DNA of 64,000 nt, from contig JAICHV010000002.1 of NCBI GenBank assembly GCA_025924715.1, forward strand, positions 62,001 through 126,000, read 5' to 3'. This stretch comes from Alphaproteobacteria bacterium. GTDB lineage: Bacteria > Pseudomonadota > Alphaproteobacteria > Micropepsales > Micropepsaceae. The first letter of the stretch is position 1. Each line of letters opens with the position of its first letter. Below the pieces are notes generated by a model. The model was not told the DNA's origin. It searched no databases and saw only the letters and a program-made list of their open reading frames with translations. Positions 1-64,000 of this stretch are shown one piece after another. The translations under genes and the position numbers were made by a program.

Positions 1-440
1 CCGTGGGTGTCGATCCCTCCGTCCGCGCTAGTGTGCGTGCGGGCCAATCCGCAGAACTGAATCGATTGAGCGGCGGCCCACCGGTCGCGGGGCATGTAAT
101 TCGCGTCGATAGCGCCCTCAATCCCAAAACACGGCAGATCAATGTTGATATCGCGATTGCGGAAGGCGGATTGTTGCCTGGCGAAGCGTTGCGCGCCGGC
201 ATACGGATCGGCAACGTGCCGGGCTGGATGGTCCCCCATCGTGCTGTGGTGACCTCTGACAACGGCGCTCACCTATATCAGATATCGGCCGGAAAGGCCG
301 TTGCGGTTCCAGTGACGGTCAGTCTGACTGGCTTGCAAATGGATGTCGTCCAGGGTTCGCTCAACCAGAGCCGCCGGCTGATCGTTGACGGCGCCTACCA
401 AGTCCAGGATGGCGACGCGGTCCGCGTGGCGGGTCGCTAA
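1..440 (+). CDS. RND efflux periplasmic adaptor (HlyD/MFP family), C-terminal part only
   Basis: This is the last ~145 residues of a membrane-fusion (adaptor) protein that links an inner-membrane RND pump to an outer-membrane channel. The visible part has the beta-barrel and membrane-proximal pattern of the family (a stretch around VDSALNPKTRQINVDI, then LLPGEALRAGI, and a closing sheet ending VQDGDAVRVAGR). The N-terminal hairpin and lipoyl halves lie to the left of the window, so the true start is not seen. Its TAA stop shares its last base with the ATG of the RND permease gene at 440, which indicates translational coupling and a shared complex. The substrate cannot be told from this fragment. 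Confidence 0.8.
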   Translation, partial: VGVDPSVRASVRAGQSAELNRLSGGPPVAGHVIRVDSALNPKTRQINVDIAIAEGGLLPGEALRAGIRIGNVPGWMVPHRAVVTSDNGAHLYQISAGKAVAVPVTVSLTGLQMDVVQGSLNQSRRLIVDGAYQVQDGDAVRVAGR

Positions 441-3400
441 TGTCTTTCACCACGCTATTGGGCTCGCAGTCTCGCGCATTTGTCACAATCGCCCTCGCCG
501 CAACGTTGGCAGGCCTTGTCGCAGCAATCTCACTTCCCATTGGATTATTTCCGCAGGTGGCGTTTCCTCGCGTGGTGGTCGATCTGGATGCTGGGAGCCG
601 GCCGGCCGATCAGACCGCTCTGCTCATAACCCGTCCCGTGGAAGAGGCGATCCGGGCTGTCCCAGGCGTGCAAGACGTGCGTTCGGAAACCACCCGCGGC
701 TCGGCTCAGATATCGATTGATTTCGGTTGGGGTCGCGACATGGTCGCGAGCACCCTCCTCGTCGATAGTGCCGTAGCCCGGGCAGTCGGAGGGCTGCCAG
801 CTGGCACTTCCTACAATGTACGACGAATGGATCCGACGGTCTTTCCGATCATTTCATACGCGCTGCTTTCTGACACGACCTCGCCGGTCGCTCTGCAGGA
901 CCTTGCACGCTACCAGATCACGCCATTGCTGTCGGCAATCCCCGGTCTCGCGCGTGTCAGCGTCCAGGGTGGCGATACCGCCGAGGTTGAAGTACTCGCC
1001 GATCCCCACCGGTTGAGCGCCTATGGCCTGGCGCTCAGCGATGTCGCAACAGCCATTCGTAACGCCAATGTACTCAGCGCAGTGGGACAAGTGCAGGATC
1101 GTGGCCGTTTGTCGCTCGTCTTAGCCGACCGCACTGTAACCAATGCAGCGAACGTTGGTGCCATTGTGGTACGCGCCGACCCAGCAGGCGTGGTGCGCGT
1201 TAGCGATTTGGCCACAGTGCAGCTCGGCGTTGTTCCGAAGTGGCAACGCATCGTTGAGGACGGCAAGCCAGCTGTCCTGTTCAATATCTATGAGCAACCA
1301 GATGGCAATGCCGTTCAAGTTGCTCACACCGTTGCGCAGAAGTTGCTGGCCTTCAAGTTGCCACCGGGTGTGCGTCTGGTGAATTGGTACGACCAAAGCG
1401 AACTCGTCACCCAATCAGTAGCCAGCGTCCGCGATGCGGTGGTGATGGGATTGCTACTGGCAGCGGCGGTTCTGTTCGTCTTTCTTCGCAACTGGCGGGT
1501 CACGCTCGTTGCGATAATTGTGGTTCCAGCAACCCTGGCCACCACCGTACTGGTGCTGAGCATGCTGGGCATGAGCTTTAACATTATGACGCTAGGAGGC
1601 ATTGCGGCGGCCGTAGGATTGCTGATCGACGATGTGATCGTTATGATTGAGCACATCGCTCGGCGCGCCGGCGTTCTCGGATCGGATGGCCGGCCAGCGG
1701 GAGAAGCCAGCGTGCTTCCGGCAGCTCGCGAATTCATGGCGCCTTTGACCGGTTCAAGTCTGGCAACCTTGATTGTATTCCTCCCGCTCAGCTTCCTGAC
1801 GGGCGTTACCGGAGCCTTTTCCAAGGCGCTGTCGGTCACAATGGCGGCGGCCCTAGCCATATCTTGGGCGATGGCTGCGTTCGTGGTGCCGCTTCTGGCC
1901 TCTGGCCTCGTGGATTTCAAGAAGTGGCATGACCCGGGGGCTGCGGGAAAGGGCTGGCTCGCTCGGCACCATGACGATGCACTCGACTCGCTGACAGAGC
2001 GCCCCTGGATTTTGGGCATTATTCTCATCCCACTGCTTGTCCTGGGATATTTCAGCTACGCTAATGTACCTACTGGCTTCATGCCCAAAGTCGATGAGGG
2101 CGGGTTTGTCATGGACTATTACACGCCTCCAGGGACATCTCTCGACGAGACCAGCCGCGAGGTCGGCGAGATCGATGCGATGCTGCGAAGCAACCCCGAG
2201 GTGGCGACTTTTTCGCGACGCTTGGGTACCGGACTAGGCGGCGACCTCGGCCAAAGCTATCACGGCGACTATTTTGTCAAACTGAAGCCCGACCATAAGC
2301 AGGCAACGGATGTTGTCGCCACTACAACACGTAATGACATCATGAGGCTGGTTCCAGGGGTTCAGATTGAAGTGGCGCAGCTCATGGAAGATTTGATCGG
2401 CGACCTCACGTCAGTGCCCCAGCCTATTGAGATCAAGCTTTATTCCGCCGATGCTACCTTACTTCGGCCGGAAGCAGAAAAGGTTGCCGCCCTAATCGAG
2501 AAGATAAATGGTGTAGTTGAGGTAAAAAGTGGAGTTCAACTAGCTGGCGACGCTTTGGACGTCAAGATCGATCCGGTGCGCTCGGCAATAGAGGGTGTAG
2601 CACCGGCCGATGTGCAGATCGCGCTCGACGACGCCCTCACGGGCGCCCTCGCGACATCTCTGCCCCAGGCGGCTAAAATGCTTGATGTTAGAGTTCGCTT
2701 ACCGACCGCTACCACTATGACGCAAGCAGGCCTTGCGGAGCTCCCAATCCGAGCGGCTGACGGCCACATGTTTCCGCTCTCTCGTATTGCGGATATTACG
2801 CCCGTGACCGGTCAGCCCCAGATTTCTCGGGAGAACCTGGAGCCAATGGTTGCGGTGACAGGCCGTATTGAGGGACGAGGAATCGGAGCCGCCGTCGGCG
2901 ACGTAACGGCCGCACTCAACGCCCCCGGCGTGCTTGCGCCTGGTATCCGCTACGAAATGGGGGGGCTCTATCAGCAACAGCAGATTGCGTTTGCCGGGCT
3001 TACAAAAGTGTTCGGTGCCGCACTGATTGCAGAATTTATCTTACTCCTAATCCTCTATCGGCGCTTCTCACTTCCAATCATCATAATTGGTTGCTCACTT
3101 CTTTCGACGACAGCCGTATTTAGCGCCTTATGGATAACGGGCGTCGAACTGAACATTACCGCTCTGATGGGCATGACAATGATCATCGGCATTGGCACGG
3201 AAATGGCGATCTTTTACGTTTCTGAGTTTGAGGAGCTGCGCCAGCACATGCCTCCCCTCCAAGCAGTGCGGGAGGCTAGCCGAAACCGGCTGCGCCCCAT
3301 CACAATGACAACCCTCGCCGCCATCTTGACCCTGCTGCCGCTCGCCCTGGCAATTGGGCAGGGATCTGGCATCCAGCAGCCATTGGCGATTGCAATCATC

Positions 3401-3493
3401 GCCGGGCTGTTTCTACAATATCCTCTGGTATTGTTGGCGATGCCGTCACTGCTTCGCCTGACTTTGTCAAAAGAACACCCGTCGCATAACTGA
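440..3493 (+). CDS. RND family efflux transporter, inner-membrane permease
   Basis: A 1,017-residue proton-driven pump of the resistance-nodulation-division superfamily, the usual length. An N-terminal membrane helix (residues ~12-34) is followed by a large periplasmic domain, a block of helices from ~330 to 500, a second periplasmic domain and a final helix block from ~855. The TM4 signature AVGLLIDDVIVMIEH, with acidic residues for proton relay, is at about residues 390-405. The gene starts at the stop of the adaptor gene. It is clearly different from the czcA-type pump at 20.2-23.3 kb, so the window carries two separate RND systems. I cannot assign the substrate; drug, solvent or metal export are all possible. 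Confidence 0.9.
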   Translation: MSFTTLLGSQSRAFVTIALAATLAGLVAAISLPIGLFPQVAFPRVVVDLDAGSRPADQTALLITRPVEEAIRAVPGVQDVRSETTRGSAQISIDFGWGRDMVASTLLVDSAVARAVGGLPAGTSYNVRRMDPTVFPIISYALLSDTTSPVALQDLARYQITPLLSAIPGLARVSVQGGDTAEVEVLADPHRLSAYGLALSDVATAIRNANVLSAVGQVQDRGRLSLVLADRTVTNAANVGAIVVRADPAGVVRVSDLATVQLGVVPKWQRIVEDGKPAVLFNIYEQPDGNAVQVAHTVAQKLLAFKLPPGVRLVNWYDQSELVTQSVASVRDAVVMGLLLAAAVLFVFLRNWRVTLVAIIVVPATLATTVLVLSMLGMSFNIMTLGGIAAAVGLLIDDVIVMIEHIARRAGVLGSDGRPAGEASVLPAAREFMAPLTGSSLATLIVFLPLSFLTGVTGAFSKALSVTMAAALAISWAMAAFVVPLLASGLVDFKKWHDPGAAGKGWLARHHDDALDSLTERPWILGIILIPLLVLGYFSYANVPTGFMPKVDEGGFVMDYYTPPGTSLDETSREVGEIDAMLRSNPEVATFSRRLGTGLGGDLGQSYHGDYFVKLKPDHKQATDVVATTTRNDIMRLVPGVQIEVAQLMEDLIGDLTSVPQPIEIKLYSADATLLRPEAEKVAALIEKINGVVEVKSGVQLAGDALDVKIDPVRSAIEGVAPADVQIALDDALTGALATSLPQAAKMLDVRVRLPTATTMTQAGLAELPIRAADGHMFPLSRIADITPVTGQPQISRENLEPMVAVTGRIEGRGIGAAVGDVTAALNAPGVLAPGIRYEMGGLYQQQQIAFAGLTKVFGAALIAEFILLLILYRRFSLPIIIIGCSLLSTTAVFSALWITGVELNITALMGMTMIIGIGTEMAIFYVSEFEELRQHMPPLQAVREASRNRLRPITMTTLAAILTLLPLALAIGQGSGIQQPLAIAIIAGLFLQYPLVLLAMPSLLRLTLSKEHPSHN

Positions 3494-3589
3494 ATTGGAT
3501 AGGCCTATTTTGCTGCGGTCACCGCACGGTTGATAAAACCGTCTGAGAATTCATCAAAAGCTCCCCCGGCGTCGTTGCGTATCCCACGA

Positions 3590-4048
3590 TTAGGTTCTGA
3601 CCGCGACGAGAATGGCACCAGTCGTGATCATGGCGATTCCGATCCAATTCTTTACTTCCAAACGCTCACCAAGGACCGCGACGCTAACGAGCGCCACTAT
3701 GACGACGCTTAGTTTGTCGATAGGTGCCACTCCGGAAGCTGGCCCCAGTTTCAACGCCCGATAGTAACAAAGCCAAGATGCACCGGTTGCCAGCCCGGAA
3801 AGACCGAGGAAAATATATGTCTTGCGGGAAATGCTAGCCAGGGGCTGGTATCCTCCAGTGGAGATCACTATCAGCCCCAAGATGGCTAGGATTAGGACTG
3901 TTCTTATCAAAGTGGCAAAGTTAGAATCGATCTTCTCAACGCCAATTTTTCCGAAGATGGCAGTGAGCGCGGCAAAGCACGCTGACAGGACTGCCCAAAA
4001 TTGCCATTCCAATAAGGCCGATTTCAACTTCTTGTGCTCCTGTTGCAT
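3590..4048 (-). CDS. EamA/DMT-type membrane transporter, single-repeat (half-size)
   Basis: A 152-residue integral membrane protein with about five hydrophobic segments. It matches one EamA repeat of the drug/metabolite transporter superfamily: WAVLSACFAALTAIFGKIG near the N terminus, and the closing segment ending VSVAVLGERLEVKNWIGIAMITTGAILV. Full DMT exporters are ~300 residues with two repeats; single-repeat members are thought to work as dimers. The first ATG at 4048 has no convincing ribosome binding site, so the start is provisional. It is convergent with the RND operon and stands alone. The substrate is unknown. Confidence 0.75.
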   Translation of the reverse strand: MQQEHKKLKSALLEWQFWAVLSACFAALTAIFGKIGVEKIDSNFATLIRTVLILAILGLIVISTGGYQPLASISRKTYIFLGLSGLATGASWLCYYRALKLGPASGVAPIDKLSVVIVALVSVAVLGERLEVKNWIGIAMITTGAILVAVRT

Positions 4049-4433
4049 TTCAACTCAAAACCCAGACGGATGAATCTCAAGCCGGCCGAGATGGCAACGC
4101 ACTCGACTCAACCGGTCGGTTACCGCAGTTAAATATAACTTTCTCCAATGTGCATAGGAACTGCCACAGCGGCATGTATTAGGGACGATATGTTCGCGGT
4201 ATGGCTTTCGGCCTTTAGCCGAAGAGAGGTTGGTCGCCCATAGCCGGCTCCAGGCAAACATACATCGCTGGTACGAAACAGTCGCGAGCGTGGCCATTGC
4301 GGTGGGATACCGTTATGCTGTTACGATCCCGTTTCAACGCCGCTACAAATCCAGACCGGTCTCTCCGCTCCCCCTGGAAGGTGGATACATCTAGATGTCG
4401 CACCGAAACGCAAATGATGAAGGGGTATAAAAA
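4049..4433. other. Intergenic region of 385 bp
   Basis: No gene is supported here. A perfect six-base inverted repeat TTCGGC/GCCGAA at 4207-4223 has no T-run and is not a convincing terminator. The region must hold the divergent promoters of the EamA gene and the propeller gene. A good ribosome binding site (AAGGGG) lies just before 4434. Confidence 0.5.
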
Positions 4434-5453
4434 ATGGCAGCCATGCGATATCCGTTGTTAGTTCTGCTGAGCGCAGTATCCGCATTGGCCTCTCCTAGCG
4501 GTGCTTTCGCGACTGACTATAAGGTAGTGGATCGGATCAAGGTGCCCGACGGTGGCTTCGATTACGCCACGTTCAATCCGGCGACAAATCAGGTCTATAT
4601 GCCTCGCGGCGCGTTCACGACCGTAATCGACGTGAAGACCAACAAAGTTTCGCAACTCGCGAGCGCCGCTGGAGATCACATCGCGCTCCCGGTGCCCGGC
4701 ACGTCTCTCCTTGTGCTGACCCAACGCCAAGGCACAATACGGATTGTTGACGCAGTGAAAGACACTATCGTCGCCGATCTCACGGGAGGCAAAAACCCAA
4801 ATTCAGCGGCCTATGACCCTATCTCCAAGACAGTTGTGGTTTTCAACAAGGAAAGCGGCGATGCGGCCGTCGTGGACCCTTTGCAGCGGAAAATCGTGGC
4901 AACAATTCCCATCAGCCCCAACACATTGGAATTTCCGGTTTCCGACGGCACGGGCAAGGTCTACGACAATATCGAAACCACGGCCGAGATCGCCGTCATC
5001 GATGTCAAGGCGCGCAAGATCACCCGGCATTTTAAACTCGGAGGCTGTGAAGGCCCCAGCGGCCTTGCCTATGCAGCGGCCTCCAGGCTCCTCATCGCTG
5101 CCTGCGGCAACGGTATTGCCAAAGTCGTGCGGGCAGATACCGGCAAAGAGGTTGCATCCCTGGCGATCGGCCACGGACCGGATGCCGCCCTTTATGATCC
5201 GGTGCGCAAGCTAGCTTTTATTCCCTGCGGCCGAGATGGTGTGCTGGAAGTTATATCAATGCAGGATTTGTCTCACATCGCCGTTATACAGCACGTCCAA
5301 ACCGAACAGGGTTCGCGGACCGGAACGATAGATCCGGCTACAGGACGGCTTTACCTGATGGCTTCAAAGCCCGACCTCACGGCTAAAATCCCGCCTGGCG
5401 GGCGGGTGCCGCGGCTGGCGGGGTCATGGCAAGTATTGGTCGTAGGCCCCTAG
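4434..5453 (+). CDS. Exported YncE-like beta-propeller protein
   Basis: A 339-residue protein with a cleavable signal peptide (residues ~1-27, ending near SGAFATD) and repeated propeller blades. Characteristic YVTN/YncE-type phrases recur: FDYATFNPATNQVYMP, AAYDPISKTVVVFN, ALYDPVRKLAFIPC and TIDPATGRLYLMA. It is predicted to be periplasmic. Such proteins often sit next to transport or redox genes, but their ligands are mostly unknown. The ATG at 4434 follows AAGGGG at a good distance; an alternative in-frame ATG is at 4443. Next to RND and EamA transport genes, a binding or accessory role is plausible but unproven. Confidence 0.75.
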   Translation: MAAMRYPLLVLLSAVSALASPSGAFATDYKVVDRIKVPDGGFDYATFNPATNQVYMPRGAFTTVIDVKTNKVSQLASAAGDHIALPVPGTSLLVLTQRQGTIRIVDAVKDTIVADLTGGKNPNSAAYDPISKTVVVFNKESGDAAVVDPLQRKIVATIPISPNTLEFPVSDGTGKVYDNIETTAEIAVIDVKARKITRHFKLGGCEGPSGLAYAAASRLLIAACGNGIAKVVRADTGKEVASLAIGHGPDAALYDPVRKLAFIPCGRDGVLEVISMQDLSHIAVIQHVQTEQGSRTGTIDPATGRLYLMASKPDLTAKIPPGGRVPRLAGSWQVLVVGP

Positions 5454-5664
5454 GGCCGTGCCGGTACGGGTCAAAAGCCGAGGCCGCGCGAATGTAAGTC
5501 TTTGTGGGCTCAAAGGAACAGGATTTGATCGGAATTCAGGCCGCAACTTACCGAGCCATGGCTTACCAATGTCGAACGAAGAACGATTTCGACGGCAGTG
5601 CGCCCCAAGTGAAACTTCGATAACCAGGTTCAAAAAGGCTTAGACCCATTGGATCGGCGCAGGA

Positions 5665-6009
5665 TCAGGCAGCCACGACGGTAATTTTGGCGGGCGTTCG
5701 TGAGGACGTGCGCTTCCGGATGGAAATCTCCACATCCCTGTCTAGCGATGTCAGAAACGTCATTAGGCGCTCTATAGAGAAGCCTTCGAGTTTGTAATTT
5801 TTAAGCGACGAAATTTTGGGTTGGGGGACGCCCAATAGTTCCGCGGCACCTGCCTGAGTCAGCCGGCGGTGGCCCACAATCTCGTTAATCGCATAGGCAA
5901 GGCGCAGCTTGGTGTGCAGTTCCTTGGCTTCCGGCAGCCCGAGATCGGCAAATACATTTCCGCTGCCGCGCACAACCTGGTCCTGAAAGGCATTACTTTT
6001 CTTTGCCAT
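5665..6009 (-). CDS. XRE/HigA-type antitoxin
   Basis: A ~114-residue protein with one helix-turn-helix of the XRE type: RRLTQAGAAELLGVPQPKISSL in the middle. It is the expected antitoxin and autorepressor for the RelE-like toxin encoded just upstream. The reading frame can start at a GTG at 6021, overlapping the toxin stop, or at the ATG at 6009. I prefer 6009 because related antitoxins begin with the MAKK... run. The overlap implies translational coupling. The toxin-first order is typical of HigBA and Gp49-type modules. It probably helps maintain the mobile element. Confidence 0.85.
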   Translation of the reverse strand: MAKKSNAFQDQVVRGSGNVFADLGLPEAKELHTKLRLAYAINEIVGHRRLTQAGAAELLGVPQPKISSLKNYKLEGFSIERLMTFLTSLDRDVEISIRKRTSSRTPAKITVVAA

Positions 6010-6017
6010 AATCTTTC

Positions 6018-6389
6018 TCACACATTATCTTTCTCATACATTTCCCGCGCCAGTTTGAGGCGCCGGGCCACCATTTCAACGTCGCCCTTGGCCGTCTTTA
6101 TTCCCTTTGGCGACTTTTTTTGAAACGCATGTAGTACATAAACTGCCCCAGAATATTTGACAAAATAGACGGCTCGATAAGTGTCCTTGTCGAAGTCTTC
6201 GACAACTTCAAAAACACCACCACCCTCCCCTTTCCAGGGCTTCGCTGCAGGGTGCTTTCCGCCAAATTGAGCAACACCCAAAGCATTGCCAATCTCGCGG
6301 CGCACTTGGACGGGAAACTCCAGCAAATCGTCTCTGGAACTGCCGACCCAAAAGAGAGGCTTTTCGCCCTCTATATTCTGCCTTGCCAT
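6018..6389 (-). CDS. RelE/HigB-like toxin (Gp49 family)
   Basis: A 123-residue toxin of the phage-derived Gp49/HigB type. The family signature is clear: KPLFWVGSSRDDLLEFPVQV near the N terminus and AVYVLHAFQKKSPKG at ~80-95. Members are RNA endonucleases that cleave mRNA at the ribosome. The central run DTYRAVYFVKYSGAVYVLHA is the beta-sheet core. It is followed immediately by the antitoxin gene in an overlapping pair. The start ATG at 6389 lies only three bases from the 18-bp palindrome at 6393-6410, so that palindrome probably governs this operon. Confidence 0.88.
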   Translation of the reverse strand: MARQNIEGEKPLFWVGSSRDDLLEFPVQVRREIGNALGVAQFGGKHPAAKPWKGEGGGVFEVVEDFDKDTYRAVYFVKYSGAVYVLHAFQKKSPKGIKTAKGDVEMVARRLKLAREMYEKDNV

Positions 6390-6392
6390 ATT

Positions 6393-6410
6393 TATACCTG
6401 TTTTGGTATA
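6393..6410 (-). promoter_or_regulatory. Candidate operator of the toxin-antitoxin operon
   Basis: Perfect inverted repeat TATACC-N6-GGTATA immediately upstream of the toxin start. On the minus strand it is preceded by TTGACA (6411-6416), giving a plausible -35 box, and the right arm supplies a -10-like TATAAA. Position and symmetry fit autorepression by the antitoxin. If that -10 is used, the transcript would start almost at the start codon (nearly leaderless). Confidence 0.5.
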
Positions 6411-6491
6411 TTGTCAATATGCGGGTCGGATGAATGCCCGCCTCCTGACCCAATATAGCTGAGTTGGGGAGCTATCCAGAATAGTTCCGAC

Positions 6492-6719
6492 CTAGGACCG
6501 CGTGTCCAGGAGGCGTTTCAAGGACGGGACGCGGATCAGGCGGCGCCGGCCGACGGTAAGACTCTCCACAGCACCCCCGGCAATGAGCTGGTAAATCATG
6601 GCTCTGCTTAGCCCTATCGCCGAGCAGGCCTCGGCAACCGAACAGGTCAGCCGCTCCTCGAACGGGATCAAAGACTTGTTGGAGGCTTTTTCGGTGTCCA
6701 AAGAAGTCTCGCTACGCAT
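6492..6719 (-). CDS. Excisionase-like helix-turn-helix protein
   Basis: A 75-residue protein with a MerR/Xis-type winged helix (HTH_17): LTCSVAEACSAIGLSRAMIY, then LIAGGAVESLTVGRRRLIRV. Proteins of this class bind DNA as recombination directionality factors or small regulators. It overlaps the end of the DUF736 gene by eight bases and is the last gene of the trb run. In these elements such a gene often follows the transfer genes. Its target is unknown. Confidence 0.75.
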   Translation of the reverse strand: MRSETSLDTEKASNKSLIPFEERLTCSVAEACSAIGLSRAMIYQLIAGGAVESLTVGRRRLIRVPSLKRLLDTRS

Positions 6720-7041
6720 CGCATACTCCTTGATGGCGTCTGTTCCAGACGAGTTGGGCTGAATTGGTGTCTTCTTGATAAAAGAGGGCCGCGTTTAGCG
6801 GCTTCTCAAATGCAGGATCATCAAGTTGGACTGAAAGATATTCCGCCGGCCGATCACCTCGCCGCTTGATCCAGGCCGCACCGAGTTCACACTTGCCAGA
6901 TATGACGTGAAAATCTGGCGCGGCCGTATTGGAGCGATCGTCATTGGGCACAAACCGCGCTTTGACGGTCGTGGTGAGCGTCCGAATTGTGCCCTCCCAG
7001 CCTCCGTCTTTACCGCGCGTGAAAATGCCGATCACCGCCAT
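6712..7041 (-). CDS. DUF736 family protein (first copy)
   Basis: A 109-residue member of DUF736, a family found mostly on alpha- and betaproteobacterial conjugative elements and of unknown biochemical role. The family pattern is visible: an opening MAVIGIFTRGKDGGWEGTI, a middle FHVISGKCELGAAWIKR, and a C-terminal LSVQLDDPAFEKPLNAALF. It sits between the DUF2274 gene and the HTH gene in the transfer operon. A second, diverged copy is at 30702-31025. Confidence 0.85.
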   Translation of the reverse strand: MAVIGIFTRGKDGGWEGTIRTLTTTVKARFVPNDDRSNTAAPDFHVISGKCELGAAWIKRRGDRPAEYLSVQLDDPAFEKPLNAALFYQEDTNSAQLVWNRRHQGVCDA

Positions 7042-7044
7042 AGA

Positions 7045-7287
7045 CTAGCTCCGCGCTGTCCTGCTGGCGTCCTTTGGCGCACGCCGCTTGCCCCTGAACC
7101 CGCGGTCTCCGTCGAGGAATTGCTCCAGCATGAACGGGATAAGGTCACTGACCCTTTCCTCGTCCCCATAGGCACCCTTGTAGGCGTCAGCATAGGCATC
7201 CAACTTTCTGTTGAGATTGGGACTGACCGTAATGGCGATTTTCACGGGTTTGCGATCCGGCAATTTTGCGAGCTTTAGGTCTGACAT
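7045..7287 (-). CDS. DUF2274 family protein
   Basis: An 80-residue protein of the DUF2274 family, which is almost always encoded directly downstream of trbI in this type of element. It begins MSDLKLAKLPDRKPVKIAIT and has a ribbon-helix-helix-like pattern (KIAITVSPNLNRKLDAYADAY), so DNA binding is likely but not shown. The ATG at 7287 follows AAGGAGAAGCCC, a good ribosome binding site. The reading frame is open further upstream, but that part lies inside trbI. Confidence 0.8.
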   Translation of the reverse strand: MSDLKLAKLPDRKPVKIAITVSPNLNRKLDAYADAYKGAYGDEERVSDLIPFMLEQFLDGDRGFRGKRRAPKDASRTARS

Positions 7288-7298
7288 GGGCTTCTCCT

Positions 7299-8519
7299 TC
7301 AACCTCTGTAGGGACGTAAAACAATGTCTTTGTGAACGATCACACGCAGCGGCCATCCGGGCCTGACTTTTATTGTCGGCTGGATATTCAAGTTCTTCTG
7401 CGTTATTTGCTGGCCGGCCTGGTTCACGCTGTCCTGTGTCGAATTTCGTATCGACAGCATCAGGTCGCTTTGACCGCTGATCGCGAGCTGGCTGCCCACC
7501 CCAAGCAGGGTGGAAATGGCCACACCTTTGATAAGCGCCCAAGTATGAAAATCGACTTGATCCTCCAGACCGGAATATCCCGCGGAATCCGTGGCCGGCA
7601 GATTGTCGATCTGGATCGAGGAACCGTCCGGCATGATGATGCGCTGCCAGACCAGTAGCGCCCTGCTCTGCCCAAACGCGACGACGCTATCGTATGTACC
7701 GACCAACCGCGATCCTTGGGGGATGAGCAGGATCTTGCCGGACGCTGTGTCGAAGATATTCTGCGTGACCTGGGCAACGACCAGTCCGGGCAAGTCAGAG
7801 TCCAAGCCGGTAATGAGACTGGCCGAAATGAGAGTGCCGGCCATCACCTCAAAGGGCGATACTGGGTCCTGGATTTGATGGGGGTTGTAGACGCTGCGGC
7901 CATCCGTGGCGTTGACGAAATCCAGTTTGCGCCCAGCGTCGGACGGATCACGCATTGGGTCCAGCGCTAGCCCAGCACTAGGCTGCGCCATGCCAGAGAT
8001 CGACGGTGGCAAGCCCACGGTATTGGCCACGGACCCTACTGCGCCTCCATGCACCGCTGCTGAGCCAAAGAATATGCCTCCTTCATTGGCCTGACGGGAT
8101 AGCTGCGCCAGTCGCAGTTCTTCCGCCCGAGCTGTGTCGTTCTCCGATGCGGTGCCGAGGGTCGGTAAACCCAACCCTTGGCGGGCGCGAAGTTCCGCCC
8201 GGCCCAGATCACCGGGAAGTGGCGCGCCCAATATGGGCGTGTGCACCTTGTCATACCCCGACGGCAATGCCGCCAGACCGTCCGCCTTGGGTTGGCGATC
8301 CGTATTGTAAAGCTCTTGCCCTGTGACCGCAGCGCGATGGTTTCCATTGCCAAGCGCGATCCACGCAGCAACGAACACCGCCACCGCCGTACCGCCTAAT
8401 GCAGCAACCACGACCTTCCGCTTGAACCGGGTAACAGGACGCGGATTGGCGCGGAGGACCAAATTTTCAGGATCGAGTTTGGGGCTTCGTGCCCCGGCCG
8501 GGATTGCTGCATCGCTCAT
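7299..8519 (-). CDS. trbI: Conjugal transfer protein TrbI (VirB10-like)
   Basis: A 406-residue TrbI/VirB10 homologue. It spans the inner membrane and periplasm and couples energy from the ATPases to the outer-membrane pore of the type IV secretion channel. A cytoplasmic N terminus is followed by one membrane helix (~35-57), a low-complexity linker, and a C-terminal beta domain containing VSPFEVMAGTLISASLITGL and LLIPQGSRLVGTYDS, hallmarks of the family. The gene lies three bases after trbG. Confidence 0.95.
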   Translation of the reverse strand: MSDAAIPAGARSPKLDPENLVLRANPRPVTRFKRKVVVAALGGTAVAVFVAAWIALGNGNHRAAVTGQELYNTDRQPKADGLAALPSGYDKVHTPILGAPLPGDLGRAELRARQGLGLPTLGTASENDTARAEELRLAQLSRQANEGGIFFGSAAVHGGAVGSVANTVGLPPSISGMAQPSAGLALDPMRDPSDAGRKLDFVNATDGRSVYNPHQIQDPVSPFEVMAGTLISASLITGLDSDLPGLVVAQVTQNIFDTASGKILLIPQGSRLVGTYDSVVAFGQSRALLVWQRIIMPDGSSIQIDNLPATDSAGYSGLEDQVDFHTWALIKGVAISTLLGVGSQLAISGQSDLMLSIRNSTQDSVNQAGQQITQKNLNIQPTIKVRPGWPLRVIVHKDIVLRPYRG

Positions 8520-8522
8520 GGC

Positions 8523-9536
8523 TTATCGCGCCTGATTTGACTTGGCGTCCGCCGTCCGAAGCGGCGCCGTGCGCTTGATCTTCACGACTTGCTGATGGTC
8601 TTGGCCTAAGCGAAGTTCAGCCTGCGTGAACAGTTGATCGACAACATAATAGCTTCCACGCACCCGGTAGTTGACCAGATCGTGGTTGCCATTGGGGCCC
8701 GACACGAAAAGGGGCGGCGCGTCTCCCTGCGCAAGCGCGGTGGGAAACTCGATATAGACGCGGGTGCCGTCGTCAAATGCCCGGATAGGCTTCCATGCGA
8801 CATTGTCGCCGCTGATCGCATAGCCGAAATGGAGGTTCTCGATGGCTGGCAGCCCATCTGTGGGCGATGGCGAGACGCTGGCCGGGGGCAGCGTTTTCAC
8901 AAGATTGTCTTGCGGATACGTCCACGACACCGCCGCCATGAATGTATCTGCCGTGCTTTGAAGCTCCAGGTGATAGCTGCGGCGGTCGGTGGTGATCACG
9001 AGATTGGTCTTGAGACCAGAGGCGTAGGGCTTCGCCAGGATATGGACCTGTTTGGTGGGACCGCTACCGCTGGTGGTATCGCCCACCACCCACCGGCTGG
9101 TATCGCCGGCGGAAATCGCTGTCAGATTTTCACCGGGCTGGAGCGCGATGTCGCTGACTTCCTGGGGAGCCGCAAAGAGCCTGTAGAGAGCGCCGTCCGA
9201 ATAGTTGTAGACCTGAATGGCATTGATATATCCGTCGGTCGAGGGCTCCTGCAATGCGGCGCTGTTCGCGGCCGCGACGCGCTGTGCCGGCGTCTTGGCT
9301 GCCTTTTTCTTGGTCAGAGGAAGCAGCTTGGGCGTCGGCACTGCGGCCCCTTCGGTAACGGGAACGGACTGCACAAAAGCGGCCGGGATGATCCGCGGCG
9401 CCGGTTCCTCCTGGAGTTGGGCCGCCTGCATGGGCGGCGCACTGTGCAGGAATGATGGCAACCATCCGGCATTCGCACAGGCGGACAGGCCGGTGCAAAG
9501 CGGAAGCAGAGCGAGGGCGCGGACGGTAATGTGCAT
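8523..9536 (-). CDS. trbG: Conjugal transfer protein TrbG (VirB9-like)
   Basis: A 337-residue VirB9/TrbG homologue, a periplasmic and outer-membrane component of the secretion core complex. It starts with a signal sequence ending in a probable lipobox (residues ~10-20, LPLCTGLSAC). The C-terminal part carries the family motif FGYAISGDNVAWKPIRAFDDG and TRVYIEFP. The ATG at 9536 has AAGGAG at the right distance; an upstream in-frame TTG at 9551 overlaps trbF and is less likely. Confidence 0.93.
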   Translation of the reverse strand: MHITVRALALLPLCTGLSACANAGWLPSFLHSAPPMQAAQLQEEPAPRIIPAAFVQSVPVTEGAAVPTPKLLPLTKKKAAKTPAQRVAAANSAALQEPSTDGYINAIQVYNYSDGALYRLFAAPQEVSDIALQPGENLTAISAGDTSRWVVGDTTSGSGPTKQVHILAKPYASGLKTNLVITTDRRSYHLELQSTADTFMAAVSWTYPQDNLVKTLPPASVSPSPTDGLPAIENLHFGYAISGDNVAWKPIRAFDDGTRVYIEFPTALAQGDAPPLFVSGPNGNHDLVNYRVRGSYYVVDQLFTQAELRLGQDHQQVVKIKRTAPLRTADAKSNQAR

Positions 9537-9547
9537 GGTGTTCTCCT

Positions 9548-10231
9548 TCAATTGTCCAATTCGCGGGACCAGTTGAGCGCGTTGATGTAGAGGCCGAGCG
9601 GATTGCGCTTGAGAATTTCCGCTGTGGCTGGCGGTTTCGTCACAACCGACAGGATCGAAGTCCAGCGTTCGGTTTTGGAAAGCGCGTCATGGTCAAATAT
9701 CTGCTCGGTCCACTTCACTTGGAACGAGTTGTCCGACATGCGCACGACGCTATTGATCTGAGCGGACACGGTGCGCTGGCCAATGGCTTTGAAGGGGTCG
9801 TTCGCCTGCGCGTACTGATTGAGAGCGATGGCGCCGTGATCGGTTGTGTAATCATAGGCTTCCAGCCAGTTGCGCCGGACAATCACGGGATCAGAACTGA
9901 GGCTGCGCACGTCCGTGATGAACCGGCCCAAGTACCAGGCCACTTCGGCGTCGGTCGGGACATAGTTCTGAACGGCCGGGGCTACCGCCTGAACTGCACC
10001 AAATTTATCGACCTGCACGACATATGGCGTTACGCGGCTCTGGACGGATTGCCAGGCCAGCGCGCCGCCCAAGCAAAGAGCCAGACCCAGGCCGCCGAAA
10101 GACATAATGCGCCAATTTTTGGCCTGAATGCGGGCAGAGCCGATGCGGTCATCCCAGACTTGCGCAGCACGCTGGTAGGGCGTGGCGGGTTCTGGCGTCA
10201 GGCCATAGCGTTGGATTGAGCGACGAAACAT
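9548..10231 (-). CDS. trbF: Conjugal transfer protein TrbF (VirB8-like)
   Basis: A 227-residue VirB8/TrbF protein, the inner-membrane scaffold that nucleates the mating channel. It has a short cytoplasmic tail, one membrane helix (~43-62) and a periplasmic domain of the NTF2-like fold: YVVQVDKFGAVQAVAPA, then WYLGRFITDVRSLSSDPVIV and the C-terminal LGLYINALNWSREL. The ATG at 10231 overlaps the TGA of trbL. Confidence 0.95.
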   Translation of the reverse strand: MFRRSIQRYGLTPEPATPYQRAAQVWDDRIGSARIQAKNWRIMSFGGLGLALCLGGALAWQSVQSRVTPYVVQVDKFGAVQAVAPAVQNYVPTDAEVAWYLGRFITDVRSLSSDPVIVRRNWLEAYDYTTDHGAIALNQYAQANDPFKAIGQRTVSAQINSVVRMSDNSFQVKWTEQIFDHDALSKTERWTSILSVVTKPPATAEILKRNPLGLYINALNWSRELDN

Positions 10232-11589
10232 CAAGCCTCCTTTTGGTCGAGATCGGGGTTAGCGGCGGCGCCAGGTCGGTCGCCTTCTTTGATTGCCTGT
10301 GTTGTGGCGTGGCCGTGGGCGCGGCGGCGGCCCTCGCTTTGCATGCGCCGGGCCCACGCCGGTTGGCCGTTGCTAGGGGCGGCCGTGCTGCCCGGCGCTG
10401 AGGTGCCGTTCTCGTTGGCCGGACCGCCTGTACGGCGGCCTCCCGTGGCTCTGAAAGCGGATTCTCCCCCAGCCTTGGCGCGGCCAGCGGCATCGCCCCA
10501 GAGACCCTCACCCCAGCTCTGAGCGGCCTCCTTGGCCGCGCCCATGCCAGCGGCGGCAACTCCGCCCAAGCCGGCCGCCACCCCGGCAGCGCCTTTCTCC
10601 CCGGAAGTGGCCCTTGCCATCTGGTAGGCCATGGCAGCACCGCCGCCGAGAGCGCTCCCGGCCTGGATAGCGCCCTTTCCAGCGTTTGCGGTACCCCGAA
10701 CAGCTCCGTGGGCTGCGGCGCCTGCCAGGGCGGTGGTACCCACTAGCGCGCCGGCAGTTCCTACGGCGGCGCCGGCACCCAGTTGGGGTGCCCCGGACAC
10801 CAGCCCCGTCGCGATACCAGGGCCAAATATGCCCAGACCGAACAGCGACAGAGAGGCGAGTACCAGCGTCATAGCCTGCTGAAGGCTGACATCCTGCCCG
10901 GCTGGTATGGCCGCGGTGAACTGCGAAAAGAACGTCGTGCCAATGCCCACAATGACGGCCAGCACCATCACCTTGATGCCCGACGATATGACATTGCCGA
11001 GGACACGCTCCGCTAGAAACGCAGTCTTTCCCCAGAGGGCAAAGGGCACCAGGACAAAGCCCGCCAATGTGGTGAGCTTGAATTCCAGGACGGTGATGAA
11101 GAGCTGGACTGCCAGGATGAAGAACGAAAGAATGACGATGAACCAGGCGCCGACCAAGACCAGAATGGTGACAAGGTGGGTGAAGACCGTCGTGAAGCCC
11201 AACAGCTTGCCCGCTTGCTGCAGCAAGGGATAAGCCGCGGTGAAGCCTGTACCCGCCAGCTTGCCCGGCCGCAGCAAATCGGTGGCGGCCATGCCACTTC
11301 CCGATGCCGTCAATCCCAACTGCGAGAAGGAATTGAAGATCAACGTCGCCAGCATGTGGAAATTGTTGATGATGTAGGCGAAGGCGCCGACGTAGAGAAC
11401 CTTCTTGATGAGCCGCGCCAGGACATTGGCTTCGCCGTCCATCGCCCAGAACAGGGCAGCAAGCGTGATGTCGATACCGATCAGGATCGAACTTAGCCCC
11501 GCAACGTCACCGGACAGCAGCCCGAACCCACTATCGATGTATTTGATGAACGTCTGCATGAATTGGTCGATGACGTTGAGATTGTTCAT
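10231..11589 (-). CDS. trbL: Conjugal transfer protein TrbL (VirB6-like)
   Basis: A 452-residue polytopic inner-membrane protein of the TrbL/VirB6 family that forms part of the channel in the inner membrane. About six to eight hydrophobic helices fill residues 30-260. They are followed by a long Gly/Ala-rich, then polar and probably disordered tail (~290-452). The tail is typical of TrbL and varies between elements. The gene lies between trbJ and trbF with eight bases before it and a one-base overlap after. Confidence 0.93.
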   Translation of the reverse strand: MNNLNVIDQFMQTFIKYIDSGFGLLSGDVAGLSSILIGIDITLAALFWAMDGEANVLARLIKKVLYVGAFAYIINNFHMLATLIFNSFSQLGLTASGSGMAATDLLRPGKLAGTGFTAAYPLLQQAGKLLGFTTVFTHLVTILVLVGAWFIVILSFFILAVQLFITVLEFKLTTLAGFVLVPFALWGKTAFLAERVLGNVISSGIKVMVLAVIVGIGTTFFSQFTAAIPAGQDVSLQQAMTLVLASLSLFGLGIFGPGIATGLVSGAPQLGAGAAVGTAGALVGTTALAGAAAHGAVRGTANAGKGAIQAGSALGGGAAMAYQMARATSGEKGAAGVAAGLGGVAAAGMGAAKEAAQSWGEGLWGDAAGRAKAGGESAFRATGGRRTGGPANENGTSAPGSTAAPSNGQPAWARRMQSEGRRRAHGHATTQAIKEGDRPGAAANPDLDQKEA

Positions 11590-11597
11590 TGCAGGGC

Positions 11598-12314
11598 CTA
11601 TTGCGGATTGTAGGCGTTGTTGGCGCCTAGAAAGGTCTGGAACTGGGTCTGACCGTCCTGTTCCGCTTCCGCGTTTCGCGCTTGGTCGAGCGCGGTCGCA
11701 CGATATTGCGCCGCCATCAGGTTTTGGATTTGAAGCTGCTGCTTCGTGGAAAGCGCGATGAGCTGGTTGGTCGCCTGCGACACCGCCAGATTGCCGGTCG
11801 CGTTCTGGGACGCATTTGTAAGGGTAGTGAGTGTGGCGGTGTCCGCCTGTACATTCTGTACGACCTGCGCCTGCACCTTGAGGGTGTCCTGAAACGCGGA
11901 CATGGAGTTCTGCCAGCGCTGCTGGGCGTCTGCCGTCAGCGTCGCGCTACCGGTGCCGGCGGGATAGGAAGTGGGGTACGCTTTCGACAAAGCCGCCATG
12001 GTCGAATTGACATTAAATGCGATCCCCTGGGCCTGATTCATGAGGTTGGTTATCTCGCTAAGCGACGTGACCATGCCACTCAACTGCGAAACCTCCTTCA
12101 AGGGATTGAGGTTCGACGCCATGTTTTGCAGCATCAGGGCTTGGTTCTGCAGCGCCTGAACCTGATTGTTGATTTGCTGCAATGCCCGCGACGCTTCGAG
12201 CAGGTTCTGTGCGTAGTTCTGCGGATCGAATACCGTCCACTGCGCCTGGGCGGGCGGGATGATCGCGGTGGTGGCCAAGATGGCGACGAGAAGCGTAGCG
12301 AGATAGCGTTTCAT
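11598..12314 (-). CDS. trbJ: Conjugal transfer protein TrbJ (VirB5-like)
   Basis: A 238-residue exported protein of the TrbJ/VirB5 family, a minor pilus or tip component and possibly involved in entry exclusion. A signal peptide (residues ~1-24, ending PPAQAQWT) precedes a largely helical, Gln- and Asn-rich body (NLLEASRALQQINNQVQALQ) predicted to form coiled coils. It starts four bases inside the end of trbE. Confidence 0.93.
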   Translation of the reverse strand: MKRYLATLLVAILATTAIIPPAQAQWTVFDPQNYAQNLLEASRALQQINNQVQALQNQALMLQNMASNLNPLKEVSQLSGMVTSLSEITNLMNQAQGIAFNVNSTMAALSKAYPTSYPAGTGSATLTADAQQRWQNSMSAFQDTLKVQAQVVQNVQADTATLTTLTNASQNATGNLAVSQATNQLIALSTKQQLQIQNLMAAQYRATALDQARNAEAEQDGQTQFQTFLGANNAYNPQ

Positions 12315-14767
12315 TCGGCGGCCTCCAGAAGTGGCTCAGATCCCAGAAGGGCGGCGGCCCATGCCAATCCACGCGCCGTCAGGAAGCGGCGCGCAAAGTT
12401 GGCCTGGCCTTCGGCCATGACGCGGTCGATGAGAAGTTGGTCAGCGGGTGAGGACGCGCCACAAAAGGCAAGGGCAATCGGGCCCAGGCCTAGCTCAAAC
12501 AGCCGATTGCCTCGGCGCGATTGCAAATAGTATTGCCGCTTGGGGACGGCGCGGGCGACCAGCTCCACTTGACGGTCGTTCAAACCGAACTGTTCGTAGG
12601 AGTCCTTGCTCTGGGGCTCCACCGCCCGTTCGTTGGGCAGGAAAATGCGCTGCGGGCAGCTTTCGATGATGGCCGGCGCGATAGATGAATTGGCAATGTC
12701 AGCCAGGGATTGGGTGGCAAACACCACCGAGACGTTCTTCTTGCGGAGAACCTTTAGCCATTCCCGGATTCGGGCCGCGAAGGCGGGATTGTCCAGATAG
12801 ACCCATGCTTCATCGAGGATCAGCAGTGTCGGCTTGCCAGTGAAGCGGCTTTCCAGCCTGTGGAAGAGATACATCAGGACGGGAAGCACCACGCGCGTCT
12901 GGTGCAACAGCCCCTCGGTCTCGAAACACTGCACGTCCGCCAGGGCGAGCTTGTCTTCGGCCGCGTCCAGCAAGCGCCCGAACGGCCCTTCCAAGGTATA
13001 GCTCTGCAATGCCGATTTCAGGGCATTGGACTGCAGCAGGACCGAAAGGCCCGTAAGGGTTCGCTCTTGAACCGGCGCGCTGGCTAGGCTGGTCAGGGCC
13101 GACCAGACGATTTCCTTTATTTCGGGCGTGAGAATAACGGCCTCATGCTCCAGAAGAGACAGAATCCAGTCTGCGGCCCAACTGCGCTCGGACGCGTTAT
13201 CGATATCTCGCAAGGGCTGCAACGCCAGGCCGCCGTCCAAATCCAAGTCGTGGTGGGAGCCGCCCATCGCCAAAATGGCGGCGCGGGCGGAGTTACCCTT
13301 GTCAAAAATATAGACTTGGGAATCCGGGTAACGGCGAAATTGCATCGCCATCAAAGCCAGCAGGACCGATTTGCCGGCGCCCGTGGGACCGACAATCAAC
13401 TGATGGCCAACATCCCCCACATGGGTCGAAAACCGAAACGGGGTCGAGCCGCTGGTCTCGGCATGAAAGAGCGGTGGCGCGGATAGATGCTCATTGTGAG
13501 CTGGCCCGGCCCATACCGATGACAGCGGCATGAGATGGGCGAGATTGAGTGTATGGACCAGGGGCTGCCGGACATTGGCGTAGACATGCCCTGGCAGACT
13601 GCCCAGCCACGCTTCCACGCTGTTGAGGCTTTCGCGGATCGTGGTGAAGCCAAGACCATTGATAACCCGCTCCACCGCCCGCACTTTTTCATCGACGCGG
13701 TGGCGGTCGGTATCTGTCAAGCAAACGCTGGTGGTGAGATAGCCGAACGAAACATGATCGCCGCCAAGCGCCTGAAGGGCGGCGTCTGCGTCCACCATCT
13801 TGTTGTCCGCGTCGGAATCGAGAAGCTGAACAGGCTCGTTGTGCATTACCTCCCGCAAGAACTGCGAAATGGATTTGCGCTTGTTGAACCATTGCCGGCG
13901 CAGATTGCTCAGGGCTTTGTTGGCCCGGGTCTTGTCCAAGGCGATAAACCGGGTAGTCCAGCGATACGGAAACTCCAAATGGTTCAACGCATCGAGCAAG
14001 CCGGGCTGGGTCGTGCCGGGAAAACCAAGGATGCTGAGGCAGCGCAGATGGGCCTCCCCCAGCATCGGGTCGAGCCCGCCGCGGAGCGAGGTGTCGGCCA
14101 GCAGGCCATCCAGGTACATCGGCGTTTGGGGCGGCTGAATGATGTGCCGCTTGGTAGAAATGGTGCCATGGAGATAAGTCAGCGTCTCCGCATCGTCCAA
14201 GGCTGCGATTTCGGCCAATACTTGGCCCAGCAGATCGTGTGCCCGGTCGGTTTCGGCCCGGAAGGCTGCGAGTTCATATCGCCAGTCTCGCTTGCTCTTG
14301 TCGCTCGGGGTCTCAATGAGCACGCGCTCGGCACTGGCAACATTGTCCACCGGCGGCATGAACAGTAGAGTCAGATAGTAAGCCGTCTCGAAGTGCGGGC
14401 GCGTGGCCCGTTTCCCTGCCTCCGCCACGGCGCCGCCGCTTTCAAATTGGGCACGACGTTCCTCGTCCACCAGCCAGGTAGCATCGTCCGGGAAGTCGGA
14501 CACGGGATATCCAGGCGCCCGAAACCGCTCCGCTTCAAGGAATGTCGCCCATCCCGAGCCGAACCGCCGCATCACGTTGTTGACGCGGGCGCAGGCCGCG
14601 ACCAATTCCGATTGCGTCGCGCTTTCCAGGTCCGGACCACGAAACCGGAAGCTGCGCTGGAAGCTGCCATCCTTATTCAGGATGACTCCCGGCGCCACCA
14701 AGGCCGCCCACGGCAGGTGGTCGGTCAGTCGGTCCGCCTTCTGGCGATATTCTCCAAGGTTCAGCAT
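12311..14767 (-). CDS. trbE: Conjugal transfer ATPase TrbE (VirB4-like)
   Basis: An 818-residue VirB4/TrbE ATPase that drives assembly of the mating channel. The Walker A motif VGPTGAGKS is at about residue 455, and the Walker B run LLILDEAWVYLDNP is near 660. The N-terminal CagE/TrbE region begins MLNLGEYRQKADRLTDHLPW, which fixes the start at 14767, overlapping the end of trbD by seven bases. The length is normal for the family and no frame break is visible. Confidence 0.96.
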   Translation of the reverse strand: MLNLGEYRQKADRLTDHLPWAALVAPGVILNKDGSFQRSFRFRGPDLESATQSELVAACARVNNVMRRFGSGWATFLEAERFRAPGYPVSDFPDDATWLVDEERRAQFESGGAVAEAGKRATRPHFETAYYLTLLFMPPVDNVASAERVLIETPSDKSKRDWRYELAAFRAETDRAHDLLGQVLAEIAALDDAETLTYLHGTISTKRHIIQPPQTPMYLDGLLADTSLRGGLDPMLGEAHLRCLSILGFPGTTQPGLLDALNHLEFPYRWTTRFIALDKTRANKALSNLRRQWFNKRKSISQFLREVMHNEPVQLLDSDADNKMVDADAALQALGGDHVSFGYLTTSVCLTDTDRHRVDEKVRAVERVINGLGFTTIRESLNSVEAWLGSLPGHVYANVRQPLVHTLNLAHLMPLSSVWAGPAHNEHLSAPPLFHAETSGSTPFRFSTHVGDVGHQLIVGPTGAGKSVLLALMAMQFRRYPDSQVYIFDKGNSARAAILAMGGSHHDLDLDGGLALQPLRDIDNASERSWAADWILSLLEHEAVILTPEIKEIVWSALTSLASAPVQERTLTGLSVLLQSNALKSALQSYTLEGPFGRLLDAAEDKLALADVQCFETEGLLHQTRVVLPVLMYLFHRLESRFTGKPTLLILDEAWVYLDNPAFAARIREWLKVLRKKNVSVVFATQSLADIANSSIAPAIIESCPQRIFLPNERAVEPQSKDSYEQFGLNDRQVELVARAVPKRQYYLQSRRGNRLFELGLGPIALAFCGASSPADQLLIDRVMAEGQANFARRFLTARGLAWAAALLGSEPLLEAAE

Positions 14768-15015
14768 TTCAGATAGCTCCTCTGGTGCAGATGGCGCAGC
14801 AGCACTTCGACAAAGGCGGGATCGCGCTTGGCGGCGAAGACCGCGAGTGAATGGCCCAGCACCCAAAGGATCAGCCCGGCCACCCACAATTGCAGACCAA
14901 GTCCCAGCGCCGCAGCAATCGTCCCGTTCACAACCGCAACGGCGCGCGGCGCGCCCGCCAGAAGGACAGGTTCGGTGAGTGAACGGTATAGCGGGACTTC
15001 AAAGCCTTCGATCAT
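14761..15015 (-). CDS. trbD: Conjugal transfer protein TrbD (VirB3-like)
   Basis: An 84-residue VirB3/TrbD inner-membrane protein. It begins EGFEVPLYRSLTEPVLLAG, the standard N-terminal motif, and has two hydrophobic helices (residues ~25-60). It works next to the TrbE ATPase in pilus biogenesis. The start at 15015 overlaps the end of trbC by four bases, and the stop overlaps the start of trbE. Confidence 0.93.
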   Translation of the reverse strand: MIEGFEVPLYRSLTEPVLLAGAPRAVAVVNGTIAAALGLGLQLWVAGLILWVLGHSLAVFAAKRDPAFVEVLLRHLHQRSYLKC

Positions 15016-15320
15016 GGCAGCAACGCGCCGCCGCCGAACGAAAAGAAGGTCAGAAAGAAGCTGGAGGCGGCGAACGCGATGGACAGCCCGAACACGATCT
15101 GGATCATCTTGCGAAACCCGCCCGCGGTTTCGCCGAAAGCCCAGGTCAGGCCCGTCACGATGATGACGATAACCGCCACGATCTTGGCGACCGGGCCCTG
15201 CACCGAGTCCAAAATCTGCTGGAGCGGTTGCTCCCACGGCATATTGGTGCCGGCCGCATACGCGGCGCTCATAAAGCTGAGGTAGAGGATACCGATACCG
15301 AAAGGCAGTCGTGTGCGCAT
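15012..15320 (-). CDS. trbC: Conjugal pilin TrbC (VirB2-like)
   Basis: A ~102-residue pilin precursor. A signal sequence (ending SAAYAAGTNMPWE) is followed by two long hydrophobic helices, with VAKIVAVIVIIVTGLTWAFG between residues ~45 and 65. The family cyclises or assembles into the transfer pilus; cyclisation in IncP TrbC depends on the TraF peptidase, which is encoded at 29808-30305. The ATG at 15320 follows GGAGAATTCC; a longer frame to 15350 overlaps trbB and is unlikely. Confidence 0.9.
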   Translation of the reverse strand: MRTRLPFGIGILYLSFMSAAYAAGTNMPWEQPLQQILDSVQGPVAKIVAVIVIIVTGLTWAFGETAGGFRKMIQIVFGLSIAFAASSFFLTFFSFGGGALLP

Positions 15321-15331
15321 GGAATTCTCCT

Positions 15332-16327
15332 TCAAAGGGCCAAAAGCCATTGGTAATGGATATGGGTCAGCTTGTAGTTGCCGTCAGGGTCCAGACCGTC
15401 GAGCTGGGTGATTGTCTCAATGCGCCGGGCAATTCCGCGCCCGCTGATGAAGACAATCGTGTCGATGGCTTCCGCGATCAGCCGACGCGGCACCGTCGTC
15501 ACCACCTCCTGGATCAACTGTTCCAGCCGGTAGAGCGCGCTTTCCGCGGAATTGGCATGCACCGTAGCGATACCGCCAGGATGGCCGGTATTCCAAGCCT
15601 TGAGCATGTCGAGCGCTTCGGGTCCGCGCACCTCGCCAACAATGATCCGGTCTGGCCGCAACCGCAGGGTCGAGCGCACAAGGTCCGCAAGGCTGACCAC
15701 GCCCGCCTTGGTCCGCAAGGCAACGCAATCGGGCGCGGTGCATTGCAGTTCGCGCGTATCTTCAATCAGTATTACGCGCTCGTCCTGCTGCGCGACCTCC
15801 GCCAGTAGCGCATTGGCGAGGGTTGTTTTGCCGGAGCTGGTCCCACCGGCGACCAGAATGTTCTTGCGGTCGATAACCGCCTTCTTCAGTGCCGCGGCTT
15901 GGGCGTCCGTCATGATCCGGTCCGAGACGTAATCGCCAAGCCCGTAAATGCGCCGGGCTGGCTTGCGGATCGAAAAGCACGGCGCGGTCGAAACAGGAGG
16001 CAACAGCCCCTCGAAGCGTTCGCCGGCTTCGCCCTCGTCCCGACACGGCAGCTCGGCGCTCACTATGGGGTTGTTGGCATGGGCTTCTAGCCGCATATGG
16101 CTGGCCACCAGCCGAATAACCCGCTCCACCTCACCGGGCGTGAGGCTTACATCCGTTTGCGACCGACCTTCGCCCAACCGGTCCAGCCGCAGCACGCCGT
16201 CGGGATTGACCATGACCTCCACCACCAGCGGATCAGCCAGAGCCTGCGCGATGGCAGTCCCCATGGCCGTCCGCAGCATGGCGGCGCGGCGGTCACGGCT
16301 TTCGTCGGGTTCGTTTGGCCGGCTCAT
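15332..16327 (-). CDS. trbB: Conjugal transfer ATPase TrbB (VirB11-like)
   Basis: A 331-residue hexameric traffic ATPase of the VirB11/GspE family. The Walker A motif GGTSSGKTT is at residues 161-169, the Asp box (VILIEDTRELQC) follows, and the His-box region is LRPDRIIVGEVRGPEALDML. It acts at the cytoplasmic base of the channel, switching between pilus assembly and DNA transport. It starts four bases inside the end of the CopG-like gene. Confidence 0.96.
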   Translation of the reverse strand: MSRPNEPDESRDRRAAMLRTAMGTAIAQALADPLVVEVMVNPDGVLRLDRLGEGRSQTDVSLTPGEVERVIRLVASHMRLEAHANNPIVSAELPCRDEGEAGERFEGLLPPVSTAPCFSIRKPARRIYGLGDYVSDRIMTDAQAAALKKAVIDRKNILVAGGTSSGKTTLANALLAEVAQQDERVILIEDTRELQCTAPDCVALRTKAGVVSLADLVRSTLRLRPDRIIVGEVRGPEALDMLKAWNTGHPGGIATVHANSAESALYRLEQLIQEVVTTVPRRLIAEAIDTIVFISGRGIARRIETITQLDGLDPDGNYKLTHIHYQWLLAL

Positions 16328-16740
16328 TCAGCGGCCTCCAACGCAGCGGGTGGCGCTTTGGGCTGGCGTCCGGCCGCGAGCTGACGGCCCACGGTCTCGA
16401 TAAAGGATTGATATCGCGCCTCGGCTTGCGCGCGCCGGGACGCCAGTTCGGATTCTGGTGGCGCAGCCGTCACCAGAAAATGGTGGCGGACGAATTCCGC
16501 CAAGGTCTGCACTACAATCCGCTGATCGCGTTCTAAACGGTCGAGTTGACCACTGAGACGGTTCAGCCGCGTTTGCAACAGATGGTCCAGAACGTCGGCG
16601 CCCTCTTTGTCCAGATAGCTTCGCAGCGCCGCCGAAATAATGCCCGCCTTGCTCATGCCCGGCTTGGCTGCCAGCGCCATGAGCCGGCGCGTCAGATCCT
16701 CGTCCAGATGCAGATTGTGGCGGGGTTTGGAGCTGGGCAT
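16324..16740 (-). CDS. CopG/ribbon-helix-helix family protein of the transfer operon
   Basis: A 138-residue protein with an N-terminal ribbon-helix-helix pattern (HNLHLDEDLTRRLMALAAKP, then SKAGIISAALRSYL), a coiled-coil-like middle and a polar tail. Genes of this kind are regularly found between traG and trbB in Tn4371-like elements. They may regulate the transfer operon or assist DNA processing. The ATG at 16740 is preferred over an upstream TTG at 16746 that overlaps the traG stop. Confidence 0.8.
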   Translation of the reverse strand: MPSSKPRHNLHLDEDLTRRLMALAAKPGMSKAGIISAALRSYLDKEGADVLDHLLQTRLNRLSGQLDRLERDQRIVVQTLAEFVRHHFLVTAAPPESELASRRAQAEARYQSFIETVGRQLAAGRQPKAPPAALEAAE

Positions 16741-16742
16741 CG

Positions 16743-18764
16743 TCAAAAGGCCGGAAGAATGTCGGTGTGGTGGGGATGGTGGTCGCCTTCGTTCATGGCG
16801 TGGGCGCGCACCCCCGCGGCCTGGCGCAAGCGGGACAAGGCATCGTCTGCTGCCGTCTCGCCTTCGGGATCATGCTCTGGCACGGGCTCGGCAGCCGGGC
16901 GGGCAATCTCGGCCTCGTCACCAGGCGTGCGTTCCTGGCTGCGTCCGCCCTCGTCCGTTTCCTCGTGCCCTGTCTCATCGGCCGACAGGTCGAGATGCGG
17001 CCCGCGCACCTGGCTTCCCCAATCGTTGGGGCGAGACGGCGGGCAGTCGGGATAGCGGCTACCATCCCCCAGGTCGGGAACAGGCATCACCCGGTGCGTG
17101 AAATTGGCGTCCTCGTAATATTTTAGCTTCTTCGCGCGGATCGGCGGCAGACTTGAAACAAGAACCAGTTCGTCTTGGGGCGGCAGTTGCATGACCTCAC
17201 CGGGCGTTAGCAGCGCGCGGGCGGTCTCCTGCTTGGACACCATGACGTGACTGAGCCAAGGGGCGAGACGGTGGCCGGCATAGTTGCGCTGGGCGCGTAG
17301 CTCCGTGGCGGTGCCCAGCGCGTCGGATATGCGCTTGGCGGTCCGTTCGTCGTTGGAGGAAAACGCGACCCGGACATGGCAGTTGTCCAGGATGGCGTTG
17401 TTTTCGCCATACGCTTTGGAAATCTGATTGAGGGATTGGGCAATCAAATAGGCCCGGATGCCGTAGCCCGCCATGAAGGCCAGCGCGGTCTCGAAAAAGT
17501 CCAGCCGCCCGAGCGCGGGGAACTCGTCCAGCATCAGCAGCAGTTTGTGTTTGCGGCTCTTGGACGGGTCACCCTCCAAACGCTCGGTCAGGCAGCGGCC
17601 AATCTGGTTGAGGATTAGCCGGACCAGCGGCTTGGTGCGGGAAATGTCCGAAGGAGGAATGACAAGGTAGAGCGACACGGGCCGGGCCGCATCCACCAGA
17701 TCGGCAATCCGCCAATCGCATCCGGAAGTCGCCGCCGCCACGGTTGGGTCACGGTACAGACCCAGGAACGACATGGCGGTGGAAAGAACGCCAGACCGCT
17801 CATTCTCCGATTTGTTGAGAACTTCGCGTGCTGCCGACGCCACTACGGGGTGGACGATGGGCTGGCCGTCGCTGCCCAGATGGTTGGTCGCCATCATGTG
17901 GCGGAGCGTGGCCTCAAAGGACCGCAGCGGGTCGGACATGAAGCTCGCCACCCGTGCAAGCGTCTTGTCCTCTTCGGCGTACAGGACGTGGAGGATCACG
18001 CCGACCAGAAGCGAATGGCTGGTCTTCTCCCAATGGTTCCGGCGTTCCAGGGCGCCTTCCGGGTCCACCAGAATATCCGCGATGTTCTGTACGTCTCGGA
18101 CTTCGTGCGGTCCCTTGCGGACTTCGAGCAGTGGATTGTAACGGGCGCTGCGGGGGTCAGTCGGATTGAACAAGAGGCAATGGGAGAACTGCGCCCGCCA
18201 GCCGGCTGTCAGTTGCCAATTCTCGCCCTTGATATCGTGAATGACGACGCTGTTCGTCCAGGCCAGCAGTGTGGGCGCCACAAGGCCCACGCCTTTACCG
18301 GAGCGCGTCGGCGCAAACGCCATGACATGCTCCGGGCCGTTGTGGCGCAGATAATTCCGGTCAAACCGGCCCAGAAAAACACCGGACGCATCGAACAGAC
18401 CGGCTTCTGCAATGTCGCGGACGGTCGCCCAGCGGGATGAACCATAGGTCGTGACGTGCTTGGATTGGCGAGCGCGCCACAGCGATCCGGTGATGGCCAC
18501 ACCGCAACCGGCAACCCCACCCAGCGCCGCGATGCCACCCGCTTCGTTGAAGATGGTCGGCGCGTAGGCATCGTAGGCATACCACCAGACGAACAACGCC
18601 CAGGCCGGATAGACGGGATAGTCGAATAGATAGAACCAAGGCGCGCCAAGCTGCGGCTGAAAGCCAAGATGCCACGCGGCCCATTCTGTAGCGAACCACA
18701 CGCCACCCACGGCGATGGCCAAGACGGAGAAGACGGTTCCGATGAGAAGTTTTGTGGGCGTCAC
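16743..18764 (-). CDS. traG: Type IV coupling protein TraG (VirD4-like)
   Basis: A 673-residue coupling ATPase that brings the relaxase-DNA complex to the mating channel. Two N-terminal membrane helices (~5-25 and ~40-65) precede the Walker A motif in APTRSGKGVGL at ~150 and Walker B LLMLDEFPALG at ~410. The C terminus is long, acidic and polar. The start is a GTG at 18764 with GGAG upstream. It heads the traG-copG-trb run, so the main promoter is expected at 18765-18950, where I see no clear consensus. Confidence 0.95.
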   Translation of the reverse strand: MTPTKLLIGTVFSVLAIAVGGVWFATEWAAWHLGFQPQLGAPWFYLFDYPVYPAWALFVWWYAYDAYAPTIFNEAGGIAALGGVAGCGVAITGSLWRARQSKHVTTYGSSRWATVRDIAEAGLFDASGVFLGRFDRNYLRHNGPEHVMAFAPTRSGKGVGLVAPTLLAWTNSVVIHDIKGENWQLTAGWRAQFSHCLLFNPTDPRSARYNPLLEVRKGPHEVRDVQNIADILVDPEGALERRNHWEKTSHSLLVGVILHVLYAEEDKTLARVASFMSDPLRSFEATLRHMMATNHLGSDGQPIVHPVVASAAREVLNKSENERSGVLSTAMSFLGLYRDPTVAAATSGCDWRIADLVDAARPVSLYLVIPPSDISRTKPLVRLILNQIGRCLTERLEGDPSKSRKHKLLLMLDEFPALGRLDFFETALAFMAGYGIRAYLIAQSLNQISKAYGENNAILDNCHVRVAFSSNDERTAKRISDALGTATELRAQRNYAGHRLAPWLSHVMVSKQETARALLTPGEVMQLPPQDELVLVSSLPPIRAKKLKYYEDANFTHRVMPVPDLGDGSRYPDCPPSRPNDWGSQVRGPHLDLSADETGHEETDEGGRSQERTPGDEAEIARPAAEPVPEHDPEGETAADDALSRLRQAAGVRAHAMNEGDHHPHHTDILPAF

Positions 18765-18952
18765 GAGGGGCTCCTGTGCGAATCAGGAGACACCCGGAAT
18801 ATCGGTTACGAAAACCGCCTTTATTGACGCTCAATGACGATTACGCACGCTCACGCGCAACGGCGGAGGACGGGAAGCGTTAGAACGCATCCGTTGCCTA
18901 CAAGGCAGGGAGAACGGCTTTTTGCCGCCAAAGCGGATGGCGCGCAATTTCT

Positions 18953-19258
18953 TCAGAACTCTGGGCGGGCGTTGTAGAGGTGGCCAATGGTTGTGTCTGG
19001 AAAATAGCAGCTGCGATTGAGTTGGCCCCGTAGGTCATGCGAGCACCGAGCGCCAGCTTTGCGCAAGCCGAAGCCGTGCGACTGCATACAGGTTTCCACC
19101 AGTTCCCCAACATCTTGTTCAGTTAGCCCATGCCCTTTCGCCACAGATGCGGAAGACAATCGACATTGGTCGAGCACCTTCTGATTCGGTGGACTGCACC
19201 CGCCCAACGCAAGGGTCATGGCCGAGGCAGCGACACAACAGATAGAACGTAAGCGCAT
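18953..19258 (-). CDS. Small predicted lipoprotein at the end of the metal-efflux operon
   Basis: A 101-residue protein starting MRLRSICCVAASAMTLALGG with a lipobox cysteine directly after (LALGGC, residue 21), so it is probably a lipid-anchored periplasmic protein. The mature part has four or five further cysteines (DQCRLSSAS, VETCMQSHGFGL, GARCSHDL, NRSCYFPD), which suggests disulfides or metal binding. It starts 25 bases after the CDF gene, on the same strand. I do not recognise a named family; a role in metal handling is an inference from context. Confidence 0.6.
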   Translation of the reverse strand: MRLRSICCVAASAMTLALGGCSPPNQKVLDQCRLSSASVAKGHGLTEQDVGELVETCMQSHGFGLRKAGARCSHDLRGQLNRSCYFPDTTIGHLYNARPEF

Positions 19259-19283
19259 GGGACCCGATATCTCGTCAATGCCG

Positions 19284-20201
19284 CTAGACAGGCAAGGTAA
19301 CCTGCTCAGCACAATGATCGTCCGTCTCGATTTGGATTGTGACGTGTTCAATCTTGTACTTGGCCTTCATAACGTCCTTGGCCGACTGCAACACCCCGGG
19401 ACTTTGAGCCGGCGCCATGACCCGAAGATGCACGCTCATTGCGTTCATACCCGAGGTGATTGTCCAAACGTGCAGGTCATGGATAGCAGTGACATTGTCG
19501 ATGGCGGAAAGGGAGGCCTCGACTTCCGAAAGTGCGATATCCGCAGGCACACCCTCCAACAGAATATGAATGGTTTCGTTCAAGAGTCGCCAAGTCCGCG
19601 GAATGATGAAGAGACCAATTCCCGCCGCGATGATTGGATCGGCAATAGTCCACCCCGTGTATCGGATAATAAGCGCGGCCGCGATCACGCCCACAGAAGC
19701 AAGCATATCGCTGAGAACTTCAAAGTACGCGCCACGAACATTGAGACTTTCCGACGAACCACCCGATAGGATGCGCATGCTGACAAGGTTCACAATGAGA
19801 CCGATCACCGCGACGATCATCATTGGCCCTGACTCAACTGACGGTGGGGTCACAAGGCGCGTATAGGCTTCGTAAAGAATGTACCCGGTAACAACGAGCA
19901 GAAAGGTCGCGTTGGCTAGCGCCGACAGTATTTCAGCGCGCATATAGCCGTACGTCTTCTGCGGCGTTGCCGCTTTGGCGGCGAAACGTATCGCGAGCAG
20001 CGCAAGCCCCAGTCCGGCCGCATCGGTGAGCATGTGAGCGGCGTCTGCTAGAAGCGCAAGGCTCCCCGTGAGGATGCCTCCGACAACCTCGGCTGCCATG
20101 TAGGTCAAAGTTAGACCAAGGGCCCAAGCCAATCTGTAAGCGTGGCGACCAGATACGGAGCCGCTCCCCGCCCCTCCGTGATGCGCGTGATCATGACCCA
20201 A
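19284..20201 (-). CDS. Cation diffusion facilitator (CzcD-like Zn/Co/Cd exporter)
   Basis: A ~305-residue CDF exporter with six membrane helices. It has a His-rich N terminus (HDHAHHGG), the TM2 site LLADAAHMLTDAAGL (HxxxD) and the TM5 site YFEVLSDMLASVGV (ExxxD), with a C-terminal cytoplasmic domain (IHDLHVWTITSG). I place the start at a TTG at 20201 behind AAAAAGGAG. The frame is open further, but that part lies within czcA. It overlaps the czcA stop by 11 bases, implying coupled expression. It moves divalent metal from cytoplasm to periplasm, where the Czc pump can take over. Confidence 0.85.
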   Translation of the reverse strand: MGHDHAHHGGAGSGSVSGRHAYRLAWALGLTLTYMAAEVVGGILTGSLALLADAAHMLTDAAGLGLALLAIRFAAKAATPQKTYGYMRAEILSALANATFLLVVTGYILYEAYTRLVTPPSVESGPMMIVAVIGLIVNLVSMRILSGGSSESLNVRGAYFEVLSDMLASVGVIAAALIIRYTGWTIADPIIAAGIGLFIIPRTWRLLNETIHILLEGVPADIALSEVEASLSAIDNVTAIHDLHVWTITSGMNAMSVHLRVMAPAQSPGVLQSAKDVMKAKYKIEHVTIQIETDDHCAEQVTLPV

Positions 20202-23200
20202 GGGAAGTTGCTCCTTTTTCGATTTCGTCGGGATCGATTGGCCGCCGCCGACGGTGGCAGATCTGGTAAAGTGCCGGCAAGACAAACAAAGACAGTAAAG
20301 TTGCGGAGACAATTCCGCCAATTACCACCGTTGCTAAAGGCCGCTGGACCTCGGCGCCTGTCCCGACATTCAAGGCCATTGGGAGAAACCCCAGCGACGC
20401 CACAAGGCCGATCATCAAAATGGGCCGCAAGCGCGTCATGGCACCTTCCCGGATGGCTTGGTCAAGAGGGCGGCCATCTCGAATGAGCTCACGGATGTAG
20501 GACACCATGATAACGCCCGTGAGAACCGAAACACCGCAGAGCGTGATGAACCCAACACCTGCTGTAATGGACAATGGGATACCCCGAAACAGGAGCGCCA
20601 AAATGCCGCCCGTGAGCGCCAACGGCACTCCCGAAAAGACGATCAAGGCGTCCTTTACAGACCCAAATGTGGCAACCAGTAGACCCAGTATGAGCAGCAA
20701 GGACATTGGTACCAAGATGCTCAATCGACGTGACGCGGACGCCAACTGCTCAAAGGTGCCGCCATACTCCACATAGTAACCCGGGGGCATTTTTAGTTCC
20801 TGAGTCACTGCCTTCTGAGCGTCGCCTACGAAGCCCGCGAGATCGCGGCCACGCACGTTCGACATCACCACAATAAAGCGCTTCCCGTTTTCACGGCTTA
20901 TCTGGTTTGGACCTTCAGTCGTTTTGAAAGTGGCCACTTCGCCCAGCGGGACATAGCCGCCGGATTTGCGGGATAGCGGCAGCCTTGCTAAAGCGTCCTG
21001 GTCTGTCCGCATTCCTTCGGGCAAGCGCACCTCCAGCGGGTAACGCGCGTCGCCCTCGTAGATCAATCCAGCTTCCTTGCCTCCAAGCGCGGCAGAAACC
21101 ACGTCCTGCACATTAGAGACATCCAGACCGTACCGTGCCAACTGCATGCGCTGGGGCTCAACCGTCAGGAGAGGCAAACCGGAAGCCTGCTCCGTCTTCA
21201 CATCCGCCGCGCCGGGCACCTTGGAAAGGATGCCTTGGGCCCGGCTTGCCAGCCGGACCAGTTCGTCCAGGTCATCGCCAAAGATTTTAAGCGCCACATC
21301 GCTCCGAACCCCGGAAATCAACTCGTTGAACCGAAGTTGGATGGGCTGGCTAAAGCCCAGCACAGTCCCAGGCACGGTACTAGCCGCCTTCTCGATTTCG
21401 GCGATGAGAATTTCCTTCGACTTGCGTTTGTCCGGCCATTCATCGTGCGGCTTGAGCATCACGTATGTGTCGGCTTTGCCTGGAGGCATCAAATCGGTCG
21501 CGACCTCGGCCGTGCCATTGCGGGCGAAAACCGTCTTTACCTCCGGAATTTTCAACAGCGTTCGGTTTAGCTGCAGCTGCATGGATACTGCCTGCTCAAT
21601 GCCAGTGCTGACGGGACGGCTGGTCTCAATTGCCAGGTCGCCTTCATCCAGATTGGGAATAAACTCCGCACCCATCCGGCTGACCAAGATCCCGCATACG
21701 ATAATCAGGACCAGGGCCAAACCGACCACCAAATAGGACGCTCGCAACACTCGTTCTAGGAATGGCTCATAAACCTTCTTCGCAGACCGCACCAACCAGT
21801 TGTCGCCCTCACTAATCTTGCCGGTAAGGAAGAACGCGCACGCGGCAGGAACGAATGTGATCGAGAAGATCAGCGCCCCGACCAAAGCGACAACGACCGC
21901 AAATGCCATGGGGTGGAACATTTTTCCCTCGACGCCACTGAGTGCGAAGATAGGAAGGTTGACCAGGACGATAACAACCACACTGACAAGACTGGGGCGG
22001 AAGACTTCGCGGGTCGCATTGAAGACAGTCTCGAACCTCTCCGTCTGGTTTAATACCCGCCCTTTCTCATGCTGTGCGTGGGCGAGCCGGGATATGCAAT
22101 TTTCTACGACAATGAGTGTCCCGTCGACGATCAGCCCAAAATCCAGCGCCCCCAGGCTCATCAAATTTCCGCTGACCCCGCCTTGAACCATGCCAGCAAA
22201 AGTCGCGAGCAAGGACAGGGGTATCACGGCAGCCGTGATGAGAGCTGCCCGTAAGTTTCCCAGAAAGACAAACAGGACAACAATGACCAAGATTGCGCCT
22301 TCGATCAGGTTCTTCTGAACGGTCTTGATGGTTTTATTGACGAGGTCGGTACGATCGTAGATCGGCTTGGCACTGATACCGGGTGGTAGCCTTTTGTTGA
22401 TTTCCTGCAATTTGGCGCCAACGGCTTCACTCACAATCCGGCTGTTCTCTCCAATCAACATCATCGCCGTGCCAAGAACGGTCTCGCGGCCATCCTGTGT
22501 CGCTGCGCCGGTACGAAGCTCCTTACCGATGCTGACGGTTGCGATGTCGTTGACGGTAATCGGCACATTGCCATGCGTGCTTACGACTGCACGCCGGATC
22601 GCCTCTTCGTCCGCAAGCTGTCCTGGCACGCGCACCAGAAATTGTTCGCCATTGCGCTCAATATAGCCGGCGCCGACGTTGAGGTTGTTTGCCTTGAGCG
22701 CATTCACCAGGTCGGAAAGCGATATTCCAAAGGACAGAAGCCGTGCCGGGTCTGGCGCAACCTGATACTGCTTTGCAAAACCGCCAATCGAGTTGACCTC
22801 GGAAACGCCTGGCACCTGGCGAAGCTGGGGTCGGATGGTCCAGTCCTGGACTGCCCGAAGGTCCGTCGACGTAAAAGCCGACCCGTCTGGTTTCGAGGCG
22901 TTGCGGGACGCGTTGACTGTGTAAAGATAGATTTCTCCAAGGCCCGTCGATACCGGACCCAGTTCCGGCTCAACACCACTCGGCAGCTGGCTGCGGACTT
23001 CCTGAAGCCGCTCGTTCACCAGGTTCCGCATGAAGTAAAGATCGGCGCCTTCCTTGAAAACGATCGTGACCTGGGACAAGCCATACGCCGAAACCGAGCG
23101 TGAACGCTCAAGCTTCGGCAGTCCCGCCATTGCCGTCTCAACTAGGAAAGTGACGCGCTGTTCCACTTCAAGGGGAGAAAAGCCCGGCGCGCGGGTGTTG

Positions 23201-23346
23201 ATCTGAACTTGCACATTTGTGATATCAGGGACGGCATCAATAGGCAGTTTTTGGTATTGGTAGACGCCAAACGCGACAAATCCAGCAACCAGCAGCATTA
23301 CAATCCAGCGTTGGCGGATCGCCAAGTCTATAATGCGATCAATCAC
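20191..23346 (-). CDS. czcA: Heavy-metal RND efflux permease CzcA
   Basis: A 1,051-residue HME-type RND pump. The TM4 motif DFGLIVDGTLIVVEN (with D, D and E at the proton path) is characteristic of Zn/Co/Cd CzcA-like pumps rather than drug pumps. The start is a GTG at 23346 that overlaps the stop of the P-II-like gene. It forms the tripartite exporter with czcB and czcC in the same operon and expels periplasmic divalent cations. No break or truncation is visible. Confidence 0.95.
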   Translation of the reverse strand: MIDRIIDLAIRQRWIVMLLVAGFVAFGVYQYQKLPIDAVPDITNVQVQINTRAPGFSPLEVEQRVTFLVETAMAGLPKLERSRSVSAYGLSQVTIVFKEGADLYFMRNLVNERLQEVRSQLPSGVEPELGPVSTGLGEIYLYTVNASRNASKPDGSAFTSTDLRAVQDWTIRPQLRQVPGVSEVNSIGGFAKQYQVAPDPARLLSFGISLSDLVNALKANNLNVGAGYIERNGEQFLVRVPGQLADEEAIRRAVVSTHGNVPITVNDIATVSIGKELRTGAATQDGRETVLGTAMMLIGENSRIVSEAVGAKLQEINKRLPPGISAKPIYDRTDLVNKTIKTVQKNLIEGAILVIVVLFVFLGNLRAALITAAVIPLSLLATFAGMVQGGVSGNLMSLGALDFGLIVDGTLIVVENCISRLAHAQHEKGRVLNQTERFETVFNATREVFRPSLVSVVVIVLVNLPIFALSGVEGKMFHPMAFAVVVALVGALIFSITFVPAACAFFLTGKISEGDNWLVRSAKKVYEPFLERVLRASYLVVGLALVLIIVCGILVSRMGAEFIPNLDEGDLAIETSRPVSTGIEQAVSMQLQLNRTLLKIPEVKTVFARNGTAEVATDLMPPGKADTYVMLKPHDEWPDKRKSKEILIAEIEKAASTVPGTVLGFSQPIQLRFNELISGVRSDVALKIFGDDLDELVRLASRAQGILSKVPGAADVKTEQASGLPLLTVEPQRMQLARYGLDVSNVQDVVSAALGGKEAGLIYEGDARYPLEVRLPEGMRTDQDALARLPLSRKSGGYVPLGEVATFKTTEGPNQISRENGKRFIVVMSNVRGRDLAGFVGDAQKAVTQELKMPPGYYVEYGGTFEQLASASRRLSILVPMSLLLILGLLVATFGSVKDALIVFSGVPLALTGGILALLFRGIPLSITAGVGFITLCGVSVLTGVIMVSYIRELIRDGRPLDQAIREGAMTRLRPILMIGLVASLGFLPMALNVGTGAEVQRPLATVVIGGIVSATLLSLFVLPALYQICHRRRRPIDPDEIEKGATSLGS

Positions 23347-23678
23347 GAGCGTGCCTCCGCATTGCCGATGCGGACATATGTTTGTACGTTGGTGACGGCA
23401 ATTAAACCGTCGCCGGGCTGACCGGTATGGGCCGCGGCCGTTATGGTTTCAACGATGGAGGACGCACTGCCCTCCTCGCACAAAATGACGAGGACCTGCC
23501 GGCGATGGTAAAGGAGGCCTTCTTTATTGTCGTAGGCGAAGACACCGCCCTTGCCACGTCCATGGCCCTGGCCGTGAGCGTCAAACACCGTGAAGCCAGG
23601 AAAGTCGGTGAGCGCATGCAATGCGGTGACAACCTTGCTGAGCTTGTGCGGTTGGATGATTGCTTCAATTCTTCTCAT
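23343..23678 (-). CDS. P-II-like signalling protein in the czc operon
   Basis: A 111-residue protein of the P-II superfamily: MRRIEAIIQPHKLSKVVTAL at the start, a T-loop-like Gly/His-rich stretch (AHGQGHGRGKGG) and a C-terminal EGSASSIVETITAAAHTGQP, GDGLIAVTNVQTYVRI. Proteins of this type are found with czcA-like genes and are thought to bind nucleotide and/or metal and tune the pump. The ATG at 23678 has GGAGGAAG upstream and follows the czcB stop by one base. Confidence 0.88.
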   Translation of the reverse strand: MRRIEAIIQPHKLSKVVTALHALTDFPGFTVFDAHGQGHGRGKGGVFAYDNKEGLLYHRRQVLVILCEEGSASSIVETITAAAHTGQPGDGLIAVTNVQTYVRIGNAEARS

Positions 23679-23679
23679 A

Positions 23680-24609
23680 TCAATCTTCCTCCGCTTCGCC
23701 CTTGAGTAAATCTGCCTTGACGAGATAGCTGTTCGCCGCTGCATAGCGCTCGCCCACGCGGAGCCCGCTCGTCACTTCTACCGCAGTTTTGGAGCGACGC
23801 CCGACAGTCACCGGTCGAGCCACAAATCCGTTCGGGCCTTCTACAAACACGACCGATTTTCCATTGAAGGTTTGCAGGGCGGAGGGCAGCACGGCTACCG
23901 GCGCGCGGAATGCGCTGATCACCACGTCGCCGGTGACGAACTGTCCCGGTATCCAAGTGTTCCGGGCGTTATCGACAGTGGCGCGCGCAACAACGCTTTG
24001 ATTGTCCGCGTCGCCGGACGGGGCGACGTAGTTCAATTTTGCTTCGGCAAGGAACCCTCCGTCTGCCGCCGTGACACGGACTGGCATATCGGGGCGCACA
24101 TGACCAAGGTCCCGGTTGAAAACCGCGAATTCTACCCATGCCGTTGATAGATCAGCGACCCGCATGAGGATCGTATCACTGTTAACCGCTTCTCCAGGGT
24201 TCGCCTTGCGATCAAGCACGGTGCCGTTGATCGGCGAGGACACCGCGTAGGTTTGAAGGCTCGAACTGGATTCCACCGTGAGCAGCGTATCGCCGCGCCT
24301 TACTGCGTCGCCAATGCTCTTCTGGACCGCGCGGATTGTTCCGGGGTACCGAGCGCGAAGATTTTGCTCACGCTCGCCGTTCGATTTGACCGTCCCGTAG
24401 AGGGTAATGGTCTCTCGAATATCGAGCGGCCCGGCGGCGGCTACTTGGATGCCGGCGGCGGCTGCGGCCTGGGGCGTGATGGCCGCGACACCGGCCGCGG
24501 CTGCGGGTTTCGTCGTCGTATCGGTCTTTTTCTCCGAGCAGGCTCCCAATATCAGGCTTGTGAGAAGCAGTCCTGCGTACAGGACGGCACGCTCCGATCG
24601 AGTTTTCAT
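23680..24609 (-). CDS. czcB: Heavy-metal RND periplasmic adaptor CzcB
   Basis: A 309-residue membrane-fusion protein joining CzcA to CzcC. It has a lipoprotein-like signal (LLTSLILGAC, Cys at about residue 24), a barrel-sandwich region (RYPGTIRAVQKSIGDAVRRG), a lipoyl-like return strand (VSSPINGTVLDRKANPGEAV) and a C-terminal beta-barrel. It is shorter than drug-pump adaptors because the coiled-coil hairpin is reduced, as is common in CzcB/CusB relatives. It overlaps czcC by four bases. Confidence 0.93.
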   Translation of the reverse strand: MKTRSERAVLYAGLLLTSLILGACSEKKTDTTTKPAAAAGVAAITPQAAAAAGIQVAAAGPLDIRETITLYGTVKSNGEREQNLRARYPGTIRAVQKSIGDAVRRGDTLLTVESSSSLQTYAVSSPINGTVLDRKANPGEAVNSDTILMRVADLSTAWVEFAVFNRDLGHVRPDMPVRVTAADGGFLAEAKLNYVAPSGDADNQSVVARATVDNARNTWIPGQFVTGDVVISAFRAPVAVLPSALQTFNGKSVVFVEGPNGFVARPVTVGRRSKTAVEVTSGLRVGERYAAANSYLVKADLLKGEAEED

Positions 24610-25973
24610 TGGTTTATCCCCGCGGGCTGATTGTCGGATGTCGTCACGGGCGCAAGGCGCTCGGTGCGAGCTCTGGCCGTGCGAAGTTTGGCAAGCGCCT
24701 GGATATACCGGCCGCGCTGATCGAAAAACGACCGCTGCGCGTCCAGCACTTCGAGGTATTCAAACGCGCCGGTGCGATAGCCCGCCAGCGCCAACTGAAA
24801 GGCCTTTTCGGCCTGCGGCAAAGATTTGTCCTTGATGCTGTTGGCGTCAGACCAGGCTGTCTGCCAATCGGTCCAGGCGGTCACAAGCTCCTGCGAGCGC
24901 TCTAGTTCGGCCTGCCGGCGATCCTGTGCCACGCGCGTGAGTTCGGCCTGCGCCCGTGCGATCTCACCCTGGTTTTGATTGAAGATTGGAATGGGCATCG
25001 AGACGGTGGCAACGAACGCGACGCTGCCTGAGCCTGCGAATTGGCGCATACCCGCACCCGCCGTCAGATCCGGAACGGCATTGGCCTGCGCCAGTCGCAG
25101 GTCGGCCTCGCGCATATCGCGAAGGCGTTGGAACCGCTCAAAATCGGGCGCCGACCGCAGGCGCAGTTCGTAAGTCCCGAGCGTTTGCGGACGTTCAAGC
25201 TGTGCCAAACTCTGATCGATAAGCGTTTCTTCGACCGTGGCTGCGCCCCAATACCGCGCCAGCCTCTGAAGCGCAGCCGTCTTTTCTTGCTCGGCGTTTT
25301 GCCTTGCAACGGCGCTTGTTGAGAATGCCACTTCGGCTTTGCTGCGCTGAAACAGCGGATCGCGGGCCGCATTAACGCGGCGCGTTACGTCCGCCAAGAC
25401 CTGCTGGGCGGCGCGCTCCGTTTCAAGGGCAATCGCTACCCCATCTTGGGCGGCTAAGGCGTCGGCATAGGCAACGGTTACGTCACGGGCCAGGTCGAGC
25501 CGGATGGTGGTCAGATCGATTTCGGCCGCCTTCCGTCCGGCCAGGGCCACGGACTGCCGGGCGGCGCGCTTTCCTCCAAGTTCTATGAGCTGCGAAACGC
25601 TGGCCGTGGTTTCTGTTGCCCGAAACGCACTTTGGGGGCCGGTGCCGGCGAAGTTCTCGACCTCAAGAGTTCCAATTGGGTTGGGGTAGAGTTTGGCCTG
25701 TTGCTCACTTCCCATAGCGGCTGCTACCCCAAAGGCCGCGGCCTGAAGTTTTGGAGAGGCCTGAACAGCTTTTTCGATAGCCTGAGGCAGAGACAGGATG
25801 GGCTTGGCGGCGTTCGGAACCGCAGTGATACCGCCCTGCGCTTGGGCCTGCGCCGGCGGTGCGCCCCAGGCAACAACCGCCACCAGGGCCGCGGCCCCAA
25901 ATGTGCGAACAAGGAAATCACGATGGGAGGTCCACCGGCGGTGGACCTGAATAGGCGTCAGCAAATTCGTCAT
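24606..25973 (-). CDS. czcC: Outer-membrane efflux protein CzcC (TolC family)
   Basis: A 455-residue TolC-family channel. It has an N-terminal signal (ending near PPAQAQAQ) and two outer-membrane factor repeats rich in long helices, e.g. LSLPQAIEKAVQASPKLQAA and LPQAEKAFQLALAGYRTGAF. It forms the exit duct of the CzcABC pump. The ATG at 25973 lies behind CTGGAG; an in-frame TTG at 25988 is a weaker choice. Confidence 0.92.
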   Translation of the reverse strand: MTNLLTPIQVHRRWTSHRDFLVRTFGAAALVAVVAWGAPPAQAQAQGGITAVPNAAKPILSLPQAIEKAVQASPKLQAAAFGVAAAMGSEQQAKLYPNPIGTLEVENFAGTGPQSAFRATETTASVSQLIELGGKRAARQSVALAGRKAAEIDLTTIRLDLARDVTVAYADALAAQDGVAIALETERAAQQVLADVTRRVNAARDPLFQRSKAEVAFSTSAVARQNAEQEKTAALQRLARYWGAATVEETLIDQSLAQLERPQTLGTYELRLRSAPDFERFQRLRDMREADLRLAQANAVPDLTAGAGMRQFAGSGSVAFVATVSMPIPIFNQNQGEIARAQAELTRVAQDRRQAELERSQELVTAWTDWQTAWSDANSIKDKSLPQAEKAFQLALAGYRTGAFEYLEVLDAQRSFFDQRGRYIQALAKLRTARARTERLAPVTTSDNQPAGINQ

Positions 25974-26050
25974 CAAAAACTCCAGCAAAGCGAGCGCAAG
26001 CGAACGCCGGCAACCCGAAGCGGGTTACCGGTCTTTTCGTTTGGCGAGTG

Positions 26051-26473
26051 CTATTGCTGGAGGACGATTGTCTGGCGTTGACCCATATAGGTCGAACGCA
26101 TGAGTCCGTTTTCCACGCTGGAGGCCGTTGCCCCAACGCGACCCGGAACGTAGTCCTGTGCCGTATTTAGATAGGCAACGACGTAGGCCGTAAGTTGCGG
26201 AGAAACGGCCTCATCGGAATATCTCGGGGTATAAGTGCCGGCGGTCGTTGTGAGGGCGCTGTCGGTACAATCGGTGCAATGAACCACCGCTTGAGCCCCT
26301 AATCCTTTTGCGGCACCGGCCTCGCGGACTTCGTCGCAACGGCTATCCATCGAATACTCGACCGCGGCCTTGCCGTTTTTTTCGACGCACAGAACAGCCA
26401 TGCCCGCTGTGGCCGACACGGTCATGCTGACCGACCAGATAAGCAGGGCAAAAATGGCTGCGAGTCTTTTCAT
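26051..26473 (-). CDS. Small exported protein, first gene of the metal operon
   Basis: A ~140-residue protein with a clear signal peptide (KRLAAIFALLIWSVSMTVSA). The mature part contains the cysteine pattern CVEKN...RCDEV...HCTDCTDS, which could hold a metal or disulfides. It is the first gene after the MerR-type promoter and is followed by czcC at 77 bases, so it belongs to the metal-response operon. I do not recognise a family. The start at 26473 is chosen so that the signal peptide begins MKR; an upstream ATG at 26500 is possible. Confidence 0.65.
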   Translation of the reverse strand: MKRLAAIFALLIWSVSMTVSATAGMAVLCVEKNGKAAVEYSMDSRCDEVREAGAAKGLGAQAVVHCTDCTDSALTTTAGTYTPRYSDEAVSPQLTAYVVAYLNTAQDYVPGRVGATASSVENGLMRSTYMGQRQTIVLQQ

Positions 26474-26524
26474 TGGCGACGCGTGTAAACCTGGACCCAT
26501 TGCGGTTGAGATTCGACGTTGGGA

Positions 26525-26555
26525 AGCATAAAACCTAAAGTCGCTAGAGGGTCAA
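26525..26555 (-). promoter_or_regulatory. MerR-type promoter of the czc operon (19-bp spacer)
   Basis: On the minus strand TTGACC (26550-26555) and TATGCT (26525-26530) are separated by 19 bases, the over-long spacer that MerR activators correct by bending DNA. The spacer CTCTAGCGACTTTAGGTTT resembles ZntR/CadR/PbrR operators (CCCT..TAG...CT..TAGG). It lies between the divergent merR-like gene and the operon it should activate. Confidence 0.85.
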
Positions 26556-26584
26556 GCGCCCAGGCGAACCATAGGGTCAGTCCC

Positions 26585-27079
26585 ATGAAGAAGTTCTTTA
26601 CCATCGGAGATTTGGCTGTCAGGTCCGCTACGAAGGTCCCCACCATCCGCTTTTACGAGCAAGAAGGCCTTATGCCGGTTCCTGACCGCACCTCCGGTGG
26701 CCAGAGGCGATACGACGAACTGCACGCAAAGCGGTTGGATTTTATTCGCCACGCCCGCGAACTCGGTTTTCCGCTAGACGCGGTTCGGGAATTGCTGCGG
26801 CTTTCCGACCAGCCAGAACAATCTTGCGAGAGCGTGGACCGCGTGGCCCGGGAGGTGCTCGCAGATGTGGATGCCAAGATCGAGCGTTTGCTTTCCCTGC
26901 AGACGGAATTGCGGCGCATGGTGCGCCAAGGGCGTCACGGCAAGATCGCAGAATGCCGGGTGATCGAAGTGCTTGCGGACCACAGTCATTCCCACTGCTT
27001 GGGAACCGAACACCCAGCCGCCCCAAAGACAAAAGCTCGCGCGAAGGTACGCACTTCAAGGGTAGTCGCGACTAGGTGA
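26585..27079 (+). CDS. MerR family metal-responsive regulator (ZntR/CadR/PbrR-like)
   Basis: A 164-residue MerR protein. The winged helix (FTIGDLAVRSATKVPTIRFY, YEQEGLMPVPDRTSGGQRRY) is followed by a dimerisation helix and a metal-binding end. Candidate ligands are Cys81 (QSCESVDR), Cys124 (AECRVIE) and Cys138 within a His-rich stretch (DHSHSHC), like the three-cysteine arrangement of Pb/Cd/Zn sensors. The ATG at 26585 is the first residue of the conserved domain. It is divergent from the czc operon and ends eight bases inside the end of the relaxase gene. Confidence 0.9.
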   Translation: MKKFFTIGDLAVRSATKVPTIRFYEQEGLMPVPDRTSGGQRRYDELHAKRLDFIRHARELGFPLDAVRELLRLSDQPEQSCESVDRVAREVLADVDAKIERLLSLQTELRRMVRQGRHGKIAECRVIEVLADHSHSHCLGTEHPAAPKTKARAKVRTSRVVATR

Positions 27080-29024
27080 TCGACTGCCCGCGCGAACGCC
27101 CAAGCGTCCAGGAGATTGCATCGCCGCGCATCATGCCGCGCACGCTCTTACCCAATTCGCGGGCCAGCACCGGCCGCCAAGGAACAAGCGTAAAATCCCG
27201 CGCTTTCTCAATGACGGCGAACTTGCCGCTGACGAGCTGGACCGGCTCGCGGTAGACGCCCTCAATAGTTCCACCGGCAGCAGGTATATAGCGTTTGCCG
27301 ATAGCGTCGGCATAGGCCGCGCCGGTTTCGGTAAGTTCCTGCGCCTGCAAGTGGGTGAGCATGTCGCGCCGGTAGAACGTGCGCCCGGCTTCTTCGCGGG
27401 CGAGTCCTTCGGCTATCAACCAGGCGCGACGCTGACGCAGGGCCGTTTGCAATTCCTGGCCGAACCCGCCGTCATGCGCGGGCGTCGGGTTCTCCGCCAT
27501 CAGCTCCTGATCCAACCAAGTGCGGGCGCGCCGCTTGGCCAGATCGTCCAAGGGCACGGGCGACAAGAGTTCTACTTTCGCCCCGGCGCGGTCAGCATCG
27601 AATTGCGCGCCACGCTCGGCGTGGTCCTTGGCTATCGTCCAGGAGCCGTCCGGCTTGCGCTCCGTCAGCCCTGCCACACGCCGCATCGCCTCCAGGCGCC
27701 GGACATGGGCCGTGATAAATTCAGGCCGGGCTTGCGGGTCGTAGGCTTGGTGCAAAGCTGCACTGTAGGTTCCGCCATGGCGCTCCGCGAGGGCGGCCAC
27801 CGTCTGGTCCACCTGGCGTTGCTGCGTGTCCGCGCCGCCCAGCCGGACAATTGTGCCAGGCATCACCGCCCCATCTGCGTTCTCCGGCACTTCGGCGTAA
27901 TGCAACCGACCGTCCAGACCGTCCACCAGAAGGTAGTGCCGGCCTTCACCAGCATCGCTCAAGGCGCGGGTTACGACCCGGCCTGTGACAGCCCCGTCGC
28001 CGTGCCTCCCGAATATCGCCAAGTCCGCAAGGCTGCGATCCATCGACCGCATCGCCATTTCCCGGTGCATGGTCTTGATGATATCGGCGCGCTCGCCCAT
28101 GTCCCGCAGCGTGGTTTCCAAATCGGCGGACAACCGCCATTGCCCCGGTGCGGTTTCTTCGGCCAGGCCCATGCGGCTCAAAGTCTGGAGCCGCCCCGCC
28201 CAATGCGGACGCGCCACGCCCCAACCGCCATCCGCCAGTGAGACTTCCCCTTCCGGGCTAGCCGCCCGGCGCAGTGCCCGGTCCAGGTGGGTCAATCGCT
28301 CCTGCGACACTTGCCGGGCAAAGCGGTCCTCAATCTCAAGATCAGTCCGGGGTCCAAGGTCGAGGGTCACGATCTCGGCGGCGCGCTCGCGCATGCCATG
28401 GGCGATGTAGTCCCGCGCTATCACAAGATCCTGCCCCAGATCGTCCCGGCCCCGCAGCACGATATGGGTGTGGGGATGGCCGGTGTTGTGGTGATCGACC
28501 GCCACCCAATCCAGGCTGGTCCCCAGATCGGCTTCCATGCGGGCCATCAACTTACGCACGAACGGCTTGAGGTCGGGATATTCGCCGGCATCTTCCGCCG
28601 ACACGATGAAACGGAACTGGTGGCGGTCCCCGCCACCGCGCTCCAAAAAGTCCTTGCCGTCTGACCGGTCGGTGTCGCGTCCGTATAGCTCGCCTGGTCT
28701 GCCGTCCTGGGTAACGCCGTCGCGCTGGATGTAGCGCATGTGGAGCGCCGCCGCTTTCGCCCCGGTGCCGCGCATTTTCACGATGCGGGTTTTGATGATG
28801 ACGCGGCGTGACCGGAAGGCCGACAACTTGTCTCGGCTGGCGAGGACTTTGCCCGCCCCAAATCCCCGCGCGATCCGGCTGCCCTGGAACTTGCTCGTCC
28901 CGGAACGGTCTGGCCCGGCCAAAGCGGCGGCCCGAAGCACCCGCTGTAGGTAGCTCTTGCCGCGACCGCCGCCGCTGGAGCGGATGCGGCCGAGCCGTGG
29001 CTCGAAGTCGCGCTCGTCAGCCAT
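27072..29024 (-). CDS. Relaxase/mobilisation protein with DUF3363 domain (VirD2-like)
   Basis: A 650-residue relaxase that nicks at oriT and leads the transferred strand. The N-terminal half carries the three-histidine motif in DHHNTGHPHTHIVLRG (~residues 172-187) and the preceding region QFRFIVSAEDAGEYPDLKPF. The C-terminal half is DUF3363. The catalytic tyrosine is probably in the MRYIQRDGV stretch (~95). The ATG at 29024 begins MADERDFEPRLGRIR. A candidate oriT lies 60-100 bases upstream. Confidence 0.92.
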   Translation of the reverse strand: MADERDFEPRLGRIRSSGGGRGKSYLQRVLRAAALAGPDRSGTSKFQGSRIARGFGAGKVLASRDKLSAFRSRRVIIKTRIVKMRGTGAKAAALHMRYIQRDGVTQDGRPGELYGRDTDRSDGKDFLERGGGDRHQFRFIVSAEDAGEYPDLKPFVRKLMARMEADLGTSLDWVAVDHHNTGHPHTHIVLRGRDDLGQDLVIARDYIAHGMRERAAEIVTLDLGPRTDLEIEDRFARQVSQERLTHLDRALRRAASPEGEVSLADGGWGVARPHWAGRLQTLSRMGLAEETAPGQWRLSADLETTLRDMGERADIIKTMHREMAMRSMDRSLADLAIFGRHGDGAVTGRVVTRALSDAGEGRHYLLVDGLDGRLHYAEVPENADGAVMPGTIVRLGGADTQQRQVDQTVAALAERHGGTYSAALHQAYDPQARPEFITAHVRRLEAMRRVAGLTERKPDGSWTIAKDHAERGAQFDADRAGAKVELLSPVPLDDLAKRRARTWLDQELMAENPTPAHDGGFGQELQTALRQRRAWLIAEGLAREEAGRTFYRRDMLTHLQAQELTETGAAYADAIGKRYIPAAGGTIEGVYREPVQLVSGKFAVIEKARDFTLVPWRPVLARELGKSVRGMMRGDAISWTLGRSRGQSIT

Positions 29025-29031
29025 GGTGCCA

Positions 29032-29059
29032 CCGTTGCACCGCGCGAGATGGCCGTTGC
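29032..29059. repeat. Direct repeat CCGTTGCAC between candidate oriT and relaxase gene
   Basis: Two identical copies of CCGTTGCAC at 29032-29040 and 29051-29059, 19 bases apart, lie in the relaxase leader. The sequence GGCACCAT of the oriT palindrome recurs once more across the relaxase start codon on the minus strand. This suggests binding sites for a relaxosome or autoregulatory protein. Confidence 0.45.
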
Positions 29060-29085
29060 ACCCCCAAAATAGATGTGCAGACAAC

Positions 29086-29120
29086 AAGATGGTGCCCGCG
29101 TGGCACCATCGCTTTATCTT
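29086..29120 (+). promoter_or_regulatory. Candidate origin of transfer (oriT): inverted repeat plus nic-like sequence
   Basis: A perfect nine-base inverted repeat GATGGTGCC-N5-GGCACCATC (29086-29108) is followed four bases later by TATCTTGCCC. The IncP oriT nick region reads TATCCTGCCC and also sits just 3' of an inverted repeat, so the layout and nine of ten bases agree. The predicted nick would be after G29119 on the plus strand. It lies directly upstream of the relaxase gene. This is a pattern match, not proof. Confidence 0.5.
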
Positions 29121-29181
29121 GCCCTACCGCGAATTTTTCTCTGCCTGTCTGAGTCCGGCGCAATTTCACGGCGAAAACCCT

Positions 29182-29820
29182 TCAGTGATTGGGCTGGGAC
29201 AGCGGCACAAAGAGTGCGCTGTGCGTGTTCAGGGACACGAAAAGCGCCTCGGAATGTGCCCGCGAGCGTGGCGCAGCCACGCGAGGAGTCAGGCCAAGAA
29301 CGGGCTGTCCAACGCTGGAAAACGCCGTCTCCGCACCTGGCGCGATCTTGGCAACATAGGCCAAAGTCTCGTTGGGGAGCGGGCGTTGCCGCAGCAGAAA
29401 ATCGTCAAATCTGCCTGGCCCGGCATTGTAGGCGGCGAACATACCGGGGTAGCCGTAGCGCCGATACATCTGCTGCAGATAGGCGGCACCGGCGGTGATA
29501 TTGTCGGCTGGCGCGTAAGGATCGGCACCCAAACCCAGTTGCTTGCGCAGATCGCTATAGGTGCGCGGCATCACCTGCATCAACCCCATGGCCCCCGCGG
29601 ACGATGTGATGGGCCTGCCATTGAGCATGGTCTTGCCGCCGCTTTCGCGGGCCATGACGGCATTCAGCCAGGCTTCCGGCAACGCGAACGTCGAAGCGGC
29701 TCTGGCCACCATGGGCTGCCATTGCGCGACACCTTTGTGCGGCTGGGCGGGAGTTGCGTACGGTGAACACTGCGCCGAAATGATGAGCGCACATCCGGAG
29801 AACAAGTTCAGAAGGTCCAT
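29182..29820 (-). CDS. Lytic transglycosylase of the conjugation system (VirB1-like)
   Basis: A 212-residue SLT-family muramidase that opens peptidoglycan for the mating channel. A signal peptide (residues ~1-18) is followed by the catalytic region: Glu59 in NAVMARESGG, then AGAMGLMQVMPRTY and a YPGMFAAYNAGPGR motif. The ATG at 29820 overlaps the end of traF by 13 bases; the longer open frame upstream runs inside traF and is rejected. It is separated from the relaxase gene by the candidate oriT. Confidence 0.9.
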   Translation of the reverse strand: MDLLNLFSGCALIISAQCSPYATPAQPHKGVAQWQPMVARAASTFALPEAWLNAVMARESGGKTMLNGRPITSSAGAMGLMQVMPRTYSDLRKQLGLGADPYAPADNITAGAAYLQQMYRRYGYPGMFAAYNAGPGRFDDFLLRQRPLPNETLAYVAKIAPGAETAFSSVGQPVLGLTPRVAAPRSRAHSEALFVSLNTHSALFVPLSQPNH

Positions 29821-30305
29821 AGCGGTGCGATCCTTTCGATGACGTTGGCGACCGGAACCGGCCCGAAATACCGGCTGTCGAAAGACGTTGGCGCGCTGGT
29901 GATGAGAAATATCTGACCGGGTTTGAGGTCGATGCAGCCGGTCCAGACCGGCAATGCGCGACCCAACGAGTCCTGCCAAAGCGCCCTTGCGACGGTACGA
30001 CCATTGATGGTGACTGCTTGCCCAGCGCGGCAAACATGATCGCCGGACGAAGCGGCAACGCGCTTCACCATCGGCACGAAACGCGGCAGGTATCCTCGGG
30101 CAGCGGCCAAGTCGGCGGCGGCGCGCGGCGCATGGACGAAGACCCAGGCTCCGCTTTCGACGCCTGCGAAGACGCGGCGATACAGGCCAATGGGCGCGCT
30201 ATGCGTGACGTTCCACACCACAAGTGGGCGTGGTATCGCCACCAATTCGATCAAGCATCCTGCTACGAGCGCGCCAGCCGCGAGGCTAAGCGCGCGGTGC
30301 CGCAT
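29808..30305 (-). CDS. traF: Conjugal transfer signal peptidase TraF (S26 family)
   Basis: A 165-residue S26-type peptidase. In IncP plasmids TraF matures and cyclises the TrbC pilin. A membrane helix (~8-28) precedes Ser36 in NVTHSAPIGLYRR, and Lys81 in PMVKRVAA completes the serine-lysine dyad. The C-terminal SFDSRYFGPVPVANVIERI is also typical. It overlaps the HTH gene upstream by 20 bases and the transglycosylase gene downstream. Confidence 0.92.
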   Translation of the reverse strand: MRHRALSLAAGALVAGCLIELVAIPRPLVVWNVTHSAPIGLYRRVFAGVESGAWVFVHAPRAAADLAAARGYLPRFVPMVKRVAASSGDHVCRAGQAVTINGRTVARALWQDSLGRALPVWTGCIDLKPGQIFLITSAPTSFDSRYFGPVPVANVIERIAPLWTF

Positions 30306-30522
30306 CGGTCCGGGTCATGGCATGAGTATTCGACCACGCCTCAAGATCAGCGATATGATAGCGGATGTATCGGCCGTGCTTGCGGTAGGCCGGGCCTTCG
30401 CCGTTCTGCCGCATGCGCTCCAGTGTGCGCCATGACAATTTGACGAAATCCGCGGCCTGCACTGGGGTGTAAAAGGGGCTTTGAGAGCGCGCCGACGACG
30501 CGCCCGGTTTTGCTTCCATCAT
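30286..30522 (-). CDS. Excisionase-like helix-turn-helix protein (second)
   Basis: A 78-residue HTH_17/AlpA-like protein: FYTPVQAADFVKLSWRTLER, then QNGEGPAYRKHGRYIRYHIA with DLEAWS. It may act as an excision factor or a local regulator. It overlaps the start of traF, so the two are co-expressed. In related elements the parA/repA/DUF2840 block usually lies close to this gene; here it is missing. Confidence 0.8.
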   Translation of the reverse strand: MMEAKPGASSARSQSPFYTPVQAADFVKLSWRTLERMRQNGEGPAYRKHGRYIRYHIADLEAWSNTHAMTRTDAAPRA

Positions 30523-30590
30523 ACAAACGCCTCACCATTTTTGTTTGAGGTGGGCGCGACAACGGGAGCTGCCGAGCCCCCCGGATGAAC

Positions 30591-30651
30591 ACTGGCGCAC
30601 TGCCGCGGACCTGAGCACTGGCGAACTTTGCGAGTCATGAGATTCGCCAGT
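30591..30651. repeat. ACTGGCG repeats, two direct and one inverted
   Basis: ACTGGCG occurs at 30591-30597 and 30617-30623, and its complement at 30645-30651. The second and third form a perfect nine-base inverted repeat ACTGGCGAA-N17-TTCGCCAGT. It lies upstream of the HTH-traF operon and may be a regulator binding site or a remnant of an iteron or partition site. Confidence 0.45.
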
Positions 30652-30667
30652 TGGATCGTAAAGACGA

Positions 30668-30692
30668 GGCCCCCGCGCGATGCGCGGGGGCC
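30668..30692 (-). terminator. Hairpin terminator after the second DUF736 gene
   Basis: An 11-bp perfect stem GGCCCCCGCGC with a three-base loop begins ten bases after the DUF736 stop. On the minus strand it is followed by a weak T-rich run (TCGTCTTTAC). The very stable stem and its position support termination. Confidence 0.6.
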
Positions 30693-30701
30693 GGGTCGGC
30701 G

Positions 30702-31025
30702 TTAGTCTGCCGGGTTCCAGATGACGGCGAACACACTGTCGTCATCCTGTCCTGCGGCGCGGCCCAGATTGGCGTAGAGCTTCTTGGGCCCAAACGCTGG
30801 GTCGGCAAGGCTCAGCGAGACATAGTCCTCGCCGGACGTTTTGCCCTTGCGGACCCAGCCTGCGCCGATTTCGACGGCTTGGCTGTAGATGCGGTAGTCC
30901 GGCTGGGTGTCGCCATTCTTGGCGTTGTTCTGGAGGATTTCGACCGGGGCTCGGAAGGAAAGCGTCTTAAGCTGGCCCTTGAAATTGCCGTCCTTGGACT
31001 TGGTGACATGACCGATAGCAGGCAT
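30702..31025 (-). CDS. DUF736 family protein (second copy)
   Basis: A 107-residue DUF736 protein: MPAIGHVTKSKDGNFKGQLK, YRIYSQAVEIGAGWVRKGKT and VSLSLADPAFGPKKLYANLG. It is diverged from the copy at 6712-7041, so this is an old duplication or two separate lineages. The ATG at 31025 matches the family start; an in-frame ATG at 31037 is possible. It has a long structured leader with a 14-bp inverted repeat. The function is unknown. Confidence 0.85.
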   Translation of the reverse strand: MPAIGHVTKSKDGNFKGQLKTLSFRAPVEILQNNAKNGDTQPDYRIYSQAVEIGAGWVRKGKTSGEDYVSLSLADPAFGPKKLYANLGRAAGQDDDSVFAVIWNPAD

Positions 31026-31138
31026 TGCAGTCTCCATTTGGTGTCGCGGGAGACCATTCTCCCTTGCGATGGCGAACCGTTTCGGGCGGCGGATGGGCAC
31101 CCGAACCTGTAAGGCTGGAGCGCAGCGGAAGACCGGAG

Positions 31139-31230
31139 CAGACAGGTTTTTTGGAAAGGCGAAGCCTTGGGCGCGAGGAGCCGCGCGCAAGCACCGAAGG
31201 GGCGAGCACGGTGGGGAAAAAACCTGTCTG
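31139..31230 (-). repeat. Long leader hairpin upstream of the DUF736 gene
   Basis: A perfect 14-base inverted repeat CAGACAGGTTTTTT (31139-31152) and its complement (31217-31230) encloses 64 bases that are themselves rich in GC stems. It lies in the untranslated leader of the DUF736 gene. Parts of it (CGCGCGGCTCCTC and a CCCTTCGG-TGC block) recur in the leader of the ardC-like gene. Confidence 0.55.
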
Positions 31231-31576
31231 CGATGGTTTCGGAAGGCCCAGACCCGCCCGTAGGTTCTCGCCACCAGCAAGGGAGAAATGGCCCGACCGG
31301 CAAGATAATGGGGACAACGCCTGCATTCGGGCGTTCCGAGAAACGGCCGGCGCTAGGGCGGATCACGCCCTTCCATCACGCGGCAAAATGCACCGCGCCC
31401 GCGGCCAGACTGCCGCATATCGGCAAAAGGCGCATAGCGCAGAGGAGCAATAGCAATAGGCGAGATGATATACCGCCCAGCCTCTCGTTCGGGCAAAAGA
31501 GGCGGTTCGAATGTCAGCTTTGCGCCACAGGCGGCCATATCTGAGGCTTTACGTTAGGCGATATTACCTTTGACAA

Positions 31577-31596
31577 ACCCACCCCTAAAGGTGGGT
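31577..31596 (-). terminator. Possible terminator after ynfA
   Basis: A seven-base perfect stem ACCCACC/GGTGGGT with a six-base loop overlaps the last base of the ynfA stop codon on the minus strand. Only a short TTTG follows, so termination would be weak. Confidence 0.35.
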
Positions 31597-31928
31597 CAAG
31601 CGGCCATTGTGCGGGGGCCAAAAAGGATCACAGCCATGCCGACAAGGCAGATGGCAGCTCCGACGGCGTCCCATATGTCCGGCCTGTGGCCCTCGACCGT
31701 CCAGCCCCAGACAAGGGCGCAGGCGATATAGATGCCGCCATAGGCGGCGTAAGCCCGGCCAGCGAAAGGGCTATCCACCAGCGTCAGCAGATAGGCGAAC
31801 AGCGCCAGCGCCACCAAGCCGGGGATCAGCCACAGGGCCGACTTGCCCAGCCGCAACCAAGCCCAGAAGGCAAAGCAGCCCGAAATCTCCATCAACGCCG
31901 CGCCCAGAAAGGCTAGTATCGAGGTCAT
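31596..31928 (-). CDS. YnfA/UPF0060 family small membrane protein
   Basis: A 110-residue protein with four hydrophobic helices: [20 protein letters not shown], then [39 protein letters not shown] and a final [15 protein letters not shown]. This is the YnfA family, related in shape to small multidrug-resistance transporters. It overlaps the methyltransferase gene by four bases, and the pair looks like a small resistance cassette within the element. The start ATG is at 31928. Confidence 0.88.
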
Positions 31929-32536
31929 TTCCGGTGGAAGCCCGCGTATATGAAATCTTGAGTGGTCTGGAACGGGGTGTGGTGCTGTTCCGTGCCCTTC
32001 GTATAGAGGGCAAAATCCGGCCCCAGCCGCGCCGCTAGCGTGTCCGCGCTGTAGCGTTGGACCGGGAGCCCGCTGCACTTTTCCGGGCCTGTCATGGCGA
32101 AGGTGGACAGGATCACTGTAGAGCCGGGCACCGTTCCCTGCTTCAGTGCGCCTATGTAAGCGTCCTGCGCGCCACTGTCGGTCAGGAAATGAAACACCGC
32201 GCGATCATGCCAGATGTCCCAGGGGCGGGAAGGCTTCCACCGGGTTATGTCCGCAACGATGAATGCAACGTTGTTTGCGGCCGCGCCTATACGGTCCCGT
32301 GTACGGGAAAGCGCGACTTCGGAGATATCCAGCAACGTCAGGTCCGAATACCCCGCAATGAGCAGGTTATCGGCAAGCCGCGATGCACCTGCCCCAATGT
32401 CGATAATGGACACGCTCCGCATGGGCGCAGAAGCTTTGATGAGTTCAAACGAGGGGGTCTGACCTGTCTGATACCAGCTTACGTTGTCGCCCTTCGTGCT
32501 GTAGGCGCTGTCCCAATGTGCCTGACCTTCTGTCAT
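31925..32536 (-). CDS. Class I SAM-dependent methyltransferase
   Basis: A 203-residue methyltransferase with the motif I sequence [15 protein letters not shown] (~44-58), motif [16 protein letters not shown] and a post-motif region [12 protein letters not shown]. It has no obvious nucleic-acid domain and probably acts on a small molecule or metal(loid), for example in a detoxification role; this is inferred from size and from ynfA next door. It starts within the stop codon of a tiny upstream gene. Confidence 0.85.
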
Positions 32537-32631
32537 CTCTTCAGACCCTTCGCCTTCGCCAGCCTGGCTTCAAAGCGCGCCTTGTCCTCGTCGCATTCGA
32601 GGTGCTTAGCAGCGGCTCCAAAGGCTTTCAT
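32533..32631 (-). CDS. Tiny protein (32 aa) coupled to the methyltransferase gene
   Basis: A short frame encodes a charged helix-forming peptide containing KHLECDEDKARFEARLAKAK. Its TGA overlaps the methyltransferase ATG in an ATGA junction, the usual mark of translational coupling. The ECDED...F...L pattern looks like a conserved motif rather than random sequence. There is no strong ribosome binding site. Function unknown; it could be a coupling leader or a small partner protein. Confidence 0.5.
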   Translation of the reverse strand: MKAFGAAAKHLECDEDKARFEARLAKAKGLKR

Positions 32632-32775
32632 AGGAGCTATCTGAACTGAGCCTGTTGTCATCTTAGCAGAAGTACTTCTATCGCCGGAAGCGGGCCAGAT
32701 CCCATTTTTGGGGCATCAGCGGACAGTCTTAGTACATATTCGGTAGCGGACCGAGCGACGATCGGAATAAGAAAT

Positions 32776-32799
32776 GCCGCCCCGCCGTGGCGGGGCGGC
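32776..32799 (-). terminator. Terminator after parB
   Basis: A perfect 11-base stem GCCGCCCCGCC with a two-base centre starts seven bases after the parB stop and is followed on the minus strand by ATTTCTTATT. Position and stability support a rho-independent terminator. Confidence 0.65.
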
Positions 32800-32806
32800 G
32801 AAATTA

Positions 32807-34492
32807 CTAGCAGCCAGTTGCAGGGAACTGCATCCAGCCGGGGCACCATTGGGGAGCGCTGGCTGCTGCCTTGGCAAGCGCGGCCTTTTGGTCTTTGAGT
32901 TTGGCGGACACCAGTTTGTCAGCAGCCTTCTTGCCAGACAGGTCGGCCAGCATGGCGTTCACAGAAGTCCGATCCCGCATCAGGTCAAAGAAAGCTTGAT
33001 CCGGGGTCCAGTGCGCGCGGGCATCCACCTTGGCCAGCGCGCCAAAGCATTCCGTCACCTCACTGCCCGAGGCTAGCGTTTCGGCCATCACAAAGGTTGC
33101 GATCCGGGCAACGTCCGCATCCTTCAGTTTGAGCAAGCGCTGGAACACGCGCACGGTCAGGCCATCGTCGTGGCCCTGCCCCGCAACGCGGTCCCCATCC
33201 TCCCCGCCTTCCCCTTGGATGGCGGGAGCCAGAAGTTTGCGCACCTGCTTGGCCTCGGCCTCAAACAGCCGCTGCGCTTCGCTGCCCGCAAGGCTTTCGC
33301 GGATAGCTTCGGACTCGGCTCGGCGGCTGTCGGGACGCACCGTCCAGTTGCCGCTGGCAGCAACCGCATGGGCGATCAAGAGCCGCAGCGCGTCCGCAGG
33401 ACGAGCAAGAACCGCCAGCCGCACGGCGGCATGGCGGTGCAAATCGAGGTAGTTCTGCATGGTCTTGGTGATGGCGGGGCGGGCGGAAGCTTCGCCCTGC
33501 CCGTCTGTCTCTGGCGCCTTCTCAGCCTCGGCCTTGCGGGGCTTGGCCTTGCTGGCCTCGCGCTGGGTCAGATACCCCTCGTGAAACCGCACCTCCCCGG
33601 TATGGGTGGGTTCGATATAGACCCGGCCCCCATTCTTCTTGCTGGTCTTGGCGAACTCCCATTCGGGAAACCGGGCACCCCGTTCCAGCACCACCACTTC
33701 CGACCATTTGGCGGCAAGATACGCGTCGCGCCGGGCAGCGATAGCCTCGTCCTGGGCCGTCCAGAACGCGTCGGCGTTGGCGAAATAGCCGTCCTCGCTG
33801 AACAAGTCGCCCACCACCTTTCCGGCATAAGTGGTCAGGTCAAACAGAGCGTATTTGGTGGCGATAGCTTCGCCACCAAACAGCCAGCCTTTGAGCGCCC
33901 GGCCCGTGGGGGCATCATTCTCATCCCATAGGGCCAGCCAGTCCCGTTGCTGAGTCTTGGTCGCCATGGTCAGAAGCTGCAAATCGCCTGCGTCCAGTTC
34001 TTCGGCGCGATAGAACTCGCGGATACGGGGCAACAGGTTGGCGATAGCAAGGCGCTGGGTGACTTCGCGCGCGGTCTTGCCGAAGGTCCGCGCGATTTCT
34101 TCGGGCGAACGGCCCAGCTTGATGAGGCCCGAATAGGTTTCATATTCGCTGAGTTCGTCCACATCCTCGCGGGCGACATTCTCGATCAGGGAGATTTCGA
34201 GCGCGGCGGCATCGTCCAGTCCTTCGCGCACATCGCATTTGATGGGTTCAAAAGACCCGCGCTCGTTTTCAATCACGCGGGCGGCATAGTAGCGGCGGCG
34301 TCCCGCCAATATCTCAAAGCCTTCGTTGTTGGGCCGCACGATGAGGTCTTGCAAAATTCCGCGCTCGCGCACGGTGGGCAGGATATTGGCGGCGATTTCC
34401 GCCATGCGCTTAAGGGACGGCGGTTTGCGCTCGGCCCGCATGTTGAGGGGCGAGACGTGGAGTTTTTTCAGGTCAATGGCTTGGGAATGCAT
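32807..34492 (-). CDS. ParB/RepB/Spo0J family protein
   Basis: A 561-residue protein with the N-terminal ParB nuclease-like domain (QDLIVRPNNEGFEILAGRRR, then ALEISLIENVAREDVDELSE) and the HTH region EEIARTFGKTAREVTQRLAI. It has a long C-terminal extension (~300 residues) of the kind found in element-borne ParB proteins. Canonical ParB binds parS and, with CTP, clamps DNA; ParA powers segregation. No parA gene is in the window, so this copy may act as a regulator or stabiliser instead. Confidence 0.88.
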   Translation of the reverse strand: MHSQAIDLKKLHVSPLNMRAERKPPSLKRMAEIAANILPTVRERGILQDLIVRPNNEGFEILAGRRRYYAARVIENERGSFEPIKCDVREGLDDAAALEISLIENVAREDVDELSEYETYSGLIKLGRSPEEIARTFGKTAREVTQRLAIANLLPRIREFYRAEELDAGDLQLLTMATKTQQRDWLALWDENDAPTGRALKGWLFGGEAIATKYALFDLTTYAGKVVGDLFSEDGYFANADAFWTAQDEAIAARRDAYLAAKWSEVVVLERGARFPEWEFAKTSKKNGGRVYIEPTHTGEVRFHEGYLTQREASKAKPRKAEAEKAPETDGQGEASARPAITKTMQNYLDLHRHAAVRLAVLARPADALRLLIAHAVAASGNWTVRPDSRRAESEAIRESLAGSEAQRLFEAEAKQVRKLLAPAIQGEGGEDGDRVAGQGHDDGLTVRVFQRLLKLKDADVARIATFVMAETLASGSEVTECFGALAKVDARAHWTPDQAFFDLMRDRTSVNAMLADLSGKKAADKLVSAKLKDQKAALAKAAASAPQWCPGWMQFPATGC

Positions 34493-34529
34493 GATGTTCT
34501 CCTGTTGTGAACGGGCGAAAAGATGCCGG

Positions 34530-35441
34530 TCAGGCTGCCCGCTGGGCCTGATCGGTAAAGGCGAGAAGAAAGTCGGAAGCCTTGGAGGCGTGGGATGCAG
34601 CGCTCACGATTGCGCGGCTATCGTTCTTGAGAATGGTGAGCCAATTGCCGATGTAATCGGCATGGCGCACCGTGGGGACGATGCCCAAATTGGTGCAAAG
34701 GAAAGCGCTGCCGAGTTCGGCCACCAATTCCTCGCGGGCATAGGCTTCCGAGCCAAAGCGGCCTGAAAAATCGCGCGCAAGGCGGCTGGGGTGGCCGGTC
34801 CAGTGCGTCAGTTCATGCAAGGCGGTGCGATAGAAATTGATCGGCGTAAAAAAGCTGCTCTGTTCCGGGATGCGAATGAAGTCTTGGCCCGTGTGATAAA
34901 AAGCTTGCTCGCCGCCCCGTTGAATGTTGGCTCCGCTGGCGGTGAGCAGCCGTTCGGCGTTGGGGACGGGATCAATCTGCGAGACGGCGCGAAGCGGCGG
35001 GAAAAGGTCGTCCGGCAGGCCGTCGCATTGGGCGATATTGAAAAGCGTGAAGCGCTTGAGGAAAGCAACCCGGCGCGGTTCATCGTCGCCGCTAGCGGCG
35101 GCTTGCTCTTTCTTCGGCACAAAACTGTCGGCGTAAACCGCCGTTGTACCCTTCTCACCTTTGCGGACGGCCCCATCAAGGGAAAGCGCCTGTTTGAAGG
35201 TGAGCCACTGGTTGCGCTCATACCCCCGCGAAAACAGGGCATCCCACAACAGCAGGATATTGACTCCCGAATAAGGTTTGCGGGTGCTGGCATTCTTGGG
35301 AATGGAAAGGGACAATCCCCCCGCCCATGGCTGAACCCAAGGCAGGATTCCCGCCTCGATCTGGGCAATGATCTTGCCGGTGATCTCCGAATAAATATCG
35401 CCGCGCTGTCCGCTGGCTGGCTGCTGGTTGGTATGGCTCAT
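34530..35441 (-). CDS. ardC: ArdC-like antirestriction protein
   Basis: A 303-residue protein of the ArdC family: an N-terminal ssDNA-binding domain (DIYSEITGKIIAQIEAG, LPWVQPW) and a zincin-like metallopeptidase domain with HELTHWTGH (HExxH). Plasmid ArdC protects incoming DNA from host restriction early in conjugation. The ATG at 35441 is the family start. A terminator-like hairpin and a GC-rich structured leader lie upstream. Its presence suits an element that must enter new hosts. Confidence 0.9.
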   Translation of the reverse strand: MSHTNQQPASGQRGDIYSEITGKIIAQIEAGILPWVQPWAGGLSLSIPKNASTRKPYSGVNILLLWDALFSRGYERNQWLTFKQALSLDGAVRKGEKGTTAVYADSFVPKKEQAAASGDDEPRRVAFLKRFTLFNIAQCDGLPDDLFPPLRAVSQIDPVPNAERLLTASGANIQRGGEQAFYHTGQDFIRIPEQSSFFTPINFYRTALHELTHWTGHPSRLARDFSGRFGSEAYAREELVAELGSAFLCTNLGIVPTVRHADYIGNWLTILKNDSRAIVSAASHASKASDFLLAFTDQAQRAA

Positions 35442-35858
35442 GTGTCGCTCTCCGCTCGGAACCCAAGCCGCGCACAAATCCCCGGAAGGCGGGGGTGGAC
35501 GGCGACTGGCGACCGTTAGGCGCGCGGCATGAGCCGCGCCGCACCCGAAGGGCCGGAACGAAGTGGAGGAGCCGCGCGAGCGGCTTGCGGCGCGGCGCCG
35601 CGCGCCTACAAGGGAGCGCCGGCCACCCGCGCCTGACGGGGATGGCCATAAAAAAAGTCGGCGCGTAAGCGCCGACCTATTGGTACTTGCGTGAAGGATC
35701 GTTACCCGTCAGGGCCAAGACCTGCGAGGCAGGGCTTGGTGGCGCGTAGCGCCATAGAGCCTGGCCCGTAGGGCACGCCAGCAGACCGAAACGCAATCTC
35801 GCCGCCCGCAAGCACTTGAGATTGCTACCACGCGGCGGGACATTATAACTTCGATGCA
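35442..35858. other. Intergenic region of 417 bp, structured leader plus terminator
   Basis: No protein gene is supported. The part next to ardC (about 35515-35640) is extremely GC-rich with many self-complementary blocks (e.g. GCGGCGCGGCGCCGCGCGCC) and shares CGCGCGGCTCCTC with the DUF736 leader. The middle holds the terminator at 35650-35676. The rest up to 35858 shows nothing I recognise, but the terminator implies a minus-strand transcript here. Confidence 0.5.
35650..35676 (-). terminator. Rho-independent terminator with no recognised upstream gene
   Basis: Perfect eight-base stem GTCGGCGC/GCGCCGAC with a four-base loop, followed on the minus strand by seven Ts. This is the strongest terminator signature in the accessory part. 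No minus-strand gene ends next to it, since the nearest is at 36385 beyond a plus-strand gene, so it may end a short RNA or protect the ardC leader from read-through. Confidence 0.75.
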
Positions 35859-36356
35859 ATGTCGATTCCCGATCCCTATTGCAAAGTGCCCAACGCCTGC
35901 TCTCCAGGCGAACTCGCTGCATTTGCGGCGATTGTGCGCGAAGGCGGTGAAGTTGCGGATGACGGTTTGGATGACCTCATTCAGCAGGCCGCCAAGCTTG
36001 TGTTCTGCCAACGCGAGGGAAGATTGGTGGGCGTCGCGGCCATCAAAAATCCACGCGATTCCTACCGGTTCAAGCTCTCCCGAAAATCAGGGGTGCAATT
36101 GGCGCGAGACGCTTGGCCCCACGAACTCGGCTGGGTATTCGTCGCGCCCGCCGAGCGGGGCAAGGGTCTTTCCGCCAAGTTGGTATCAAGTGCAGTCGAA
36201 GGGCTCGACGGACCCGTATTTGCCACCTCTCGAACGGACAATGAGCCCATGCACGCCACTCTGCGGCGTGTCGGCTTTGTCGCTGTGGGTGACGAATACA
36301 AATCGGACAAGCGCGAACATCGCCTGCAAATCTTTACCCGGCCCAAAGGCGGCTAA
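35859..36356 (+). CDS. GNAT-family N-acetyltransferase-like protein
   Basis: A 165-residue protein with GNAT features: LGWVFVAPAERGKGLSAKLV (motif A with the acetyl-CoA loop ERGKG) and DNEPMHATLRRVGFVAVGDE (motif B). The N-terminal half is less conserved. It is the only plus-strand gene between 27 and 38 kb and looks like an independent insertion. The acceptor substrate is unknown; it could be a toxin partner, a resistance enzyme or a protein modifier. Confidence 0.75.
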   Translation: MSIPDPYCKVPNACSPGELAAFAAIVREGGEVADDGLDDLIQQAAKLVFCQREGRLVGVAAIKNPRDSYRFKLSRKSGVQLARDAWPHELGWVFVAPAERGKGLSAKLVSSAVEGLDGPVFATSRTDNEPMHATLRRVGFVAVGDEYKSDKREHRLQIFTRPKGG

Positions 36357-36384
36357 GTGCGGCAGCCTGCCCCGGATATAGCGA

Positions 36385-37170
36385 TCAGCTCAAGAAGCGC
36401 CGGTATCCGCCGTTCATCAACTCCCGACCATACCGAATTGCGCGACGAACACGATCACGCAGATGATTGCCAGAATCGTTCCAGGCGCGATCCACCCAGG
36501 CGCTACCGAACAGCGACGTTGCGATTTCTCGATGCGGCCGACCTTCCAGCCAGCCGTCCAGGGCAGCAACAACATGGGCGTAACGCTTTGCGCTGCGCTC
36601 GGCGGGATACAGGCAATGCCGGAGTGCGCCATGCTTGGCGAGGTCTGTGAACCGGCGAACGGCAAACAGCCGCTCACTGCTAAAGCGCGGCATGGGCAGG
36701 ATCGGGGTCAAAAGCAGCGCATTGGGCAAAGGCGTCGAACCTGAGACAGCGACCTGCAGGGACCGTCCGTTTTCCGCGAACAAATAGTTTCTGCTGTGTC
36801 CGCCATCGCTTTGACAATCCACAACCCGACATTTGAGGTTTTCCAGATCAATGGTCGGCGCGGCGCCCTGTTCGTGTAATGGCTCGGCCACAAGCTGCAA
36901 GACATCCCGCGCCAAACGTGAACTCCAGAAGGTGTCGGCCTCCATGGAGGTCTTGGCTGGATCTTCAAGCCGCAACAGTCCCCAACGCTCTGCTGCCTTT
37001 TCATCATCGGCTGCCACAGCGCTAAAGTCCGCGTGATATTGCGGATTTCGACGAAGAAGCTCCCACGCCCAAGCGCGGCGAGGCAGATGGAGCAACCCGG
37101 ATGTTGCTGCTTGAGAGGAACGACGATCCTCTACGGATGCGAAGCTGCCGGCCCTGACTTGAATATTCAT
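36385..37170 (-). CDS. DUF2285 family protein with N-terminal transcriptional-regulator-like domain
   Basis: A 261-residue protein with an N-terminal RRAWAWELLRRNPQYHADF block (the DUF6499-type region) and a C-terminal DUF2285 block (LYPAERSAKRYAHVVAALDG, then REIATSLFGSAWVDRAWNDS). Such proteins belong to the conserved backbone of alphaproteobacterial integrative elements. They are suspected regulators, often found near parA/repA-like genes, though the role is not established. The ATG is at 37170. Confidence 0.82.
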   Translation of the reverse strand: MNIQVRAGSFASVEDRRSSQAATSGLLHLPRRAWAWELLRRNPQYHADFSAVAADDEKAAERWGLLRLEDPAKTSMEADTFWSSRLARDVLQLVAEPLHEQGAAPTIDLENLKCRVVDCQSDGGHSRNYLFAENGRSLQVAVSGSTPLPNALLLTPILPMPRFSSERLFAVRRFTDLAKHGALRHCLYPAERSAKRYAHVVAALDGWLEGRPHREIATSLFGSAWVDRAWNDSGNHLRDRVRRAIRYGRELMNGGYRRFLS

Positions 37171-37479
37171 ATCGCAACCTTGCCCGATCCCCAGCCCTTT
37201 GGTGGAAGAGGCAACACGCCCGACAGCGAACTACGATGTCTTGGCAGCAGGTCAAGTACGCAGACCGCGGTGCAATCTATGCGTGTCAAAAACGGCGGAT
37301 CAACCCCAAAATCGCTGGGCGCAAAAATGCCTTATTCACGAGGGTTCCATGACAGTTCCCGTCACAGGCAAGGGCCTTGAAAAGCAAACTGATTTACGTG
37401 CTGAACATTTCAACGGCCCATTTTGGCACCGCAATCACGAACGCGGCTCAACATAGTTGCGCGTGTCTACAAAGGGCCG
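37171..37479. other. Intergenic region of 309 bp
   Basis: I see no supported gene, RNA or strong repeat. Short open frames on both strands lack ribosome binding sites and family features. The region separates two minus-strand genes and must carry the promoter of the DUF2285 gene. Confidence 0.5.
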
Positions 37480-38244
37480 CTAAGCCTTCTGCGGCGCGCC
37501 GAAAAGCGGTTCGTCCCAGTCAATGATCCAGGGATGACCGTTATCGACATCGACTTGAACGGTGTCTTCGCCGTATTCGCCGGGAGGGCCAAACACCACC
37601 ATCGCTTGCCACTCCACGTCGGCACTGAATTTTTCAGGTACGTCGTTGCTTACAGGCAGGTGCTTGGAGTGATGGAGCGCATAGGTCCAAATGTTGTTGC
37701 CCCGCAATTGCACCAGCAAATACCGCATGCGCTTGCGCATCGCCACTTCAGCTTCCGGGGCAAGGTCCGAAAAGCGGTCGCGGTGCATCCAGCTTGCCGC
37801 CTCCACCAGACTGACCAGCTCGGCCACGTAACCGCTGATCTCACTGTCCATCGGAATGCGAGCCTCGGCAATCACTAGGTCGCAACCACTAGCCAGATCA
37901 AACAGCGCCTCGCCGCTGCCGATATCGCGAGCAGAATCCTTGTCGAAGCGCGGCACCAATTGTTTGCCGCGGGTGGAGGGCATAGGAGCGGGCGGAGGCA
38001 CGAGCGCATCGGGTGTCACGACCAAGCGTGGACCATCGATTGCAAAGACCACATCACCACGATCCATCTTCAGGCAAGAGGCAATGCGGCCGGCAAGCGA
38101 TTCATCAATAGGCTTGTTGTAACGCTCAATGTCGCGAAGGGTCCGCTCCGACACACCGATCTCATGGGCAAAGCCCTTCATCCGCCGCGCACGCTGCTTG
38201 CGCTTGAGCCGGATGGCATCGCCATTGGGGGTGAACATCTGCAT
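37480..38244 (-). CDS. XRE-family transcriptional regulator with long C-terminal domain
   Basis: A 254-residue protein with an N-terminal helix-turn-helix (GDAIRLKRKQRARRMKGFAH, EIGVSERTLRDIERYNKPID) and an uncharacterised C-terminal part of ~170 residues. That part includes an acidic region and VEWQAMVVFGPPGEYGEDTV. The C-terminal domain may sense a ligand. It stands alone, next to a YqaE-like gene. The targets are unknown. Confidence 0.75.
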   Translation of the reverse strand: MQMFTPNGDAIRLKRKQRARRMKGFAHEIGVSERTLRDIERYNKPIDESLAGRIASCLKMDRGDVVFAIDGPRLVVTPDALVPPPAPMPSTRGKQLVPRFDKDSARDIGSGEALFDLASGCDLVIAEARIPMDSEISGYVAELVSLVEAASWMHRDRFSDLAPEAEVAMRKRMRYLLVQLRGNNIWTYALHHSKHLPVSNDVPEKFSADVEWQAMVVFGPPGEYGEDTVQVDVDNGHPWIIDWDEPLFGAPQKA

Positions 38245-38361
38245 AAAACCACCTCAATCCAGGTGGCCATGATGCCTCCAAGGGCCGCAAATTGCGACAC
38301 TGGCTGGCCGGCAGAAGCAGCCGAATACCGGCAAAACCGGCAGGGGCCTAGGGAAATTGCC

Positions 38362-38550
38362 CTACCGTTGGAACGCCCGCTCGATCTTACGGTCTGTCTT
38401 GAACTGGCTGAGGGCATAAACGGCCCAGATCGTTGCCGGAATCCATCCAATAATCGTGATCTGGAGAATCAGGCAGCACAGGCCTGCGACCGGCCGGCCA
38501 ATCGTGAAAAAGGTTAGCCAGGGGAATATCAGGGCGATCAGCAGTCTCAA
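38362..38550 (-). CDS. YqaE/Pmp3 family small membrane protein
   Basis: A 62-residue protein with two hydrophobic helices: LLIALIFPWLTFFTIGRPVA and LCCLILQITIIGWIPATIWA, then a basic tail. This is the YqaE/Pmp3 proteolipid pattern, linked in other organisms to membrane potential and stress. The start is a TTG at 38550 behind AGGAGG, which explains why it could be missed. Confidence 0.8.
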   Translation of the reverse strand: MRLLIALIFPWLTFFTIGRPVAGLCCLILQITIIGWIPATIWAVYALSQFKTDRKIERAFQR

Positions 38551-38774
38551 GGGGCCTCCTTACGCGCATCGTCCCAACCTCCAGCACCATACCCAAACGG
38601 CGCCAAAAGGCACTCCGGCGTATTTGGGGGGGACCAAAATTCGCCGTAGTCAAAAGGCCCATTATGTGACGGACAGCTTCCCTAGAGCACTGCCCTCCTA
38701 GTCTCTTGGCAGGGAATTTGCCCTCTAGGCGGCATCGCGCGATAAATTGGCCAAGACATGGGCAAGGGGAAGAC

Positions 38775-39287
38775 ATGCCGATAGACGCCTGCCAGCACAA
38801 GTTTCTGGACCTCACCCTCCGAGTATTTCCTCAGTACATGGACGAGATGCGTCGTGCGCTCGAAACACCTCACGCGCTGACCGACTTTTGCAAGCCAGGC
38901 GTTGGGCCCGCCTTCCTCACAAAGCAGCTTGGCCTCAAAAGCGATTTTTCAGGCTGTTATGTTCTGATCGATGCGGGCAAGCCTGTTTACGTGGGCATTT
39001 CCAGAACAGTTATTGGGCGCTTGCGTCAACACGTCTTTGGAAAAACGCAGTCGGACGCCAGCCTGGCCTATCGGATGGCCGCGAAAAACTCGCCTCATGA
39101 AGTAACCCGGTCACAGGCCATGCAGGACACAGTGTTTAAGTCCGCCTTTGATTCCGCACAAACTTATCTACGGTCCCTCAATTGCGCGACGATAGCCATT
39201 GACAACCCTTTGGAGCTTTATTTGTTTGAAGCCTTCTGCGCGATGGAGCTGGACACAGGCGTGTGGAACACCTTTGTAACGCACTGA
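38775..39287 (+). CDS. GIY-YIG nuclease-like protein
   Basis: A 170-residue protein with a GIY-YIG core: GCYVLIDAGKPVYVGISRT, then VIGRLRQHVFGK (Arg and His) and a Glu in NPLELYLFEAFCA. The order Y...YVGIS...R..H...E fits the fold's catalytic residues. The ATG at 38775 follows GGGGAAG. It lies at the left edge of the defence genes and is convergent with the nuclease-helicase gene, so a role in defence or in element maintenance is plausible. It carries no DNA-binding domain I can identify. Confidence 0.75.
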   Translation: MPIDACQHKFLDLTLRVFPQYMDEMRRALETPHALTDFCKPGVGPAFLTKQLGLKSDFSGCYVLIDAGKPVYVGISRTVIGRLRQHVFGKTQSDASLAYRMAAKNSPHEVTRSQAMQDTVFKSAFDSAQTYLRSLNCATIAIDNPLELYLFEAFCAMELDTGVWNTFVTH

Positions 39288-39311
39288 CAAGACTATCGCA
39301 GCGCTGCATCT

Positions 39312-42300
39312 TTAACTCGCAACGGCCTCGGCGTGCGCAAACAAGTTGAGGCGGCGAAGGTCGTCAATCTTCGTCCAGGCACCTTCGAGAAGGTCGGCGC
39401 CATGTACGACGATGGCAAGACATTCCGCACGGCTTATCGCGACGTTGAACCGATTGGGATTGAAGAGGAACTCAGTTCCTCGCGGCGCATCTGATCCCTT
39501 CGACGTTGTCATGGACACAATAACCACCGGGGCCTCCTGCCCTTGAAACTTATCAACGGTGCCGATTTGTACGCCTGGTGGCAGCACCTCCTTGAGGAGG
39601 TTCACTTGCAGATTGTAAGGAGCCACAACCAGAATTTCGCCCGGCGTCAGGGGCGTGACGCTCTCGCCGCGAACCAAGGATTGGCCGCACAGAGAGTCAA
39701 TCAGCCGGGCAATCGCTTCCGCCTCCGGGCGGCTGGATTGGGTGCAGCCATCATGGATGACAGGAACAAACGAGATGCCCGCTTCCCGAATGGCTGCCTC
39801 GGCGCCTGGACGGACTTGCAAGCGCCGCTGGGCCGTTGAGGCATGTGCGGTGAGACGACCATCATAGATCGCGTCGGAGATAAAACTGCACAGGAGAGGA
39901 TGGAGGCGCCGCGTTTCATTCAAGAGAATGCCGCGATCCTCCGGCACCGTCGCTTTGTCCTCCAGCAAGTATTCCAAGCTGGACAAACCTGTTTCACCGG
40001 GATGAACGCCCTGGACCGGTTGCGGGAGTTGCATTTGATCACCGACCAGTACGATGTTGGTCGCCGCACCCGCCATGGCCACAAGATTGCCCAAGGAAAC
40101 CTGACCGGCCTCATCCACGAAAAGATAGTCGTAAGCCTGCCGCTGATCCTCGCGGCAGAAATGAAAGACGGTACCGCCCACAAGACGGTGGGCCGGATTG
40201 GCGTCCTTCGAATCGAAGATCGTTGCGATGTTCGCGCCGTTATATTCTGTCTCCGGGGCGTCCTTGTTGCCCTTCTTGGCGCCGTGAAAGTGAAAGCCAG
40301 CCACTTCGGCGTGTTTCTCCACTTCACTGAGCAGTTTATTGATCGCCTTGTGCGAATTGGATGAAACTCCGACACGCTTGCCGGCCCGCAGAAGCGTCAC
40401 GATCGCATGAGCAGCGGTATAGGTCTTGCCCGTGCCAGGCGGCCCCTGAATAATCAGGTAACTGCCGTCAAGGTCCATCGCGGCCCGCGCTACAGCGTCT
40501 GTCAACGGTTCGCCGGGACCGCGCAACGGCTGTCCCGGTTGACGGCCTTTCAGACGGGGAACTTGGCGCATGAGGATGTCCACGAGCGCCTGGTCAGCGG
40601 GCAACGGCCCGCGCGCGAAGCGCTCTGCAAAAGCCAGTACCGCGTCGGGGACACCTTGAAGATTGATCGGTGCCGGCACCAAGCTGAATTTGTCCGGCAG
40701 GGCGGCGGCTTTGGCGCCACGGCGCAGAACCACACGGCCATCCTCTGCCGAAATTTCCACGATGGTCCCGCAAGTACCCAAGGTTTCGGCGATGCGTGGT
40801 GTGTCACCAACCTTCAACTTGGTATCCTGCGGCGGAAACATATAGGTGGTATCGAAGGATCGTTTGACTGCCACCGGGGCAATGTTGGGGTTTCGCGTTA
40901 TGCCGCCGAGGCTTTCAGCATCATCAATCAGTTCGTCGTCTGACCAAGCCTGTCTTTCGAACAGGGCCCACCAGCCAGGCTTTTGCGAGCGCTGGTGAAA
41001 CCATAACAGTTCCGCCACAAGGTCTCGAACGCGATCATCACCGTTGGCGCAGGCGCGCACTTCTGCGGCAAGCGCCTGCTTGCGGGCTTCACGCTCCGCC
41101 CGTTCGGCTGAAACCTCTGCCTTGTCGCCGCCGTCATCGACAATATCCAGACTGACGCCGGCTGGCCGCAATCCTTCCAACCAGTCCCGCAGATGCGCCG
41201 TAGAAACACAGTCATCCTGATTGTAAGCGCAGATGGAGTCCAAAATCGCTTGGTCTTGGGTCACGCTCCAGCGCTCATATTCGACGATACTGGCCGAAGC
41301 GGTCTTTACCTCTCCAGTGCGCTTACGCCAGTACAGGGCTTCCAAATCCTTGATCGAATAGCTCTCCGTTGAAGCCCGAAGACCCTGGACAACAACGCGG
41401 TACAGATCGACGAACCGGCGTTCCCGCAATAGCTGGTCGAGTTCTGCTTCCATGGTCGCGTAGCGCATGGCGAGCTTCTTCAGCGCTGTGGGCTCGTAGG
41501 CCGCATAGTGGTAGATGTGGGCGCCGGGATGCTGCGTGACCTGGTCAACGAACAGGCGGACAACGCGCTCAAACGCCGCCTTTTCCTGGACAGGATCATG
41601 CGCCCAGATGGGTGTGAATATGGGCTCCGCCGCAGCGCCGATGCGGCCATAAATGCCGAACAGGTATTCCAGCCCTACCCCCGCGAGAGGATCACCTTCC
41701 ATGTCGAAAAACAGGTCGCCCTTGTCGCGCGCCGGAAGCATACCAAAACCGCGCCCCGTAGCCGGCGGTAGCAACTCGAAACCAGGCTTGCCGCTATTGC
41801 GCGCGTTGAGTTGTAAACGCGCCTGATCGGACAATTTGACGACCGTATCCGGCCCCATGCCATCGACTTTGGTGCCGGCGGGAAGCGCCGCAAGCTGCGC
41901 CAGGGTATGCACGCCCGCTGCGGCCAGCTTTACCACCTGGGCGCCGCTAAGGCCGGCTACGAAGAACGGGCTGTCAGATTGGCGCCATTCGTCTTCGCAG
42001 CGCCCTTTGTAGTCACATTGCTCGCAGGCTGCACAAGGTACAGCCTTCGTGGACCGTCTGTCGTCCGCCACAAACCGCTCGAAGGAGCGCATGAGACGCT
42101 TGAGAATATACCGCGTGCGGCGGAGGTCAAAACTTTCCGGTGCACCTGCAGCAACATGAATCACGCCTTGCCCGACGGGAACACCATAAAGGGCTTCCAT
42201 CAGCTCAGCATAGAGTCCCAACTGCAACAGATATTCGCCCTTCGCGCGGCGTGCGAGCTTGGCATCTTCTGGCGCAAATACGTCACCGACTTCCGAGCGC

Positions 42301-42617
42301 ACCAAAAAATCTGGATAACCGAGCCAAGCATCTTTTGACAAAGCGCCCTGGTATATGAGCTTTGCGCCCGCTGCTATCGCATTTCGGGTTGCCTCTACGC
42401 GATCTGCAAGAGAGCCTTTAGCCGGAATGCTTGCGGCAGCGCCATACTGCGCTTCCAGCCGCGCCAAAACTACCGCCTCATGCTCAAACCCTTTTTCGCG
42501 GAAAAGTTTTAGCGTTTCATCGGCTGCGTCTTGCGGCTTCACACCAGCAAGCCAGAGAGCCGCGGCATGGGAACACCCAAGGAATGAATTGAGACGAGAC
42601 GCCGATAGCGGATGCAT
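39312..42617 (-). CDS. TM0106-type RecB-like nuclease / DEDD-like exonuclease / SF1 helicase
   Basis: A 1,101-residue multidomain enzyme. The N-terminal domain is a RecB/Cas4-like nuclease: Cys15 plus Cys195/198/201/207 for an Fe-S cluster, acidic residues at YPDFL and EDAKL, and QLGLYAE. A middle RNase H/DnaQ-like domain shows LFFDMEGDP (~301) and YNQDDCVSTAHL (~467). The C-terminal half is a UPF1-like SF1 helicase with GPPGTGKT (~725) and an FVDEAGQ box. It probably processes nucleic acid 5' or 3' ends. Its place beside CBASS suggests anti-phage or repair activity. The ATG at 42617 is the family start. Confidence 0.9.
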   Translation of the reverse strand: MHPLSASRLNSFLGCSHAAALWLAGVKPQDAADETLKLFREKGFEHEAVVLARLEAQYGAAASIPAKGSLADRVEATRNAIAAGAKLIYQGALSKDAWLGYPDFLVRSEVGDVFAPEDAKLARRAKGEYLLQLGLYAELMEALYGVPVGQGVIHVAAGAPESFDLRRTRYILKRLMRSFERFVADDRRSTKAVPCAACEQCDYKGRCEDEWRQSDSPFFVAGLSGAQVVKLAAAGVHTLAQLAALPAGTKVDGMGPDTVVKLSDQARLQLNARNSGKPGFELLPPATGRGFGMLPARDKGDLFFDMEGDPLAGVGLEYLFGIYGRIGAAAEPIFTPIWAHDPVQEKAAFERVVRLFVDQVTQHPGAHIYHYAAYEPTALKKLAMRYATMEAELDQLLRERRFVDLYRVVVQGLRASTESYSIKDLEALYWRKRTGEVKTASASIVEYERWSVTQDQAILDSICAYNQDDCVSTAHLRDWLEGLRPAGVSLDIVDDGGDKAEVSAERAEREARKQALAAEVRACANGDDRVRDLVAELLWFHQRSQKPGWWALFERQAWSDDELIDDAESLGGITRNPNIAPVAVKRSFDTTYMFPPQDTKLKVGDTPRIAETLGTCGTIVEISAEDGRVVLRRGAKAAALPDKFSLVPAPINLQGVPDAVLAFAERFARGPLPADQALVDILMRQVPRLKGRQPGQPLRGPGEPLTDAVARAAMDLDGSYLIIQGPPGTGKTYTAAHAIVTLLRAGKRVGVSSNSHKAINKLLSEVEKHAEVAGFHFHGAKKGNKDAPETEYNGANIATIFDSKDANPAHRLVGGTVFHFCREDQRQAYDYLFVDEAGQVSLGNLVAMAGAATNIVLVGDQMQLPQPVQGVHPGETGLSSLEYLLEDKATVPEDRGILLNETRRLHPLLCSFISDAIYDGRLTAHASTAQRRLQVRPGAEAAIREAGISFVPVIHDGCTQSSRPEAEAIARLIDSLCGQSLVRGESVTPLTPGEILVVAPYNLQVNLLKEVLPPGVQIGTVDKFQGQEAPVVIVSMTTSKGSDAPRGTEFLFNPNRFNVAISRAECLAIVVHGADLLEGAWTKIDDLRRLNLFAHAEAVAS

Positions 42618-42707
42618 AACTGACCCCCAATATTCCAATGCTATCACATGGTAAGCCCGGCGCAGAGGGCGCCCCGCCTACATTCTATTCGCCGTAGCAG
42701 ATCGGCT

Positions 42708-43730
42708 CTAACTGCATGGCGTAAACTTCAGCGCTGGCTCCCCAAAGAATTGCCGCTGAATCTCCCGTCCGCTGGCCTCGACCAAGGATCGGGCGAGGTT
42801 GGGCAATTCGGCAGCCGCGCGGCAATGATCGTCCAGCCGGATTGCGCGGGTCGTCTCTGGGGCGTCGAGGCGCATGACCTGATCTTTCCCGATAAGGAGA
42901 AAGGCCTGCCCCAAGGCATTCTTCGATTGTGCCCGCATCGCGGCGGTGATGGCATTGTACCAATGGAACATACCGCCCTTAGCCATTGCGGCGCTGACCT
43001 GGAATGTGGTTTCGCCGCAACCGAGGCTTAGGATTTTGATTTGCCGGCGATCAAGGTCAAAGCAGGATAGCGCATCAACAACGGCATTCATCACCGGGTT
43101 GTTGGCCCACAGGCCTCCGTCGATCATCACATAACCCTCGTTTGGGAGAGCTTCAAAAAAGGTGGGCGCCGCGGCCGTCGCCAAACCCACCGTCACCATG
43201 CGTTCGGAGCGATCCAACTTGTAATCGGGATGATGCGGAGTCTTATATATCCACGGCTCGCCGAACCGCCCCTCAAAAGCAGGGATGCAGAGTCGGGTCT
43301 TGGCGTCGCCAAGCACTGCATCGCCAAAGATGCGTTCCAGCTCCGACTGCAAAGGTTCACGTTCATAGAGATAGCGATATCCGCGGACAAAAAGCCGGTA
43401 CAACCGGCCAAGTTTCGAGGCGGGTGGAAATATCTTGCCGCCCTCCTTCACATAGATATCCCGAATGGCCGATGCCGGCATGCCATGCGCTAACGCCAGC
43501 GCGATAATGCCGCCCGTTGAGGTTCCAGCGATCAGATCAAAATAGGGCGCGACCGATGCACCGCCCAGGTAGCGCCGCTCCACCTCAGCTAAAATCGACG
43601 CGGGCAAGATTCCGCAAATACCGCCGCCGTCGAGGGCCAGGATGCGGAACGGGCGATCCTTCGGCCAAGGTTGAGGTACGCGAAGCCCCTGTATCGTGCC
43701 ATCGGATCGACGGGCCGGTTCGCTGCTCAT
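42708..43730 (-). CDS. capV: CBASS patatin-like phospholipase effector (CapV-like)
   Basis: A 340-residue patatin-like lipase. The Ser/Asp dyad is Ser71 in GTSTGG and Asp204 in DGGLWANNP; the oxyanion loop is DGGGICG at 34-40. In CBASS, CapV-type lipases are switched on by the cyclic nucleotide made by the partner CD-NTase and destroy the inner membrane. The start overlaps the stop of the E2-like gene (TAATG), marking one operon. The position usually held by Arg in DGGGxRG is Cys39 here. Confidence 0.9.
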   Translation of the reverse strand: MSSEPARRSDGTIQGLRVPQPWPKDRPFRILALDGGGICGILPASILAEVERRYLGGASVAPYFDLIAGTSTGGIIALALAHGMPASAIRDIYVKEGGKIFPPASKLGRLYRLFVRGYRYLYEREPLQSELERIFGDAVLGDAKTRLCIPAFEGRFGEPWIYKTPHHPDYKLDRSERMVTVGLATAAAPTFFEALPNEGYVMIDGGLWANNPVMNAVVDALSCFDLDRRQIKILSLGCGETTFQVSAAMAKGGMFHWYNAITAAMRAQSKNALGQAFLLIGKDQVMRLDAPETTRAIRLDDHCRAAAELPNLARSLVEASGREIQRQFFGEPALKFTPCS

Positions 43731-44191
43731 TAGGCAGCACTTCCGGCATGGCGTCCGCCGCCATACCAACGGCCGGTTGCCTGCCAGCATTCGTAACAGG
43801 CCAGCCAGTCCGCAGTCCAAGGCACCGTCGTTCTGGCCAAAAAGTCGCGATGAGACCATTCATCCTTTTCCAGGTCGAACAGGCAAAGCGGCGACATGGG
43901 CAAATCGTCGAAGTCAAAAAACACATGCGGCAAGGGTGCCTCTTCCAGTGCGTCCAGGTTCGGCACCAATGCCGGCGACAGAACGCGGACAACCGGAAAC
44001 CGGCGAAACATCGGGCTATCGCCCTCCCCCGGCAGGCCGAAGGCAATCTGGACAATGTGCGCGCGCTCGATCCCCACCAATGGACCTTCCCAGGCCGCGA
44101 AGTCGGCGGTCTGCCTTACGATTTGGAGTTGTGGCCATAGGCGATGCATGACGTGAGCCTGCTGCCCGATGGACTTTAGCTGCCCGGCCAT
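43730..44191 (-). CDS. CBASS stand-alone E2-like protein (short type II)
   Basis: A 153-residue protein matching the E2-only component of short type II CBASS. The most telling stretch is HVFFDFDDLPMSPLCLFD, with a candidate catalytic Cys103, followed by EWSHRDFLARTTVPWTADWL and ATGRWYGGG. E2-like proteins in CBASS join the CD-NTase C terminus to a target and prime its activity. It overlaps the CD-NTase gene by 16 bases and the lipase by one. There is no E1 or JAB gene nearby, which fits the short subtype. Confidence 0.82.
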   Translation of the reverse strand: MAGQLKSIGQQAHVMHRLWPQLQIVRQTADFAAWEGPLVGIERAHIVQIAFGLPGEGDSPMFRRFPVVRVLSPALVPNLDALEEAPLPHVFFDFDDLPMSPLCLFDLEKDEWSHRDFLARTTVPWTADWLACYECWQATGRWYGGGRHAGSAA

Positions 44192-45438
44192 TTCGACCCA
44201 TAAAAGGTATGGCCGCGGGGCTGAGCCAGCGCCGGAGAGGAAATCACGCCCGCCGCAGCCGCGGCCGGGATGACCCGCCCGGACGGCGCGATGCCGCGAA
44301 CCCCGGTGTTGATCGAGCGGCCAAGCCGAGAGGCGTAGTCCTGCACGACCGAGTCAGCCGGGCCCTCTCCGAACATCGCGACCAGAAGATCCCGCTTCTG
44401 GGCCAAGGTATAGCTTTCCGACATAAGCCCGGCGAGCTGCTTGCGGAAGGTGCGCAGGTCTTCAATGTAGATGCGCTGCGCCGCGCGGTTTTCCGGCCAA
44501 CGGTCCGTGAACCGCTCCCCCTTGCACTTCGGGTTCTCAACATCGATCAGTTGACCGCGGGCCTCAGCGGCTTCCAGCGAGGCCAGCATGGCGCCGGAGA
44601 GAACATCAAGAGCCCCGGAAATGCTGGTGCCGGGCATGGACGTTTGGGCCGCGAAATTCGCCATCATCACAGACGGCGGCATGCGCTGGTCCTTGCGGGG
44701 CGCGTAGCGGATATTGCGGTTACGCTTCAAAAGCTGGAGCGCCACCACAGCGGTGGACTTTCCGCCCTCTTCGGTCGAGTGGGCCGGCACTTCTTTCACG
44801 GCGGCGTCCTTGGCCAGCAAGGCCGCGTCAAATGTCATGGCGCGTGTGCCATAAGCCTTCGCAAAATCGATATCGGCCGGAGTGCGGGCGTTGAACCATT
44901 CGCAGAACGCCCAGCAATTCATCACCAGCCGCTTGTGCTGGGCGACCGGCTCCTCGGGCTTGGCGTGGAAGATGTGACTGCGGCGCGGATCAAGCGCGTC
45001 AATCAGGGACGACGGCGTGATATCCAGATGCATGCCGTCTTCATAGTAGACGGTGACGCAACGTGTCTGGCGTTCCACCATCCCGTGGTAGCGCGACCCC
45101 TTGGGACCGTTGATCGCTTCAAACAGAAGGTCGAGCACCCCAGCCGGGCTCAGCGAGGGCGACACCAGGAGTTCGGCGATGATGTCGATATCGTAGCCAT
45201 CACCGCGCTTGCGCGACTGGATCGTGGCGCGGATCGCCATGGAGCCCTGAGGATAGAAGTAGGCGACGCGGTCAAAAAGGGGGCTATCGGGCCGCTCAAT
45301 ATGATTGCGGACCGCGCCGTAGCGGTCCACCGCCAGCTTGTGCTTGCTGGGCGGCAGTTCGATGCGGATAGCGGTGTCGGCGAGCAGGATTTCGCCGACC
45401 GGCGCCGTGCTGCCCAGAAGGGCTTGATGGATGGACAT
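44176..45438 (-). CDS. CBASS CD-NTase (cGAS/DncV-like nucleotidyltransferase)
   Basis: A 420-residue CD-NTase. The nucleotidyltransferase core is present: GS at 65-66 (FYPQGSMAIRATI), the metal-binding pair D83 and D85 (GDGYDIDIIAEL) and the third acid D139 (MHLDITPSSLID). A helical C-terminal half follows, ending in a flexible tail HTFYGSKWPGS. On phage infection such enzymes make cyclic di- or trinucleotides that activate the effector. The tail is the expected site for E2-dependent linkage. The product nucleotide cannot be read from sequence. Confidence 0.92.
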   Translation of the reverse strand: MSIHQALLGSTAPVGEILLADTAIRIELPPSKHKLAVDRYGAVRNHIERPDSPLFDRVAYFYPQGSMAIRATIQSRKRGDGYDIDIIAELLVSPSLSPAGVLDLLFEAINGPKGSRYHGMVERQTRCVTVYYEDGMHLDITPSSLIDALDPRRSHIFHAKPEEPVAQHKRLVMNCWAFCEWFNARTPADIDFAKAYGTRAMTFDAALLAKDAAVKEVPAHSTEEGGKSTAVVALQLLKRNRNIRYAPRKDQRMPPSVMMANFAAQTSMPGTSISGALDVLSGAMLASLEAAEARGQLIDVENPKCKGERFTDRWPENRAAQRIYIEDLRTFRKQLAGLMSESYTLAQKRDLLVAMFGEGPADSVVQDYASRLGRSINTGVRGIAPSGRVIPAAAAAGVISSPALAQPRGHTFYGSKWPGS

Positions 45439-45486
45439 GGTCTGAACCTCGAAATGGCTTGGTCCCTTGAAGGACCGCCCTTCGCG

Positions 45487-45515
45487 TTGACCGGAGAATC
45501 TGATACGACTAGTTT
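45487..45515 (+). promoter_or_regulatory. Candidate promoter of the CapW-type regulator
   Basis: TTGACC (45487-45492) and TAGTTT (45510-45515) are separated by 17 bases. The predicted transcription start falls at the beginning of the palindrome 45522-45540, so the same operator could repress the regulator's own gene. Confidence 0.5.
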
Positions 45516-45516
45516 C

Positions 45517-45545
45517 AATATGGGTATCGTAACTATACCCGTCAA
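45517..45545 (-). promoter_or_regulatory. CBASS promoter with operator palindrome in its spacer
   Basis: On the minus strand TTGACG (45540-45545) and CATATT (45517-45522) have a 17-base spacer. The inverted repeat GGGTAT-N7-ATACCC (45522-45540) lies between and touches both boxes. Nonamer GTAACTATA occurs at 45529-45537 and again at 45546-45554, giving a second half-site at the capW start. A repressor bound here would block RNA polymerase directly. Confidence 0.7.
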
Positions 45546-45553
45546 GTAACTAT

Positions 45554-46447
45554 ATGGATTATGCACACATGGAAATCAAGGCTGACGACCGAAGGCGTTG
45601 GGGACCGGAACAACGCCTTGAATTTATTGAATTTCGTCTGTTTTGGGACGGCGGTGTGCGGCGGGGCGACCTGATTTCCAGGTTCAACGTCTCAACCCCG
45701 CAGGCCTCCACCGACCTGGCGAACTATCGCGAACTGGCGCCTGAGAACATGGAGTACGACGCGACCCAGAAGCGCTACGTCGCCACCGCGGCGTTTGCGC
45801 CCCGCTTTCTCAAGCCCAACGCTGACCGATACCTCGTCCAGCTCAAAGCCATCGCGGACGGCGTCATACGACTGGATGAGACGCCCATCATCGCGCCACC
45901 GAACGTGGATGCGCTACCGATCCCCCATCGCCGCGTCGAGCCGCGAATATTGAAAGCGCTGTTGGAGGCGATCCGTAATCAGCGCGGTCTAACGGTTCAC
46001 TATCACTCTATGAACCCGAAAAGACCTGACGCTCAATGGCGCAGTATTACACCGCACGCATTCGCCAATGACGGACTTCGCTGGCACATCCGCGCCTTTT
46101 GTCATGAGGAACATCGGTTCAAAGATTTTATCCTTTCGCGCTTCCTGGACACTGGTCAGCAAGAACCCGCGGCGGCGAAAGCGGAGGCGGACACCGAATG
46201 GTTTTCGTTCTTCGACGTTGTTCTTGCGCCGAACCCCAAACTGTCCGACGGCCAACGGCGCATGATTGCGTTCGATTACGATATGCCGGATGGACAACTG
46301 ACGCTGCCGGTCCGTTGTGCCCTGCTCTACTACTTCAACAAGCGGCTCCGCCTGGACGTAGCCCCGACCGTGGACGACCCCAAGGAAACCCCCGTTGTCG
46401 TTGTAAACAAGAAGGAGTTTGACCAGGCCGTGAAGCGGCTCGGGTGA
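45554..46447 (+). CDS. capW: CapW/BrxR-type WYL transcriptional regulator of CBASS
   Basis: A 297-residue regulator. A winged helix (RRWGPEQRLEFIEFRLFWDG, GVRRGDLISRFNVSTPQAST) is followed by a WYL domain (LTVHYHSMNPKRPDAQWRSI, then LRWHIRAFCHEEHRFKDFIL) and a C-terminal WCX-like part. This is the CapW/BrxR architecture: a repressor divergent from CBASS or BREX genes that is thought to release its operator during infection or DNA damage. The start is ATG 45554; ATG 45569 is an alternative. Neither has a clear ribosome binding site. Confidence 0.9.
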   Translation: MDYAHMEIKADDRRRWGPEQRLEFIEFRLFWDGGVRRGDLISRFNVSTPQASTDLANYRELAPENMEYDATQKRYVATAAFAPRFLKPNADRYLVQLKAIADGVIRLDETPIIAPPNVDALPIPHRRVEPRILKALLEAIRNQRGLTVHYHSMNPKRPDAQWRSITPHAFANDGLRWHIRAFCHEEHRFKDFILSRFLDTGQQEPAAAKAEADTEWFSFFDVVLAPNPKLSDGQRRMIAFDYDMPDGQLTLPVRCALLYYFNKRLRLDVAPTVDDPKETPVVVVNKKEFDQAVKRLG

Positions 46448-46653
46448 CTTGGGCGCCGTCTAGCTATCCGTAGATTTGTTCGAGTTATCTGTAATAATCC
46501 AACGGGCTGGCCGGGCCGGTGTCAGTTAAGGCCGGCCCAATCAATGCGTTAGGAACTTCAATCTGCCTCAGCCGGTTGCGAGCTGAGCAAATTGCAAGCG
46601 GCTGGGGGCCGGTTTGATGAACTGCACATTCAAGAGATGTGGGCGGGGGCTGA

Positions 46654-49600
46654 GTGTCTAACCCCTTTTTCGACCACCCTATCCTGAACTCGCCATATGA
46701 GATTCCTGCACGGCATTGGGAGCTGGACGAACACGGCCAGCCCACCCAAAAGACGCTGGATAGCCGTCGTCGCGCGGAATTTCTCACGCCGATCCCCAAG
46801 CCAAAAAAGCGCAAACGGTCGGCCGCACAGGTCGAGATTGTCTTTGATGAAGGCAAAGGCCTTTCCACCAAAGACCAGGAATATGACCAGACCTCAATCA
46901 TCAATGAGGTTCGCGGTTATGTGAACACCTGGCGCGCGCTGCCCTCTCCTGCCCAGTGGCAGGTCACGCCTGAAACTGGCCGCCTTTTGCAACACTGGCG
47001 TCATCACCAGTTCAGCAACATTAGGCCATTCTTTTGCCAAGTCGAAGCTGTCGAAACCGCCATCTGGTTGACGGAGGTGGCGCCAAATATCGCGCATGGG
47101 AAGCGGATTTTGGAACTGCTTTCATCTGCCAACAAGGACGCCAACCCCGAATTGATGCGGCTAGCTCTCAAGCTGGCGACTGGCGCTGGTAAGACAACAG
47201 TTATGGCTATGCTCATAGCTTGGCAAACGATCAATGCGGTTCGGCGTCCGGGCAGCAAACAATTTACGAGAGGTTTTCTGGTTTGCGCTCCAGGTCTGAC
47301 CATTAAGGACCGTTTGCGCGTCCTCCAGCCCAACGATCCTGACAGTTATTACGCCAGCCGAGAACTCGTCCCAAACGACATGCTCGACGATATCAATCGG
47401 GCAAAGATCGTGGTGACGAACTACCACGCGTTCAAACTGCGCGAAGTGATCGACATATCGAAAGGTGGCCGCCAATTGTTGCAAGGCCGTGGTGGCGCCG
47501 AGCTTAATACGCGCGAGACAGAAGGCCAGATGATCCAGCGCGTGATGCCGGATCTGATGGGCATGAAAAACATTCTCGTCATCAATGACGAGGCGCATCA
47601 TTGTTACCGCGCCAAACCAAAAGATGCTGACGACGAAGAGTTGAAGGGCGACGATAAGAAGGAGGCGGAAAAAAATAATGAGGCTGCTCGCCTTTGGATT
47701 TCTGGATTGGAGGCCGTCAACCGCAAATTGGGCGTTGCGCGCGTGATGGACCTATCCGCAACGCCATTCTTCCTGCAGGGATCGGGGTACGCAGAAGGCA
47801 CATTGTTCCCATGGACCATGAGTGACTTTTCTCTCATGGATGCTATCGAGTGCGGCATTGTGAAACTGCCGCGCGTTCCCGTTGCTGAGAACATTCCTGG
47901 CGATGAGCTGCCCGTTTTCCGGGACCTTTGGGAAAATATCCGTGGTGACATGCCCAAGAAGGGCCGCGGGCAAGGCGATGAGCTTGATCCGCTCAAATTG
48001 CCGACGCGCCTGCAGACAGCACTCCAGGCGCTCTATGGGCACTACGAAAAGACCTTCCAACTTTGGGAAGCCAAAAACATCAAGGTCCCGCCGTGCTTCA
48101 TCATCGTTTGTCAGAACACCGCGATATCGAAACTCGTCTATGACTTCATCTCGGGATTTCATCGCAAGAATGGTGACGGTACAACCACGCTTGAAAATGG
48201 TCGTTTGGCCCTCTTCCGCAACTTTGATGAAACCACAGGCAATCCGCTACCCCGCCCCAATACCCTTCTGATCGATAGCGAACAACTAGAGGCCGGCGAT
48301 GCGCTTGATGACAGTTTCCGCGGTATGGCGGCCGATGAGATCGAACGCTTTCGCCGCGAGATCGTAGAGCGTACAAATGACGCGCGCGCCGGCGATAACA
48401 TTACGGATCAAGAGCTGCTCCGGGAGGTTATGAATACGGTCGGCAAGGCCGGACAACTCGGTGGTAACATTCGCTGCGTTGTGTCGGTCTCAATGCTGAC
48501 CGAGGGCTGGGATGCCAATACGGTGACGCACGTTCTGGGCGTCCGCGCATTCGGCACGCAATTGCTTTGCGAACAAGTAATTGGCCGCGCCCTGCGCCGC
48601 CAGTCTTATCAGCTCAACGAGGAAGGGCTGTTTAACGTCGAATATGCTGATGTGTTTGGCATTCCCTTCGATTTCACGGCGAAGCCCGTTATCGCGCCGC
48701 CGCAGCCGCCGCGGGAGACGGTGCAGGTGAAGGCCGTGCGCCCAGATCGCGACGCTCTAGAAATTCGCTTCCCGCGTGTCGAAGGCTATCGGGTCGAATT
48801 GCCTGAAGAGCGCCTTACGGCAGATTTCAATGATGACTCCATTTTGGAGTTAAGCCCCGATCTGGTGGGACCATCTATCACCCGCAACTCCGGCATTATC
48901 GGCGAAGGCGTCGATATGAGTTTGGAGCATTTGGGCGATATGCGCCCTTCATCGCTGGTGTTTCACCTGACACAGCGTCTTCTCTACACAAAATGGCGTG
49001 ATCCAGGGGAAGAGCCCAAGCTCCACCTTTTTGGACAATTGAAGCGCATCACCAAGGAATGGCTTGATACCTGCCTCGTTTGCAAGGGCGAAACCTATCC
49101 TGCGCTGCTTATGTACCAAGGCCTTGCTGATATGGCCTGCAACCGGATTACGGCCGCGATCACAAGACAGTTTCTTGGCGAGCGACCGATCAAAGCTCTG
49201 CTTGATCCCTACAACCCAACCGGTTCCACTTCCCATGTTCGGTTCAACACGTCACGTGAAGACCGCTGGGATACGAGTGGCCCGCCACCAAAAAATCAGG
49301 TCAATTGGGTCATTCTGGATAGCGATTGGGAGGGCGAATTTTGCCGGGTCGCCGAATCCCACCCGCAGGTGATCGCCTATACCAAGAACCACAACCTCGG
49401 CCTGGAGGTCCCGTACCGCTACGGCTCTGAAATGCGGAAATACATCCCTGACTTCATTGTGAAGGTAGATGACGGCCACGGCCCAGACAATCCGCTGTAC
49501 CTGATCGTTGAGATCAAGGGCTATAGGCGCGAAGACGCCAAAGAAAAGAAGTCCACCATGGATACTTATTGGGTACCTGGAGTGAACCACATTGGATCGT

Positions 49601-49731
49601 ATGGCCGGTGGGCTTTCGCTGAGTTCGCCGAAGTGTATCAGATCGAATCCGACTTCAAGTCAAAGATCGCCGGAAAATTCGACCAGATGATTACGAACGC
49701 AGCCGCTGAGCGCGCAAACGAGTACAAATAG
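46654..49731 (+). CDS. Type III-like restriction helicase with C-terminal PD-(D/E)XK nuclease
   Basis: A 1,025-residue SF2 helicase-nuclease of the BPTD_3080 restriction family. It has Walker A LATGAGKTTVMAML (~177), DEAH-box VINDEAHHCYR (~311), the helicase C-terminal part with SVSMLTEGWDANTVTHVLG, QVIGRALRRQSY, and a nuclease end with YIPDFIVKV and LIVEIKGYR (~930-955). The start is a GTG at 46654 with a G-rich site upstream. The methyltransferase gene follows after two bases. In a type III-like system this subunit translocates and cuts unmodified DNA. Confidence 0.88.
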   Translation: MSNPFFDHPILNSPYEIPARHWELDEHGQPTQKTLDSRRRAEFLTPIPKPKKRKRSAAQVEIVFDEGKGLSTKDQEYDQTSIINEVRGYVNTWRALPSPAQWQVTPETGRLLQHWRHHQFSNIRPFFCQVEAVETAIWLTEVAPNIAHGKRILELLSSANKDANPELMRLALKLATGAGKTTVMAMLIAWQTINAVRRPGSKQFTRGFLVCAPGLTIKDRLRVLQPNDPDSYYASRELVPNDMLDDINRAKIVVTNYHAFKLREVIDISKGGRQLLQGRGGAELNTRETEGQMIQRVMPDLMGMKNILVINDEAHHCYRAKPKDADDEELKGDDKKEAEKNNEAARLWISGLEAVNRKLGVARVMDLSATPFFLQGSGYAEGTLFPWTMSDFSLMDAIECGIVKLPRVPVAENIPGDELPVFRDLWENIRGDMPKKGRGQGDELDPLKLPTRLQTALQALYGHYEKTFQLWEAKNIKVPPCFIIVCQNTAISKLVYDFISGFHRKNGDGTTTLENGRLALFRNFDETTGNPLPRPNTLLIDSEQLEAGDALDDSFRGMAADEIERFRREIVERTNDARAGDNITDQELLREVMNTVGKAGQLGGNIRCVVSVSMLTEGWDANTVTHVLGVRAFGTQLLCEQVIGRALRRQSYQLNEEGLFNVEYADVFGIPFDFTAKPVIAPPQPPRETVQVKAVRPDRDALEIRFPRVEGYRVELPEERLTADFNDDSILELSPDLVGPSITRNSGIIGEGVDMSLEHLGDMRPSSLVFHLTQRLLYTKWRDPGEEPKLHLFGQLKRITKEWLDTCLVCKGETYPALLMYQGLADMACNRITAAITRQFLGERPIKALLDPYNPTGSTSHVRFNTSREDRWDTSGPPPKNQVNWVILDSDWEGEFCRVAESHPQVIAYTKNHNLGLEVPYRYGSEMRKYIPDFIVKVDDGHGPDNPLYLIVEIKGYRREDAKEKKSTMDTYWVPGVNHIGSYGRWAFAEFAEVYQIESDFKSKIAGKFDQMITNAAAERANEYK

Positions 49732-49733
49732 CT

Positions 49734-52532
49734 ATGGCCAAGAAACCCGTCCCCACAAAATCAGTTGAAACACTGAAGCACGATGAAGCGAAACGGAAAA
49801 ATATTCCGACCGCTGAATTGCAGTCCGTTTTCGATAAAGAGCAGCAGGAATCGAAAAAGGTTCGCTACCCCCGCAACACCGATTTGGACCCGCAGCTAGT
49901 ATGGCGCGGAAAGGACGAGCAAGACTGGAGCGATCTGATTGTTCAGGCACCTCCGCTCTATATTCAGGAAAAGGTTCACGCAAAAGCGCTTATTGACGAT
50001 CTACTTCGCGAAACGAAAGAGCGCGCTCACAATTCCGGCGAAGCCAGCGCTGACCTGTTTTCTGACTTCAACGGCATCCCAAAGGGAGTCGATAAAACAG
50101 ACTTTTACAAGCACGACCAAAATTGGTCGAACCGGATGATTCTGGGCGACTCCTTGCAGGTGATGGCTAGCTTGGCCGAACGAGAAGGCCTGCGCGGTAA
50201 GGTGCAATGCATCTATTTCGATCCGCCCTATGGAATTAAATTCAATAGTAATTTTCAATGGTCAACCACGAGTCGTGATGTCAAAGACGGCAATGTGACA
50301 CACATTACCCGCGAGCCCGAACAGGTTAAGGCTTTTCGTGATACGTGGCGGGACGGCATTCATAGTTATCTGACCTACTTACGAGACCGCTTGACGGTGG
50401 GGCGCGACCTGCTGAATGAGACTGGGTCTATCTTTGTCCAAATTGGTCAGGATAATTGCCATTTAATCCGATCACTGCTCGATGAAGTTTTCGGCGCTGA
50501 AAATTTCATTTCGCAAATCGTGTTTTCAAAAACCGCGAGCGCGACATCCGAGTATCTGTCGGGCACATACGACGTGTTGGTGTTCTATGCTAAATCTCGT
50601 CCACACCTTAAGTATCGGCAGCCCTTAACGCTTAAGCAGGTCGGCGGCGCGGGTGGCGGCGCATATAAGCGAGTGCGGCTGCCAGATCTGTCCGAACGTG
50701 CGATCACCCCAGAAGAGCTTTCTGGACAGCAGGCTCTCCCTGCGGGCGCTCGGCTTTTTCGAATCGACAATCTTACTAGTCAGAGCGTCGGCCGCGATAA
50801 AGGCGAAGGTGCCGCCTCTTGGTTTCCTGTAGAATTTGAGGGGCAAACACTTCGCCCCTCAGAAAAGGTTCGCTGGAAGACCAACGAACTGGGTATGAAG
50901 CGGCTCAAAATCGCCTCACGCCTAAGTGCTACCGACAAGGGGCTATATTACGTCCGATATTTTCAAGACTTCGGCGCCTTTCAGGAAGACAACATTTGGG
51001 CAGATACTGGAATTGCCGGTTTCGCGTCTGAAAAGCGGTATGTCGTCGAAACTTCGGAGAAAGTTGTCCAGCGCTGCTTATTGATGGCTACTGATCCAGG
51101 GGATCTTGTGCTCGATCCAACGTGCGGGTCGGGCACCACTGCCATGATGGCGGAACATTGGGGAAGGCGCTGGATCACTATCGATACCTCCCGTGTTGCG
51201 TTAGCCTTGGCACGGGCCAGGATCATGGCGGGCCGGTATCCATATTTCCTACTGACAGACTCTCGTGAGGGTCAGCTTAAGGAAGCCGAGCTGACGCGAG
51301 TGCCGCCCAGTTCCCAGCCAGTTCGCAATGATATTCGACATGGCTTTGTTTACGACCGCGTGCCTCACATTATGCTTAGTTCCATTGTCCGCAATTCTGA
51401 ACTCGATGAAATCGATGCGTCCTGGCAGAAAAAACTCGATGCGACGCTCGTAGCGCTGAATGGGGCCCTTCAAAAGTCGTGGCAGCCTTGGCAAGTGCCT
51501 CGCTCGCAAGATGATAAATGGGGCCCGGATGCACGTAAACTCCATGCGCAATGGTGGTCACAAACAATAGAGCGACAGGCGGAGGTCGATAAATCGATTT
51601 CGGCAAAAGCCGAATTTGAATACCTGTTTGATAGACCTTATGACGACCGAAAGAAGGTCCGTGTCGCAGGGCCGTTTACTGTTGAGAGCTTAAGTCCTCA
51701 CAGGATGATTGCCGTTGGCGCTGACGATGAACTTATTGACGAGCGCACAGATGACGTAGCGGCAAACCAGTCTTTCCCACAAATGGTACTGGAGAACTTG
51801 AGAATCTCAGGTGTCCAACAAGCACATAAGGATGACCGGATTAATTTCGTCTCACTGGTGCCTTGGCCTGGCGAATTGGTCTGCGCTGAAGGCAGATATT
51901 TGGAGGGCGACATAGAAAGGCGGGCTGCTATTTTCATAGGGCCTGAATTTGGGACCGTCCAACGGCCGGACCTGGTGGCAGCCGCACGTGAGGCTGGCGA
52001 CTCTGCTTTCGACGTCCTCATTACGTGCGCGTTCAACTACGAAGCTCACACAACTGAGTTCTCGAAATTAGGCAGGATACCTGTCTTGAAGGCGCGAATG
52101 AATGCCGACCTTCATATGGCCGAAGACCTCAAAAACACTGGTAAGGGAAATCTATTTGTCATTTTTGGCGAACCCGATATTGATCTTATCCGCGAAACAG
52201 ACGGCAGGCTGCGCGTCAAAGTAAACGGAGTCGATGTTTTCAAACCGCAAACTGGCGAAGTCGTTAGCGACGGGGCTGATGGGATAGCGTGTTGGCTTCT
52301 TGACACTGATTACAATGAGGAGAGCTTTTTTGTACGGCACGCGTATTTCCTAGGCGCCAGTGATCCCTACAATGCACTCAAAACAACGCTCAGAGCTGAA
52401 ATAGATGCCGACGCTTGGGCATCTCTGAACAGCGATCTTTCCAGGCCGTTTAGTCCGCCTTCCAAGGGACGCGTTGCAGTTAAAGTGATCAATCACCTGG
52501 GCGATGAAGTGATGAAGGTGTTTAAGGTCTAA
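49734..52532 (+). CDS. Site-specific DNA methyltransferase (type III Mod-like)
   Basis: A 932-residue beta-class N6-adenine or N4-cytosine methyltransferase. The catalytic motif DPPYGIKF is at ~162 and the SAM-binding motif LDPTCGSGTTAMMAEHWGRR is at ~460, in the beta-class order. It is far longer than usual Mod subunits (~600-650), with ~400 extra C-terminal residues I do not recognise. It is coupled to the upstream helicase-nuclease gene by a two-base gap. It protects host DNA and supplies sequence recognition. Confidence 0.88.
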   Translation: MAKKPVPTKSVETLKHDEAKRKNIPTAELQSVFDKEQQESKKVRYPRNTDLDPQLVWRGKDEQDWSDLIVQAPPLYIQEKVHAKALIDDLLRETKERAHNSGEASADLFSDFNGIPKGVDKTDFYKHDQNWSNRMILGDSLQVMASLAEREGLRGKVQCIYFDPPYGIKFNSNFQWSTTSRDVKDGNVTHITREPEQVKAFRDTWRDGIHSYLTYLRDRLTVGRDLLNETGSIFVQIGQDNCHLIRSLLDEVFGAENFISQIVFSKTASATSEYLSGTYDVLVFYAKSRPHLKYRQPLTLKQVGGAGGGAYKRVRLPDLSERAITPEELSGQQALPAGARLFRIDNLTSQSVGRDKGEGAASWFPVEFEGQTLRPSEKVRWKTNELGMKRLKIASRLSATDKGLYYVRYFQDFGAFQEDNIWADTGIAGFASEKRYVVETSEKVVQRCLLMATDPGDLVLDPTCGSGTTAMMAEHWGRRWITIDTSRVALALARARIMAGRYPYFLLTDSREGQLKEAELTRVPPSSQPVRNDIRHGFVYDRVPHIMLSSIVRNSELDEIDASWQKKLDATLVALNGALQKSWQPWQVPRSQDDKWGPDARKLHAQWWSQTIERQAEVDKSISAKAEFEYLFDRPYDDRKKVRVAGPFTVESLSPHRMIAVGADDELIDERTDDVAANQSFPQMVLENLRISGVQQAHKDDRINFVSLVPWPGELVCAEGRYLEGDIERRAAIFIGPEFGTVQRPDLVAAAREAGDSAFDVLITCAFNYEAHTTEFSKLGRIPVLKARMNADLHMAEDLKNTGKGNLFVIFGEPDIDLIRETDGRLRVKVNGVDVFKPQTGEVVSDGADGIACWLLDTDYNEESFFVRHAYFLGASDPYNALKTTLRAEIDADAWASLNSDLSRPFSPPSKGRVAVKVINHLGDEVMKVFKV

Positions 52533-52600
52533 CTTCAGTAAGACACGCTCTCTGTGACTTGTGCTTCTTAACGCATCCGTCGGTTTGAAAGGCTGTTCTT

Positions 52601-54697
52601 TTGGACTTTTTGATCGCAGACACCTTTTCAGACAGTCTAGCGCGCCTAACAGGCGACGAACAGAAGGCCGTGAAGACAACGGCTTTCGACCTTCAAATGA
52701 ATCCCGCCAATCCGGGAATGCATTTCCATAAGCTGGAAAAATCCAAGGACAAGAGCTTTTGGTCTGTCAGAGTTAACTCCGATATCCGGTTGATTGTGCA
52801 CCGGGGCCCAGGAAGCCTGCTACTCTGTTATGTCGATCATCACGACAAAGCCTACGACTGGGCTGAACGCCGAAAAATCGAGACTCACCCCAAGACGGGC
52901 GCAGCACAGCTCGTAGAAGTTCGAGAAACCGTTAAAGAGATAATCATCCCGGTCTATATCGAAGCCGCCGCAGAGATGGCCCCGACCCCTGCGATTCTTT
53001 CAAGGACAAAGATATTCGCGAGCGTTTCGGACGAAGATTTGCTCGATTTCGGCGTACCTATCGAATGGCTGGCTGACGTAAAGGCCGCAACCGAAGACTC
53101 GTTGTTCGCGTTGGCGGACCATTTGCCGGCCGAAGCATCCGAAGCTTTGCTTGAGCTGGCTACTGGCGGCAGGCCAAGGAAGGCCGAGCAGACAATTCCT
53201 GCATCAAACCCATTTACGCATCCCGATGCACAGCGCCGGTTTCGCGTGCTTACGAACATCGAGGAGCTGGAAAGAGCACTCGATTACCCTTGGGATAAAT
53301 GGACAATCTATTTACATCCTGAACAGCGACAGATTGTTGAGAGACAATACTCTGGACCTGCGCGGGTCTCTGGCTCGGCCGGGACAGGAAAGACTATCGT
53401 CGCCCTTCATCGGGCTGCATATCTTGCGCGCACCCATACCGAGAGTCGCGTCCTCCTAACGACCTTTTCCGATTCTCTGGCCCATGCTCTCAAAATTGGT
53501 TTGCGCCGATTGCTGGCAAATGAGCCCCGGCTCGGTGAGCGTATCGACGTACATTCTCTCAACGCCGTGGCATTGCGATTGTACAAATCGCTTATCGGGC
53601 CATGTACTATCGCTACGCCCGAACAAATTAGGGCAGGTCTGAAGGACGCTGCACAAGCGGGTGAAGAAACGAAATTCTCAGGCCACTTCCTATGGGTAGA
53701 ATGGGAACAGGTTGTCGATGCGTGGCAATTGCGATCATGGGAGCAGTACCGCGATGTGGTGCGCCTTGGCCGCAAGACTAAATTGCCCGAAGCGCAGAGG
53801 CGAGTTCTGTGGTCGATTTTTGAGCGCGCCCGCGGGGGATTAGCCTCGAAGCAACTACTCACCTATGCTGAATTGTTTACAAAACTGGCCGACTTTATTC
53901 AGGATTCCAGCAAGGTCATCTTCGATTACGTAATTGTTGACGAGGCTCAAGACCTGAGCGTCGCCCACCTCCGCTTTCTAGCTGCCCTCGGTGCAGCGCA
54001 TCCTGACTCGCTATTTTTTGCAGGCGACCTCGGGCAGCGAATTTTTCAGCAACCCTTCTCTTGGAAGGCGTTGGGGGTGGACGTGCGTGGGCGAGCGCGC
54101 ACCCTGCGCGTCAACTATAGAACTTCTCATCAGATTCGGATGCAGGCTGATCGCTTACTCGGAACAACAGTTACCGATGTGGATGGTAATGACGAAAAGC
54201 GCAGTGACACTGTTTCGGTATTTAACGGCCCTGCCCCGACTATTGCGGCATTTGATACTGCCGACTCAGAAATCAAGGCGGTGGCTGAGTGGCTGTCAGA
54301 ACGGATGGTCGATGGTGTAAATGCTCACGAAATTGGCGTTATTGTGAGGTCGCAAGCCCAGATTGAGCGAGCGCGACTTGCGGTTGAGCGGTCCAAGACA
54401 CCTTTCCGCGTTATCGACGATCACGCGGAGACGGAACATGGCGCGGTATCCATTTGCACCATGCATTTGGCTAAGGGCTTGGAGTTCCGTTCCGTCGTTG
54501 TAATGGCGTGTAACGATGATGTGATCCCCCTGCAGGCACGAATCGAACAGGTCGGCGATGACGCGGACCTAAAGGAAGTTTATGATACTGAGCGGCATCT
54601 GCTGTACGTCGCTTGTACCCGCGCTCGGGACCACCTCTTAGTAACGGGGGTTACCGCCACCTCCGAATATTTGGATGATCTGCGGGGAGGCCAATAG
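52601..54697 (+). CDS. UvrD/Rep-type helicase with N-terminal RelE-like domain
   Basis: A 698-residue protein. Residues 1-95 look like a RelE/ParE toxin fold: LARLTGDEQKAVKTTAFDLQ, then FHKLEKSKDKSFWSVRVNSD and IRLIVHRGPGSLLLCYVDHH. After a linker comes an SF1A helicase: Walker A VSGSAGTGKTIVALH (~257), YVIVDEAQDLS (~444) and a C-terminal CTMHLAKGLEFRSVVVMACN. The start is a TTG at 52601 behind AAAGG. It lies 68 bases after the methyltransferase gene on the same strand, making a three-gene run. It ends the accessory region. Confidence 0.85.
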   Translation: MDFLIADTFSDSLARLTGDEQKAVKTTAFDLQMNPANPGMHFHKLEKSKDKSFWSVRVNSDIRLIVHRGPGSLLLCYVDHHDKAYDWAERRKIETHPKTGAAQLVEVRETVKEIIIPVYIEAAAEMAPTPAILSRTKIFASVSDEDLLDFGVPIEWLADVKAATEDSLFALADHLPAEASEALLELATGGRPRKAEQTIPASNPFTHPDAQRRFRVLTNIEELERALDYPWDKWTIYLHPEQRQIVERQYSGPARVSGSAGTGKTIVALHRAAYLARTHTESRVLLTTFSDSLAHALKIGLRRLLANEPRLGERIDVHSLNAVALRLYKSLIGPCTIATPEQIRAGLKDAAQAGEETKFSGHFLWVEWEQVVDAWQLRSWEQYRDVVRLGRKTKLPEAQRRVLWSIFERARGGLASKQLLTYAELFTKLADFIQDSSKVIFDYVIVDEAQDLSVAHLRFLAALGAAHPDSLFFAGDLGQRIFQQPFSWKALGVDVRGRARTLRVNYRTSHQIRMQADRLLGTTVTDVDGNDEKRSDTVSVFNGPAPTIAAFDTADSEIKAVAEWLSERMVDGVNAHEIGVIVRSQAQIERARLAVERSKTPFRVIDDHAETEHGAVSICTMHLAKGLEFRSVVVMACNDDVIPLQARIEQVGDDADLKEVYDTERHLLYVACTRARDHLLVTGVTATSEYLDDLRGGQ

Positions 54698-55028
54698 GGC
54701 CGGTAGGAGCGCAGAGCCAGCGGCCGGCTGGATCGCTGCTGGGCTGGCCGCTGCCCATGCCTGATCCGCTCCAAAGCTTCCAGGCCTAGAGCCCCCGCGG
54801 AGACTGACTGCCTCCCTGGCCGGCATCGGGCCGTGGACTTTCCTTTCCGACGGCTTTCCGGGAGAATAGGGAAGTCGTGCGACTGGCGGGATAGCGCTCA
54901 ATGAAGCGGGAATTCCAGTGACATCCACGGCTGCCTACCGGCATCCAAATGAAAAGCGGGTATCGGAGCGGGTATCATGGGAGTTGATTGGAAATAATGC
55001 CTATTATTGTCAATACGTTAGGTGCCGA
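54698..55028. other. Junction between accessory region and chromosome (331 bp)
   Basis: No gene is supported. It includes a tandem GCGGGTATC repeat (54956-54964 and 54968-54976), an imperfect palindrome centred on AATAAT-GCCT-ATTATT (54987-55014) just before trpG, and GC-rich repetitive blocks nearer 54.7 kb. I could not recognise a tRNA or a recombinase site. Confidence 0.5.
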
Positions 55029-55601
55029 GTGATCCTGCTGATCGATAATTATGACAGCTTCACCTACAACCTCTTCCACTATCTGGGAGAGCTGGGGGCT
55101 GAGGTGCGAGTGGAGCGCAACGACGCCCTCACCGCCGATCAGGCACTGGCTTTGAGGCCGCAGGGGATTGTGCTGTCGCCGGGGCCCTGCACACCCAATG
55201 AGGCCGGCATCTGCATGGAGGTGATCCAAAAGGCGGGTGGCGAGGTGCCGATCCTGGGGGTTTGCCTCGGACATCAGGCGATCGGCCAGGTCTATGGCGG
55301 CCGCGTGGTGCGCGCGCCCGAGCCGATGCATGGCAAGCTGTCGCGCATGCACCACACCGGCAAATCGGTCTTTCGTGGGTTGAACAACGATTTTCTGGCG
55401 ACGCGCTATCACTCCCTCACCATCGCGCCCGAAAGCATGCCCGAGGTGCTGGAAGTCACCGCCACCAGCGATGACGGCGTCATCCAGGGCGTGATGCACA
55501 AGACCCATCCGGTGCATGGCGTGCAATTCCATCCCGAAAGCATCGCATCGGAAAACGGCCATGCGCTGCTGGCCAATTTTCTGCAGATCGCCCGTGGCTA
55601 G
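55029..55601 (+). CDS. trpG: Anthranilate synthase component II / aminodeoxychorismate synthase glutaminase
   Basis: A 190-residue class I glutamine amidotransferase that supplies ammonia for anthranilate (and perhaps PABA) synthesis. The catalytic Cys79 is in LGVCLGHQAIGQ, and the His-Glu pair is in GVQFHPESIAS. The start is a GTG at 55029 giving ILLIDNYDSFTYNLF; the open frame upstream to 54918 lacks family similarity. trpD follows after one base. The large subunit gene trpE is not found upstream, where accessory DNA begins. Confidence 0.95.
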   Translation: MILLIDNYDSFTYNLFHYLGELGAEVRVERNDALTADQALALRPQGIVLSPGPCTPNEAGICMEVIQKAGGEVPILGVCLGHQAIGQVYGGRVVRAPEPMHGKLSRMHHTGKSVFRGLNNDFLATRYHSLTIAPESMPEVLEVTATSDDGVIQGVMHKTHPVHGVQFHPESIASENGHALLANFLQIARG

Positions 55602-55602
55602 C

Positions 55603-56613
55603 ATGGGCGCCGCCGAGGAATTGATCGCCGCGGCCGGCCAACCGCTCAGCGCCGCCGCCACCACCACTTTGTTCGATGCCATGTTCAGCGGCGAACTCAG
55701 CGACGAGCAGATCATTGCCTATCTGTCGGCCACCGCGGACCGCAAGCCGACCGTCGATGAGCTGGTCGGCGCCGTCACCTCGATGCGTCACCATATGCGC
55801 GGTGTGGCCGCGCCGGTGGACTCCATCGATCTGTGCGGCACCGGCGGCGATGGCTTGGGCACGCTCAATATCTCCACTGCCGCATCCTTCGTGATTGCGG
55901 CCTGCGGCGTCAGCGTCGCCAAGCATGGCAACCGTTCGGCCTCTTCGCGCAGCGGCGCCGCCGATGTTCTGGAAGCGCTGGGGGTGAAGATCGGGCTGGA
56001 GCCGGAGCGCGCCGCCGCCGTGCTGGCCAAGACGGGCATCGTCTTTCTGTTTGCCCAGACCCATCACCCTTGCATGAAATATGTCGGCGCGGCGCGAAAG
56101 CAGATCGGCCGGCGCACGATCTTCAATTTGCTGGGACCGCTTGCCAGTCCGGCCCGGGTCACCCGCCAGCTCGCCGGCGTTTTCTCGGCCGATTGGCTGC
56201 TGCCCTATGCCCAGGCGCTGAAGGCGCTGGGCACCGCGCGGGCCTGGATCGTGCATGGCCGCGACGGGCTGGACGAAATCTCCATCAGCGGACCGACGCA
56301 AGTCGCGATCCTGGACCGGGGCGAAATCACCCTGCGCGAGATCGTGCCGGAGGATGCCGGGTTGGCGCGCCGATCGCTGGCCGAAATTGCCGGCGGGGAC
56401 GCCTCCCACAATGCCGCGGCTCTGCGCCGGCTGCTGGAAGGGGGTCCGTCAGGGGCCTATCACGACATCGTGGTTCTGAACGCGGCCGCCGGGCTGATTG
56501 TGGCGGGCAAAGCCGCCAATCTGCGCGAGGGCGCGGGCCTGGCCGCCGAGGCCATTCGCAGCGGCAAGGCCCATGCCGTGTTCAGCGCACTTCTGCTAGA
56601 CTCGAACGCATGA
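55603..56613 (+). CDS. trpD: Anthranilate phosphoribosyltransferase
   Basis: A 336-residue TrpD, joining PRPP to anthranilate in tryptophan synthesis. The PRPP-binding motif is in [17 protein letters not shown], followed by [20 protein letters not shown] and [20 protein letters not shown]. The ATG at 55603 matches the family start. It overlaps trpC by four bases (ATGA), so trpG-trpD-trpC are one operon. Confidence 0.97.
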
Positions 56614-57410
56614 ACACCATCCTGGACAAGATCGTCGCCTATAAGCGCGATGAAATCGCCGCCGCCAAGGCCGAGCTGCCGCAGAAGGAAATCGAGGCCC
56701 GGGCCAAGGACACCGACCCGGTGCGCGGCTTTCATGCGGCGCTGGAGGCCAAGAAAGAGTCCGGGGAATATGGCCTGATCGCCGAGATCAAGAAGGCCAG
56801 CCCCTCCAAGGGCCTGATCCGCGCCGATTTCAATCCCCCTGCCCTGGCCGAAGCCTATGAGGCGGGCGGCGCCGCCTGTCTGTCGGTCTTGACCGACACG
56901 CCGTCTTTCCAGGGCGCGCCGGAATTTCTCACCGCCGCGCGCGAGGCGGTGCGCTTGCCGGTGCTGCGCAAGGATTTCATGCTGGAGACCTATCAGGTGG
57001 CGCAAGCGCGAAGCTGGGGCGCCGATGCCATCCTGATCATCCTGGCCATGGTCGATGACGGCAGCGCCCGCGCGTTGATGGAAGAAGCGGCGCGTTTCGG
57101 CATGGACGCCCTGGTCGAAGTGCATGACGAAGCCGAGATGGAACGGGCGCTGGATTTGGAGGCGCGGCTGGTCGGCATCAACAACCGCAATTTGAAAACC
57201 TTCGTCACCGATTTGAACGTCACCTTGCGGCTGGCGGCCCAGGCGCCGCGCGGCACCCATCTGGTGGCGGAAAGCGGGTTGTCGGCGCCGGCCGACCTGA
57301 AACGGCTGGCGGGCGCCCATGTTACCAGCGTGCTGATCGGCGAAAGCCTGATGCGGCAGAAGGATGTGGAATCGGCGACCCGCTATTTGCTGGGCACCGG
57401 CTTTCGATGA
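56610..57410 (+). CDS. trpC: Indole-3-glycerol phosphate synthase
   Basis: A 266-residue TIM-barrel enzyme that closes the indole ring. Motifs include [16 protein letters not shown] with the catalytic Lys, [41 protein letters not shown] and the phosphate-binding VAESGL. It is the third trp gene of the operon and overlaps moaC by four bases. Confidence 0.97.
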
Positions 57411-58183
57411 GCAAGCTCAGCCATCTCAATGATGCCGGCGACGCCCATATGGTGGATGTGTCGGGCAAGCCGGTGACCGAGCGCCAGGCCCGCGCCGAAG
57501 CCACCGTCACCATGTCGGCCGAGGCCTTTGCCGCGGTGATGGACGGCACGGCCCCCAAAGGCGATGTGCTGGCCGCGGCCCGTATCGCCGGCATTATGGC
57601 GGCGAAAAAAGTGCCCGAGCTGATCCCGCTCTGTCATCCCATTGCGCTCAGCAAGGCGAGCATCGAGTTCGAGCCGGGCGACAATCGCGTCCGCATCATC
57701 GCCCTGGCCGCGACCTCGGGCCAGACCGGGGTGGAAATGGAAGCGCTGACCGCCGCCTCGATCGCCGCGCTCACGCTTTACGACATGATCAAGGCGGTCG
57801 ATAAGGCGGCGGTGATCGGCGATGTGCGGCTGCTGGCCAAATCCGGCGGCAAAAGCGGGGATTATCGCGCCCCGCAAAAAGAGTCGCCGCAAGGCCGGGA
57901 GCCCGCCACAAGGGCGCCGGCGAAATCATCGGGTCGTCCCAAGCCCAGCGTCATCATGGGCGAAGTGGTCGGTCCCCGCGCGGCGGCGGATTCGCGCCGC
58001 GAAGCGTTTCGCGCCTTTATGACCCGCAACCGCCTGCGCCCCACCACCTGGGCCAAGGATGCCGGCATTCCCAGCGGCGAGATCCTGGGCTTTCTCACCG
58101 GGCGCGCCCGCGGCTTATCCAGCGAGGCGGCGGAAAAGCTCGCCCGCGCCGCCAAGGTGCGGGTCGAAGACCTTTTCCGATGA
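57407..58183 (+). CDS. moaC: MoaC (cPMP synthase) with C-terminal helix-turn-helix-like extension
   Basis: Residues 1-~158 are a normal MoaC, making cyclic pyranopterin monophosphate for molybdenum cofactor ([40 protein letters not shown]). A further ~100 residues follow. The last ~60 look like a small DNA-binding-type helical domain ([54 protein letters not shown]). Standard MoaC is ~160 residues, so this is a real extension. It shares ATGA with trpC and overlaps moeA. Confidence 0.93.
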
Positions 58184-59355
58184 TCGCGGTGGATCAGGCG
58201 GTGGCGCGGATTTGCGCGGCTTTTGCGCCCCTGCCCCCCCAAACCGTTGCTTTGGCCGATGCCGCGGGCCGCACCTTGGCGGCGGATCATCACGCGGGGC
58301 TGGCGCAGCCGCCGCAACCCGTTTCGGCAATGGACGGCTATGCGGTGCGCAGCGCCGACCGCGGAACGCGCCGGGTGATCGGCAGCGCCCCGGCGGGCCA
58401 TCCTTATCCGGGCAGTCTGGGCGCCGGTGAAGCGGTGCGCATCTTCACCGGCGGCGTGGTGCCGGCCGGCGCCGACGCCATTGCGCTGCAGGAAAATGCC
58501 GTCTGCTATGACGACGCCGTGCGCTTCCACGAAGAGCCGCAGCCTGGACATTTCATCCGCGCCGCCGGTTTGGATTTCGCGGCCGGCGAAGTGTTGGGCA
58601 AAAGCGGCGACGTCGTGACGCCGCGCCTGTTGGCGCTTCTGGCCGCCGGCGATATCGCGCAGCTGGTTGTGCGCCGCCGCCCGGTCATCGGTTTCGCCGC
58701 CACCGGCGATGAGCTGTCGCGGCCCGGCGCGGCCCGCAAGCCCGGCGGGATCGTCGCCTCATCGGGTTACGCACTGGCCGCGCTGATCGCGGGGTGGGGA
58801 GGCGAGCCGCGCGATCTGGGCATCCTGCCCGACAGCGTCGACGCCATTGCCGCCCTGGCCGAGACCGCGAAAAGCTGCGATCTGCTCCTGACCTTGGGCG
58901 GGGCCTCGGTGGGGGACCATGATCTGGTCCAGCAAGCGCTGGGACCGCAAGGCTTCGCCCTGGATTTCTGGAAGGTCGCGATGCGCCCCGGTAAGCCGCT
59001 GATCTTTGGAAGGCTTGGCCATGTGCCTCTGCTGGGCCTTCCCGGCAATCCGGTCTCGGCCCTGGTTTGCGCGCTGTTGTTCGCACGTCCCGCGATCGCT
59101 GTTATGCTGGGCCAGCCCGCCAAGACGCCGCTGCGGGCCGCCAAATTGGACGGCAACCTCGGGGCCAATGATGGGCGCCAGGATTATTTGCGCGCCACCA
59201 CCCAGTGGCGGGACGGCGCGCTATGGGCGAGGCCCCAGCCGGTTCAGGATTCCTCGATGTTGAAACTCTTGGCCCGGAGCGACGCCCTGATCCTGCGGGC
59301 GCCGCATGCGCCGGCGCTGACGGAGGGCGCGGCCATCGAAATCATTCCGCTGTAA
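58180..59355 (+). CDS. moeA: Molybdopterin molybdenumtransferase MoeA
   Basis: A 391-residue MoeA that inserts molybdate into adenylated molybdopterin. It shows SAMDGYAV (here [12 protein letters not shown]), [14 protein letters not shown], the MPT-binding [16 protein letters not shown] and the C-terminal [11 protein letters not shown]. It follows moaC by overlap, so the trp-moa-moe genes form a continuous coupled run. A terminator follows at 59360. Confidence 0.96.
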
Positions 59356-59359
59356 AAAA

Positions 59360-59384
59360 AACGGCGGGTTTTGGGCCCGCCGTT
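59360..59384. terminator. Bidirectional terminator between moeA and the small exported protein
   Basis: A perfect nine-base stem AACGGCGGG/CCCGCCGTT with a seven-base loop. The minus strand is followed by a long T-run (eight Ts), and the plus strand by TCTTGTTC. It is placed right after the moeA stop and 14 bases before the end of the convergent small gene. Confidence 0.85.
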
Positions 59385-59398
59385 CTTGTTCGTGGATT

Positions 59399-59668
59399 TC
59401 AGAAGGTGACCCACACACCGCCGCGCCAATAGCCGCGCTCGCGATGATAATCGCTGCGCCAATGGTCGCGGTCATTGTCGCGCCAGGTGCGGTGGAAATA
59501 CCAATCATCCGGATGATAAGTGAAGCCGACGCCCGGATAACGGTAGCGGGTGTCGGTGTGCCAGCAATCGCCGTCACGATTGCAAACCACGTAAGCGGAG
59601 GCGGTGCTTGCGCTTGCCGCCAGGGCGCCCGCGCCGATCAGCGCCGAAAGAACGAGTTTCTTAAGCAT
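59399..59668 (-). CDS. Small exported protein rich in Tyr, Trp, Asp and His
   Basis: An 89-residue protein with a signal peptide (KKLVLSALIGAGALAASAST, cleaved near ASA-YVV) and a short mature part with CNRDGDCWHTDTRYRY and many Trp, Tyr and His residues. Similar small secreted proteins are common in alphaproteobacteria but lack a known function; a cell-envelope or stress role is a guess. The ATG at 59668 has AAAAGG-like sequence upstream. It is convergent with moeA. Confidence 0.75.
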   Translation of the reverse strand: MLKKLVLSALIGAGALAASASTASAYVVCNRDGDCWHTDTRYRYPGVGFTYHPDDWYFHRTWRDNDRDHWRSDYHRERGYWRGGVWVTF

Positions 59669-60073
59669 GAAAAGGTCTCCATTGCGGTACGTCCGCCCTT
59701 CCGAATGTAAAACCGTTGGAGCTCTATTCGGTTCCGTTCCGTACGGCCCCGCGCAAGCGCCCTCGCGCCGGCGATAGCGATGGCGAAGACGTCCGCTATG
59801 TCGTGAATGGTGATGGCAAAAGCAAAACGGAGGTTGCGGTTGCTGGTGTGCCGGCACTCTGTTCGAAACGGTTCAAGCGACATAAGCGCAAAAGCGCTGA
59901 CGGCCGCGGCGCCGGCCCATATTCGCCTGGTTCCGAGGCGGCCGGGCGTTGACGGGCGAAAAGAACTAAAGTAGAACGATTCGCGCTGTTAGCGTTTTGT
60001 TCGCTGGGCGGCGCGGCATCAAAACAGGCGGTTTTTCCTTCGCGGGTTTCGCGTGGGAAGGGGAGAGACGATC
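59669..60073. other. Intergenic region of 405 bp with lexA control signals
   Basis: No protein gene is supported. The right end holds the SOS box at 59963-59977 and a ribosome binding site (GGGGAGAGACG) before lexA. The rest should contain the divergent promoter of the small exported protein; I see no other structure. Confidence 0.5.
59963..59977 (+). promoter_or_regulatory. LexA-binding SOS box of lexA
   Basis: GAACTAAAGTAGAAC is an exact match to the alphaproteobacterial LexA box, the direct repeat GAAC-N7-GAAC. It lies 97 bases upstream of the lexA start and fits autorepression. Confidence 0.85.
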
Positions 60074-60805
60074 ATGCTGACCCGCAAACAATATGAACTC
60101 CTGATGTTCATTCATGAGCGGATTCGCGAAAGCGGCGTGCCGCCGTCCTTCGACGAGATGAAGGATGCGCTGGACCTCAAATCCAAATCCGGCATCCATC
60201 GGCTGATCACGGCGCTGGAGGAACGCGGCTTTCTGCGCCGCATGGAAAAACGCGCCCGCGCGTTGGAAGTCACCCGCCTGCCCGACAACATGGCGGAGAC
60301 CGCCCGTCCCGCCACCACCCGCAGCCAATCCCAGCGCATCATGCCTTCGGCGCGCCATGGCCGCAGCGAAGCGCGCGACAGCCGCCATGCCGCGCCCCGC
60401 CGCGCCATGGGCGACAGCGAGAACGCCGTCAATGTGCCGCTGGTCGGCCGCATCGCCGCCGGCACCCCGATCGAGGCGCTGCAGAACCGTATCGCCGATG
60501 TGCCGGTGCCCAGCGGCATGGTGGGACGGGGCGAACACTACGCCTTGGAAGTCACCGGCGATTCCATGATCAATGCCGGCATCCTGGACGGCGACACCGT
60601 GATCATCCAGGAAGCCAGCAGCGCCAATACCGGCGAGATCGTGGTGGCCCTGGTCGACGACAATGAAGCGACCTTGAAGCGGCTGCGCCGGCGGGGCGAT
60701 TCCATCGCCCTGGAAGCGGCAAACCCGGCCTATGAAACCCGGCTCTATGGCGCCGACCGGGTCAAGGTCCAGGGCAAGCTGGTGGGCCTGATCCGCCGTT
60801 ACTGA
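60074..60805 (+). CDS. lexA: SOS repressor LexA
   Basis: A 243-residue LexA. The N-terminal winged helix ([37 protein letters not shown]) and C-terminal S24 protease domain are complete. The cleavage site is Ala129-Gly130 in GRIAAGTP, and the dyad is Ser164 ([14 protein letters not shown]) and Lys202 (ATLKRL). The linker is long and basic, as in alphaproteobacterial LexA. RecA-stimulated self-cleavage induces the SOS response. The ATG at 60074 follows GGGGAGAGACG. Confidence 0.97.
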
Positions 60806-62790
60806 GACTGGACAACCCAGGGGCGCGTTCCCCGCCAGGCGTTGACGCTGACCGCCGCGATTCGCGGCGTCAGGCGGATCGCATAGCCGCCGCCTTGCGC
60901 GATCGTCTCTTGATCCAGCACCAAAGCGGGACCGCCGCAGCGCGCGATCTGGGCGGCGCTGATCACCAGATCGGCACGGGCACAATCCTCCGCCGCGGCT
61001 TCCGGCCTGAGGGACGCCGCGATCAAATAGGGGCCCGTCCGCACCACACAGCCGAACCCATCGCAGCGGCCCATAATCGCCACGGTTTGCAGATCGCGCG
61101 CATCGCCGTCCCGCTCCAGCCAAAGCCGGGCGGCATATTTGTCCTTGGGCGGACGAATGAAACCGAGCCGTCCATCCGCGCCGCGCAAGGCGATGCTGCG
61201 CCCATCGGCGGCGACCAGGATATCGGCACGCGGCGCGCTCCAGGCCAGCAGGATTCCCAGCACCAGCGGCACCAAGCCGAGCCAGCGCCAGGACAGCCGC
61301 CATATCGCGATCCACAATCCGCCCAGCGCCATCAGTCCCAGCGCCCAGACCGGAAAGGCCGGCGCCAGCGTCACGGCGCCCGGAAGGCCGGAGACCAACC
61401 GGCCGATCCCCAGCATCACATCGATGCCCCAGCCCAGCAGATGCAGCGGTCCGGCTTCCAGATGAAACGGCATCGCCGCGACGCTGAGCGCGGCCGCCGG
61501 CATGACAAGAAATCCCATCACCGGCATCGCCAGCAGATTGCCGGGCACGGCATAATGCGCGGCGCGGTCGAAATGATAGATCGCAAAGGGCATGGTGGCG
61601 AGACTTCCCACCAGGCTGGTCAATCCGATGCCGCGGACATAGCGATAGAGCATGCCATGCGGGGCGGCGCGCTGGCGCCGCTGTTCCCATTCCGCCACTG
61701 CAACCAAGGCGGTGACGGCGGCGAAAGACATCTGAAAGCCGGGCTGGGTGATGGATTCGGGGCGCAGCAGCAGCAGGATCGCGGCGGCAAGGCCCAGGCT
61801 GCGCATCGACAGCGCCGGACGGTCCAGCAGCACCGCCAGCAGCATCATGGCCAGCATGACAAAGGCGCGCGTCGCAGACGCCGCGGCGCCCGAGATGACC
61901 AAATAGAACGCCGCTCCGGCCAGCGCCGCCAGGGCCGCGTATTTCTTGATCGGCCGCGTCAAGGCGATGGAGGGAAACGCCGCCAGCACCGCCCGCACCA
62001 GCCAGAACAGCCCCATGCCCACCAGCGCCATATGCAGCCCGGCGATCGCCAGCACATGGGCAAGGCCTGCATCGCGCAGCGCCGCTTCGTCTTCGGGATC
62101 GATTTCCCCGCGCATGCCGGTGATCAGGGCTGCGGCGATGGCGCCTTCCCCCGCCGGCAAGGCGCTGCGAATGCGCGCGGTCATATTCTGACGCAGATTT
62201 TCGATGGCGGCCTCCACCCGCTGGCCCCAGCCGGGCTCGCGCGCCAACAGCGCCGGCGTGGCACCGCCGTAGGAAAATCCCACGCCGCCCAGGCCGTTGA
62301 AAAAGGCGGCGCGGCCAAAATCGCTGTCGCCCGGCTCGCTGGGTCCGGGTGGCGGCGTCAGGGAGGCGGTCAGCGAAATCGCAGCCCCTGCCTTGAGGCC
62401 GTCGCCGCGCGCCAGCACAATGCGCAGCCGCGACGGAACGGGCGAAAAAGCGCCGGACACCAGATCGCCCAGCACCACGCGCACGCCGCGGGGCCGCGGC
62501 TCCCAGCTCTCGATGCGGCCCGACAGATGCGCAACCATCGGGTGTTCCAGAACCGGCGCCGCGACCATCGCCTCTCGCGCCTTGGCGGCAAGCAGCCCGA
62601 GGCCAAGCGCCGCGACCAAGGCCAGCACCGGCCAGCGCCGCGCGCCCACGCCCGCACCGATGGTCCCAATGACCGCAAGCAGAGTCATAGCCACGCCCGG
62701 CTCGAAGCCCAGGCTGAAATACCCCGCCGCCCCAAGCCCCAGCATGACAGGCAGCCACAGCACCAGGCGAGGACGTTCCTGCGCCGCCAT
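60799..62790 (-). CDS. comEC: ComEC/Rec2-like competence membrane protein
   Basis: A 663-residue multi-pass inner-membrane protein of the ComEC family, thought to form the channel for single-stranded DNA in transformation. The central Competence domain is clear: [40 protein letters not shown] and a block of helices to ~560. The C-terminal end is short and the metallo-beta-lactamase-like part found in some ComEC proteins appears reduced. I start it at ATG 62790 (MAAQERPRL). The open frame to 62904 is encoded by a dispersed repeat and gives the known false [10 protein letters not shown]-type peptide. It ends overlapping lexA. Confidence 0.88.
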
Positions 62791-62849
62791 GGCGAGGGCG
62801 GAATGCCAGAGGGATCGCGGGTCTAGGCGCAGGGGATACCGGCTGCAGG

Positions 62850-62896
62850 AGCGCGATCCGGAAAAGTGGGTGCCGGTTTTCCGCAAGATCGCGCGA
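62850..62896. repeat. Dispersed GATCCGGAAAA palindromic repeat
   Basis: A hairpin-forming unit with arms GCGCGATC...GGAAAA and TTTTCC...GATCGCGC around GTGGGTGCCGG. This repeat type occurs in many copies between genes of alphaproteobacteria. When translated it yields the familiar [10 protein letters not shown] peptide, which explains the false N-terminal extension of comEC. Confidence 0.8.
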
Positions 62897-62908
62897 CCAT
62901 CCAATAAT

Positions 62909-62951
62909 TTAGAGCAAAATCACGATACCACCTATCGTGATTTTGCTCTAA
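62909..62951. repeat. Perfect 19-bp palindrome upstream of gltX
   Basis: TTAGAGCAAAATCACGATA and its exact complement flank a five-base loop CCACC. It lies 12 bases from the gltX start and next to the dispersed repeat at 62850. It would form a very stable hairpin; in companion copies of such repeats it acts as part of the same dispersed unit, but a role as attenuator or regulator is possible. Confidence 0.8.
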
Positions 62952-62962
62952 GGGTGCCCATC

Positions 62963-64000
62963 ATGACCGAAAACAAAAAACCCGTCTTGCGTTTTGCCCC
63001 CTCGCCCACAGGGATGCTGCATATCGGCGGCGCCCGCACCGCCTTGTTCAACTGGCTTTATGCCCGGCACACCGGCGGCAGATTCCTGCTGCGCATCGAG
63101 GATACCGACCGCGAACGCTCCACGCCCGAGGCCGTAGCCGCCATCCTGAACGGAATGGAATGGATGGGGCTGAACTGGGACGGCCAGACCGTCTATCAAT
63201 TCGCCCGCGCCGACCGCCACCGCGCCGTGGCCGAACAATTGTTGGCGCAAGGCAAGGCCTATCGCTGTTACGCCACGCCCGCCGAGCTGACCGAAATGCG
63301 CGAGGCGCAGAAAAAAGCCGGCAAGCCCATGCGCTATGACGGGCGCTGGCGCGACTGCGCCCCCGGCCCGGCCCAAGCGGGCCAGCCCTATGTGGTGCGG
63401 CTGAAAGCGCGGCAGGACGGCGAGACCATCGTCCACGATGTGGTGCTGGGCGATGTGCGTTTCGCCAATGACCAGCTCGACGACATGGTGCTGCTGCGCA
63501 GCGACGGCAATCCCACTTATATGCTGGCGGTGGTGGTGGACGATTACGACATGGGCATCACCCATGTGATCCGGGGCGCCGATCACCTCAACAATGCCGC
63601 GCGGCAATTGCAAATCATCGAGCAGATGGGCTGGCCGGTGCCGGTTTACGGCCATTTGCCGCTGATCAACGGCCCGGATGGGCAAAAACTCTCCAAACGT
63701 CATGGCGCCCTGGCGGTCGAGGCGTACCGCGACATGGGCTATCTGCCCGAGACCATGCGCAATTATTTGCTGCGGCTGGGTTGGAGCCATGGCGATGACG
63801 AAATCATCCCGACCGCCCAGGCGATCGCCTGGTTCAACTTCGAGGCCATCGGCAAAAGTCCGGCGCGGATGGATTACAAGAAGTTGGACAATCTGAACGG
63901 CCATTACATCCGCGAGACCCCCGACGAGACCCTGGTCGCCGAACTCGCCGCCTTCCTCGAACGTAAGGTGCCGCCGCAGATCCTGTCGGCCCCGGCGCGC
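62963..64000 (+). CDS. gltX: Glutamyl-tRNA synthetase, N-terminal part (runs off the window)
   Basis: The first 346 residues of a class Ic aminoacyl-tRNA synthetase that charges tRNA-Glu. The HIGH-type motif is in [20 protein letters not shown], the KMSKS-type motif is in [16 protein letters not shown], and [10 protein letters not shown] follows the Rossmann entry. No stop codon occurs before position 64000, so the C-terminal anticodon-binding part lies outside. The ATG at 62963 begins MTENKKPVL. Confidence 0.96.

Follow-up and report, generated by a model that had tools for sequence, protein, structure and literature searches.

The window, i.e., the whole stretch of 64,000 nucleotides of an alphaproteobacterial genome that was analysed here, harbours a three-gene restriction-modification (R-M) unit, in which a type III-like restriction endonuclease (Res) and a DNA methyltransferase (Mod) are followed by a RelE-UvrD fusion protein resembling ArmD of the ARMADA defence. 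The association of the helicase with Res-Mod is strong and exceeds chance. In our preferred reading, held with about even confidence, the locus encodes a type III-like R-M system with a dedicated ArmD-like auxiliary motor, which would not be strictly essential and would act directly rather than suicidally on invading DNA.

Organization of the locus

The unit comprises three genes and the two junctions between them:

46654..49731, + strand: Res, BPTD_3080-family type III-like restriction endonuclease (SF2 helicase and PD-ExK nuclease), 1025 aa (NF046055, ResIII)
49732..49733, + strand: slot 1, Res-Mod junction, empty in the window
49734..52532, + strand: Mod, beta-class type III-like DNA methyltransferase, 932 aa (PF01555, PDLC03632, type III Mod structures)
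52533..52600, + strand: slot 2, Mod-helicase junction, empty in the window
52601..54697, + strand: RelE-UvrD (ArmD-like) helicase, 698 aa, TTG start (domain matches, tree)

All three open reading frames (ORFs) are intact, and the intergenic gaps amount to 2 bp (Res-Mod) and 68 bp (Mod-helicase). The original prediction had placed a closely spaced, one-strand run in a defence island; its coordinates are correct, and CBASS genes are located immediately upstream. These CBASS genes look like unrelated defence-island neighbours of the three-gene unit.

Additional genes were considered as parts of the unit and rejected. References for the WYL gene (45554-46447) matched 1/80 relatives and those for the CBASS genes 0/80, although this test is weak: the sequence extends more than 1 kb beyond Res on the upstream side in only 28 of the 80. 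An ORF at 44209-45549 (+) was also discarded, as it lacks a Pfam match and runs antisense to a CD-NTase ORF. In the 220 bp downstream of the helicase, ORFs occur on the - strand only; none exceeds 96 aa, and the longest lacks a Pfam match.

Res and Mod

The following features were assigned within the two enzymes:

47182..47196, + strand: Res Walker A, GAGKT, aa 177-181 (97-100% identity, 35 Res proteins)
49444..49521, + strand: Res PD...EIK nuclease motif, aa 931-956 (P932, D933, E953 and K955 invariant, 35 Res proteins)
50220..50231, + strand: Mod DPPY, aa 163-166 (invariant among 26 Mods)
50496..51038, + strand: Mod variable region, aa 255-435, likely target recognition domain (column identity)
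51114-51140, + strand: Mod DPTCGSGTT motif, aa 461-469, C-terminal to DPPY
51234..52529, + strand: Mod conserved C-terminal extension, aa 501-932 (mean column identity 0.78-0.88; within PDLC03632)

Res scores 1372 bits against NF046055 (cut-off 800) and thus belongs to the BPTD_3080 family. As in type III enzymes, an SF2 helicase is combined with a PD-ExK nuclease: ResIII (PF04851) matches at 1.2e-8, and RE_endonuc (PF19778) weakly at 21.5 bits, just below the cut-off of 23.4. The residues of the Walker A, DEAH, SATP, IGRALRR and PD...ExK motifs are 91-100% identical among 35 Res proteins, including that of the window. A phmmer search of PDB sequences with Res yielded no match.

Mod matches N6_N4_Mtase (PF01555) at 2e-29 and, over residues 48-932, the PADLOC type III model PDLC03632 (MTase_III) at 1430 bits, while its core (residues 120-466) matches the solved type III Mods 6k0w and EcoP15I (4zcf). 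The motifs occur in beta-class order, i.e., DPPY, the variable region and then the FxGxG-type motif, and the mean column identity of the variable region among 26 Mods is 0.45 vs 0.78-0.95 elsewhere. The original prediction had regarded Mod as oversize. The C-terminal part (approximately 430 residues) is indeed real and about as conserved as the core, but it is the normal form of the family: PDLC03632 spans it, and the long form is also present at helicase-less loci. On these grounds, a fusion or novelty was rejected. The predicted Mod structure (pLDDT 52) is too poor to read the C-terminal part.

The RelE-UvrD protein

The TTG start at 52601 is consistent with the start residue of homologues, and the protein comprises two recognizable parts:

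52601..52876, + strand: RelE/HigB/YafQ-like N-terminal domain, aa 1-92 (PF05015, YafQ fold match, conserved residues)
53306..54694, + strand: SF1A (UvrD/Rep/PcrA-type) helicase part, aa 236-698 (PF00580, PF13361, fold match, motifs)

The RelE-fold toxin domain is present by fold and weak by sequence. PF05015 reaches 23.8 bits in the whole protein, below the cut-off of 27, and 27.8 bits, just over it, upon scanning the domain alone; it is found at E <= 0.01 in 26 of the 31 RelE-like domains that were scanned, a set that includes two from Thermaceae ArmD. Modelled residues 1-86 match YafQ (Z 12, rmsd 2.0) within a predicted structure of moderate quality (pLDDT 68), and PDB sequence searches with the domain returned nothing useful. 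R63, H81, D82 and Y85 are identical in 50/50 aligned rows. H43 (40/41) and D61 (41/41) are conserved within the RelE-UvrD clade, and 7/9 ARMADA-side rows lack both. H81 may correspond to YafQ H87, judging from the range of the fold alignment and the YafQ residues, since an hhalign comparison of the domain with YafQ is not significant.

The UvrD families PF00580 and PF13361 match at 1e-17 to 1e-18, the helicase motifs are retained in the alignment, and the motor fold resembles PcrA and Rep (Z 17.9) and HelD (Z 13.5-13.7). Besides the RelE-like domain, no nuclease family was detected by Pfam at E <= 0.001 in the 698 residues. Judged by sequence, ArmD is the nearest other family found, with 31% identity over ArmD residues 10-685; the E. 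coli ArmD used bears K266 and D454 at the positions mutated in the ARMADA study (PMC12458937). In a quick tree, which came with long-branch warnings and did not include repair helicases, the RelE-UvrD clade is separate from ArmD. The predicted RelE-SF1 helicase fusion is therefore present, but rather than being unique to the locus it has the same architecture as ArmD in ARMADA Type II.

Conservation of the unit in relatives

Among the best 80 of at least 503 relatives, 73 RelE-UvrD loci could be assessed, and in 71 of them, from many phyla, Mod precedes the helicase on the same strand; seven loci with less than 1.6 kb upstream (L101, L103, L113, L120, L126, L179, L180) were left out. The order Res-Mod-helicase is retained in all 48 loci with all three genes. 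Hence, the helicase does not occur mostly without the other two, and the notion of a single composite unit is upheld.

In the class sample of 385 genomes, Res is present in 22, the helicase in 17 and both in 12 (Fisher p 2e-13). Of the 32 canonical Res-Mod genomes that could be assessed in the class and phylum samples, 26 have the helicase; two of the six that lack it (G357, G272) have a broken-looking Mod. A divergent Mod-Res subfamily contains the helicase in 0/5 genomes, and these together with the six canonical cases indicate that the R-M system can exist without it. With up to three candidates scored per genome, the best UvrD-like matches in helicase-less genomes are about 60 bits or less, vs 490 or more where the gene is present.

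These counts omit 5 of the 22 class-sample genomes (G262, G366, contig end; G015, G261, G130, divergent) and 9 of the 27 phylum-sample genomes with Res over the cut-off: G405 (helicase on another contig of the same genome), G552, G491, G526 and G556 (contig ends or partial genes), G480 and G445 (damaged), and G618 and G496 (divergent subfamily). Three genomes common to both samples (G000, G334, G159) were counted once, and a second Res copy in G065 (C76) was left out.

The tie between Mod and the helicase survives rearrangement: G260 and G162 show a Mod-Res order with a convergent helicase, and G190 retains Mod and helicase in the absence of Res. In Qipengyuania (L100), a clade member, the helicase resides in another context. 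The protein distances of Mod and helicase correlate across 38 loci (r 0.61; 0/999 permutations as high), a pattern that joint inheritance by itself would produce as well.

Two slots for variable genes

Slot 1 is widened to a gap of at least 500 bp in 25/48 relatives (24/45 by a stricter count) and slot 2 in 56/70 (54/68). The Pseudomonas loci L105 and L106 are compact and, like the window, have no slot genes. In many relatives the slots are occupied by varied defence genes, including SIR2, AAA with subtilase, GmrSD/DUF262, Schlafen, PIN, YhcG nuclease and others. Tentatively, and with less than even confidence, the BPTD_3080 R-M might be viewed as a widespread defence platform, in which Res, Mod and the ArmD-type RelE-helicase form a frame with fixed ends around two slots for exchangeable effectors. 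The ArmD module would be a shared processing unit that serves methyltransferase defences of unrelated kinds, and the core complex may trigger the slot effectors. The loci point to a widespread type of R-M operon whose ends are conserved while its defence cargo changes, which makes it a place to seek new effectors.

Proposed mechanism and alternatives

By analogy with type III enzymes, Mod would mark the host DNA at a site that its variable middle region determines, and Res and Mod would translocate and cut unmarked DNA, their domain anatomy being what is seen here. The ArmD-like SF1A motor would act with or after the Res-Mod complex on invading DNA. Most likely, it would load on ends or single strands exposed by restriction or phage replication and unwind them, such that repair and replication would be stopped. 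The RelE-like domain would work in cis as an RNase or a nucleic-acid grip and not as a free toxin; the lack of a recognised antitoxin gene beside it is consistent with this. The helicase would not be strictly essential, since six of the 32 canonical genomes lack the gene.

The conserved RelE residues fit an active toxin, too. In a fail-safe model, which takes up the abortive-infection role of the original prediction, the domain would be a latent mRNA interferase that is released when the R-M complex is blocked or once the motor encounters phage DNA, and that causes growth arrest. The RelE/HigB-like fold and its conserved residues agree with this idea, and so do the likely suicide effectors among the slot genes of relatives (SIR2, PIN, Schlafen); moreover, no antitoxin gene was recognised beside the domain, where Mod lies only 68 bp upstream and leaves no room. 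However, the YafQ profile comparison is not significant, and the one experiment found on a homologue reports ARMADA with ArmD as a direct, non-abortive defence that leaves cells intact (PMC12458937). The precedent is not an exact comparison, since most ARMADA-side rows lack H43 and D61. Overall, the back-up or trigger of abortive infection is not supported, and we regard the fail-safe as rather unlikely.

A HelD-like motor might act on RNA polymerase or transcripts, with the RelE domain cutting nascent phage mRNA. Known RelE-type domains are RNases, and the matches include HelD models as well as the C-terminal domain of HelD, but the whole-motor fit to HelD falls below that to PcrA and Rep, and what they share is the core typical of SF1 helicases; an RNA or transcription target is quite improbable. 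Similarly low is the probability of a host-side role, in which the helicase would remove stalled complexes or help to mend the cuts that Res makes in its own genome: a UvrD-type motor of optional presence would suit this task, yet the nearest other family found is a defence protein, and helicase-less genomes show only the low-scoring UvrD-like matches described above. Finally, defence islands collect unrelated systems, as the CBASS genes appear to illustrate here, and the helicase could be a mere neighbour with no functional tie to Res-Mod. The constant position of Mod upstream and the retained gene order make this very unlikely, and the WYL and CBASS genes, assessed at the few loci with sufficient upstream sequence, provide a contrast.

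Comparison with known systems

Res and Mod belong to the BPTD_3080-family R-M (NF046055, PDLC03632) almost from end to end. Each of the two entries describes one enzyme, whereas the window contains a three-gene unit, and a literature search with supplements outside its scope found no description of a RelE-helicase as part of this family. As in type III R-M systems, the mod and res genes are adjacent, here in the order res-mod. Type III enzymes recognize two inversely oriented sites, methylate one strand and cut 25-27 bp away. The Mod core and the Res domain plan resemble EcoP15I, a system of two genes only, the Mod of which comprises 644 aa (4zcf) compared to 932 aa here.

In PADLOC, the RelE-UvrD protein matches GajB models with up to 92 bits and, as the best model, NERD+UvrD with 104 bits. 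Unlike in Gabija, no GajA gene is found beside the helicase of the window, and GajB is not known to harbour a RelE domain. A RelE-fold domain is shared with RelE/HigB-type type II toxin-antitoxin systems, but a cognate antitoxin gene was not found here. A precedent for an SF1 motor with type III R-M is provided by UvrD-Cas4 fusions, which occur beside type III Res/Mod, some with WYL genes (PMC5704561); they carry a fused Cas4-like nuclease, in contrast to the RelE-like N-terminus here, where no Cas4-like domain was found.

In ARMADA Type II, ArmD combines a RelE-like domain with a GajB/UvrD-like helicase and is encoded after a methyltransferase operon, and ArmD deletion or mutation of the Walker A lysine is reported to abolish defence (Bell et al. 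2025 preprint, PMC12458937). The third protein of the window is likewise a RelE-fused, GajB-like helicase. In contrast, the partners in ARMADA are ArmA, ArmB (PglX-like) and ArmC (YprA-like) (PMC12458937), and Res and Mod here: when the E. coli and Thermus versions of ArmB and ArmC and C-terminal ArmA fragments were compared with the window by tblastn, only ArmD matched, and the ArmA, ArmB, ArmC operon is not found within it. The findings indicate that the RelE-helicase does not belong to ARMADA alone and that it is a portable module, present in two unrelated defences based on methyltransferases. They also suggest sharing of this component between unrelated bacterial defence systems. Its portability renders testable the question of what a RelE-fused SF1 motor adds to restriction.

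Three intact, closely spaced genes

The restriction-modification (R-M) genes Res and Mod and a RelE-UvrD helicase gene form a closely spaced run on one strand, as the original prediction held. All three are intact, with intergenic gaps of 2 bp (Res-Mod) and 68 bp (Mod-helicase):

46654-49731, +, Res, intact gene
49734-52532, +, Mod, intact gene
52601-54697, +, RelE-UvrD helicase, intact gene

Judged by its sequence, the first product is a BPTD_3080-family restriction endonuclease, which matches profile NF046055 over residues 6-1004 (1372 bits, cut-off 800). The predicted type III-like nature of Res and Mod is borne out by the ResIII domain and PD-ExK site of Res and by the resemblance of the Mod core to solved type III Mods. 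In addition to ResIII, Res contains an endonuclease domain scoring below threshold; across 35 Res proteins, identity at the Walker A, DEAH, SATP and IGRALRR motifs is 91-100%, and the PD-ExK site residues P932, D933, E953 and K955 never vary. Mod is an N6/N4 methyltransferase by domain match, and its core matches the type III Mod structure 6k0w (residues 131-465, 1e-22) and the EcoP15I structure 4zcf (residues 120-466, 1e-20).

Mod had also been called oversize. Its C-terminus is indeed long, but not an extra: the PADLOC model PDLC03632 (983 positions) spans residues 48-932 with 1430 bits, and hence the long C-terminus is a property of the family. Moreover, Mods of loci without the helicase carry the same C-terminus, and thus the helicase does not explain it. 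Among 26 Mods, mean column identity at residues 501-932 (0.78-0.88) is close to that of the catalytic core (0.90-0.95) and drops to 0.45 at residues 255-435, likely the target recognition domain. The C-terminal part more likely serves as a dock or structural platform.

The third protein (698 aa) is the fusion that had been postulated: a domain search yields a RelE/HigB-like N-terminus followed by UvrD-type helicase parts, in which the SF1 motifs are conserved. Scanned alone, the N-terminal domain matches PF05015 with 27.8 bits (cut-off 27), and 26 of 31 N-terminal domains scanned match at E <= 0.01. In an AlphaFold2 model built from 34 sequences (mean pLDDT 68; N-terminal domain blocks 71-85), the predicted fold of this domain resembles YafQ (85 residues, Z 12, rmsd 2.0) and that of the helicase resembles PcrA and Rep (Z 17.9); a sequence-profile comparison of the RelE-like domain with YafQ gave no significant match.

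Co-occurrence of Res, Mod and helicase

The best 80 of at least 503 helicase relatives in GTDB contigs share 60-71% identity and stem from many phyla. Mod lies upstream on the same strand within 70 of these loci and just past the locus edge in one more (L128), so that the helicase is not mostly found apart from its partners. Seven further loci end too early, L165 lacks Mod and L170 retains mere remnants of Res and Mod. The complete trio occurs in 48 loci, invariably in the order Res-Mod-helicase.

Seen from Res, which scores above cut-off in 22 of 385 genomes of the class sample, the helicase is on the same contig in 12. Five genomes (G056, G318, G357, G365, G272) have no close helicase relative, and Mod appears broken in G357 and G272; the remaining genomes comprise two with contig ends and three divergent ones. 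Co-occurrence by genome in this sample is pronounced (Fisher p 2e-13). In the phylum sample Res is found in 27 of 398 genomes. Of these, 17 also have the helicase on the contig that carries Res (the G543 copy has a stop), one (G498) lacks it, and nine are damaged, divergent or not assessable. Class and phylum are probably Alphaproteobacteria and Pseudomonadota, since G260 corresponds to Tistrella mobilis. Of the distinct canonical genomes that could be assessed in the two samples, 32 in all, 26 have the helicase; none of the five genomes with the divergent Mod-Res subfamily does. No helicase remnant stood out in helicase-less loci (best E 2.3).

Two observations hint at a functional tie. The Mod/helicase pairing outlasts rearrangement: two genomes (G260, G162) have the order Mod-Res with a convergent helicase, and another (G190) retains Mod and helicase without Res. 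Protein distances across 38 loci, including the window, correlate at 0.61 for Mod-helicase, 0.50 for Res-helicase and 0.42 for Res-Mod, values reached by 0/999 permutations for each pair, which could also be explained by joint operon inheritance alone. One contig stretch (L081, 8165-14590) holds Mod and helicase without Res, and a Schlafen AlbA_2/HATPase gene adjoins Mod on the opposite strand.

Genes inserted at the junctions

Both junctions are empty in the window and often filled in relatives. Gaps of at least 500 bp separate Res and Mod in 25/48 loci (24/45 with facing gene ends matched) and Mod and helicase in 56/70 loci (54/68 when matched), reaching 9.9 kb. Reading frames inserted in 100 loci sort into 117 clusters, some probably spurious, and 18 of 20 hand-picked representatives have a Pfam match. 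The families include SIR2, subtilase, AAA ATPases, GmrSD_N, PIN, Schlafen AlbA_2, YhcG nuclease, DUF4062, HerA and SNF2; such varied defence-type genes, DUF262 among them, occur at either junction in L046, L107, L127, L144, L149, L151, L155, L158, L177 and other loci. Internal auxiliary and back-up genes are described for BREX operons (PMC12839542), and no account of this pattern for BPTD_3080 R-M was found in the literature searched. New effectors could be sought at these junctions.

Surroundings in the window

A CBASS pair (42708-45438) precedes the R-M operon:

44176-45438, -, CD-NTase (SMODS)
42708-43859, -, patatin-like CBASS phospholipase

It adjoins an RNase_H_2 and SF1 helicase protein of 1111 aa (39312-42647), perhaps TM0106-like. 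A WYL-domain protein (45554-46447) between CBASS and the R-M operon could regulate either. Parts of an integrated conjugative element (12311-37170) include TrbE-like, TraG coupling, DUF3363 and ParB proteins, ArdC antirestriction, a RovC-like regulator and, inside the element, an RND efflux pump; trpG-, trpD-, moaC- and moeA-like genes follow the operon.

Role of the helicase and relation to known systems

The closest described relative found for the helicase is ArmD, the RelE-helicase of ARMADA Type II, which matches it with 31% identity over ArmD residues 10-685; ArmB, ArmC and C-terminal fragments of ArmA have no match within the window. Among 72,556 plasmids searched by tblastn, 47 records matched at E <= 1e-40, of which 40 were listed. 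Eleven of the matches listed have at least 47% identity, and in six of the seven examined (H1, H4, H5, H6, H8, H10; H2, H3, H7 and H12 were left out) BPTD_3080 Res and/or Mod adjoins the helicase. The exception is a Qipengyuania plasmid, whose stretch (L100, 12001-19757) holds an R-M-clade ArmD-like gene, directly followed by a DUF4011 protein gene, without Res or Mod; two genes upstream of the ArmD-like gene is a TM0106 RecB-like gene. It is a possible third context for the RelE-helicase. In seven of eight examined records with 30-36% identity (E. coli, Thermus, Pseudanabaena, Allomeiothermus, Microvirga, Aulosira, Tsukamurella), the ArmD-like gene comes after helicase, methyltransferase and large helicase genes. 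These operons resemble that of E. coli in ArmB/ArmC and are identified here as ARMADA Type II. The eighth, an unannotated Streptomyces stretch, contains no ArmB/ArmC match.

A quick 50-row tree has a branch, supported at 98, that splits nine ARMADA-side rows, including Streptomyces as assigned beforehand, from the other 41, with which Qipengyuania groups. R63, H81, D82 and Y85 are identical in all 50 rows, ArmD included. H43 (40/41) and D61 (41/41) mark the R-M helicase clade and recur in both Thermaceae ArmD rows, being absent from the other seven ARMADA-side rows. Since the two Thermaceae ArmD sit beside the R-M clade under a midpoint root, chosen for drawing and with long branches flagged, ARMADA may be the older setting.

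The original prediction considered abortive infection, and an abortive role of the helicase protein is possible. In ARMADA Type II, infected cells remain intact; deletion of ArmD or its K266A variant abolishes defence and D454N weakens it, and thus an ArmD-type motor is required for direct, non-abortive defence (Bell et al., preprint, PMC12458937). Residues 266 and 454 are the Walker A lysine and the DEAQ aspartate in the E. coli ArmD sequence. By analogy, the motor would assist the type III-like core in disabling invading DNA, with the RelE domain working in cis within the motor protein; the genomes lacking the helicase argue for an auxiliary role.

The main text of PMC12458937 mentions neither "type III restriction" nor "BPTD", and no description of BPTD_3080 R-M paired with a RelE-helicase was found in the literature searched. 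The sequences directly document the anatomy, the conserved motifs and the Res-Mod-helicase association; the R-M family and the protein architecture were each already known, and their pairing is robust. UvrD-Cas4 fusions (PMC5704561) offer a precedent for an SF1 helicase that adjoins type III Res/Mod.
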